Shown: positions 1 through 42,907 of the stretch, piece after piece
Layout: each line of letters opens with the position of its first letter
Position numbering within the stretch: position 1 is the first letter of the stretch
Assembly: GCA_029862185.1 (NCBI GenBank)
Contig: JAOTXX010000031.1
Location: 1-42,907, forward strand
Direction: 5' to 3'
Source of the DNA: Myxococcales bacterium
Lineage (GTDB): Bacteria; Myxococcota_A; Polyangia; Polyangiales; Houyiibacteriaceae
Length of the DNA stretch: 42,907 nucleotides
Program-made: the position numbers and the translations under genes
Notes under the pieces: model-generated
What the model saw: only the letters and a program-made list of their open reading frames with translations
Database searches by the model: none
What the model was told of the DNA's origin: nothing

Positions 1-1063
1 CCCTCGCCTGATCGACGACGTACGAGACCTGTCCACCCGTGTCCGCGTCGCGGCCGAGCTCGATGTCGGTCGCGCGAACCAGCCCGTGAATCGTCAGTGA
101 CAAGACGTAGAAAGAGTGCGCTCCGGCCGCGCTGATCGTGCCGGCGCTGGTGTCCGTCGCCCATTCCGTCAGGTGCCTCTCGTAGAGCGCAAAGTCGGTC
201 GTGGTGGCACCGCGGATACCGCAGAGGTCCGCTGCGAACGCGGCGGCACGGTCGAGGGTGACCTGATCCTCCCATTCCTGCAGGAGCCCAAGGCATACGA
301 CGGCGCTGAACGCGTCGCCCGCGCCCACCGTGTCGATCAGATTCCTCAACGGCGCGGCATGCGCCTGGAACGTGTCCTTGCCACCGGCGATCGAAAGCGC
401 ACCTTGCGATCCTCGCGTGATGATGACGCGGTCGATCGAGTGCTCGCGTGCAAGGCCGATCGCCGCATCGCGACAGTCCTCGAACGAGGCGGTGGGCTTC
501 GAGGTGAGCTCGCAGAGCTCGTCGTCGTTGAGCTTCACCCAGTTGCCGGTCGACAGGCACCATTGCACCTTGTCCTTGGTCCACCAGGGGTCGCGGAGGT
601 TGATGTCGACGAAGGAAGGCGCGTCGGTCTGAGCTCTGAGCTTGCGAAGCGTCGCCCAGCTTTCCTCGGAGCGAAGGGCGAGCGAGCCGTGGTAGAGGAG
701 CCCTGCCGGCTCTTCGAAGGCACTGCGGAGCGCGGGTTCAGCGCGGATGGAGTCCCAGGCTTGTCCGGGCGAGATCTCGAAGTGGTTTTGTCCGTCCACC
801 ACCGAGGCGGTCACCCGGCCGGTCGGGTGCTCGGAGTCGACCTGCACCCCCTGGATCATCAGGTCCCAGCTCGTCATTCGTTCGAGGATCTCCTCACCCT
901 CGGCGTCGTCACCAACCGCGCTAATCACCAGGGGATTCGAGTTGAACCCTCGCAAATGCCAGGCGACGTTGAATGGAGCGCCCCCCAGGACACGGCTGCC
1001 ATCCGCAAAATGATCGAACAGCACCTCTCCGAAGATGACAGGTCGTTTGTGGAATCGGTGCAC
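1..1063 (-). CDS. PfkB-type sugar kinase fused in frame to sucrose-phosphate synthase (C-terminus cut by window edge)
   Basis: The minus strand reads open from a GTG at 1063 to the window edge (354 codons). Residues 1-300 are a PfkB/ribokinase-family kinase: GEVLFDHF near the start, the substrate-site GGAPFNVAWHL, and DTVGAGDAF at 244-252 with the catalytic Asp at 250. Family members phosphorylate fructose or similar sugars with ATP. Without a stop, residues 316 onward read HSFYVLSLTIHGLVR and then GRDADTGGQ (337-345), the N-terminal F6P-binding loop of sucrose-phosphate synthase, a GT4 enzyme that joins UDP-glucose to fructose 6-phosphate. No ATG or GTG lies in frame between the kinase GAGD and the synthase, so one polypeptide is likely. 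The only alternative start is a TTG inside VLSL. The in-frame TGA is two codons before the chosen GTG, which fixes the start region. A phosphatase gene for the product is divergent next door. Confidence 0.85.
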   Translation of the reverse strand, partial: MHRFHKRPVIFGEVLFDHFADGSRVLGGAPFNVAWHLRGFNSNPLVISAVGDDAEGEEILERMTSWDLMIQGVQVDSEHPTGRVTASVVDGQNHFEISPGQAWDSIRAEPALRSAFEEPAGLLYHGSLALRSEESWATLRKLRAQTDAPSFVDINLRDPWWTKDKVQWCLSTGNWVKLNDDELCELTSKPTASFEDCRDAAIGLAREHSIDRVIITRGSQGALSIAGGKDTFQAHAAPLRNLIDTVGAGDAFSAVVCLGLLQEWEDQVTLDRAAAFAADLCGIRGATTTDFALYERHLTEWATDTSAGTISAAGAHSFYVLSLTIHGLVRATDIELGRDADTGGQVSYVVDQAR

Positions 1064-1110
1064 AGGCTCTCAGCTGAAGCTTTCCTGGGTGCAGGTGGGC
1101 TCAGTTCTCG

Positions 1111-1126
1111 CTAGGCTCACGCCTAG
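1111..1126. promoter_or_regulatory. Perfect 6-bp inverted repeat touching the spp start codon, containing its -10 hexamer
   Basis: CTAGGC (1111-1116), spacer TCAC, GCCTAG (1121-1126), directly followed by the ATG of the phosphatase gene. TAGGCT at 1112-1117 would be a -10 hexamer ending 9 nt before the ATG, so transcription would begin at or next to the start codon; no Shine-Dalgarno sequence is present. The palindrome lies in the 63-bp divergent gap and could be an operator for both sucrose genes. The function is inferred. Confidence 0.4.
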
Positions 1127-1933
1127 ATGAGCATAACACGGTCGCTGCTCGCGTCAGATTTGGATGGGACGCTGATTCCCCTCGAACGCGATCCTCAACG
1201 GTTACGCGAGGTCGCTGAGCTTGTACGCGCCGTCGGCGAGAGCGTCAACCTGATGTTGGCGTACGTCACGGGTCGGCATCTGTCGCTTGCGCGTGAAGGG
1301 ATCGCGGAGGTGGGCCTGCCCCCGCCTGACTGGTTCGTCTGCGACGTCGGGACGAGCGTCTTTCGAAAGACCGAGTCGGGCTTCGAGCCGGATGAGGGGT
1401 ACCGCGAGGCGATGAGGTCGGCGTTCGGCGGCCTGAGCGGCGCCGATGTCCGCGCCGCGATCGGCGCCGTCGAAGGGCTGACTCTGCAAGAGGACGAAAA
1501 GCAAGGCGAGTTCAAGGTCAGCTACTACACCCACGGCCGGCCCGAGCCCTACGTCGACTCCGTGCAAGCCAAGTTAGACGCGGCCAAAGCCCGGGTGAAC
1601 CTCGTCGCAAGCCATGATCCGGTCACCGATTGCGGGCTTCTCGACGTGCTTCCGTCGGGGATCGCGAAAGACTACGCCGTTGGCTACCTGCACGACCAGA
1701 GCGGCGTCGACGAGCAGCACTTGGTGTACGCAGGCGACTCGGGCAACGACCGCGCCGCGATGCTGGCTGGCTTTCGCGTCATCGTCGTCGGAAACGCCGA
1801 CGAAGAGCTCAAAAAGGATTTGGGCATCGAGGCTGTCGGCCAGGGAATCGCCGAGAAGATCTACTTCGCGGAGCATCCCTACGCGAAGGGGGTGCTGGAG
1901 GGTCTCCGACATTTTGGGTTTGTTCCGTCCTGA
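1127..1933 (+). CDS. Sucrose-phosphate phosphatase (HAD family, IIB type)
   Basis: 268 aa. It is predicted to remove phosphate from sucrose 6-phosphate, the final irreversible step of sucrose synthesis. HAD motif I is SDLDGTLIPL (first Asp is the nucleophile), motif II is around AYVTGRH, and motif IV is YAGDSGNDRAAML with the metal-binding aspartates. The cap region, including FVCDVGTSVF and KVSYY, follows the cyanobacterial/plant SPP pattern. The start is the first ATG, directly behind a palindrome and a TAGGCT hexamer, with no ribosome binding site. It is divergent from a kinase-synthase fusion whose product it would use, so a two-gene sucrose module is likely. Related HAD-IIB enzymes such as mannosyl-3-phosphoglycerate phosphatase are the main alternative, but the SPS neighbour argues for SPP. 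Confidence 0.85.
   Translation: MSITRSLLASDLDGTLIPLERDPQRLREVAELVRAVGESVNLMLAYVTGRHLSLAREGIAEVGLPPPDWFVCDVGTSVFRKTESGFEPDEGYREAMRSAFGGLSGADVRAAIGAVEGLTLQEDEKQGEFKVSYYTHGRPEPYVDSVQAKLDAAKARVNLVASHDPVTDCGLLDVLPSGIAKDYAVGYLHDQSGVDEQHLVYAGDSGNDRAAMLAGFRVIVVGNADEELKKDLGIEAVGQGIAEKIYFAEHPYAKGVLEGLRHFGFVPS
1130..1157 (-). promoter_or_regulatory. Candidate promoter of the kinase-synthase fusion
   Basis: On the minus strand, CTGACG (1152-1157), a 16-nt spacer and TATGCT (1130-1135). It would lie inside the 5' end of the divergent phosphatase gene and give a leader of about 60 nt before the GTG at 1063. The match is moderate only. Confidence 0.3.
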
Positions 1934-1935
1934 TT

Positions 1936-2045
1936 TCACGTCCCGCCCACCCCCACCTTTAATCCTCCCTGCGCGGCATTCGCTTCGCTCTGCCTTGCCG
2001 GCGCTTTGCGCCGTGCTTCGCCGCTCCGGCTCGCGCTGACGCTGT
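1936..2045 (+). repeat. Dispersed C-rich / G-quadruplex element, copy 1
   Basis: The core at 1943-1968 matches the cores at 26838-26863 (minus strand) and 42815-42840 at 24 of 26 positions. It starts 10 nt after the phosphatase stop and runs in the sense direction of that gene: CCGCCCACCCCCACC, then TTTAATCCTCC. The opposite strand has G-runs able to form a quadruplex. After the core, a segment with GCTCTGCCTTGCCGGCGC and a CGGCGC-TTT-GCGCCG hairpin (1999-2013) is shared with copy 3. It fills the gap between the convergent spp and polA genes and may end transcription. The function is inferred. Confidence 0.6.
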
Positions 2046-2049
2046 CCGC

Positions 2050-4737
2050 TCAGTGGGCCGCTCCCCAGTTCGCACCCCAGCCTGCCTCGACCGGTAGCGG
2101 CACCGAGAGGGGCACCGCGTTCTGCATCTGGTCGAGCACGAGCTGCTCGAGGTCTTTCCGCTCGTCGACCGGCGCTTCGAACACCAGCTCATCGTGCACC
2201 GTCAGCACCATCCGGCTTTGCAAGCGCCGTGTTTCTATCTCGCGCTGTATCTGCACCATCGCGACCTTCATGATGTCGGCGGCCGTGCCTTGAATGGGCG
2301 TGTTGCGCGCGATTCGCTCGGCCGCAGCGCGCAGGTTGTGGTTCTTGCTTCGGATGTCGGGGAGCGACCGGCGGCGGCCGAGGAGCGTCGTCACCAGGCC
2401 GTTGGCCCGCGCTTGTTCGACCACTTCGTCGAGGAACGACTTGACGCCCGCGTACTGATCGAAAAACGCGTCGATGTAGCGCTGCGCTTCGGCGCGCTCG
2501 ATCTTGAGGTTCCGCGCTAGGGCGAACTGGGTCTGGCCGTAGATGACGGCGAAGTTCACCGTTTTCGCCTCGCCGCGCATCTGCTTGGTGACTTCCTCGG
2601 GCTTGACGCCAAAGAGCGCGCAGGCGGTCTGCACATGGACGTCGTCCCCCCGCGAGAAGGCGTCGACCAAGGCTGGGTCATGGCTGAGGTGCGCGAGCAC
2701 CCGAAGCTCGATCTGCGAGTAGTCGGCGGAGAGCATCGACCAGCCTTCCTTCGGAACGAACGCGTCGCGCACCTTGCGGCCCATCGCGGTGCGGATCGGG
2801 ATGTTCTGCAGGTTCGGGTCGCTCGATGAGAGGCGGCCGGTGGCGGCAACCAGCTGGTTGTAACGGGTGTGAATGCGTCCGGTCTCCGCATTCACCTCCC
2901 GTGGTAAAGCGTCTAAATACGTGCTCTTGAGCTTCGAAACCGAGCGATACTCGAGAATTGCCTGAGGGAGCGGGTGCAGGAGCGAGAGGTCTTCGAGGAC
3001 CCCCTGGTCCGTCGAGCGGGCAGTCTTCGTCTTCTTGACGACCGGCAGCTCGAGCTCGTCGAAGAGGATGGTTTCGAGCTGCCGCGGGGAAGAGACATTG
3101 AAGTCGTGGCCGGCCAGCTCGGTGCACCGGGCGTGCAGGCGCTCGAGCTCCGTGTCCGCCGAGCTCGACAGATCTTCGAGGAGGCCGGTGTCGACCCGGA
3201 TTCCGGTCAGCTCCATCGTCGCCAACACACTGGCAAGCGGCAGCTCGACGTCGAAAAACAGCCGCTTGAACTCGCCCTCGTGCATGCGCGGGGTCAGGAG
3301 CTCGCTCAGGCGAAACGTATAGTCGGCGCGCTCGTTGGCGTATTGGGCCACGGCGTCCACTTCGACCTCGTCCCAGGTGAGCGCCTTTTTGCCCTTCCCT
3401 CTGACGGCGTCCTCTTCGCTGAGCTCGCGGTCCAGCTCTTGGCGCGCGACGTCTTCGAGCCGGTGTGCGTGTCGCCCGGGGTCGAGCAGATAGCTCGCCA
3501 ACGACGGGTCGAACCGAACTCCCCGAAGCGTGACCCCGCGCTGCGCCCAGAACACTTCCTCGCGTTTGGCCAGGGTCCGCTTAGGGATGAGCGAGTTCTC
3601 GAGCAGCGGGCCGAACACTGCCCTCGCATCGTCCATGTTCAGCTGATCGGGCGCGCCGATGTACCGATGGCCGAGCGGGATGTAGGCGCTGACCCCTTCC
3701 ACCCAGCTCACGGCGACCCCCACCAGCTCGGCTCGGATCGGATCGTCGATGTCCATGACCGAGTACATCGCAAAGCTTCCAACTTCGCGAATCGTCCCTG
3801 CAATCCGCACAAGGCCCTCCGCGGTCGTGATCGTTTCGTAGTGCCCTTTGATCGCAGGCGCCGGATCGAGCTGGGCGAGCAGGCGCGTCAGCTCGAGCTC
3901 GCTGAAAAGCGTTCTCAGCGCGGCGGTGTTCCCCCCGCCGTACGGGCGGGTCACCGCGTCCTTCTCGATCGGGACGTCGTGGCGCAAGGTCACGAGCTCG
4001 CGCGATGCCAGCGCCTTGTCCCGGTGCTCGTCGAGCTTCGCTTTGAGCGCTTTGCGCGTGATGCCCTCGAGGTTCTCGTAGATGCCGTCCAAGCTCCCGT
4101 ACTCTGCGAGGAGCTTGGCGGCGGTCTTCTGTCCCACCGACGGAACGCCCGGCACGTTGTCCGAGCTGTCGCCCATCAGCGCGAGCAGGTCGCGCACCTG
4201 CTGGGGCTCGACCCCGAGCTTTTCTCGGGTCTCTTCGACACCAAAGATTTTGTCTCGCATCGTGTCGTACATCACGACGTCGGGACCGACGAGTTGGAGG
4301 AGGTCCTTGTCCGCGCTCACGATGACGACGCCAAGCCCCTCGTCCCGCGCCTGCGTCACCAGGGTCGCGATGACATCATCGGCTTCGAACCCCGGCGCTT
4401 CGGTGGGCGACATCCCCCAGGCCTCCGCGATCTCGCGAACGCGAACCATCTGCTGTTCGAGATCGGGCGGCGCCGGAGGTCGATTGGCCTTGTAGTCCTC
4501 AAAGAGCTCTTTTCGAAACGACTTCCCCTTAGAGTCCATCGCGACGATGACGCCGTGCGGCTCGCGCTCCCGGAGCAGCTTGAGCAGCATGCTGGCGACC
4601 CCAGCGACCGCGTGGGTTGGCTCGCCTTTGCTGTTCGAAAGCGGCGGCAGGGCATGGTAGGCGCGGAAGACGTAGGAGCTGATGTCGATCACGTAGATCG
4701 TCTTGGGATCTCCCTTCTTCGGCAGCGCCCCGGGCAT
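2050..4737 (-). CDS. polA: DNA polymerase I with degenerate proofreading domain
   Basis: 895 aa, near full family length. It fills gaps after RNA-primer removal and in excision repair. Residues 1-290 are the 5' nuclease (IYVIDISSYVFRAYHALP, VIVAMD, then VSADKDLLQLV). Residues about 310-490 align with the 3'-5' exonuclease but lack its metal ligands: motif Exo I reads FAMYSVMDIDD in place of DTET, and Exo III reads YANERAD where E. coli has YxxxD. The polymerase domain is intact: motif A DYSQIELR (about 670), motif B RGEAKTVNFAVIYGQ (about 720-734) and motif C VHDELVFE (about 847-854). Proofreading is therefore probably absent, as in Taq polymerase. Upstream, TTGACC followed 17 nt later by GATGGT may be the promoter, very close to the ATG. 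Confidence 0.96.
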   Translation of the reverse strand: MPGALPKKGDPKTIYVIDISSYVFRAYHALPPLSNSKGEPTHAVAGVASMLLKLLREREPHGVIVAMDSKGKSFRKELFEDYKANRPPAPPDLEQQMVRVREIAEAWGMSPTEAPGFEADDVIATLVTQARDEGLGVVIVSADKDLLQLVGPDVVMYDTMRDKIFGVEETREKLGVEPQQVRDLLALMGDSSDNVPGVPSVGQKTAAKLLAEYGSLDGIYENLEGITRKALKAKLDEHRDKALASRELVTLRHDVPIEKDAVTRPYGGGNTAALRTLFSELELTRLLAQLDPAPAIKGHYETITTAEGLVRIAGTIREVGSFAMYSVMDIDDPIRAELVGVAVSWVEGVSAYIPLGHRYIGAPDQLNMDDARAVFGPLLENSLIPKRTLAKREEVFWAQRGVTLRGVRFDPSLASYLLDPGRHAHRLEDVARQELDRELSEEDAVRGKGKKALTWDEVEVDAVAQYANERADYTFRLSELLTPRMHEGEFKRLFFDVELPLASVLATMELTGIRVDTGLLEDLSSSADTELERLHARCTELAGHDFNVSSPRQLETILFDELELPVVKKTKTARSTDQGVLEDLSLLHPLPQAILEYRSVSKLKSTYLDALPREVNAETGRIHTRYNQLVAATGRLSSSDPNLQNIPIRTAMGRKVRDAFVPKEGWSMLSADYSQIELRVLAHLSHDPALVDAFSRGDDVHVQTACALFGVKPEEVTKQMRGEAKTVNFAVIYGQTQFALARNLKIERAEAQRYIDAFFDQYAGVKSFLDEVVEQARANGLVTTLLGRRRSLPDIRSKNHNLRAAAERIARNTPIQGTAADIMKVAMVQIQREIETRRLQSRMVLTVHDELVFEAPVDERKDLEQLVLDQMQNAVPLSVPLPVEAGWGANWGAAH

Positions 4738-4847
4738 GGCCCGCCACCATCCAACGCCCGAATCCAGAGGTCAAGGTGCGAAGCAGGTTGCGCGGCGGCT
4801 TTGACGCATGCTACGCGCCGAGCCGCAACCTCCGGGACCATTCACGC

Positions 4848-6427
<1,580 letters not shown>

Positions 6428-6431
<4 letters not shown>

Positions 6432-7213
6432 CTCCTACCCTCATGCGCTTGATACGCGGCGGTGCCCTACTCTTCCTTTCTTTGACCGGGGCCTGCACGA
6501 CCGACGTCGCGCCCTTGCAGCCCGCTCAGCGCCCACTGGTGGCCGCGGTGCCCAGGCTCGCCGTCATCCAAACGACGCGGTCCCCACGGCTCGATGGCTC
6601 GCTCGACGATCCGGCTTGGGCCGTCGCGAAGACCAGCCGCGCGTTCGTCGAAACTCGAAATGGAGGCGTCGCAGGCATTCAGGCTTCCGCGAAGCTCCTT
6701 TGGGATGCGCAGCACCTGTACGTAGGCGTCGACGTGAACGACGCATGGCTTCGCGCGAGCGATCGGAAGCGCGACGCACATCTGTGGAAACAAGACTGCG
6801 TCGAGCTGATGCTCGATCCCGATGGCGACGGAAAAGACTACTTCGAGATCCAAGTCTCGCCGCGCGGCGTCGTCTTCGACACCCGATATGATGCGCGACG
6901 CGTCCCAACGCCCTTCGGCCACCTCGATTGGGACAGCAAGATCCGCGTGGGCGTGTCGCCCCGCGGAGAGATTGACGATCGCGAGGCCGATACCGGATAC
7001 AGCGTCGAGATCGCGATCCCGTGGCAGGCGTTCAGTCTCGATAGCAAGCCCGTTCGATCGCCCGCGATCGGGGACCAATGGCGCGCAAATCTCTATGTCA
7101 TGGACCTTGGCGCGGAGCGGCAGCAGGCCGCCGCGTGGTCCGCCCTCGGAATTGGCGATTTCCATGTGCCATCACGATTCGGTATCCTGGCATTCGAGGG
7201 GCCAGCTGACTAG
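6428..7213 (+). CDS. Lipoprotein with CBM9-like carbohydrate-binding domain
   Basis: 261 aa. A signal peptide with lipobox LTGAC (Cys about residue 23) predicts a lipid-anchored envelope protein. Residues 45-255 resemble the CBM9-like (DOMON-type) beta-sandwich: SPRLDGSLDDPAWAVA, AKLLWDAQHLYVGVDVND, WKQDCVELMLDPDGDGKDYFEIQVSP and GYSVEIAIPW are typical of this family, which often binds sugars or haem-like ligands. The ligand cannot be told here. The ATG at 6428 overlaps the ffh stop by 4 bases; a second ATG (MRLIRGG) at 6443 also leaves a good signal peptide. Linkage to ffh is probably positional, not functional. Confidence 0.75.
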
Positions 7214-7243
7214 GGTTCCGCTCGGCGGGATGATCCCCACACG

Positions 7244-8920
7244 ATGCTCCGAACACGCCTCATCGCTGGTCGCACTTCGGGCTTGATCCTAAGCGCGGTC
7301 TTCGCGTCGATCATGATGCTGGCAAGCCAGGTCGAGGTCGTCCTCGAGCCTCTCCGTGTCGATCCGGCCCGCCCCGCACCGGTCACACTGCGCATTCCGA
7401 GCAGCTACCTGCCTCCGGAGCTGAGCCCGCATCATCGCGGGATGCCCGAGCCGCTCGTCATAAGCCGGGGCGAGGTGGTGAGCGACCCGGGGGCTCAGCG
7501 TCTGGTTCGGGCATTCGAAAGGGAACGCCGTCCGCCGGAGCAGCACACGCTACTGGGCGTTTGGATCGGTTATTTCCTGACCGCATACTTCTTTCTCGCC
7601 TACTTGCGCTTGTTCACCGGTGGCCGCGGCGGCTTGCTGCGCACCCAGTCGGGTCTCCTCGTATTGGTGGGAGCAACCTGCCTCACCGCCAAGCTGCTCC
7701 TCCTGTTCAGCGGTTTCTCTCCGTTTGTCTTGCCGTTGGCGACCGTGCCCCTGTGGGCAGCGCTTTACTTCAATCGGGCAACCGCGACCGCGTCAGGGCT
7801 GGTCATCTCGATCGTCTGCGCATCTTTCGTGAACTTTTCGATGCCGGTGGTCGTGGTGTACCTGGCAACCACGCTCGGCGTCGCGGTCTTCTTCCACGAT
7901 CGAAAGCACGCGACTCACGTGCTCGTCGCCGGCACGGCTGCGGGCCTGTTCGCGGCCCTTGTCTTGATCGTCGTCGCCATGTCGGCCGACAGCCCGATCG
8001 ACGTCATCGGAGACCTCGCCAAGCTCAACCAGTCGGCGCTGCTCTCGACCATCGCCGGGGGCATGATTTCCGGCGTCCTCGCGCTGGCGTTCCAGCGGGT
8101 CGCGACGGCGGCGCTCGGTGTCGTCACGCGAAACCGCCTCCAGGACCTCACCGACGTCGACCATCCTCTGTTGCGCAAGATGTCGCGCGAGGCTCCAGGG
8201 TCCTGGCAACACGCCCGCGCCATGGCCAACCTCGCCGAGGGTGCGGCGGCCGCGATTGGCGCCGATGCGTTGCTGACCCGGGTCGGCGCCTACTACCACG
8301 ACCTCGGGAAGACGATTCAGCCGAAGTATTACGTCGAGAACCTGGTTGCGGGCGAGCCTTCGCCGCATGGTGATCTCGAGCCCGAAGTGAGCGCCGACGC
8401 GATCATGGCTCACGTGGTGGAAGGCGCGCGCATCCTTCGCGAAGGCGGTATCCCCGAGCCCGTGGTCGAGTTTGCCTATACCCACCATGGCACGAGCGTG
8501 ATCGAGTACTTCTGGCACAAGTGCCTGGAAAACGGGAACCCGAAGGGCCTCTCCGATGGGGCGTTCAGGTACCCCGGCATGCGACCGCGGACCAAAGAGA
8601 CCGCCATCTTGATGCTGATCGATGCGATCGAAGCCGCCGCGCGCACCGTGGACGAACCCAGTCGCGAGAAGTTCGAGGCGATCGTGCAGCGGGTGATGAA
8701 CATCAAGCTACGGCAGGGGCAGCTCGATGTCTGCGGCCTGACGATGGAAGACCTTCGCGTGATTCAAAGCACGCTGATCGACACGCTGTGCAATGCCTAT
8801 CACAACCGCATCAAGTATCCGTGGCAGGACAAAGAAGACGATGGCGAAGCGCCACTGCCCGTGCCGGGCATCGCGACCGAGCAAGACGTGGCGCGCGAGC
8901 GAAGCCGTGAGTCGACCTAG
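7244..8920 (+). CDS. PgpH-like 7TM-HD receptor, probable cyclic-di-AMP phosphodiesterase
   Basis: 558 aa. An N-terminal helix (about 10-30) and a short extracytoplasmic segment are followed by about seven membrane helices (about 105-300) and a cytoplasmic HD domain. HD motif residues seen are H in SWQHARAM (about 321), YYHDLGK (about 350), MAHVVEGA (about 388), THHGT (about 412) and a conserved YPGMRPRTKETAILMLIDAIEAA stretch (in part). This arrangement is that of PgpH, which hydrolyses c-di-AMP. The extracytoplasmic part (about 75 aa) is much shorter than the Listeria PgpH sensor. A lipoprotein gene overlaps its 3' end. In many genomes ybeY follows pgpH; it does not here. Confidence 0.85.
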   Translation: MLRTRLIAGRTSGLILSAVFASIMMLASQVEVVLEPLRVDPARPAPVTLRIPSSYLPPELSPHHRGMPEPLVISRGEVVSDPGAQRLVRAFERERRPPEQHTLLGVWIGYFLTAYFFLAYLRLFTGGRGGLLRTQSGLLVLVGATCLTAKLLLLFSGFSPFVLPLATVPLWAALYFNRATATASGLVISIVCASFVNFSMPVVVVYLATTLGVAVFFHDRKHATHVLVAGTAAGLFAALVLIVVAMSADSPIDVIGDLAKLNQSALLSTIAGGMISGVLALAFQRVATAALGVVTRNRLQDLTDVDHPLLRKMSREAPGSWQHARAMANLAEGAAAAIGADALLTRVGAYYHDLGKTIQPKYYVENLVAGEPSPHGDLEPEVSADAIMAHVVEGARILREGGIPEPVVEFAYTHHGTSVIEYFWHKCLENGNPKGLSDGAFRYPGMRPRTKETAILMLIDAIEAAARTVDEPSREKFEAIVQRVMNIKLRQGQLDVCGLTMEDLRVIQSTLIDTLCNAYHNRIKYPWQDKEDDGEAPLPVPGIATEQDVARERSREST

Positions 8921-9341
8921 TAGGGGCGCCTGGCTCCTCGGCGCCCTGTGCCTGCTCGGCGGTTGCGACCAGCTGGGCAACCCGCCACCATTTGCCACCA
9001 AGGCGACCGAATGGACGGACGGCAACGGCGTTGTCGTCACGACCACTCGCTCCTTCCGTGACGAAAAGACCATCCGGCGGCTCGCAGCCGAGGGTTTCGA
9101 CGCGCTCGACTATGCCGATTCGTCGATCGGGCCGTCCCAAACTCTGACGCTCGTCTCAGTCGTTCCACGGAGCCTCCGGATGACCGGCCGCCCTCGCGTC
9201 ACGCTCGTGACGACCTTTCGGTTGCGCGGTGGCGCGCCCCTCACTCGACGGTGGTCCGCCCCCGCGTCTTCGCGCCGTTGGAGCGCCGCGTTCGCTATGC
9301 CCGAGCCTCCACAGGGCGCGGTTACGTCCGTGGTGCCATGA
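8907..9341 (+). CDS. Small lipoprotein of unknown function
   Basis: 144 aa from a GTG at 8907, in a different frame from the upstream receptor gene and overlapping its last 14 bases. The start gives a short signal peptide (MSRPSRGAWLLGALCLLGGC) with a lipobox ending in Cys20. The remaining 124 residues include EWTDGNGVVVTTTRSFRD and a Ser/Arg/Pro-rich tail; I do not recognise a domain. The long upstream extension of this frame lies inside the receptor gene and lacks a signal peptide, so it is rejected. The 3' end overlaps the convergent response-regulator gene by 20 bp. Overlap with the PgpH-like gene suggests co-translation. Confidence 0.6.
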   Translation: MSRPSRGAWLLGALCLLGGCDQLGNPPPFATKATEWTDGNGVVVTTTRSFRDEKTIRRLAAEGFDALDYADSSIGPSQTLTLVSVVPRSLRMTGRPRVTLVTTFRLRGGAPLTRRWSAPASSRRWSAAFAMPEPPQGAVTSVVP

Positions 9342-10851
9342 GGCCCGAGCGGGTTTCCCGCACGTCGGGGAACTCTTCGAGCGACCTTCCCTCAGTGCGA
9401 AACTCGTCGAGCGATTGCAGAAACCCGTGCGCGAGCTCCGGGTCGAACTGGCTCCCGCCGCAGCGATGGATCTCAGAGATGGCGATGTCGTGATGGAGCG
9501 CCTTTCGATAGGCGCGGTCACTCGTCATTGCATCATAGGTGTCTGCCACGGCGATGATGCGGGCGATTAGCGGCACGTCGGTGCCTCGAAGCCCGAGCGG
9601 GTAGCCGAGCCCGTCCCATCGCTCGTGGTGTAGGTGCACACCTGGGATGAGCGGATGCAGAAACTCGATGGGCTGCAGGATGTCACGCCCGTGCTCCGGG
9701 TGCTGCTTGAAGATCTCGTATTCCTGCTGCGAGAGCCTGCCAGGTTTGTTGAGGTTCATCACGCAACCGATCTTCCCGATGTCGTGCATCAGAGCGGACT
9801 GGCGAACGATTTCGATCTCGGCATCGCTCAGGCCGAGCTTGATCGCGAGAATCTGCGCATAAGCCGCAACCCGAGCCGAATGGCCCGCCGTGTAGCGATC
9901 CATCTTGTCGATCGCGCTCGCGAGCCCGCGAATCGTCTGCTTGAACGTGGCTTGAAGGTCCTCGTAAAGCCGCGCGTTCTCGATGGCCGCAGAGGCCCGG
10001 TCGGCCGTGGCGTGCAAAAGCTTGCGTTGGCCTTCGTCGAAACGCTTGCCCTTGGTGTAGCTGAGCGCGCAGAGAAAACCGATCGTGTCGCCGCGCGCGG
10101 TCAGCTGGGCCACCGCCAATGAGTGCGGCGGCGGCTCCTCTCCTGGCGCTTCGAAAAAGCGCCAGCACCGCTCGCCGTGCTCGAGGAGCGCGGGCGCATG
10201 GATGAAGTGCTCGTTCAACGCCTCGACGCTCAGGAAATCGGGCTCGCGCCGCAAGCGGAAGTTGGGGTTGAGCTCGGTATTGCGCCGGTAGAAGCTCCCA
10301 CCGCCGTCGCTCAGGAGAACCGTCACCACGTCGGAGTCCACTTCGTCGATGGCGGCGCGCGTCAGGGTGTGCACCACCTGCTCGAGCGAAAGGCTCGCGG
10401 CAATGGCTTCGCTCACTTTGTAGAGCGAGAGCGCCTCCTTGAGCCGGAAGTTCTCAGCCTGGAGGCGCTGCTTTTCGAGCCCACGTCGTATCGTGTGAAC
10501 GACCTCCTCGACCTTGAAGGGCTTGAGGACATAGTCGTATGCGCCCTGCTTCATCGCTTCAATGGCGGTTTCCACCGTCCCGAAGCCGGTCATGATGATC
10601 GTCACCACGTGAGGCGTGTGCTTGCGAATGGCGCCGAGTAGCTCGAGGCCACCCATGTTCGGCATCTTCAAGTCGCTCAGGACCAGGTCGAATCGGTCTC
10701 GCGAAAGCTCGACTAGGGCGCCGCTTCCGTCCTCCGCGGTGCGAACGTAGAAGCCCTCCATGGTCAGGAAGTCTGCGAGAATTTCCCGAATCACTTCCTC
10801 GTCGTCGACCACGAGGACCTTCGCGACGTCTTCGCCAGGCAGCTCGCTCAT
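9322..10851 (-). CDS. Response regulator with receiver, GAF and HD-GYP domains
   Basis: 509 aa. The receiver (1-125) has acidic residues in VVDDEEV, phosphorylatable Asp60 in LVLSDLKMP, the Thr/Ser switch in IMTGFGT and Lys110 in VLKPF. A short coiled coil leads to a GAF-like domain (about 150-310). The HD-GYP domain (about 318-500) carries HDIGKIG, a second His in KQHPEHG and HHERWDGLGYP, plus ARIIAVADTYDAMTSDRAYRKA, the c-di-GMP phosphodiesterase signature. GYP is kept, with the preceding residues GL in place of the usual GTGYP. It should hydrolyse c-di-GMP when phosphorylated by an unknown kinase. It is divergent from a CPBP protease gene. Confidence 0.93.
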   Translation of the reverse strand: MSELPGEDVAKVLVVDDEEVIREILADFLTMEGFYVRTAEDGSGALVELSRDRFDLVLSDLKMPNMGGLELLGAIRKHTPHVVTIIMTGFGTVETAIEAMKQGAYDYVLKPFKVEEVVHTIRRGLEKQRLQAENFRLKEALSLYKVSEAIAASLSLEQVVHTLTRAAIDEVDSDVVTVLLSDGGGSFYRRNTELNPNFRLRREPDFLSVEALNEHFIHAPALLEHGERCWRFFEAPGEEPPPHSLAVAQLTARGDTIGFLCALSYTKGKRFDEGQRKLLHATADRASAAIENARLYEDLQATFKQTIRGLASAIDKMDRYTAGHSARVAAYAQILAIKLGLSDAEIEIVRQSALMHDIGKIGCVMNLNKPGRLSQQEYEIFKQHPEHGRDILQPIEFLHPLIPGVHLHHERWDGLGYPLGLRGTDVPLIARIIAVADTYDAMTSDRAYRKALHHDIAISEIHRCGGSQFDPELAHGFLQSLDEFRTEGRSLEEFPDVRETRSGLMAPRT

Positions 10852-10867
10852 GCGCGTATGGCCATGG

Positions 10868-10897
10868 CTAGTACTCCGCCACGCGTTTTCCTGTCAA
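10868..10897 (-). promoter_or_regulatory. Promoter of the HD-GYP regulator
   Basis: Minus strand: perfect -35 TTGACA (10892-10897), an 18-nt spacer and TACTAG (10868-10873), 16 nt before the ATG. No clear Shine-Dalgarno sequence follows. Confidence 0.45.
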
Positions 10898-10910
10898 CTG
10901 ACTGTCTCGC

Positions 10911-10939
10911 TTGCATTGCGGTGTGCAGGACACTTTGAT
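10911..10939 (+). promoter_or_regulatory. Promoter of the CPBP protease gene
   Basis: Plus strand: TTGCAT (10911-10916), a 17-nt spacer and TTTGAT (10934-10939). It ends 15 nt before a TTG start codon at 10955 and lies back to back with the regulator promoter. Confidence 0.4.
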
Positions 10940-10954
10940 ACATCCCGCTCGACC

Positions 10955-11512
10955 TTGCCATCGCCAACTCCGATCACCAAGATCGCGCTGATTGTCTACG
11001 TTCCGTTGGCCTTGGTTGCGCTGGCCTGGGCCTGGCTCGGCGGCAATCGCCTCGCGTGGTCGCTCGACTCCCACTGGCTCTCGGCCTCGTACCCGGTTCG
11101 CCTGGCGCTATCTCTTGCACTGGGCCTAGCCGTAGCGCTCGTCGTCGTCGCCGCGACCCCGGCGCTGGTCAAACGAACCGCCTGGGCCCGCGAGCTTCAT
11201 TCGGAGCTCAAGGAGATCATCTCCCCACTCTCGTCGGCCGAGATCACCCTGCTCGCCCTCGCCTCCGGCATTGGTGAGGAGCTTTTCTTTCGCGGCGCGC
11301 TGCAGCCGGTCTTGGGCTTGCTTCTCACCTCACTGATCTTCGGCGCCCTTCACGTGGGGCCGAAGAAGGTTTTCTTGGCGTGGACCTTCTGGGCCTTCGT
11401 CATGGGGCTCCTCTTTGGTTCGATCTTCGAGTTGACCGGCGTGCTCTGGGGTCCGGTCCTGGCGCACGTTGGGATCAATCAGCGCAACATGACCTTCATT
11501 AGGCGACATTGA
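10955..11512 (+). CDS. CPBP-family intramembrane metalloprotease (CAAX protease-like)
   Basis: About 185 aa if it starts at the TTG at 10955, just after a promoter-like pair. The open frame continues upstream to 10760, but that part lies over the divergent gene's start and is not family-like. Membrane helices are visible in IALIVYVPLALVALAWAW, LALSLALGLAVALVVVAA, LLLTSLIFGALHVG and AFVMGLLFGSIFELTGVLW. The CPBP/Abi signature is present: GEELFFRGALQ (EExxxR), then FGALHVG and HVGINQRN with catalytic histidines. Related proteins cleave prenylated or other membrane substrates or act in bacteriocin immunity; the substrate is unknown. Start uncertain. Confidence 0.8.
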   Translation: MPSPTPITKIALIVYVPLALVALAWAWLGGNRLAWSLDSHWLSASYPVRLALSLALGLAVALVVVAATPALVKRTAWARELHSELKEIISPLSSAEITLLALASGIGEELFFRGALQPVLGLLLTSLIFGALHVGPKKVFLAWTFWAFVMGLLFGSIFELTGVLWGPVLAHVGINQRNMTFIRRH

Positions 11513-11523
11513 CGCCCGATTCG

Positions 11524-11543
11524 CCCCTCTCTACCCTGAGGGG
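11524..11543 (+). promoter_or_regulatory. Hairpin covering the ribosome binding site of the FHA-GGDEF gene
   Basis: CCCCTC (11524-11529), an 8-nt loop and GAGGGG (11538-11543). The right arm is the Shine-Dalgarno sequence (GAGGGGAG) of the GTG at 11550, so folding would hide it. It could also be the end of the upstream transcript, but no U-tract follows. Confidence 0.35.
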
Positions 11544-11549
11544 AGACGC

Positions 11550-12437
11550 GTGGACAGCGAGATCAAGACCAGGGTTGCCCCCTTTTCGGAGCCTCACATC
11601 ACGGCGGGAGCAGGTCAGGACTGCCTCGTGGTGATCTATGCGCCGAGTAGCAAGCAACTCGGAAAACGGTTTTCCCTGGTCGACGGTGAAGTCAGCATCG
11701 GTCGCGGCATCGACAATACGGTCATCCTCAACAGCGACAGTATTTCGCGGCGCCATGCGGGCATCGAAATCCGGGCCGGGGGCTACTACCTGATCGACCG
11801 GCATTCGACCAACGGAACCTACGTCAACGACGAGCTCGTACTGGACTGCCAGCTCCGTCGAGGCGACCAGATCAAAATCGGTGACACGATTCTGAAGTTC
11901 CTCAGCGGCGCCGACCTCGAGTCGCAGTATCACGAGACGATTTACAGGATGACCATCATGGATGGCCTCACGGGCATCCACAACAAGCGCTACCTCGTCG
12001 AGCAGCTCGATCGCGAGCTCTCGCGCGCAACCCGGCACGGCCGTCCACTGAGCGTCGTAATTTGCGACATCGACCACTTCAAGCTGGTTAACGACGAGTT
12101 CGGGCATCTGGCCGGAGACTACGTGCTGAAGGAAGTCGCGCAGCTCGCGAAGAGCCGCATCCGCCCCGATGATGTCATCGCGCGATACGGTGGCGAAGAG
12201 ATCGCGATCATTTTGCCCGAGACCGAGCTTGCCGGCGGCGTTCGAATCGCCGACGAGCTTCGCAAGATGATCGACGACGAGACCTTTGTCTTCGAGGACG
12301 AGCACATCGATGTCACGATTTCCTGCGGTGTCGCGCAGCTTCAGCCGGGCTGGCGCGCGTACGAATTCGTTCGCGCAGCCGATACGCAGCTCTACGAAGC
12401 AAAGCGCGCCGGCCGCAACTGCGTCTGCCCGAGCTAG
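11550..12437 (+). CDS. FHA-GGDEF diguanylate cyclase
   Basis: 295 aa. It makes c-di-GMP from two GTP. The FHA domain (about 30-115) shows the phosphothreonine-binding pattern GEVSIGRGIDNTV, SISRRHAGIEI and HSTNGTYVN, so a phosphorylated partner probably tethers or activates it. The GGDEF domain (about 130-290) has DGLTGIHNKRYL, CDIDHFKLVNDEFGH and an active RYGGEEIAI (about 212-220). An RxxD inhibitory site (RPDD) lies five residues before GGEE, so product feedback is expected. The GTG start has a strong Shine-Dalgarno sequence inside a hairpin. No membrane segment is seen, so it should be cytoplasmic. The opposing HD-GYP gene nearby could remove the same messenger. Confidence 0.93.
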   Translation: MDSEIKTRVAPFSEPHITAGAGQDCLVVIYAPSSKQLGKRFSLVDGEVSIGRGIDNTVILNSDSISRRHAGIEIRAGGYYLIDRHSTNGTYVNDELVLDCQLRRGDQIKIGDTILKFLSGADLESQYHETIYRMTIMDGLTGIHNKRYLVEQLDRELSRATRHGRPLSVVICDIDHFKLVNDEFGHLAGDYVLKEVAQLAKSRIRPDDVIARYGGEEIAIILPETELAGGVRIADELRKMIDDETFVFEDEHIDVTISCGVAQLQPGWRAYEFVRAADTQLYEAKRAGRNCVCPS

Positions 12438-12460
12438 TCAATCGCGCCCCGAAGTCGTGC

Positions 12461-12466
12461 TAGGCT
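12461..12466 (+). promoter_or_regulatory. -10 hexamer of moeA, leaderless layout
   Basis: GCTAGGCTCAC precedes the moeA ATG; TAGGCT ends exactly 9 nt before it, as upstream of spp (1112-1117). No Shine-Dalgarno sequence and only a poor -35 are present. Confidence 0.4.
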
Positions 12467-12475
12467 CACCGTCGC

Positions 12476-13723
12476 ATGCGATCGATCGCAGAGGCCCTCG
12501 CTTCGATGCTGCCGGCGTTTGCGCCGCTCGGAGAGGAAGAGGTGCATCTGACCGAAGCCTCCGGGCGCTACCTTTCGCGGAAGGTGAGGGCTCGCTTCGA
12601 TTCACCCCCCTTCGACAACAGCGCGATGGACGGATACGCCGTTCGCGCGAGCGACGTCGCGTTGGCAGGCCCCGATCACGCCGTGGAGCTTCCGGTTCGC
12701 GGCGAATCCCGCGCCGGGGCACCTCTCGCTGGGCCGCTCGAGCCGGGTGCGGCCTGCCGCATTTTCACCGGCGCGCCGATGCCCGCGGACGCGGACGCAG
12801 TCGTTATTCAAGAAGACACCGAGCGTATCGGTGACCGCGTGCAGATTCGTGAGGCGTCGCCCAAATCGAAGCACGTGCGCGCCCAGGGCAGCGACGTCTC
12901 GCGCGGCGCATTGCTTCTGCGTCCGGGTGACCGCCTATGGCCGGGCGAAATCGGGCTCCTCGCGAGCCAAAACATCGACCGCGTCCGGGTGTATCGACGG
13001 CCCGAGGTGGCTCTTCTTTCGACCGGCGACGAGCTGCGCGCGCTCGGCGAAGACCTCGGTCCCGGCGCGATCGTCAACTCCAACGTCTATGTGTTGACCG
13101 AGATGCTGCGCGCCCTGGGCGTCGTTGCAGTGACCCTCCCCGCTGCGCCCGATAGCCTTCCCGCGATCGAAGCGGCGCTCCGAAAGGCGCTCGAGTCCGA
13201 CGTCGTCATCACCATGGGCGGTGTGTCGGTGGGCGCCTACGACTTCGTGCACGAAGCGTTCGTGAACGTGGGGATCGAGCCCGGATTCTGGAAAGTCCGC
13301 ATCAAGCCCGGCAAGCCCCTGGCCTTTGCCCAATTCGAGGGCAAGCCCGTCATCGGCATCCCGGGCAACCCGATCAGCGCGATGGTCACCTTCGAAATCC
13401 TGGTCGCCCCCTGCCTTCGAAAGATGCTCGGCGACCCTCGGCCGCATCCGCAGCCGGTCCTCGCCCGGCTCCGCGATTCCTATCGCCGGCGTCCGGGCCG
13501 CGTCGAAATCGCGCGCGCGACCGCCTCGCGCGAGGGCGACGAAATCGTCGTGGCGCTCCACGACCGCCAGGGCTCGGGCTCCCTGCCTTCGTTCGTGGGC
13601 ATCAACGCCCTGGTCATTCTGCCCTCCGACAAGGCTGAGCTGGCCGCTGGCGAGCAGGTCGAGGCGCTCCTTTGGGGCCCCGGATTGATGTCGGATCGCA
13701 CTATATTCGACGTCATCGACTAG
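12476..13723 (+). CDS. moeA: Molybdopterin molybdenumtransferase
   Basis: 415 aa, the usual length. MoeA inserts molybdate into adenylylated molybdopterin, the last general step of molybdenum cofactor synthesis. Recognisable family segments are DSPPFDNSAMDGYAV (about 42-56), FTGAPMPADADAVV, ALLSTGDELR and VITMGGVSVGAYDFV in the MPT-binding domain, KPGKPLAFAQF and GIPGNPISAMVTFE. The C-terminal domain IV follows. The start matches the family and comes 9 nt after a TAGGCT hexamer with no ribosome binding site. No other molybdenum cofactor gene lies in the window. Confidence 0.95.
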   Translation: MRSIAEALASMLPAFAPLGEEEVHLTEASGRYLSRKVRARFDSPPFDNSAMDGYAVRASDVALAGPDHAVELPVRGESRAGAPLAGPLEPGAACRIFTGAPMPADADAVVIQEDTERIGDRVQIREASPKSKHVRAQGSDVSRGALLLRPGDRLWPGEIGLLASQNIDRVRVYRRPEVALLSTGDELRALGEDLGPGAIVNSNVYVLTEMLRALGVVAVTLPAAPDSLPAIEAALRKALESDVVITMGGVSVGAYDFVHEAFVNVGIEPGFWKVRIKPGKPLAFAQFEGKPVIGIPGNPISAMVTFEILVAPCLRKMLGDPRPHPQPVLARLRDSYRRRPGRVEIARATASREGDEIVVALHDRQGSGSLPSFVGINALVILPSDKAELAAGEQVEALLWGPGLMSDRTIFDVID

Positions 13724-13763
13724 CTCTTTCCTGTTTGATTTCGTCTGTTTGTGGGTTCGCTTC

Positions 13764-13791
13764 TTGACTAGAGACCGGCCGTCACTATTAT
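13764..13791 (+). promoter_or_regulatory. Promoter of dksA
   Basis: TTGACT (13764-13769), a 16-nt spacer and TATTAT (13786-13791): the best sigma-70-type match in the window. The ATG is 27 nt downstream, behind a GGGGG Shine-Dalgarno sequence. Confidence 0.6.
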
Positions 13792-13818
13792 CGCGCTCCC
13801 TCAAAGGGGGTCAGACGA

Positions 13819-14181
13819 ATGAAGAAGACCGAGCTGAAGAGATTTCGGGCCAACCTAGAAGAGAAGCGGGACGCGGTCATCCGCCGTGCACGCGAAACGA
13901 TGGATCAGGACATGACCCTCGATGCGTCCGAGCTTCCCGACGAAATGGACCTCGCATCGAGCGAATACATGCAGTCGTTCACTTTCCGCCTCCGGGGCCG
14001 TGAGCGCGTCTTCCTTCAGAAGATCGAGAAGGCCCTCAAGAAGCTCGACGAAGGCACCTTCGGCGTCTGCGAGGATTGCGAAGATCCGATCAGTATCAAG
14101 CGCCTCGAAGCACGTCCCGAAACCGAGCTCTGCATCCGCTGCAAGGAGGACGAGGAGCGGATGGAGCGCGACTTCGCGTAG
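13819..14181 (+). CDS. dksA: DksA/TraR-family RNA polymerase-binding transcription factor
   Basis: 120 aa, somewhat shorter than E. coli DksA (151 aa). DksA binds the RNA polymerase secondary channel and, with ppGpp, adjusts rRNA and stress promoters. A long helix-rich N-terminal half ends in the coiled-coil tip motif DxxDxA (Asp41, Asp44, Ala46 in DEMDLASS), the residues needed for activity in DksA. The C4 zinc finger is Cys84, Cys87, Cys105 and Cys108 in VCEDCEDP and CIRCKED. The ATG is preceded by a GGGGG ribosome binding site and a strong promoter. It converges on the DUF3422 gene with an 11-bp gap. Confidence 0.92.
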   Translation: MKKTELKRFRANLEEKRDAVIRRARETMDQDMTLDASELPDEMDLASSEYMQSFTFRLRGRERVFLQKIEKALKKLDEGTFGVCEDCEDPISIKRLEARPETELCIRCKEDEERMERDFA

Positions 14182-14192
14182 TCCCCGCGCCT

Positions 14193-15482
14193 TTACTCGT
14201 CTAGTTGGACCCGGCGTTTGACGCTGTGGATGACCCGCCAGACCAGGACCATGACGATCGGCACCGCGATGGCAAAGCCGATCTTCTTGTTCACGTGAAG
14301 GCCTGCGGAGGCAAGCCCTTCGTAGATGTAGCCGAGCAAGCCCATCAAGTAGTAGGTGATCGCGACGATCGAGATCCCCTCGACTGCCTGCTGGAGGCGA
14401 AGCTGAACCTCGCTTCGCCGGTTCATCGAGCTCAAGAGCTCCCGGTTCTGCCCCTGGATTGCGAGCTCGATGCGGGTGCGCAAGAGGTCGCTGGCATGTC
14501 CAATGCGGGCCGACAGGCCCTCTAGTCGATCGCGAATCGCATTGCAGGTGCGCATCCCGGGCGCCAGGCGCCGCTCGATGAAGAGCTTGACCGGCTGCAG
14601 CCCGGGGATCTTCTCTTCGCCGAGCTCGCCAAGGCGTTCGCGAACCAGGTCGTAATAGGCATTCGTCGCCGCAAACCGATAGGTCGTGTCCGAACGGTGC
14701 CGCTCCACGCGGGCTGCCAGGTTCGAAAGCCTGCCTAGCAAAGCCTGCTGCCCCGGCTCGTCTTGCTCTTGGGCCAACTCCTGATTGATCCACGCGAGCT
14801 CCGCCTCCATGGCGGTGACTTCGGGGCCAATCCTGCGCGCCACCGGCAGCCCGAGGAGCGCCATCAGACGATAGGTTTCGACCTCGAGCACACGCTGCAC
14901 CAGCCGTCCCGCCTGAAGAGGGGTCAGATCGCGCGCGTGAAGCACGATGCGCCCGAAGCCATCGGAATGAAGCCGGAAGTTGCTGTAGAGGTAGGCCGTG
15001 CCCTGCCGCACGACACCACCTCGAAGCGACTGCTTTTCGAAGTACTGCTCGAGATCGGCAGCATCGAGGGCGCCGTCGGCACAGCTGAACGCGAGATGTA
15101 GCGCCGTAGTCACCCTGCCGGGCATCTTCCCGAGCCAATCACGGGGGATGTGCGTCAGCGCCGCGGGCTGTCGAAGCGGGTCACCCAGCACTCTGTGGAT
15201 GAACGTATAAGTCGAGAACTCCGTGTGCCTTTCCCAGCGAAGCTCGAACCCTTCGAACGTTTGATACAGGCAGGAAGCGTTCTCAGAGGGCGGGTTCGCC
15301 CCGAACTGACCGCAAAGCTCCGCCAAGTGCACGTGCTCCGCGCCACGCTCATTCGGGTCGATTTGAACCGCGATGTGACTAATCGTGCATGGCGTATCGA
15401 CCAGCGGCGAGGGACGGCTGTGAAGCTCCTCGTAGAGCTCGTCACGGGCGGGGTGGACTTCGAGGAGGTTGTCGCTTGGCAC
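14193..15482 (-). CDS. DUF3422-family membrane protein
   Basis: 429 aa from a GTG at 15482. Family marks are YEELHSRPSPLV at the N-terminus, a central LxxLxxRVE helix region and RFAATNAYYDLVRERL, followed by ELGEEKIPGLQ and FIERRLAPGMRTC. The C-terminus has two membrane helices (about 365-385 IVAITYYLMGLLGYIYEGL and 395-415 IGFAIAVPIVMVLVWRVI). The domain has no established function; the large soluble part probably faces the cytoplasm, anchored by the C-terminal hairpin. A degenerate hexamer array (15528-15605) lies about 45 bp upstream of its start. Confidence 0.88.
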   Translation of the reverse strand: MPSDNLLEVHPARDELYEELHSRPSPLVDTPCTISHIAVQIDPNERGAEHVHLAELCGQFGANPPSENASCLYQTFEGFELRWERHTEFSTYTFIHRVLGDPLRQPAALTHIPRDWLGKMPGRVTTALHLAFSCADGALDAADLEQYFEKQSLRGGVVRQGTAYLYSNFRLHSDGFGRIVLHARDLTPLQAGRLVQRVLEVETYRLMALLGLPVARRIGPEVTAMEAELAWINQELAQEQDEPGQQALLGRLSNLAARVERHRSDTTYRFAATNAYYDLVRERLGELGEEKIPGLQPVKLFIERRLAPGMRTCNAIRDRLEGLSARIGHASDLLRTRIELAIQGQNRELLSSMNRRSEVQLRLQQAVEGISIVAITYYLMGLLGYIYEGLASAGLHVNKKIGFAIAVPIVMVLVWRVIHSVKRRVQLDE

Positions 15483-15821
15483 GGGGGGCAGCTTGGGGGG
15501 AGGCGCGTGCCCGGGTCAACTGCCTGGGTCAGTGCCAGCGCCGGCGTCAGTGCCAGCGTGAGTGACGGTGCCAGCGCCAATGCCAGTGTCGGCGAAGGCG
15601 CCGGCGTTCTCCCCCTCGAGAAACCTAAGCGCACATCTTGCGCCGCTCCCCCTCGATCCGAGAAAAGCGCAATCGTTCCCGGACGCGATCTCGATGGGCG
15701 CCGCGCAACCCTTGCGCACCCAAGATCCGTAAAGAATTACGTATAGTCAGAGGATTCATGACGACCCAGCTTGTTTTTGAAGCCGGCGCAAAGTCGCGTC
15801 GGTCGAACCGGGGAGGTCGTG
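15483..15821. other. Intergenic region between the DUF3422 gene and the first MRYLFG lipoprotein gene
   Basis: 339 bp without a convincing gene. It holds a 78-bp degenerate hexamer array (15528-15605). A -10-like TATAGT sits at 15742-15747 with no -35 at proper distance; the TTGCGC at 15712 is 24 nt away. The 3' end is a Shine-Dalgarno leader shared with the next lipoprotein gene. Short open frames here have no homology that I recognise. Confidence 0.5.
15528..15605. repeat. Degenerate hexamer array (13 units)
   Basis: 78 bp made of 13 six-base units such as GTCAGT, GCCAGC, GCCGGC and GTGAGT. On the minus strand the consensus is RCTGRC. The same hexamers form arrays at 26947-26970, 27155-27196 and 42719-42754. 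Units vary too much for a simple recent slippage tract, and no spacers are present. Confidence 0.65.
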
Positions 15822-16622
15822 ATGCGCTACTTGTTTGGAATCATTTGTGTGTGCTCACTCGGCGTGCTGCCGATACTCGGCTGTAGCGAAACGACCGGTG
15901 ACGGTGGCGCCGGAGGCGACGCGGGTGCGGGCGGCAGCGCGGGGAGCGGCGGAGCGGGCGGCGATAGCCTGACGTACGTCATCAGATTCACCGGACTGGA
16001 ACCCGACGGATCTGTCGTTGGCGTCGAGGGCGTAGAGCTCTGCGAGGCGGACACCGACAACTGTGCCCTGAGCAACGTGCTTGGCACCGCTACACTCGTC
16101 TTGCCGGCCGACCAAGAAATTCTGCTCACGGCCGAGAAGGAAGGATACGGCAAATGGCTGACGGCTGACGTGAGCGATGAGGATGCTGAGGCAAGCACTA
16201 CCCGACGGATTTACACCGACGCGCAGCTCGAGGCCGTCGCCAGTCAACTGAACACGGCATACCCGTGGACAGACGGCATCGTTGGACTCGTCAAGAACCC
16301 AAGCGAGACCGAAGGCCTGACGTTCGCGCCTGCGGGTTCGACCGCCGGCGCGGTGGGTGAATCGTTCTACTACGACTCGGCGACGGAGGAGTATCGCGCC
16401 GACCTCGTTGCAGGGACCGCCGTGGAAACCAACTGGTATCTTCCCCTCGGGGCAGGGGGCTTCACGGAGGTCACGCCCGGGGAGCAGCAGTTCGAGTTCG
16501 GTGGAACGGCCGGCAATTGCGTAGCCTCATGGGCCTGGCCCGGCGACACCGCGAACACGATCCGAGTACCGGTCCGTGAGGGCTACCGGACGTACGGCAG
16601 CATGATCTGCACAGCGCAGTAG
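15822..16622 (+). CDS. Lipoprotein with Gly-rich linker and a beta-sandwich-like domain
   Basis: 266 aa. The signal peptide starts MRYLFGIICVCSLG and has a lipobox at LPILGC (Cys21). A Gly/Ala-rich linker (about 27-48) would hold the domain away from the membrane. The next part, VEGVELCEADTDNCALS, then TATLVLPADQEILLTAEKEG, resembles carboxypeptidase-regulatory-like folds in surface proteins, but I cannot name a family with confidence. The remainder is Asp/Glu-rich with few Lys. The start is set by a strong GGGAGG site; 29 bases around the start are nearly identical to those of the next gene. A perfect 10-bp hairpin follows the stop. Confidence 0.7.
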   Translation: MRYLFGIICVCSLGVLPILGCSETTGDGGAGGDAGAGGSAGSGGAGGDSLTYVIRFTGLEPDGSVVGVEGVELCEADTDNCALSNVLGTATLVLPADQEILLTAEKEGYGKWLTADVSDEDAEASTTRRIYTDAQLEAVASQLNTAYPWTDGIVGLVKNPSETEGLTFAPAGSTAGAVGESFYYDSATEEYRADLVAGTAVETNWYLPLGAGGFTEVTPGEQQFEFGGTAGNCVASWAWPGDTANTIRVPVREGYRTYGSMICTAQ

Positions 16623-16656
16623 TGCCGCCGAGGCGTTGAACCGTTGGTAACCAAGG

Positions 16657-16690
16657 ACGGCGACCCTCAGATCACGCGGCGGGTCGCCGT
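16657..16690. terminator. Perfect 10-bp stem-loop between the two lipoprotein genes
   Basis: ACGGCGACCC (16657-16666), a 14-nt loop and GGGTCGCCGT (16681-16690), then TCTGC. It lacks a true U-run, so it may be a weak terminator, an mRNA stabiliser or an operator. An 11-nt palindrome, TTGGTAACCAA, lies just upstream at 16644-16654. Confidence 0.4.
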
Positions 16691-16711
16691 TCTGCAGACT
16701 GGGAGGTCGTA

Positions 16712-17791
16712 ATGCGCTACTTATTTGGATCGATGGGCCTATGTGGCCTCGCCCTGGCTGCGGTTGGCGGCTGCAGCGACACCAACCCGCCGAGCAGGAC
16801 CTACGATTTCAGCGCGGTCGACTCGGCGGTCGCGGACTTCATGGACGCGTACGGCGTGTCCGGTCTCACGCTGGCCGTGGTGCACAAAGACGATGGTCAA
16901 ATTTACGAGATGGGCTATGGCGATTTCGACCGTGAACGGGTGAGTCTGATCGCGTCTACGAGCAAAGTCCTCTCGGCAGGGGTCATTTTGACGCTGGTGG
17001 ACGATGGGGTGCTCGAGCTCGATCGGCCCGTCGCTCAGTATCTCGACTGGGGCGACCAACATCCGACTGCGACCATCCGGTCGCTCCTATCGATGATGTC
17101 GGGCATCCCCGAAGATGATCCCTGCGTCAGGGACCCCGCGGACAGCATGCAAGATTGTGCACGCGTGGTGTTCCAAGACGAAAGCCAGTCCGTTCCGACG
17201 GGCGAGAAGTTCCAGTACAGCGCGGATGCCTGGCAGCTGGCCGGTGCGGTCGCTGAAGTCGTTTCGGGAAGGACCTGGGCAGAGCTGGTTGACGAAAGGC
17301 TCGTTACTCCTTGCGGCCTCACGAACACGGCCTACCGGAACGTCGACTCATCCAAACCTTATGCCGACGCGCTCGATGGTGAACCCGCGGCCATCCCACC
17401 GTCCGACAACCCCGTCATTGCCGGTGGCGCTTACACGACCATCGGCGACTACAGCGAAGTATTGTTGATGCACCTCCGCGGCGGAAGGTGTGGCGAGCAG
17501 CGGGTCCTATCGACGGCCATGGTGCAGACCATGCAGGAGGCTCTGGTGCCGGAGGGCGTGCCTTTGCCGATCTGGAGGTTCGAGGCCGTGAACTACGGCA
17601 TGGGTTGGTGGTGGTTCGAGGATGGGCCAGCGCCATTCGTGGACACCGGCGCTTGGGGCGCGCGGTCGGTTCTCCATCCCGACGAGGGTTGGGGGGCAAT
17701 CCTGATCATCGAAGCGAATACCGCCGTCGGAAGCATCATGTACCGCGACATCGTTCCTTTCATTCGCGAAGCCGTGGCCGAGGCCAACTAA
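16712..17791 (+). CDS. Lipid-anchored serine hydrolase of the class C beta-lactamase / penicillin-binding fold
   Basis: 359 aa. Signal peptide MRYLFGSMGLCGL with lipobox ending at Cys21. The catalytic SxxK is STSK (Ser82, Lys85) and the Tyr motif is YSA (Tyr169) in KFQYSADAWQLAG. The third motif is probably in VDTGAWGARSVLHP. The family includes esterases, D-aminopeptidases and beta-lactamases; these residues do not show which substrate is used. The domain starts after about 30 residues, in FSAVDSAVADFMDAYGVSGLTLAVV. The leader (16701-16729) copies that of the gene upstream, with 27 of 29 bases identical. Cysteine pairs in PCVRDPADSMQDC suggest an oxidising, extracytoplasmic location. Confidence 0.85.
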   Translation: MRYLFGSMGLCGLALAAVGGCSDTNPPSRTYDFSAVDSAVADFMDAYGVSGLTLAVVHKDDGQIYEMGYGDFDRERVSLIASTSKVLSAGVILTLVDDGVLELDRPVAQYLDWGDQHPTATIRSLLSMMSGIPEDDPCVRDPADSMQDCARVVFQDESQSVPTGEKFQYSADAWQLAGAVAEVVSGRTWAELVDERLVTPCGLTNTAYRNVDSSKPYADALDGEPAAIPPSDNPVIAGGAYTTIGDYSEVLLMHLRGGRCGEQRVLSTAMVQTMQEALVPEGVPLPIWRFEAVNYGMGWWWFEDGPAPFVDTGAWGARSVLHPDEGWGAILIIEANTAVGSIMYRDIVPFIREAVAEAN

Positions 17792-17902
17792 GAATAGACT
17801 ATTGGGCGGGCGCTTCCCGTGACCCGGAGCGGCAGACTGCAATTTGGGCAGAAACGCAGGAAAACAAACGGCCACGCGGCCAGTTCGCAGGCGCGCCCCG
17901 AT

Positions 17903-19717
17903 CTACTCCGCAGCCGCCGGCCTCACGCTGCTCCTCGGTTGTGGCTGGGGCAGCACGATCGAAAACGCGGTCCGTCCGGGCTCGCTGTCCACCGTCACGC
18001 TCCCACCGTGGTCCTCCACGATGCTCTGCACGATCGCGAGACCCAGGCCGGTGCCGCCCTTTTTGCCGTGCGTCGTAAACGACTCGAACAGGCGCTCGCG
18101 AATCTCTTCGGAGACGCCCGGGCCGTCATCGGCGAAGGTCAAGACGAGGTCGCCGCCCTCGGAGCGGTCGACTTCGAGGCGGCAGACACCGCCTTGGTCG
18201 CCGATGGCTTCGGCTGCGTTGCGTGCAAGGTTGTGAAAGACGCGCTGCATCTTTTCCTCATCGAAGTGGGCTACGCCACGGTCGCTGAGGGCGAGCTCGA
18301 GGCGGATGCCACGCTCGGCGAGCTCGGGCTTGAGTTGTTCGGCGAGGTCTTCGAAAAAGGTGTGAAGGTAGACCCGCCGAATCAGGATCCGCCGCTCGCC
18401 TTTCGCGAAGGCTAGGGTCTCGCCCATCATGGTCGTCAGGAGCTGGACCTGGCGCCGGACCGAAGCGGCGAGCGCCCGCCGCTCGTCTTCGTCGCCCTCT
18501 TGGACGAGCATCTGCGTGTAGCCGGAGATGACCGTCAGGGGGGTCTTCAAATCATGGAGCATGCTCGAAAGGAAGCGGCCGAGCGTGGTCAGGCGCTCCT
18601 GGCGGGCCTTCTGCGCACGCGACTGCGCCTGGGCGATCGCAGTCGATAGATGCCCGGCAATGACCGTCGCCATCTTGAGGTCGTCGTCGATGAATGGGGC
18701 CCGGCCGCCCGACTTGTTGAGGAGCTGCAGGGCTCCCGAGCCGTCGTCCCAGCGCAACGGAACGCAGAGAACCGACTTCGGATGATACCCAACCTCGTGC
18801 GAAATGTGCGTCGAGTGTCGCGGATCTTCTTCCGCCTCGTTGACGATTTGTGGCCGGCCGTTTTCAGCGACCCAGCCCGAGATCCCCTGGCCCGCTTTGA
18901 TCTTCATCTTCTTTACGCGGTCTGGCTCGCCACCGACTGCCGCGCGAAAAGTGAGGTCGCCGGTGTATTCATCCGCGATCAGAATGGACGCCGCCTCGGC
19001 GTCGGTGGCGCGCATCGTTCGAGCCAGCACACCGGCCAAGAGGTCGTCGAGCTCCATCGCGCTCGCCGCGACTTGGGTGATCTCGAACAGAACATCCAGC
19101 TCGCGGATCTTCTTCTCGAGTTTCTCTTTGGTATCGAGCAGCTCGATGTTCTTACCGACCACCGAAAGAAATAGCTTCGAGTTCTCGATCGACACGGCCG
19201 CGTGGCTTGCGAGCGCCGTCAGCAGCGCCTCATCGCCGACGGTGAAGTGCCCCTCATGCTTGTTGAGCACTTGCACCACGCCGATGGTGCGGCCGTGCTG
19301 GTTCTTCATCGGCACGCAAAGGGTCGAGCGCGTCCGGTACCCCGTCTCCCTGTCCCAGGCCGCGTCGAAGCGCACGTCCTGGTAGGCGTCCTTGATATTG
19401 AGCGGCCGACCCGTGCTTGCCACCGCTCCGGCGAGGCCCTCGCCCGGTTTCAGGCGAATCTCGTGGACCTCGTCGCCCTGAGCCACCTTGGACCAGAGCT
19501 CGTCGGTTTCCTCATCCAGCAGGTAGAGCGTCGACCGGTCGGCCTCCATCAACTCGGAGATCCGGTCGAGAATCATGTCGAGCAGCTCGCCGAGGTCGAG
19601 CGTCGAACCGAGCGCCGAGCTGATGTCTTGAAGCGCCCGCAGCTTGGCCCGCTCGCGCTCTACGACGTTTTGCAGTCGCAGCGCCTCCGTGCCGTCTCGA
19701 TCGCCATCTGAAGCCAT
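17903..19717 (-). CDS. GAF-GAF sensor histidine kinase
   Basis: 604 aa from the ATG at 19717 (MASDGDRDGTEAL). Longer upstream readings run into the LysM gene in another frame and are low-complexity, so they are rejected. Two GAF domains (about 30-180 and 205-370) are joined by a coiled coil (LLDTKEKLEKKIRELD). The kinase core has H-box SSMLHDLKTPLTVISGY, N-box HNLARNAAEAIGD, G1 DDGPGV and G2 GTGLGLAI, so it should autophosphorylate and pass phosphate to a response regulator. No receiver partner is adjacent; the HD-GYP regulator at 9322 is one candidate in the window. No membrane helix is seen. The gene follows the LysM gene by 56 bp. Confidence 0.93.
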   Translation of the reverse strand: MASDGDRDGTEALRLQNVVERERAKLRALQDISSALGSTLDLGELLDMILDRISELMEADRSTLYLLDEETDELWSKVAQGDEVHEIRLKPGEGLAGAVASTGRPLNIKDAYQDVRFDAAWDRETGYRTRSTLCVPMKNQHGRTIGVVQVLNKHEGHFTVGDEALLTALASHAAVSIENSKLFLSVVGKNIELLDTKEKLEKKIRELDVLFEITQVAASAMELDDLLAGVLARTMRATDAEAASILIADEYTGDLTFRAAVGGEPDRVKKMKIKAGQGISGWVAENGRPQIVNEAEEDPRHSTHISHEVGYHPKSVLCVPLRWDDGSGALQLLNKSGGRAPFIDDDLKMATVIAGHLSTAIAQAQSRAQKARQERLTTLGRFLSSMLHDLKTPLTVISGYTQMLVQEGDEDERRALAASVRRQVQLLTTMMGETLAFAKGERRILIRRVYLHTFFEDLAEQLKPELAERGIRLELALSDRGVAHFDEEKMQRVFHNLARNAAEAIGDQGGVCRLEVDRSEGGDLVLTFADDGPGVSEEIRERLFESFTTHGKKGGTGLGLAIVQSIVEDHGGSVTVDSEPGRTAFSIVLPQPQPRSSVRPAAAE

Positions 19718-19719
19718 AC

Positions 19720-19733
19720 GGAGTCGATACTCC
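19720..19733 (-). promoter_or_regulatory. Small hairpin beside the histidine-kinase ribosome binding site
   Basis: On the minus strand GGAGT-ATCG-ACTCC lies directly before the ATG. Its left arm is part of the GGGGGAG Shine-Dalgarno sequence, so it may reduce translation. Confidence 0.3.
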
Positions 19734-19773
19734 CCCAAAGCGGGGCATGGAAGCAACGACCTTCGCGCGGGCT

Positions 19774-20835
19774 CTATTCCCCTTGGCGCAATTCCGCGCG
19801 ATCGCCCATGCGAACGGCCCTGGTGGCTCGCTCGAGGAGGATCGCCGTCGTATTGGGCTGCACATTGACCGCCCGTCCGATCGCGACGACCTCCCAGGGG
19901 TAGCTCTCCGGCTCGTCTGGCAACGGCACCGTCGTCTCGATCTCGCGGCCGATGCTTCCTTCCGCGCTCCTGCGCCACTCGTCGCCTTGGCGAACCACGT
20001 AGAAGCGATTTCCAAGGACGACGCCCTGCTCTTCGCCGACGTTCACGAAGACGATCTGGTTGGTCGACGGGAGCTTACGAGGGTAAAGGCTGGCCACGAC
20101 TCTGGCGCGAAGCGATCGTTCGGCGGGGACGACGTCGACCCAGTAGAAATTCCGCTCCAAGGGCGCGAGCCGGAAGCCGCGCTCCAGACCTTCGAGCGCG
20201 TTCGTGACTACGGCGTGACCGACCTGGCGCCTCTCGTCGTAGTCATCGAGCCGGACCTGGCCGAGAAGGCGCACCAGTGTCCCCCGTTCCCAGGATTCGC
20301 GCTCGGCCCTCTCGATCGTCCGGAACACCGTGTAGGTACGGCCGATCTCCGGCTCCACGCCTTTGTCGAAGCGGACGTACACCACGTCGGTGTCGATCAT
20401 CATCATTTGCTCTTCTTTCGCGCCAATGATGTAGCCAGCGTCCGTGAGCGCATTGTCATTCAGAAAGCCGTACTCCGCCTGGTAGACCGCGTGCGTCGTG
20501 GAGGGCCTGTACTTGGTCCGCTTGAAGCCGCGGGGAGCCGTGTCGACCGCCGAGCCATCGCCCGGGCGAAGCTGAACCGTCGCGTCAGGGTAGATCCAAT
20601 GCGGGTTGGTGATCTCGGGGTTGTATGACCAGACCTGCGGCCACCGGTATGGATCGCCGTAGTACGTCTGGGTAATGTCCCAGAGCGTGTCGCCTTCTTT
20701 GACCGTGTGCGAATTGGGCACGTCCGATGGGACCTTCACGGTTGCCTCTTCGGTTCCCTGGTCTTCACCGCCCTGTGCGATTGCCGTGCCCGTTATCAGC
20801 ATAGCCACCATGCTCGTCCATCCCACCAGCTTCAT
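19774..20835 (-). CDS. Secreted LysM-domain protein
   Basis: 353 aa with an N-terminal signal peptide (MKLVGWTSMVAMLITGTAIAQ). The LysM domain (about 42-92) reads HTVKEGDTLWDITQTYYGD with WPQVWSYNPEITNPHWIYPD, the usual peptidoglycan-binding pattern. The remaining 250 residues, with YVRFDKGVEPEIGRTYTVFR and VNVGEEQGVVLGNRFYVVR, look like a beta-rich domain seen with LysM in Myxococcota-type proteins; its role is not known. Start and stop overlap the upstream lipoprotein gene by 4 bases (ATGA), so the two are co-translated. Confidence 0.85.
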   Translation of the reverse strand: MKLVGWTSMVAMLITGTAIAQGGEDQGTEEATVKVPSDVPNSHTVKEGDTLWDITQTYYGDPYRWPQVWSYNPEITNPHWIYPDATVQLRPGDGSAVDTAPRGFKRTKYRPSTTHAVYQAEYGFLNDNALTDAGYIIGAKEEQMMMIDTDVVYVRFDKGVEPEIGRTYTVFRTIERAERESWERGTLVRLLGQVRLDDYDERRQVGHAVVTNALEGLERGFRLAPLERNFYWVDVVPAERSLRARVVASLYPRKLPSTNQIVFVNVGEEQGVVLGNRFYVVRQGDEWRRSAEGSIGREIETTVPLPDEPESYPWEVVAIGRAVNVQPNTTAILLERATRAVRMGDRAELRQGE

Positions 20836-21620
20836 GATGCGTCCTCCCGCAGCGCCAACCGCGCCGCCGCGGTATTCGGGAACTGCTCCCTAACTTTGTC
20901 GAAGTAAGCCTGAGCACGAGCAGTATCACCGCGTCTCAGATAGATTTGCCCAATCCGGTAGAGCGCGTCCGGAGCCTTGTTTTCCCAGGCGTGCAGCTTC
21001 TCGATCCGCTGGAAGTACTCGAGCGCACGATCGTACTCGTGGCGCAAATAGTAAATCTCGCCGCTCCAATAGAGCGCGTTGTCCGTGTACGGATGACTCG
21101 GGTGCTCGGACGCAAACGCGTCGAGCTCCAGCAGGGCGTCGTTGAATTTCTGCTCCCGGATCAAGCTCAGTGCGCGGCGGTACCCTTCAACGTTGACCTC
21201 TTGACGCTGGGGCGCGTCGGCGGACTGCGGCTCGACGAAGTCGGGCATCTCCGGGATGTCCGCCGTCGTCGGCAAACGTTCGTCGACAATCTCGCCGTCG
21301 ATGCGAAGGACAGGCTCCATCGCGAGCTCGCCCTCCCCGTTCTTCGCCCACGGCAGCCCGACGTCGCGCGCGCTGCTCTTCGATCGCTCCGAGGAAAAGC
21401 TCTTGTCTCCCTTGAGCTCTTGCACCTCCGCGCGCGCCAGGGCGAGCTGGCCTCGAACCGTTCGAAGCTCTTGTTCCTGATCTTCGAATTGCACGCGAAG
21501 CGCGGTCAGCTCGGCGCCGCGAGCGGCCTCATCGGACGCAGTTCGGGCGTTCGAATACGCTCCCACCGAGCTGCACCCGATCAAGGTCGATACACTGGCC
21601 ACTGTGAAGAGCGTCTTCAC
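20832..21620 (-). CDS. CpoB/YbgF-like lipoprotein with coiled coil and TPR repeats
   Basis: 262 aa from a GTG at 21620 (MKTLFTVASVSTLIGC), chosen because it follows a GGGA ribosome binding site and gives a clean lipoprotein signal. A TTG five codons earlier is also open. After the lipid-modified Cys there is a coiled coil (LTALRVQFEDQEQELRTVRG), an Asp/Glu/Pro-rich linker and C-terminal TPRs (YRRALSLIREQKFNDALLEL, NALYWSGEIYYLRHEYDRAL, DALYRIGQIYLRRGDTARA), the layout of CpoB/YbgF, which coordinates cell-wall synthesis with outer-membrane constriction. Classical YbgF is soluble and next to pal; here no Tol-Pal gene is adjacent. It overlaps the LysM gene by four bases. Confidence 0.8.
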   Translation of the reverse strand: MKTLFTVASVSTLIGCSSVGAYSNARTASDEAARGAELTALRVQFEDQEQELRTVRGQLALARAEVQELKGDKSFSSERSKSSARDVGLPWAKNGEGELAMEPVLRIDGEIVDERLPTTADIPEMPDFVEPQSADAPQRQEVNVEGYRRALSLIREQKFNDALLELDAFASEHPSHPYTDNALYWSGEIYYLRHEYDRALEYFQRIEKLHAWENKAPDALYRIGQIYLRRGDTARAQAYFDKVREQFPNTAAARLALREDAS

Positions 21621-21639
21621 GGCATAATCCCGCAACTGA

Positions 21640-21669
21640 ATCGTAGGTAAGCCAGCGGACTCACGTCAA
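21640..21669 (-). promoter_or_regulatory. Promoter of the CpoB-like / LysM operon
   Basis: Minus strand: TTGACG (21664-21669), an 18-nt spacer and TACGAT (21640-21645). It lies just after accA and gives a short leader before the GTG at 21620. Confidence 0.5.
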
Positions 21670-21681
21670 AAAAGGCGTGCC

Positions 21682-22638
21682 CTACCGCCAGGTCCCAAGT
21701 GCGCGAAATCGCTGATATCGCTGGGAGACCAGCTCCTCGCCGCAAAGACCGCGCAATCCGTCCAGGTGATGGCTCAGGCGCTCCCGGAGCGACTCCGCGG
21801 CCGTTTCCGGCCTTCGGTGCGCCCCACCGGCCGGCTCCGGCACCACTTCGTCGACGACGCCCAGGCGCCTGGCGTCGCTCGCAAGAAGTCGAAGTTGCTC
21901 CGCCGCGTCCGCGACCCGCGCCCCGTCCCGCCAGAGAATCGACGCGCAGCCCTCTGGGGTGATCACGCTATACGTCGCGTACTCGAACATCAGCACCCGA
22001 TTGGCCACCCCGATCGCAAGGGCGCCCCCGGAGCCGCCCTCTCCGATGATGGTCGTGAGAACTGGCACCCGCAGCCCGCTCATCACTTCGATCGAGCGGC
22101 CGATGGCCTCGGCCTGGCCTCGCTCTTCGGCGCCGAGCCCTGGATACGCCCCGGGCGTATCGATGAACGTGAAGACGGCGCGCCCGGCCTGCTCGGCGAG
22201 CTGCATCACGCGGATCGCCTTTCGATAGCCCTCCGGATGCGCCATGCCGAAGTTTCGGTGCGCCTTGTCCTTGGCGGTTCGGCCTTTTTGGTGGCCCACA
22301 ATCGCAATGATTTCACCTTCGAAGCGCGCAAACCCAGCAATGATCGCAGGGTCGTCGCGGAACGTTCGGTCGCCGTGCATCTCGACGAAGTCCTCGAACA
22401 GGAGCGCGATGTAATCTCGAAAGTACGGCCTGTCGGGATGCCGGCTGAGCTGGACCTTCTTCCACACGTCGAGATCCGCGTAGAGCTCGCGCTGCAGATG
22501 CTCGGCCCGCGCCTCCAGGGCGCCGATCTCGCCGTCGATCGCCTCGGCCTCCGGGGCGCCTGCCTCGGTCAGCGCCTTGAGGGCGGCGATCCGCTCCTCG
22601 AGCTCGACCAGGGGCGCTTCGAAGTCCAGGTGGGCCAT
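21682..22638 (-). CDS. accA: Acetyl-CoA carboxylase carboxyltransferase subunit alpha
   Basis: 318 aa from MAHLDFEAPLVELEERI, matching the 319-aa E. coli protein and its N-terminal DFEQP segment; ATG (22656) and TTG (22674) starts upstream are less likely. With AccD it transfers carboxyl from biotin to acetyl-CoA to make malonyl-CoA for fatty-acid synthesis. Seen: SRHPDRPYFRDYI, HGDRTFRDDPAIIAG, GHQKGRTAKDKAHRNFGM, FIDTPGAYPGLGAEERGQ and GEGGSGGALAI with the CoA/biotin-site glycines, then MFEYATYSVITPEGCASILW. accD is not in the window. It follows the FHA-cyclase gene on the same strand. Confidence 0.95.
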   Translation of the reverse strand: MAHLDFEAPLVELEERIAALKALTEAGAPEAEAIDGEIGALEARAEHLQRELYADLDVWKKVQLSRHPDRPYFRDYIALLFEDFVEMHGDRTFRDDPAIIAGFARFEGEIIAIVGHQKGRTAKDKAHRNFGMAHPEGYRKAIRVMQLAEQAGRAVFTFIDTPGAYPGLGAEERGQAEAIGRSIEVMSGLRVPVLTTIIGEGGSGGALAIGVANRVLMFEYATYSVITPEGCASILWRDGARVADAAEQLRLLASDARRLGVVDEVVPEPAGGAHRRPETAAESLRERLSHHLDGLRGLCGEELVSQRYQRFRALGTWR

Positions 22639-22686
22639 CCGCCTGGTGCTTCGCATATCTATCGGGGGCGGCAAGCTCCGGGAGGC

Positions 22687-24312
22687 TCATTCGGGCTCGG
22701 CGCAATCGATCAGCTCGAAAACCCGAATCGGCCGGGCCTTGCCCTTCACCTTCTCCTGAGGGAGCTCCTCGAATGCGAAGCCACCGGTGAGCTTTTCGAC
22801 GGTGCCTTCGGAAAGCAGAGTCTGTCCCGGTTTGGCCAGCGAGCAGAGCCGTGCGCCGGTGTTCACCGGGTCACCGATGACGGTGTATTCGAGGGCCTGG
22901 CTGCTTCCGATATATCCGGCAACCACGTCCCCCGTGTTGATGCCGATTCCAATTTCGAACGGAGGCAGACCGTGCGCTTCGTGCCGCTCGTTGAGGTTGG
23001 AGAGCGCTTCTTGCATTTCGAGCGCTGCGCGAACCGCGCGGTCCGCGTCGTCGTCATGTGCAACCGGCGATCCAAAGAGCACCATCATCTCGTCCCCAAT
23101 GAACTTGTCGAGCGTCCCTTCGTAGCGGAACACGATTTCGACCATGCGCTCGAAGTATTCGTTGAGGGCGTCCACCACGATTTCGGGTTCGTGGGATTCG
23201 CTCATGCTGGTGAAGCCGCGAATGTCGGCAAACAGGATGGTCGTTTCCCGAAGCTCGCCGCCTTTGGCCACCTCGAGCTGTCCGGAAAGGACCTGCTCCG
23301 CGATGGCCGGCGAGAGCAGCCGCCGAAATCGCTCGCGCATGACGGCCTCTTGCTCGATCCGTTTTGCAAAGAGGGTGTTCTGGACGGCAATCGCCGCTTG
23401 GCTGGCGACGGTTTCGAAGAGCGCCAGATCTTTGTCGGTGAACGCATGCGTGGCGAGCTTCGAGTCGAGCATCATCACCCCCAGGACGGTGTCTCCTTGG
23501 AGCAACGGGACACACATCGTCGAGCGGATGCCCTGCATGATGACCGACTGCGCGCTTTGAAAACGAGCGTCGGCCGAAGCGTCGTGCGAGAGCACCGCTT
23601 CCTTTTCGCGAACGACCGTGTCGAGCACGGTTTTGGAGACCACGACCTCTTGGTTCGGGTCGACGTCCTCCGCCGAGCGCACCGAAACCGGTTCCAGAAC
23701 GTTCTGCTCGTTGTGCAGGAGCACGACGCCGCGGTCTGCGGGAACCAGACGAAAGGCGACCTCGAGAATCTTGCTGCAAAGTGCGGTGATGCTGGTTCCA
23801 AGCTCGATTGCGCGGGTAACCTCGTAACTTGCGCGGAGCTTCTCGTAGTCGCGACGCAAAGACGCGTCGTCTTGAACCAGCTCCTCGGCGAAAAAAGTCT
23901 TGTCGGCGAGTGCCGACACCTTGGCCCGGATCAGCGGGCCGGCGTTCGTGTCGCCGATCTTGAATCGGTTGGTGGCCTCGCGCGGCTCGTCGTTCAGCAG
24001 TGCGTCGAAGGAGAGCGAAGTGGCCCGGTCGGGCGGGTCGAAAATGATGCGCGTCGATCCAATCGTGATCTCGTCACCGGGCTCGAGCGACTGCTGGCCC
24101 TCGACGCGGTCCCCGTTGATGTACGTGCCGTTGAGCGAGCCCAGGTCCTTGAGGACGTACTCGTCCCCTATCAGCTCGATGTGGCAATGCTCCTTGGAGA
24201 CCACCCGGTCGAGGACCTGGTGGGTGTTCCTTGGATGCCGCCCAAGCGAGTTATGACGGAAGAGCTGACGCTCCTGCCGCCCGCTTGGCCCGATGATGCT
24301 GATGCGAGCCAT
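22687..24312 (-). CDS. FHA-GAF-class III nucleotide cyclase
   Basis: 541 aa. The FHA domain (1-95) shows NSLGRHPRNTHQV, VSKEHCHIEL and GSLNGTYINGD. A GAF domain (about 170-320) includes VLLHNEQNVLEP and RSTMCVPLLQGDTVLGVMML. The C-terminal cyclase (about 345-535) has metal Asp in LFADIRGFTSMSE, Lys in DKFIGDEMMVLFGSP with the second metal Asp, and YTVIGDPVNTGARLC with the transition-state Arg. The Lys plus Asp pattern fits adenylyl cyclase, so cAMP is the likely product. Binding of a phosphoprotein or small ligand at FHA or GAF probably controls activity. A promoter-like pair precedes it even though rpoZ is upstream. Confidence 0.92.
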   Translation of the reverse strand: MARISIIGPSGRQERQLFRHNSLGRHPRNTHQVLDRVVSKEHCHIELIGDEYVLKDLGSLNGTYINGDRVEGQQSLEPGDEITIGSTRIIFDPPDRATSLSFDALLNDEPREATNRFKIGDTNAGPLIRAKVSALADKTFFAEELVQDDASLRRDYEKLRASYEVTRAIELGTSITALCSKILEVAFRLVPADRGVVLLHNEQNVLEPVSVRSAEDVDPNQEVVVSKTVLDTVVREKEAVLSHDASADARFQSAQSVIMQGIRSTMCVPLLQGDTVLGVMMLDSKLATHAFTDKDLALFETVASQAAIAVQNTLFAKRIEQEAVMRERFRRLLSPAIAEQVLSGQLEVAKGGELRETTILFADIRGFTSMSESHEPEIVVDALNEYFERMVEIVFRYEGTLDKFIGDEMMVLFGSPVAHDDDADRAVRAALEMQEALSNLNERHEAHGLPPFEIGIGINTGDVVAGYIGSSQALEYTVIGDPVNTGARLCSLAKPGQTLLSEGTVEKLTGGFAFEELPQEKVKGKARPIRVFELIDCAEPE

Positions 24313-24324
24313 GACCCCAACATC

Positions 24325-24353
24325 AGGCTACCTGGGGCCTTCTCCGCCTGCAA
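24325..24353 (-). promoter_or_regulatory. Promoter of the FHA-GAF cyclase gene
   Basis: Minus strand: TTGCAG (24348-24353), a 17-nt spacer and TAGCCT (24325-24330), 12 nt before the ATG. It may allow transcription separate from rpoZ. Confidence 0.45.
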
Positions 24354-24387
24354 AGATGGGGCGAACGCCGAGAACCTGAGACCTGGC

Positions 24388-24633
24388 TCAGGCCTGCGAA
24401 TCGTTGGCTTTGGTCTCGACGATGAACTCTTCGACCGCCGCCCTGACCGAGCTGGCGAAGTAGACCTTTTGGTCGGCGATTTCGCGCAGCGCCGTCACGA
24501 TGGGACGGTTCCTGCTGTGGACCAGCGCCGGGGCGCCCTTGATGAGCTGGCGGGTCCGCCGTGCGGCCAAGATGACCAGCGCAAAGCGGTTTTCCTGGTG
24601 TTCCAAGCAGTCTTCGACGGTGACGCGTGCCAT
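24388..24633 (-). CDS. rpoZ: RNA polymerase omega subunit
   Basis: 81 aa. Omega binds beta-prime and assists RNA polymerase assembly and ppGpp response. [30 protein letters not shown] is the family's N-terminal signature, seen at residues 1-30, and [12 protein letters not shown] follows the pattern. The ATG at 24633 comes 9 nt after TAGCCT, with no Shine-Dalgarno sequence. It is divergent from groES and upstream of the FHA-GAF cyclase gene. Confidence 0.93.
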
Positions 24634-24642
24634 AGTCGCGGG

Positions 24643-24671
24643 AGGCTAGCAGGGGGACCCCGGACCGGCAA
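24643..24671 (-). promoter_or_regulatory. Promoter of rpoZ, leaderless layout
   Basis: Minus strand: TTGCCG (24666-24671), a 17-nt spacer and TAGCCT (24643-24648), then 9 nt to the ATG. Confidence 0.5.
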
Positions 24672-24712
24672 ATCCGGCGTCGCGGCCTTGGGAGAAAGCG
24701 GGCGCCCATGGC

Positions 24713-24740
24713 TTGACTCCCCAACGTTCGTGACTAGGTT
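24713..24740 (+). promoter_or_regulatory. Promoter of groESL
   Basis: TTGACT (24713-24718), a 16-nt spacer and TAGGTT (24735-24740). The CIRCE operator begins 10 nt downstream, so the start site is likely inside or beside the operator. Confidence 0.6.
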
Positions 24741-24749
24741 GCCGGCCCA

Positions 24750-24776
24750 TCAGCACTCTCCATCATCGAGTGCTAA
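24750..24776. promoter_or_regulatory. CIRCE element (HrcA operator)
   Basis: TCAGCACTC, a 9-nt spacer and GAGTGCTAA. It matches the CIRCE consensus (TTAGCACTC-N9-GAGTGCTAA) at 17 of 18 arm positions; the right arm is perfect. HrcA repressor binding there would block groESL transcription until heat shock. Confidence 0.93.
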
Positions 24777-24819
24777 TCAAGCTAGCGGGTAGCGAAACTG
24801 CCCGATTAGGGAGGAATAA

Positions 24820-26758
<1,939 letters not shown>

Positions 26759-26780
26759 AGAACGCCTAGCTCGAACTGAG

Positions 26781-26810
26781 AAAGCCGGAGCATTCGTGCT
26801 TCGGCTTTTT
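26781..26810 (+). terminator. Intrinsic terminator of groESL
   Basis: AAAGCCGGAGCA (26781-26792), TTCG tetraloop and TGCTTCGGCTTT (26797-26808) followed by TT: a 12-bp stem with one wobble pair, a stable UUCG loop and a U-run. Confidence 0.93.
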
Positions 26811-26827
26811 CGTTTAAGGCATGCATG

Positions 26828-26936
26828 GACGGGGCGCGGAGGATTACGGGTGGGGGTGGGCGGGCGGTGTAACTAAACCAAACCAGCTCCCACGTTCAGC
26901 AACCCCACCCCACCCCACCACATCCCGCGCCCCGTC
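26828..26936 (-). repeat. Dispersed C-rich / G-quadruplex element, copy 2
   Basis: 109 bp bounded by perfect 12-bp inverted arms, GACGGGGCGCGG (26828-26839) and CCGCGCCCCGTC (26925-26936). On the plus strand 26848-26864 has four G-runs separated by single bases (a strong quadruplex pattern). The 26-nt core (26838-26863, read on the minus strand) is identical to that at 42815-42840. On the minus strand it lies about 97 nt after the stop of the 48-aa gene, similar to the 92 nt after the CoA-transferase-like gene in copy 3. Confidence 0.7.
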
Positions 26937-26946
26937 GTAGTTGGAC

Positions 26947-26970
26947 GTCAGCGCCAGCGTCAGTGTCTGT
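26947..26970. repeat. Hexamer array (4 units)
   Basis: GTCAGC-GCCAGC-GTCAGT-GTCTGT: RCTGRC units on the minus strand. The TGA stop of the 48-aa gene (26960-26962) lies inside a unit. Confidence 0.55.
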
Positions 26971-27106
26971 TGGGGAGCTGGCGGCCGAAGTGGAGCACGA
27001 GCAGCCCGATCGCGACGAACGCCGGCTGCATCCATGATTGGTACCCGATGAATGCGAGCAGCAATCCTAGGCTGAGGCGTCGGAGCCGGTCTTTGGATTC
27101 GGCCAT
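26960..27106 (-). CDS. Small hydrophobic (membrane) protein of 48 aa
   Basis: Starts ATG at 27106 and ends TGA inside a hexamer array. The peptide begins MAESKDRLRRLSLGLLLAFI, giving a basic start and then one or two short membrane stretches (LSLGLLLAFIGYQSWMQ and FVAIGLLVLHFG), and ends RQLPNRH. The positive-inside pattern and the absence of shadowing by another gene support a real gene, but I do not recognise a family. It sits between two hexamer arrays in opposite orientation. Confidence 0.5.
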   Translation of the reverse strand: MAESKDRLRRLSLGLLLAFIGYQSWMQPAFVAIGLLVLHFGRQLPNRH

Positions 27107-27154
27107 GGGCTCAAAACGATCCCATGCCTGGGGCCTTCGATCGACCTTCCTGGG

Positions 27155-27196
27155 ACTGACGTTGTCACCGACACTGGCGCTGAAGCTGCCACTGGC
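27155..27196. repeat. Hexamer array (7 units), inverted relative to the one at 26947
   Basis: ACTGAC-GTTGTC-ACCGAC-ACTGGC-GCTGAA-GCTGCC-ACTGGC on the plus strand. Together with the array at 26947-26970 it forms inverted flanks around the 48-aa gene. Confidence 0.55.
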
Positions 27197-27268
27197 CCCC
27201 TAGCCCCGCGGCGACGGAGTCGCTTTGCGGGGTGGCGCTTCCCCTCCCCCCAGCGCTACGATCGGCCG

Positions 27269-30196
27269 GTGAGCTCCACCACCGGTAGACTCGCCGAGTA
27301 TCGGCGACGGCTTCGGGTCGCCGCCGCTACGGTGTTGGCGCTCCGGGTCGCTGCGGCGGCTTCGGCCGTCGGCCTGGCCTCGTTCGTCCTGGTTGCCTGG
27401 GTGCTGGGGCCGATGACGCCGCTGGTCTGGCTCTGCGTTGGCTGGGGGGTGGTGTTTGGGATGACGACCGCCGCGGTGGCCTGGTCGATTCAGCCGCTTC
27501 GCGGGCTTCGCGGGCACGGGGCGCTCGGGCTGGTGGCGGCCGAGCAGCCTTCCCTTCTGTCGCCGCTTCAAAGCGCCTACGAGCTTCAGACGGAAAACGC
27601 GTTCTCGCGGGAGCTCGTCGTTGCGCAGCGGGTTCGCTTGCTGCGCTCGCTCGATGATTCGCCGGCGCGCAAGTTCATTCCTTGGCGATGGCTCCTCCAA
27701 CCCGCTCTGGCGGCGACCCTGGTGCTGGCCGCGGTTGCCTGGTGGTCCTTGGACTTCGATCGCGCCGCAGCTGGCCGTTACGCGCTGCTCCACGCAGACA
27801 CCAGCGAGGTCGACGGCCCGCAGACGGGCCACGTGGTCGCGCGGACCGATGCGGAGCTCCTCTTTCCCGAGTACATGGACCGCGGCAATGAACGTGTCGA
27901 AGACGCCGACCGCCTGACCGTGCCCCGCGGGACGTCGGTCGAGTACACGATCACGCCGATCGGGGATGCCGCGCGCGTGGTGCTCGAGCTTCCCGGGCGC
28001 CACGTCCAGGCGGACCGCGTGGGCGGTCAGTTCGTGACGTCGTTCGTCGCCGATACCGACGGGCCCCTCGAAATCTACGTCGAATCCACGAGCGGCGAAC
28101 GCCGCGTCGACTATCGCGCTCGGTCGATTCGGGTGCAGCTCGATGAAGCGCCGCAGGTCACCATGGTGGCTCCGCGGGAAGACCTCGTTGTCGAAGCTCG
28201 AGAGCCGATCGAATTGCAGCACCGAGCCACCGACGACTACGGCGTGCAGGAGCTCACCCTCATCATCAAGCTTCCGAACGGCGAGCATCTTCGAAGGGCC
28301 ATCCTGACGCCGTCCGACCAAATGCAGACAGAGCTGTTCGGCGAGTCCGTTCTGCGCCTCGACGAGTTCGCCCTCGCCCCGGCCGACGCGGTGACGGTCT
28401 GGCTGGAAGCGAAGGACGGCAATCGCGTCGATGGACCGGGCGTTGGGCGCTCCGCGGTGCGCACGCTCACCCTCGCATCGGACATCACCCGCCGGCGCGA
28501 TCGCATCGTCGAGCTCGAGCAGCTGTTGGACGCATTGCTTGTGACCTTGGCGACTCGCCTCGAGCAGCCCGTCCCCGACAGGTTTCGCGAGGCCCTGGAG
28601 CGCCGCGCGGCGATGTTCGTTCCCTACGACCGCGTCAAAGAGCTGCTCGCGGACGTGGGCGACCACCGAGGCCCGAGGACTATCCCGCTGCTCCTGGACA
28701 TGAGAAAGCGGCTCGAACGGGCGCACCAACGGGAAGCCGCGTCGTATCGAAGTCGCGAGCAAACCAAAGCGCGCAAGCAGCAGGACAAATCGGTCGTGGC
28801 CGAGCTGGAAAAGGACACGCTCATCGTGGCCGATCTCATCAGCGAGGCGCGCTTGAACGACGCCGCCGAGATCGCTCGAGAGATGCAGCAGCTGCGCCGC
28901 GAGATCGCCTCGCTCATCGGCGAGCTACGGCGAGGGCAAACCCCAGAGCTACAGCGAGCACTGATGGCAGCCCTGGATCGCGCGGACCGCCGCCTCGACG
29001 CGCTGCGCGAACAGCTTCGGCAGGCCATGCGATACGTGCCCGGAGAGTTCGTCAACCAGCAGTCCCAGCAGGCAAGCAAGTCGACCGACGCCCTTCAGTC
29101 CCTGCGTGAAGCGCTCGCCAGCGGTGACCTCGATGCGGCGGAAGCCGCGCTGACCAAGCTCGATCAAACGATCGACGCGATGACGCAGGCTCTTGCTCAG
29201 AGTGAGGATTCGCTGGTCGAAGCGCGCTTTGGCCCGCGCGAGCGTGCACTGATGAAGGCCATGGATACGATTCGCGACCTCGAAGTCGAGCAGCAGCGAC
29301 TCGCCGACAAGGCACGCCGTGTCGGCGAGAAAGCGATCGATCGGGCGGCCGGCGACGAGGAGTCGCTCGCAGGCGAGCTCCGCGGCCAGCTCGAGGAAAT
29401 CGCCAAGGAAGTGTCGGAGCTGCTCGGTGGTGTCGATGACGAGGCGCTGGGTCCGTACGAGTCGGGTCTCAAGGGACGGGCGGCCGAGCGCTTGAACGAT
29501 TTCGAGAAGGCACTCGAGGGAGGCGACCTCGGCGAGGCTCTCTCGATGGCCAATCAGCTCGCACGGGCGGCAAGCGCGCTCGCGAAAGACCTCGAGCTCT
29601 CGGCCATGATGTTTCGTGGCAAGAACGGTCAGACCTCCGAAGCGGCGTCGAAAGCACGCGAGGCGTCCGCGCGCTCGCAGGACTTGCGCGACGCGGCGCG
29701 CGGGGCAGTCCCCGATGTCGGCGGCGCGCTGACCGACCAGGAACGCGAACAGCTCCAAAAACAAGCGGAGCGTCAAAGTGCGACTCAGGAAGCCACCCGT
29801 CAGCTTGCGCGACGACTGCGCGAAGAGGTCGGGGGGGTGCCGGTGTCCGAAGACGCGGCGGAGCAGCTCGAAGCCATCCAGCGGCCGATGCAACGGGCCG
29901 CGCAGTCCTTGGAGCAAGCGAATCCGCTCGAGGCAAACAAGCAGCAGGAGGCCGCGGCCGATCAGCTCCGGCGGCTGCGGCAGCACCTCGAATCCCAAAG
30001 CAAGAACACGGTCGGCGGCGGTGGGAAAGAGCAAACCCAGGGCGGGCGAGCCACCGAACGGGTCGAAATCCCTGCGGTCCGATCCAAGGCCGACGAGCTC
30101 GCCTGGCGACGCCGTGTGCTCGACGCCATGAACGGTGCGCCTCCGGACGGCTATCGGCAGGCCGTCGACGACTACTACGAAAGGCTCCTTCGATGA
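27269..30196 (+). CDS. Large DUF4175-like membrane protein
   Basis: 975 aa from a GTG at 27269. Three N-terminal membrane helices (about 17-42, 45-72 and 141-161) are followed by an extracytoplasmic region with beta-rich segments (EVDGPQTGHVV, RTLTLASDITRRRDRIVELEQ in part) and a very long coiled-coil/helical C-terminus (about 420-975) rich in Glu, Arg, Ala and Gln (REMQQLRREIASLIGELRRG, ADQLRRLRQHLESQSKN). This layout is that of the DUF4175 family, which has no defined role. TACGAT ends 6 nt before the GTG and may be a -10. Its stop overlaps the peptidase gene (ATGA), so it heads the five-gene cluster. Confidence 0.7.
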   Translation: MSSTTGRLAEYRRRLRVAAATVLALRVAAAASAVGLASFVLVAWVLGPMTPLVWLCVGWGVVFGMTTAAVAWSIQPLRGLRGHGALGLVAAEQPSLLSPLQSAYELQTENAFSRELVVAQRVRLLRSLDDSPARKFIPWRWLLQPALAATLVLAAVAWWSLDFDRAAAGRYALLHADTSEVDGPQTGHVVARTDAELLFPEYMDRGNERVEDADRLTVPRGTSVEYTITPIGDAARVVLELPGRHVQADRVGGQFVTSFVADTDGPLEIYVESTSGERRVDYRARSIRVQLDEAPQVTMVAPREDLVVEAREPIELQHRATDDYGVQELTLIIKLPNGEHLRRAILTPSDQMQTELFGESVLRLDEFALAPADAVTVWLEAKDGNRVDGPGVGRSAVRTLTLASDITRRRDRIVELEQLLDALLVTLATRLEQPVPDRFREALERRAAMFVPYDRVKELLADVGDHRGPRTIPLLLDMRKRLERAHQREAASYRSREQTKARKQQDKSVVAELEKDTLIVADLISEARLNDAAEIAREMQQLRREIASLIGELRRGQTPELQRALMAALDRADRRLDALREQLRQAMRYVPGEFVNQQSQQASKSTDALQSLREALASGDLDAAEAALTKLDQTIDAMTQALAQSEDSLVEARFGPRERALMKAMDTIRDLEVEQQRLADKARRVGEKAIDRAAGDEESLAGELRGQLEEIAKEVSELLGGVDDEALGPYESGLKGRAAERLNDFEKALEGGDLGEALSMANQLARAASALAKDLELSAMMFRGKNGQTSEAASKAREASARSQDLRDAARGAVPDVGGALTDQEREQLQKQAERQSATQEATRQLARRLREEVGGVPVSEDAAEQLEAIQRPMQRAAQSLEQANPLEANKQQEAAADQLRRLRQHLESQSKNTVGGGGKEQTQGGRATERVEIPAVRSKADELAWRRRVLDAMNGAPPDGYRQAVDDYYERLLR

Positions 30197-31746
30197 AGCG
30201 CGTCGCGTTATTCACGGCCTGCGTCTTGCTCGCATCCGTATCGAGGCCGGTGCCCGCCGAGAAAGTGAAGCGCTCTGACATTTTGGAGCTGCTCGAAGCG
30301 TCGCTGACCGCAGGCGAAGGTGTTCCTGCGCAGGTTCTGCTTCGCCAGTACCTCGTCGACTCCCCGCGCAGCTCCCGCGTCACCGAGCTCGAAGTGCTCA
30401 CCGAGTTTTACACCGGCAACTACGAGGCCGCGGCCCAGCGTATCGCCGAGCTTCGAGCGAATCCGGGCTACGCGGCGAACTTGGGCAGCCTCGCTGACGT
30501 AATCATCGACACCTACGAGACGACCAAGAACTTCGAGACCTTTCGACTCGACAACATCGAGGTGCGGTATGCGCCCGGAAACGACGAAATTCTCGTGCCA
30601 TACGCGGTGGACGCGCTGAAGGCTGTCGGCGAGGCGCTCGAAGCGGAGCTCGGCGTGAAGATGGTCAGCCCAATCCGTCTCGAGATCTATCCGGACGCAG
30701 ATTCCTTGTCGCGCGTTTCGACACTTCCGGTCGAGGCCATCCGCAACACCGGAACGATCGCCTTGTGCAAGTGGGGCCGACTGATGATCGCGTCGCCGGC
30801 CGCCTTGATGCACGGCTACCCCTGGCTCGACACGATTTCGCACGAATACGTTCATCTGCTACTCACCAAGGCTTCGCTCGACCAGGCGCCCGTCTGGCTG
30901 CAAGAAGGGCTCGCGAAGTTTCTAGAGACCCGCTGGCGACGGGATGAGCCTGACCTGCGGCACGATCCCGCGTCCGCGCAGTTGCTCTACGAGGCGACGG
31001 TGGCCGACGAGCTGCTCGGCTTCGATCAGCTGCATCCGTCGATCGCTCTTCTCCCATCTCAAAAGGCAGCCTCGCTCGCTTTCGCACAGGTCTCTTCGTT
31101 CATGGAGACCTACTACGAGGAGTACGGGCGGGAGGGAGTGCAGCAAGCGCTCTATTTGATCGGCGAGGGCGAGGACGCCAAAAGAGCCTTGGCCCACGTT
31201 GCCGGCGTTTCCTGGAAGAACCTCGAAACGCGTTGGAAGAAGGCGCTTTCAAAGCTGCCCAAACCGCTGCCTGCGAGGTTGCTGCCCCGTCGACTCAGCG
31301 GTGAGGCGACTGAGCAAGACGAGCTCGCCAGCGTCGAGCTCGACCGTGCGCGCAACTACCTTCGCCTCGGGGACCTTCTGTGGACGCGCTCCCGGCCCGC
31401 AGCCGCATCCGTCGAGTACGCCAAAGCGCACAAGGCCGCACCGGCCGATCCCGTCGTCGCATCACGTTATGCCCGTTCAGCCATCGCCGGCGGTCGCCCT
31501 AAAGATGCCATCGCGCCCCTGATGCTCACCCTCGACAGATACCCGACGCATGCGCCCGCGCTGTCCAGCCTCGCGACCGCGGCGTATCGGCTTTCGATGC
31601 GCAAGCGGGCAAAGGAAGCTGCGACGGCGGCGATCGCCCACAACCCATTCGATCCACAGCCCCATTGCATTTTGTCAAAGCTCGGCGTTCCCCATGCCGA
31701 TCACGAAGCAACGCTTTGTTCCCGGCTCGGCGGGATCCGCGAGTGA
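30193..31746 (+). CDS. Secreted zinc metallopeptidase of the MA (gluzincin) clan with TPR-like tail
   Basis: 517 aa. A signal peptide (MKRVALFTACVLLASVSRPVPA) sends it to the envelope. The zinc motif HEYVH starts at residue 217, and LQEGLAKFLE about 16 residues later gives the third ligand Glu, the gluzincin (peptidase MA-like) pattern. The N-terminal part (25-110) and C-terminal part (about 375-510, RNYLRLGDLLW, VVASRYARSAIAGGRPKDAI) are TPR-like. Substrate unknown; location beside DUF4175, MoxR and BatA genes suggests an envelope quality-control role. Start overlaps the preceding stop by four bases. Confidence 0.8.
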   Translation: MKRVALFTACVLLASVSRPVPAEKVKRSDILELLEASLTAGEGVPAQVLLRQYLVDSPRSSRVTELEVLTEFYTGNYEAAAQRIAELRANPGYAANLGSLADVIIDTYETTKNFETFRLDNIEVRYAPGNDEILVPYAVDALKAVGEALEAELGVKMVSPIRLEIYPDADSLSRVSTLPVEAIRNTGTIALCKWGRLMIASPAALMHGYPWLDTISHEYVHLLLTKASLDQAPVWLQEGLAKFLETRWRRDEPDLRHDPASAQLLYEATVADELLGFDQLHPSIALLPSQKAASLAFAQVSSFMETYYEEYGREGVQQALYLIGEGEDAKRALAHVAGVSWKNLETRWKKALSKLPKPLPARLLPRRLSGEATEQDELASVELDRARNYLRLGDLLWTRSRPAAASVEYAKAHKAAPADPVVASRYARSAIAGGRPKDAIAPLMLTLDRYPTHAPALSSLATAAYRLSMRKRAKEAATAAIAHNPFDPQPHCILSKLGVPHADHEATLCSRLGGIRE

Positions 31747-31783
31747 TGTGGCACTTGTTGCCGTCAGGCGCTAGAAGGTCCCG

Positions 31784-32815
31784 GTGACCGAACCCGTACG
31801 CAGCACTCCACCCCCCGCGCCCAGTGGCGCCGCCTCCGACGTGCTGCGCGTGCAACAGCTCGCAAGCGCGCGCGATGAAATCGTCTCGAGGCTCAAGCAG
31901 CGCATCGTTGGGCAGGAAGACGTGATCGAGCTGCTCCTCATCGCGCTGTTCGCACGCGGTCACGGTCTGTTCGTCGGCGTGCCCGGGCTCGCGAAGACCC
32001 TGCTGATCACCACGCTCGCCGATGCTCTCTCGCTCCATTCGAACCGCATCCAATTCACGCCGGACCTGATGCCGAGCGATGTGACCGGGACCGATGTCCT
32101 CGAAGAGGACGCGACGACCGGCAAGCGTCACTTCCGGTTCATTGCGGGTCCGGTCTTCACCAACATCCTGCTCGCCGATGAGATCAATCGCGCGCCACCC
32201 AAGACGCAGGCTGCGCTCCTTCAATCGATGGCTGAAGGGCAGGTCACCGCGAGTGGCAACACCTACGCGCTGGAGCAGCCTTACTTGGTTTTTGCGACCC
32301 AGAATCCAATCGAGCAGGAGGGCACCTATCCCTTGCCCGAAGCGCAACTCGACCGCTTTCTTTTTCAGATCGACGTTCGGTACCCTAGCCCGAACGAAGA
32401 GGTCGACATCGTGAAGCGGACGACGGCGCCGATGCCGACGTCGATCACGCCCGTGCTCTCGGCCGCAGACATCGTGGGCTTTCAGAACCTGGTTCCGCGC
32501 GTTCCAGCCGCCGATCACGTGGTCCAGCACGCCGTGGACCTGGTGAGGGCCTCGAGGCCCGATGAGGGCAAAGCCTCGGACCTCGTGCGAAAGAACGTCG
32601 CATTTGGTGCCGGCCCTCGAGCCAGTCAGGGGCTGATCCTCGGTGCCAAGGCACGCGCTGTCCTGCACGGTCGCTATGCGGCCGAGGTCGACGACGTGCG
32701 CGCGCTGGTCGACCCGATTTTGAAGCATCGGCTCGTCATGAATTTCCGAGCGGAAGCCGAAGGTGTGACGCCGGCCGACGTCATCGAAGGCATCACCCAA
32801 AGCATCGTGCCGTGA
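31784..32815 (+). CDS. MoxR-family AAA+ ATPase
   Basis: 343 aa from a GTG at 31784. Walker A is GVPGLAKT, Walker B LLADEINRAPPKTQAALLQSMAEGQV in part, sensor 1 ATQNPIEQEGTYPLPEAQLDRF. MoxR proteins are chaperone-like ATPases that work with VWA-domain partners in maturation of complexes. Here the next gene is DUF58 and then BatA-like VWA, the typical partner order. The N-terminus (about 1-20) is Pro/Ser-rich and probably disordered. A 4-base overlap (GTGA) links it to the DUF58 gene. Confidence 0.95.
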   Translation: MTEPVRSTPPPAPSGAASDVLRVQQLASARDEIVSRLKQRIVGQEDVIELLLIALFARGHGLFVGVPGLAKTLLITTLADALSLHSNRIQFTPDLMPSDVTGTDVLEEDATTGKRHFRFIAGPVFTNILLADEINRAPPKTQAALLQSMAEGQVTASGNTYALEQPYLVFATQNPIEQEGTYPLPEAQLDRFLFQIDVRYPSPNEEVDIVKRTTAPMPTSITPVLSAADIVGFQNLVPRVPAADHVVQHAVDLVRASRPDEGKASDLVRKNVAFGAGPRASQGLILGAKARAVLHGRYAAEVDDVRALVDPILKHRLVMNFRAEAEGVTPADVIEGITQSIVP

Positions 32816-33687
32816 CCCACGTGCTCGAACCCGAGCTCGCGGTACGTTTGGCCGGGCTCACCTTTCGTGCGAAGCGCACCGTCGACGGTCTGCTCGCCGG
32901 CATGCACCGAAGCCCTCACCGCGGCGCAAGCGCGATCTTCAAAGAGCACCGTGCATATCGGCCCGGGGATGATCCGCGGTGGATCGACTGGCGCGCTTAT
33001 GCCCGCTCCGACCGGTACACGATCAAGCACTTCGAGCACGAGACCCAGCTCCGCGGGACCCTGGCGCTCGACATCTCTCCGTCGATGCACTGGGGAAGCG
33101 ACGATGTCAGCAAGATCGATCATGCCGCCACTCTCCTCGCGGCCATCGCCTACCTCCTGACCCGCCAAGGCGACGCGGTCTCGCTCGTGACCTTCGATGA
33201 GAAGATTCGCGATCGATTGCCCGCGCGCTCCGGCCCTGCGCACCTCGACTACCTGATGCGCACGCTCGCCGAGCCGACGCCACCGAGCGGGCAGACGGCC
33301 CTTCATGCCTCGCTCGACAAGCTGATCGAGCATGCCGGTCGCATGGGGCTTGTCGTCATCGCAAGCGATTTGCTCGACCTCGACAACGAAGCCCTCGACC
33401 CCATCGCTCGAATCGAGGCGCGGGGCCACCAAACCATCGTGCTTCACGTCCTTGATCCGGCCGAGCTCGAGCTTCCGTACGAGCAGCCGATGCACTTTGA
33501 AGGCCTCGAAGGCGAGTTGCCTGTGGAAGTCGATCCGAAGGGTCTTCGGAGACAGTACCGAGAGGCGATCGATGCCTTCGTCGAGTCCTGTCAGCGACGC
33601 GTGGTCGCGGCCGGCGCACGGTATCTCCTAGCGAGGACCGACACTCCGCCGGAGCACACGCTGCTCCAGCTCTTACGGGATGGCTGA
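32812..33687 (+). CDS. DUF58 (VWA-like) protein
   Basis: 291 aa from a GTG overlapping the MoxR stop. Residues 25-75 carry the DUF58 signature HRSPHRGASAIFKEHRAYRPGDD with RWIDWRAYARSD (in part). A VWA-like fold follows, with MIDAS-type LDISPSMHWGS and a later TALHASLDKL. No membrane segment is visible, so it is cytoplasmic. MoxR plus DUF58 proteins form a conserved pair, with the VWA domain binding Mg2+-dependent partners. It is 3 bp from the BatA-like gene. Confidence 0.93.
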   Translation: MTHVLEPELAVRLAGLTFRAKRTVDGLLAGMHRSPHRGASAIFKEHRAYRPGDDPRWIDWRAYARSDRYTIKHFEHETQLRGTLALDISPSMHWGSDDVSKIDHAATLLAAIAYLLTRQGDAVSLVTFDEKIRDRLPARSGPAHLDYLMRTLAEPTPPSGQTALHASLDKLIEHAGRMGLVVIASDLLDLDNEALDPIARIEARGHQTIVLHVLDPAELELPYEQPMHFEGLEGELPVEVDPKGLRRQYREAIDAFVESCQRRVVAAGARYLLARTDTPPEHTLLQLLRDG

Positions 33688-33690
33688 GTC

Positions 33691-35646
33691 ATGGGCTTTG
33701 GTCTGCCATGGGCGCTCGCCGGGCTCGTCGCCGTTTCGATTCCGATCCTCGCTCACTTGCTGAGGCGACAGAAGCTTCCGAGGCAAACGCTGCCGACCAT
33801 CGCGTTCCTTCATCGGATTCATGCCACGCGAGCCGCGCGGCTCCGCGTCGTGGACATGCTGCTATTGATCGCACGGGTCTTGCTCATCGCAGCACTGGTC
33901 CTCGTCGCGGCAGCTCCCTACCGCGTCGTCCAGTCGAACCTCCTGGACCGGCAGCATGCGCTTGCGATCGTGCTCGACGACTCCATGTCGATGGCGGCAA
34001 TTCACGAGGGGAAGACGCTCATCGAACGGGCGGCTGAGCTTTCGACCGAGCAGGTGAACAATCTCCCCGGAGGCTCCGAGGTTTCGGTCGTCTTGTCCGG
34101 AAAATCTCCCCGAGTCTGGGTCCGTCGGCGTTCGGACCTCGAGATGGTCGAAACGGTATTCAACGAGATCGATCGACGCTCTACGCGCGGCGATGCCATG
34201 TGTGATGCGGTGCAAACGGCGGTAGAGCTCCTGCTCGAAAGCGAGCTTCCGGATCGGCGTCTGCTGGTCTTCTCCGATTTTGCGGAAGGCACACGCGCCG
34301 AATCTTGTGAATGGCCGAGCCGCGGCATTCGAGTCGCCTTCGAAACGGTCTCCACGCCCGATCCCGACAACCGCCGCATCGCGTCAGTCGAAGTGATCGG
34401 AGCGCGCGACGCCCCGGGCGGAATGCGGCTCGACGTCCGTATTGCGGGTACGTCGACCCAATCGCAGCAAACCGTCCGCATGCGGCAGAAGGGGCAGGAG
34501 ACGCAAAAGGCCTCGGTTGAGCGCACAGCCGATGGCGCGGAGGCGTCCCTGTCAATCGGGCCAGGCTCGACGGACGCGGTCGTCGAGCTGCAGCTCGACC
34601 CCGACGACGTTCTTCCTGCGGACAACGTGCGCGGGGTCTTATTGGGGTCGGACACGGTGCATGTGCTGCTCGTCGACGGCGACCCTCACCCCGATCCGCG
34701 CAAGCGGGAGACCGCGTTTCTGAGTCATGCGCTCGGCGTCGCCCCGCGCATTGGCCGTTCCTTTGCGGTTGAAACCCTGGACGCCCAGGACCTTTCCGAA
34801 AGCGCCATCATCCGCTCCGACGTGGTCGTGATGGCGAATGCCACCCTCGACGAGAAGTGGCTTCCGCTCATCCGACGGTTCGTCGGCGGCGGCGGGAGCC
34901 TGTGGATTACCGCCGGCGATCGAGTCAACCCGAGGGCGTACGGGAGCGTCCTCCGCGAGCTGCTTCCGGGTCGCTACACCGCAACGCGCATGGAAGCGCG
35001 GCCCCTGTCTCTGAGGTCGAAGGCCCTTCCCGAGCTCGACCAAGCCAAGGTGCACGGCCGCACGCCGATCGCGGAGGTTTCTCTCAATGCCGTGGTGACC
35101 GCGCGCTTCAGCGATGGTGCCGCCGCGATGTTGGAGCACCGGTACCGAAACGGCCGTGTGGCCATGATGGCGACCACCATCGACGACGCGTGGACCGACT
35201 TGCCCTACCAGCCGGTATTCGTGCCGTTCGTGCTCGATACGCTGCTCCGTTTGGCCGGGCGCACCGAGCATTCCGTCGAACCGCATGGGTCCGTGTCGCT
35301 TCCAGGGTCGACCCAGAGCCAGCGCATCCAGGTCGTGACCCCGACGGGCCGGACCGTCGATCTCGGGGAAGCCGACCGCGTGGCGTTTCGGGACACCGGC
35401 GAAATCGGGGCCTATCGAGTGCTCGTGAACGGCGTCAACGGTGCCCGCTTTGCCTTCGTCGTCGATGCGCCGCCCGCCGAGAGCGACCTCGTCTCGAGGG
35501 GCGCGCCCGAGTTGGAGAGCCGTTTCGAAGCCGTCACGCTCGACGCTTCGAGCGGTGTCGAGCAACCGTTGGCACCCTGGCTGCTTCTGCTGGTCGTCGC
35601 CCTGCTCTTTAGCGAGCTTTGGCTGCGTCAGATTCGACGAAGGTGA
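33691..35646 (+). CDS. BatA-like VWA-domain membrane protein
   Basis: 651 aa. The N-terminal BatA domain has two membrane helices (about 5-24 and 57-82), then a VWA domain with MIDAS DDSMSM in IVLDDSMSMAA. A long central part (about 230-420) resembles a beta-rich segment and a glutamine amidotransferase-like fold (VHVLLVDGD, SDVVVMANATLDEKWLPLIRRFVGGGGSLWITAG in part). The C-terminus is a helix (about 630-648, WLLLLVVALLFSELWL). This is the envelope subunit in Bat/aerotolerance-type operons with MoxR and DUF58. Its end overlaps the convergent prmC gene by 19 bp. Confidence 0.88.
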   Translation: MGFGLPWALAGLVAVSIPILAHLLRRQKLPRQTLPTIAFLHRIHATRAARLRVVDMLLLIARVLLIAALVLVAAAPYRVVQSNLLDRQHALAIVLDDSMSMAAIHEGKTLIERAAELSTEQVNNLPGGSEVSVVLSGKSPRVWVRRRSDLEMVETVFNEIDRRSTRGDAMCDAVQTAVELLLESELPDRRLLVFSDFAEGTRAESCEWPSRGIRVAFETVSTPDPDNRRIASVEVIGARDAPGGMRLDVRIAGTSTQSQQTVRMRQKGQETQKASVERTADGAEASLSIGPGSTDAVVELQLDPDDVLPADNVRGVLLGSDTVHVLLVDGDPHPDPRKRETAFLSHALGVAPRIGRSFAVETLDAQDLSESAIIRSDVVVMANATLDEKWLPLIRRFVGGGGSLWITAGDRVNPRAYGSVLRELLPGRYTATRMEARPLSLRSKALPELDQAKVHGRTPIAEVSLNAVVTARFSDGAAAMLEHRYRNGRVAMMATTIDDAWTDLPYQPVFVPFVLDTLLRLAGRTEHSVEPHGSVSLPGSTQSQRIQVVTPTGRTVDLGEADRVAFRDTGEIGAYRVLVNGVNGARFAFVVDAPPAESDLVSRGAPELESRFEAVTLDASSGVEQPLAPWLLLLVVALLFSELWLRQIRRR

Positions 35647-36485
35647 ACGACCCGCTCGATGCGGTGGAGGTCCCGGTGCACCGCAACCGGATTCCAGGCG
35701 GTGTGCGCCGAAGCGAAATCCGCCACCAAGGGGGCTTGCCCCGCGCCGACTTCGACCAGCAGCTGCGCCCCTGTCGCCGCGGCAGCTTCTGTCGCCACCA
35801 GCAAGGCTCTGATGATGTCCAGCCCATCTTCGCCGGCCTCGAGCGCGCCCGACGGCTCGTGCTCCCGCACCTCGGCCTGCAGAGATTGCATCTCGGACCG
35901 AGCGATGTAGGGCGGGTTCGACACGATCAGGTCGTACTGCTCGGTGCCGCTCAGCAGGTCCGCCCGCTCGAGTCGGATCCGGTCTGAGACGCCAAGTCGT
36001 TCGGCATTGTCGGCAGCCACCGTCAGCGCCGCTTCGGAGATGTCGGTTGCCGTGACGATCGCCAACGGCCGCTCGGCCGCGATGGTCACCGCAATGGCGC
36101 CGCTGCCGGTTCCGATGTCGAGCACCCGGCAGGGCTGGTCGTCGGGGATGCATTCGAGCGCGTGGTCGACGAGGGTTTCCGTATCGGGTCGCGGGATGAG
36201 CACGTCATTGGTCACGTTGAAGCGTCGGCCGTAGAAGTCGCGGTGCCCGAGGATGTATGCAACGGGCTCGCGTTCCCTGCGGCGGGCCACCAGGGGTCGA
36301 ATCGAGCTCCGTTCGACGTCCACCAGCGGCCGATGGAGATCGAGATAGAGCCCGACCCGATCGGTCCCGAGCGCTTCGGCGACGAGGAGCTCCGCATCGA
36401 GGCGAGGGCTTTCGATGCCCCGCCCGGTGAAATCCTCCGTGGCCCAGTCGAGGACTTCGCGGATGGTCCAGGTTCGAGCGGTCAC
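35628..36485 (-). CDS. prmC: Peptide chain release factor glutamine methyltransferase
   Basis: 285 aa from a GTG. PrmC (HemK) methylates the GGQ glutamine of RF1 and RF2 with S-adenosylmethionine, which raises termination activity. The N-terminal helical domain (1-90) precedes the SAM fold: VLDIGTGSGAIAVTIA, TATDISEAAL and the catalytic SNPPYIA. YGRRFNVTNDVLIPRPDTETLV is the family linker (in part). prfA is not adjacent; instead it follows a TPR gene by 6 bp, so the two share a transcript. Confidence 0.93.
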   Translation of the reverse strand: MTARTWTIREVLDWATEDFTGRGIESPRLDAELLVAEALGTDRVGLYLDLHRPLVDVERSSIRPLVARRREREPVAYILGHRDFYGRRFNVTNDVLIPRPDTETLVDHALECIPDDQPCRVLDIGTGSGAIAVTIAAERPLAIVTATDISEAALTVAADNAERLGVSDRIRLERADLLSGTEQYDLIVSNPPYIARSEMQSLQAEVREHEPSGALEAGEDGLDIIRALLVATEAAAATGAQLLVEVGAGQAPLVADFASAHTAWNPVAVHRDLHRIERVVHLRRI

Positions 36486-36491
36486 GAGCCC

Positions 36492-37388
36492 TCAGCGCGT
36501 ACGCACGCGCATCTTCTGCTTGGGGAGCGCGCCGGCGCTGGCCAGCACCTGCTTTGCAAGGCGGCTGAGCTCGGGGCGCGTCCCTTTCTGAATGAACGCA
36601 GCCACCATGTTCGGGTCGACTTCGAGCAGCTGGTCCATCGCCTCGCGCGCCCGTCCACGTTTTTTCGTCGCCGTATAGGTATAGACCTGCGCGCGAAGGA
36701 GCATGCCGGAAACCTGTCCAAACTCTTTGTCCTTGGGATCGTAGGTTTCGAGCAGCTTGCGCGCTTCCTCGGCGTCGCCCGTGCGCGCCAACGATTCCGC
36801 AACCACGGCGGCATACATCGCCTTGGCCTTGGCCTGAGGCTGGCGGTCGAGGCGTATGTCGTTGCTGAGCTCGCGCGCATCACGCGCCCGCCCTGTCATC
36901 AGATAGAACATCGCGAGGTTGGCCCGAACATCGTCCTGAACCATCGCCGGCGCCTTGTTGATGTCGATCCCCTCGAGAATGCGAATCGCTTCGGCCGGCT
37001 CCTCCTGCGCCACGAGCTGCGCCTGGGCGATGGCGTTCAGGGCATCCTTGCCGCCGGGCGTCTGTCGGGCGCGCAGTTGCTCCAGCGCGGCCAGGCGCCC
37101 TTCCTTGTCGGTTGCGCCCCTTAGAATTGCCGCGATGTCGGCCGACTTGCGGGTCAGCCGCCAGATCCAGATCAGAAATCCGAGCGCGATGAGGGTGAGC
37201 ACCCCCGCGACGATCAGGCCCACGTACCCAATGCTCGGCTGCAGGATGCCAGCGATGACCCAGACCACGGCCAGCGCCACGCCGATGAGGCCCAGGACCT
37301 TCCAGTTCATCTTGGGCTGTTCGATCTGCTCGAGCGCCTCCCCCGCGTCTTTCGGGGCTGCGGTGATTTGCTTTTTTGGCTTCGCCAC
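36492..37388 (-). CDS. TPR-like membrane protein of unknown function
   Basis: 298 aa from a GTG at 37388. A basic N-terminus (AKPKKQITAAPKD) and two adjacent membrane helices (about 29-49 WKVLGLIGVALAVVWVIAG and 55-75 VGLIVAGVLTLIALGFLIW) are followed by TPR-like helices (about 90-280), for example EPAEAIRILEGIDINKAP and AEEARKLLETYDPKD. No known catalytic motif is seen. It leads the prmC transcript, so it could be a scaffold. A Lys/Arg-rich end, KQKMRVRTR, closes it. Confidence 0.75.
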   Translation of the reverse strand: MAKPKKQITAAPKDAGEALEQIEQPKMNWKVLGLIGVALAVVWVIAGILQPSIGYVGLIVAGVLTLIALGFLIWIWRLTRKSADIAAILRGATDKEGRLAALEQLRARQTPGGKDALNAIAQAQLVAQEEPAEAIRILEGIDINKAPAMVQDDVRANLAMFYLMTGRARDARELSNDIRLDRQPQAKAKAMYAAVVAESLARTGDAEEARKLLETYDPKDKEFGQVSGMLLRAQVYTYTATKKRGRAREAMDQLLEVDPNMVAAFIQKGTRPELSRLAKQVLASAGALPKQKMRVRTR

Positions 37389-37579
37389 TCACGCTCGGTA
37401 CCGCGACGGCCGAGGAACGGCAAGCCAAGAGGCTCCGGCGGCCGGCGAAAATTGCCCGTAAATACTGAGGAAAGCGCCCTTTTCGCCAAGCGCCTTTTCC
37501 AAAGGTAAGCTAGCTTTCATACTCGACGTGCCCGAATTGATCGGCCCGATAGTCGGCCGGCTTGCACCAGCACTTGAGT

Positions 37580-37607
37580 TTGCCGGATATTTGTGAATAA
37601 ATATACT
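37580..37607 (+). promoter_or_regulatory. Promoter of pilB with overlapping inverted repeat
   Basis: TTGCCG (37580-37585), a 16-nt spacer and TATACT (37602-37607). An AT-rich inverted repeat ATATTT-N6-AAATAT (37587-37604) overlaps the spacer and -10, so it is a possible operator. No good sigma-54 GG-N10-GC pair was found. Confidence 0.5.
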
Positions 37608-37639
37608 AAGACTGTATCCGATTTGGGAATTGAACGGGC

Positions 37640-39343
<1,704 letters not shown>

Positions 39344-39522
39344 GCCGGCGCTGCCAGCGTTCGCTCGAACTCCATTTGTCAACAGGCCTTCACAATTTCC
39401 ATGGAAACCGGCGATCGTCGATCCCGGTGGCGCCAGGCCAGGAAAGCATGAGGTTCTGTGATCTTGGGACTCAAACCTGGAATCTCGATGACATCTTGTG
39501 GCCCTACATCTCACGTCACTGA

Positions 39523-39551
39523 TTGTCATGTACACGGAGCGGTGGTAGATC
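39523..39551 (+). promoter_or_regulatory. Promoter of the 85-aa protein gene
   Basis: TTGTCA (39523-39528), a 17-nt spacer and TAGATC (39546-39551); the ATG is 6 nt further on, a near-leaderless layout. Confidence 0.4.
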
Positions 39552-39557
39552 GGCACC

Positions 39558-39815
39558 ATGCGCATCAGCAACAGTTTCTCCGAAGGCGAGATTCAAGTTC
39601 TCGAGTTCATCCTGCAAACCCTCCTGCGCGGCGGCACCCCATCGATGGCCACCCGCAACAAGGACTTCGCGTCGGTCTACCGCAAGGTGATGACGATGAA
39701 GAAGCGCGTCGAGGAAAAGAAGTCGCAGTCGAAGCTCTCGTCTTCCGTCGGCACGGTGGCGGCGGCAGACGACGGGGTGGCGGACGACGACGATCTTCAG
39801 CGCAAAGCCGGCTAA
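39558..39815 (+). CDS. Small protein of unknown function (85 aa)
   Basis: Begins MRISNSFSEGEIQVLEFIL and ends in a run rich in Asp, Ser and Ala (VAAADDGVADDDDLQRKAG). The first 55 residues, helical and with a basic segment (VYRKVMTMKKRVEEKK), look like a DNA- or protein-binding helix pair, while the acidic tail is probably disordered. I do not recognise a family. It stands between pilB and pyrC and has its own near-leaderless promoter. Confidence 0.6.
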   Translation: MRISNSFSEGEIQVLEFILQTLLRGGTPSMATRNKDFASVYRKVMTMKKRVEEKKSQSKLSSSVGTVAAADDGVADDDDLQRKAG

Positions 39816-39820
39816 GCGGG

Positions 39821-39849
39821 TTGACTGGTTCGGGTCCGTCACGTAAGCG
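39821..39849 (+). promoter_or_regulatory. Promoter of pyrC-carA
   Basis: TTGACT (39821-39826), a 17-nt spacer and TAAGCG (39844-39849), then 9 nt to the ATG. No Shine-Dalgarno sequence follows. Confidence 0.5.
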
Positions 39850-39858
39850 CGGACCGCT

Positions 39859-41163
39859 ATGCTGACCGAGCTGATCGTCCTGCGTGGCGGGCGCGTTCTC
39901 GATCCTTCGCAGGGGCTCGACGAAGCTGCCGACGTCGTCATCGAAGCGGGGCGCATCAAGGAGCTCGGTCGCGATGCAGGTGCGGCCTGTCAGGCGAGCG
40001 AGGCCGTGCGCATCGTGAACGCGTCCGGACACTGGGTTTGTCCGGGCTTCATCGACCTCCACGTGCATCTGCGTGAGCCCGGGCAAGAGTACAAAGAGGA
40101 CATCGGCTCGGGCCTGGACGCAGCGGCTGCGGGCGGGTTCACTGCCGTGTGCCCGATGCCCAACACCAGGCCGACGAACGACACGCGCGCCATCACCGAG
40201 ATGATGATATCTCGGGCAAAAGAGCACGGTGGCACGCGCTTGATGCCCTTTGGAGCGGTGACCCGGGGGCAAAAAGGCGCCGAGCTCACCGAGATGGCAG
40301 ACTTGCGCGAGGCGGGCGCGATTGGGGTCAGCGACGATGGCGTTTGCGTGATGAACGCCGCGGTCATGCGGCATGCGATGGAGTACGCGCGCACGTTCGA
40401 CCTGCTGGTGAGCCAACACTGCGAAGACCACAACCTCACCAAAGGCGCGCAGATGCACGAAGGCGCGCGCTCGACCCAGCTCGGGCTTCGGGGGTGGCCG
40501 CGCGCGGCCGAGGACATCATCGTGGCCCGGGATTTGATTCTCGCGGAGACCACCGGCGCCCGATACCACGTTGCGCACATCTCGAGCTTCGGGGCGGTTC
40601 GGCTGATTCGCGAGGCGAAGTCGCGAGGTTTGCCCGTGTCGGCCGAGGTGACGCCGCACCACCTGCTCTTCACCGACGAGGCCCTCCTGAGTTACGATAC
40701 CTATTGCAAGGTCAACCCTCCGCTTCGTGAAGCTGAAGATTTCGAAGCCCTTCGCGAGGCGATCGCCGACGGTACCATCGACTGCATCGCGACCGACCAC
40801 GCGCCGCACAGCGAGCTCGAGAAGGACTGCGAGTTCGAGGCAGCCTCGGTGGGCATCAATGGGCTCGAAACCGCGATCGGCTCGATGTTCCAGCTCGTGC
40901 GCGATGGCGTGCTCAAGCCTTTGCGCCTCGTCGAGGCGCTGTCGACCGCCCCTGCGCGCCTGCTCCCCGATTTCGAAGGAGGCTCCCTGAAAGTCGGGCG
41001 GCGCGCGGACATCACCGTTCTCGACCCGGAAGCCCGATGGATTCTCGACAAAGAAGCGCTACGCTCCAAATCGCACAACACGCCGTTGCTCGGTCGTGAG
41101 CTCATGGGAAGGCCCGTCATGACGATCGTAGGGGGCAGTGTCGTGCACGAGCTGAGGACATGA
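39859..41163 (+). CDS. pyrC: Dihydroorotase
   Basis: 434 aa, class I type. It closes carbamoyl aspartate to dihydroorotate in pyrimidine synthesis. Zinc-site and substrate-site residues seen: DLHVHLREPG (HxH), CPMPNTRPTND (substrate loop), the Asp/His of ATDHAPH and His residues in SQHCED and AHISSFG. The ATG is 9 nt downstream of a promoter-like -10. It overlaps carA by four bases (ATGA), forming a pyrimidine operon. Confidence 0.95.
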   Translation: MLTELIVLRGGRVLDPSQGLDEAADVVIEAGRIKELGRDAGAACQASEAVRIVNASGHWVCPGFIDLHVHLREPGQEYKEDIGSGLDAAAAGGFTAVCPMPNTRPTNDTRAITEMMISRAKEHGGTRLMPFGAVTRGQKGAELTEMADLREAGAIGVSDDGVCVMNAAVMRHAMEYARTFDLLVSQHCEDHNLTKGAQMHEGARSTQLGLRGWPRAAEDIIVARDLILAETTGARYHVAHISSFGAVRLIREAKSRGLPVSAEVTPHHLLFTDEALLSYDTYCKVNPPLREAEDFEALREAIADGTIDCIATDHAPHSELEKDCEFEAASVGINGLETAIGSMFQLVRDGVLKPLRLVEALSTAPARLLPDFEGGSLKVGRRADITVLDPEARWILDKEALRSKSHNTPLLGRELMGRPVMTIVGGSVVHELRT

Positions 41164-42272
41164 GCAAAGAAGCACACTTGGTACTTGCCGATGGAACCCG
41201 CTTTTCGGGGACCAGCTTTGGCGCCACAGGCACAGCCACCGGCGAAGCGGTGTTCACGACCGGTATGACCGGCTACGAAGAAGTCCTCACCGACCCTTCG
41301 TACTGCGGCCAAATCGTCACCATGACGGCCCCCCAGATCGGCAACACCGGCATCACGGTCGAAGACGGCGAGGCGAGGCGCCCTGCCCTTCGCGGTTTCG
41401 TCGTGCGGGAGCTGTCCGCCATCGAGAGCAATTGGCGCACGAAGGAGTCGCTCGACGCCTACCTCGCCAGAATGGGCATCGTCGGAATCACCGGCGTCGA
41501 TACCCGGACGCTCACGCGCCACATCCGGGACCAGGGCGCACAGATGGCAGCCGTTGGCACCGAAGACGCGGCATCGCTGCATGACCGCGCGAAAGCAGCG
41601 CCTCCCATGACCGGGCAGAATCTCACCGGTGAGGTGACGACGCCGGAGGTTTACCAGTGGACGGAGGGCACGGGCGTTTGGTCGGTGCCGCGCTCAGGCG
41701 CGCGCCCCTGGCACGTCGTCGCGATGGACTTCGGCGTCAAGCTCAACATCCTGCGGTGCCTCGTCGACGAGGGATGCAAGGTGTCGGTCGTTCCGGCGAC
41801 GGCAAGCGCACAGGAGGTGCTCGCGCTCGATCCGGACGGCATCTTCCTGTCCAACGGCCCCGGCGACCCGGCTGCCGTCACCGGCGGAGTCGCGACCGTC
41901 CGCGAGCTCCTGGGCCAGCGTCCCATCTTCGGCATCTGCCTCGGCCATCAGTTGATGAGCCTCGCGCTTGGGGGGCAGAGCTACAAGCTCAAGTTTGGTC
42001 ATCGCGGGCTCAATCAGCCGGTCAAAGACTTACAGACCGGCCGCATCGAGGTCACGACCCAGAACCACGGCTTCTGCGTCGATGTCGATTCCCTCAAAGG
42101 CAAGTGCGAGGTCACTCACTTGCACCTCAACGACGACACCTGCGAGGGAATCCAACACCTCGAAACCGGGGCGTTCAGCGTTCAGTACCACCCCGAAGCA
42201 GCTGCGGGGCCGCACGACTCGCGGTACCTGTTCCGGCGGTTCACCGATGCCATTGCCCGAGCACGCAGCTAG
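41160..42272 (+). CDS. carA: Carbamoyl-phosphate synthase small subunit
   Basis: 370 aa. It releases ammonia from glutamine for the large subunit CarB. The N-terminal domain carries GEAVFTTGMTGYEEVLTDPSYCGQIV (in part); the glutaminase domain has the Cys nucleophile in GICLGHQLMSLALGG and the catalytic His/Glu in QYHPEAAAGPHD. carB is not in the window; a small CoA-transferase-like gene overlaps the 3' end instead. Start overlaps pyrC. Confidence 0.97.
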   Translation: MSKEAHLVLADGTRFSGTSFGATGTATGEAVFTTGMTGYEEVLTDPSYCGQIVTMTAPQIGNTGITVEDGEARRPALRGFVVRELSAIESNWRTKESLDAYLARMGIVGITGVDTRTLTRHIRDQGAQMAAVGTEDAASLHDRAKAAPPMTGQNLTGEVTTPEVYQWTEGTGVWSVPRSGARPWHVVAMDFGVKLNILRCLVDEGCKVSVVPATASAQEVLALDPDGIFLSNGPGDPAAVTGGVATVRELLGQRPIFGICLGHQLMSLALGGQSYKLKFGHRGLNQPVKDLQTGRIEVTTQNHGFCVDVDSLKGKCEVTHLHLNDDTCEGIQHLETGAFSVQYHPEAAAGPHDSRYLFRRFTDAIARARS

Positions 42273-42723
42273 TCTCGAGCGCCTACTCTCGCGCGCCGCG
42301 GAGGAGTGCGAGTCCAAGCAGGGCATGTGGTTCGGCCGGGGCCTTCCGCAGGCGCTGCGAAGCGCGATCGATCTGCATGGCGAAGGAGCGAAGCAAGCGC
42401 CCACGGAGATCGCGTTCATCGAAGTGAGCGCGGTGTCGCCGCAGGGGCGCGCAGTGACGAATGCCGATCCGTGTGCCCTCGATTGTCCGGTCGTTGGCTT
42501 GAGCCACACCACCGTCGAGCAGCTTGGCTCACTCGTTTGCCCACGCGGCGACACTGGCGTCCAAATCACGCGTCTCATTTGTCCGTTTGCCGTATTCGAC
42601 TTCAGCCCGGAAGGGGTGCGCGTTCGAGAGGTTCGACACGGGCTGACGGCCGCAGACTTGCAGTCGAAGCTGTCGACGACCTTGTGGTCGGGACCGGATC
42701 TCAAAGAGCTGGGCACGCACTGA
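42247..42723 (+). CDS. Minimal CoA-transferase subunit B-like protein
   Basis: 158 aa, overlapping the end of carA by 26 bases in another frame. The start region LSRAAEECESKQGMWFGRGLPQAL resembles the opening of class I CoA-transferase beta subunits, and the end LICPFAVFDFSPEGVRVREVRHGLTAADL resembles their C-terminal signature. The usual subunit is about 215 aa. The central part with the catalytic Glu motif (ENG) is not present, so it is unlikely to transfer CoA by the known route. The stop TGA (42721-42723) lies within the first unit of a hexamer array. It could be a decayed or repurposed copy; homology is moderate. Confidence 0.5.
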   Translation: MPLPEHAASLERLLSRAAEECESKQGMWFGRGLPQALRSAIDLHGEGAKQAPTEIAFIEVSAVSPQGRAVTNADPCALDCPVVGLSHTTVEQLGSLVCPRGDTGVQITRLICPFAVFDFSPEGVRVREVRHGLTAADLQSKLSTTLWSGPDLKELGTH

Positions 42724-42754
42724 CGCTGGCACCGACGCTGGCACTGACGCTGCC
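42719..42754 (+). repeat. Hexamer array (6 units) overlapping a stop codon
   Basis: ACTGAC-GCTGGC-ACCGAC-GCTGGC-ACTGAC-GCTGCC. The first unit contains the TGA stop of the CoA-transferase-like gene (CAC TGA), as in the 48-aa gene at 26960. Confidence 0.65.
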
Positions 42755-42764
42755 GCGGGTGTTG

Positions 42765-42907
42765 GGGGGCGGGGGTGTTGGGTGGGTGGCGTGGTACGGC
42801 TTGTTGACACCGCCCCGCCCACCCCCACCCGTAATCCTCCCTGGCGCGGCGGTCGCTTTGCTCTGCCTTGCCGGCGCGTACGCGCCGGGCTTCGCCCTTC
42901 GGGCTCG
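42765..42907 (+). repeat. Dispersed C-rich / G-quadruplex element, copy 3 (runs off the window)
   Basis: A G-rich stretch, then the core (42815-42840, identical to copy 2) and GGCGCGGC. The perfect 18-nt palindrome CCGGCGCGTACGCGCCGG sits at 42871-42888, followed by GGGC-TTCG-CCC. The part after the core resembles copy 1 (CTCTGCCTTGCCGGCGC). The element begins 42 nt after the gene stop. Confidence 0.7.

Follow-up and report, generated by a model that had tools for sequence, protein, structure and literature searches.

A large mosaic palindromic repeat, probably mobilised in trans, in the intergenic regions of a myxobacterial genus

The element at positions 26,828 to 26,936 raises the question of whether its C-rich core is a signal in its own right at the 3' ends of genes or a part of something larger. 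The window analysed here (42,907 nt) is the whole of contig C113 of a 4.29-Mb genome (G000) in 169 contigs. Matches to the core were identified at 1944-1968 (+), 26838-26862 (-) and 42816-42840 (+), and none in 100 dinucleotide shuffles of the window. With about 50 copies in the genome-wide count that the first-pass annotation had proposed as a check, the core is real and recurrent. Copies 2 and 3, in which that annotation had found the same 26-nt core, agree without a mismatch along 27 nt, and copy 1 departs from both by a change of CG to TT. The 12-bp inverted arms noticed around copy 2 are exact (26828-26839 and 26925-26936), the tail common to copies 1 and 3 is real in sequence comparison, and the strand opposite the core, GGGTGGGGGTGGGCGGG, carries the four G-runs with one-base loops that had been described. 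The core makes up a small part of the element, of which copy 2 is a reduced form and copy 3 is truncated by the contig end. Its features in the window are given below, the modules being named from an alignment of the genome's own copies and then of 66 copies from several genomes.

1920-2046, plus strand: copy 1, a degenerate module B (core 1944-1968, hairpin tail 1969-2046) without A or C1; covariance-model match of 113 bits and sister-species comparison.
26828-26936, minus strand: copy 2, a reduced mosaic with module A and the core inside what look like C1-type ends; model match of 53.9 bits.
26838-26864, minus strand: invariant C-rich core of copy 2, whose complement is the G-run motif.
26828-26839, no strand assigned: arm of copy 2, GACGGGGCGCGG, the same as a C1 terminus.
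26925-26936, no strand assigned: opposite arm of copy 2, CCGCGCCCCGTC, the same as a C1 terminus.
42750-42814, boundary approximate, plus strand: module A of copy 3, G/T-rich, starting GCTGCCGCGGGTGTTGGGG; own-copy alignment.
42815-42907, plus strand: module B of copy 3, core 42816-42840 and hairpin tail, stopping at the contig end; the covariance-model match of this copy covers 42791-42907 with 110 bits.

The repeat is modular. Module B opens with the core, an invariant stretch GTTACACCGCC-CGCCCACCCCCACCCGTARTCCTCCCT, and continues with three hairpins; the core is no stand-alone signal and belongs to this module. Changes in module B preserve its structure, with pairing in 96.3% of cells against 84.7% in shuffled and 35-45% in slid controls. 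The changes are compensatory: 38 copies have C-G and 25 have G-C at columns 71-101, 38 have G-C and 24 have C-G at columns 77-96, and six pair types are seen at columns 79-94. Module A is G-rich, lies 5' of most B copies and can pair with the C-rich core. A linker and module C1 were identified downstream of B in at least 15 loci of G000, where the mosaic reaches ~430 nt. C1 is a near-perfect palindrome of ~190 nt with the ends GGGGCGCGG...CCGCGCCCC, an A-run and a T-run in its stem and a folding energy of -110 to -134 kcal/mol (four copies). Its pairing holds in 97.5% of cells against 85.5% in shuffled ones, and compensatory change is present here as well, 31 of 64 pairs being altered on both sides.

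C1 is also found in solitary form. Among 24 loop matches in the genome, 14 have coordinates just 3' of a B copy and the other 10 lie elsewhere, and in G001 and G012 there is C1 (6 and 16, respectively) with almost no B. As C1 also occurs alone, the mosaic is a combination of distinct palindrome families. The apparent rule that B is followed by C1 (33 of 36) was set aside as partly an artefact of picking loci by B. The third palindrome family, C2, has the ends GGAGAACGGCTCGNGA and is enriched in several species of the genus. One C1 palindrome was identified within a C2 palindrome, at L276:2118-2487 (contig C83 of G000). In several copies, such as L185 (contig C69 of G000, ~45990-46125), the linker TGCTGTCTTG is complementary over 9-10 nt to the conserved C1 loop CAAGACAGCA; long-range pairing of the two was discarded for want of compensatory change. 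Hexamer-like arrays of the CTGGCACTGACG type occur in the window at 15528-15577, 26946-26965, 27153-27176 and 42717-42752; elsewhere in the genome, many copies have such an array directly 5' of their module A.

The repeat is dispersed throughout the genome, as counted by model and pattern searches. The 4.29 Mb contain 38 exact matches to the 14-mer CGCCCACCCCCACC and none to its reversed control, and the covariance model identified 56 places, ~50 of them strong. Ten of these places lie within ~110 nt of a contig end, so the true copy number is probably higher. The core pattern (up to 2 mismatches) was identified in 15 of 19 genomes of the genus, whose members are uncultured myxobacteria, with copy numbers of 0 to 51; at the same threshold four species of the genus lacked it, as did all 38 genomes from the rest of the family or order. 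Among the matches listed from a scan across 84,980 species genomes, all belonged to metagenome assemblies named Myxococcales, Polyangiaceae, Deltaproteobacteria or unnamed bacterium. A plasmid or phage origin was dropped, as the full unit had no match in plasmid or phage records. No earlier description of the mosaic was found in the open-access literature.

The repeat has a marked preference of site. Nearly all of the 55 placed copies are wholly intergenic (genes called by a simple codon-usage script), the few overlaps being small and at gene 3' ends. Both neighbours are known for 45 copies, of which 26 lie between convergent genes, 17 between codirectional and 2 between divergent ones. A background of 400 kb from this genome, taken blind to the repeats, has 18.4% convergent gene pairs and 34% of its intergenic length divergent; the convergent excess has p = 5e-9 and the divergent deficit p = 2e-6, nearby copies being not fully independent. 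The copies avoid genes and promoters. These counts agree with the proposal that the element is dispersed and that its location at the 3' ends of genes is not random. The proposed consistent sense orientation fails, copies beside codirectional genes being 9 sense and 8 antisense; the apparent presence of a sense strand downstream of each gene comes from the convergent placement, where either orientation is sense for one neighbour.

Copy 1 occupies the gap between convergent S6PP-family and polA genes. The distances of 10, 97 and 92 nt from stop codon to core reported for the three copies stand for open frames; as regards genes, only copy 1 follows a sound one, the S6PP-family gene. At this site, module B was identified in G005, where the S6PP stop codon falls within the element sequence GGTTTGATTACACC (L210), and a short spacer without B in G003, G011, G014 and G015. 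The open frame 41968-42723, a putative gene that overlaps the end of carA and stops 92 nt before copy 3, has no Pfam match. Copy 2 lies directly 3' of a terminator-like groEL hairpin. Its arms look like the two ends of a C1 that encloses A and the core, because in G002 and G012 a C1 palindrome occupies the same spot after groEL. Module B was identified there in G004 and G006, C2-type sequence in G008, G011 and G013, and nothing comparable in G001, G003 and G014; in G016 and G018 (L233, L234) a AAGGGGACAGTCCCC pair lies 3' of groEL. The frame that copy 2 follows is one of 48 aa (26960-27106, minus strand) with a hydrophobic stretch and no significant Pfam match, there being only a weak sub-threshold one to a YgaP-like TM domain (E 0.036).

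Presence and absence of the repeat, as well as its inversion, are seen at other orthologous sites. The intergenic region at C69:45873 measures 470 nt in G000 and ~15 nt in G012, and contains an inverted B pair in G005. At C104:17460 the element is absent in G013 and present as a tandem B-B-C1 in G005. At C161:55274 it has the forward orientation in G000, G002 and G010 have the whole of it inverted, and G005 has a rearranged form. Pairs of copies at recurring spacings are seen in several species, the inverted ones 208-270 nt and the tandem ones 155-159 nt apart. Empty sites are present, with flanks too diverged or hexamer-filled to define any target-site duplication.

A search for a transposase that recognises the arms had been suggested from the beginning; mobility was the right idea, although no transposase lies beside any copy examined. 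The only Y1/RAYT-like gene of G000 is found on contig C146 (L144:4646-5299, minus strand), with an intact HUH motif (MPNHVHLL), and scores 59.3 bits against NF047646, below the 80-bit cut-off; none of the repeats studied here flanks it. Its relatives are conserved in the genus as single copies, 97% identical in G005 and 67-84% in others. Neither the B core nor the C1 loop motif was identified near the Y1 loci L134-L153, no autonomous partner with B or C1 at its ends was found, and the number of Y1 genes does not track repeat copy number, several of the genomes being incomplete. A REP with a linked RAYT was rejected on the lack of linkage and of tracking with copy number. A retron or group II intron origin was rejected as well, RVT_1 having no match in G000 (estimated 100% complete). 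On contig C95 of G012, AAGGGGACAGTCCCC palindromes flank a RAYT-like gene (L146:3831 and 4563); these palindromes are a separate REP-type system in the same genus.

The reading first given to the core was that of a Rho-dependent terminator or a quadruplex signal at 3' ends, where the core loads Rho, or the quadruplex stalls the polymerase or protects the transcript end. Every copy has a C-rich core and the copies stand at gene 3' ends. The sense RNA, said to be C-rich and G-poor, is so in the core alone, the 42 nt upstream averaging 19 G and 6 C (own-genome cores). The Rho-loading character was not borne out, the C-run being preceded by the complementary G-rich module and paired to 70% on average in predicted folds of the unit. 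A rut site, which is unpaired C-rich and G-poor RNA, was rejected on this pairing, on the G-rich 42 nt upstream and on the balanced orientation beside codirectional genes (9 versus 8). The quadruplex motif is present as a sequence pattern (four G-runs of at least 3 with short loops) and its runs are conserved, with changes in 4 of 697 cells of the runs and in 14 of 149 cells of the loops among 50 own-genome copies; such conservation would fit a quadruplex and, equally, protein recognition or pairing with module A. The element is missing from four species of the genus and from orthologous gene ends, and a 3'-end signal of either type is very unlikely. The convergent placement and the near-perfect C1 palindrome with its A-run and T-run would also suit bidirectional terminators of convergent genes, with hairpins under selection that spread by recombination and gene conversion. 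This is improbable, as groEL has its own terminator-like hairpin ahead of copy 2, orthologous sites manage without the element, 17 of the 45 copies lie not between convergent genes but codirectional ones, and part of the pattern would be predicted simply from an avoidance of promoters and genes.

A different explanation is that the A-B-C1 strand is selected to fold, as a structured RNA or as single-stranded DNA of a fixed strand, and that the repeats are copies of such a gene or of a mobile RNA. On this strand C1 has 119 G.U against 3 A.C cells, and in 23 of 25 copies the strand gives a better fold than the complementary one; compensatory change is strong, and the linker is complementary to the conserved C1 loop in several copies. 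The G.U bias is inflated, the structure having been chosen by a program that accepts G.U, and the linker-loop complementarity is without covariation. Module B has little bias of this kind (12 to 8), and here the better fold is that of the complement. No RVT_1 gene was found in G000. At the Rfam gathering score only a tRNA was identified in the loci searched, and at a relaxed score nothing credible in the full unit and the C2 unit, and a known RNA family was discarded. The explanation is on balance quite unlikely, with a moderate hint, from the predicted folds, of strand-specific selection on C1 as RNA or single-stranded DNA. It is also unlikely that A-B-C1 represents a new class of mobile structured nucleic acid, with one strand selected to fold and a transposase encoded elsewhere and unrelated to the known REP partners.

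Probably, the A/B/C1 mosaic is a genus-specific, non-autonomous mobile palindromic repeat of the REP/BIME/MITE kind, mobilised in trans. The support counted for it comprises the 56 model matches, the compensatory change in B and C1, the convergent bias and the restriction to the genus, along with the empty, inverted and duplicated sites, the different palindromes after groEL in different species, the recurring spacings of inverted and tandem pairs, the nesting of C1 in C2 and the conserved RAYT-like gene. Counted against it are the lack of an autonomous partner with B or C1 at its ends, a Y1 number that does not track the copies and the lack of a defined target-site duplication. We infer that a trans-acting transposase moves the units in the form of hairpin DNA, which is probably single-stranded. 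The best candidate for the mobiliser would be the unlinked, conserved RAYT-like Y1 (HUH) protein, a tentative assignment that is distinctly more likely wrong than right. Later inversion and deletion at the palindromes would produce reversed and reduced forms, copies 1 and 2 in the window being examples, and effects on transcript ends, if any, would be a by-product.

So understood, the mosaic widens the range of REP/BIME-type repeats to a genus of myxobacteria in which the mosaics are unusually large and nested, and its empty, inverted, tandem and reduced sites form a natural series for reading the mode of spread. Some caution is needed with such repeats, which stand here at many contig ends and may fragment metagenome assemblies, and which can mimic 3'-end regulatory signals.

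REP, BIME and REPIN repeats are intergenic, convergent or codirectional, dimeric and sometimes supply stop codons (PMC3733652, PMC3116915). The mosaic resembles them in its dispersed intergenic palindromes, which are mostly convergent or codirectional in setting, its inverted and tandem pairs, the several families per genome, the ability to supply a neighbour's stop codon and the presence of a RAYT-like gene in the genome; it differs in its ~430 nt, in the invariant C-rich core before the hairpins and in the absence of a linked RAYT. GTAG-type REPs are palindromes of 20-40 nt ending in GTAG, whereas this unit has no terminal tag and is far longer; GTAR sits inside the core, several bases 5' of the first stem (GTAA 36, GTAG 14). 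Unlike in REP/RAYT systems, the repeat does not flank a RAYT gene, the RAYT-like gene of G012 having AAGGGGACAGTCCCC palindromes instead. Owing to its size and to the absence of a terminal GTAG tag and of a linked RAYT, the mosaic is not filed as a REP, yet it appears REP-like in behaviour.

With MITEs the mosaic shares its small, non-coding nature, inverted ends (those of C1 and the copy 2 arms) and a presence that varies between species; unlike in MITEs, no target-site duplication or parent transposon was identified, and palindromes are found nested and inverted. CGTC-tagged REPs and TIR repeats have no dedicated transposase (PMC3733652). They are likewise high-copy palindromes that flank no transposase gene, but they are short (tens of bases) and different in tag and sequence. 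Finally, the mosaic BOX-type repeats of an unrelated organism are intergenic and consist of modules in fixed order. The repeat described here is similar to them, by general description rather than by sequence, in placing modules of fixed order between genes.
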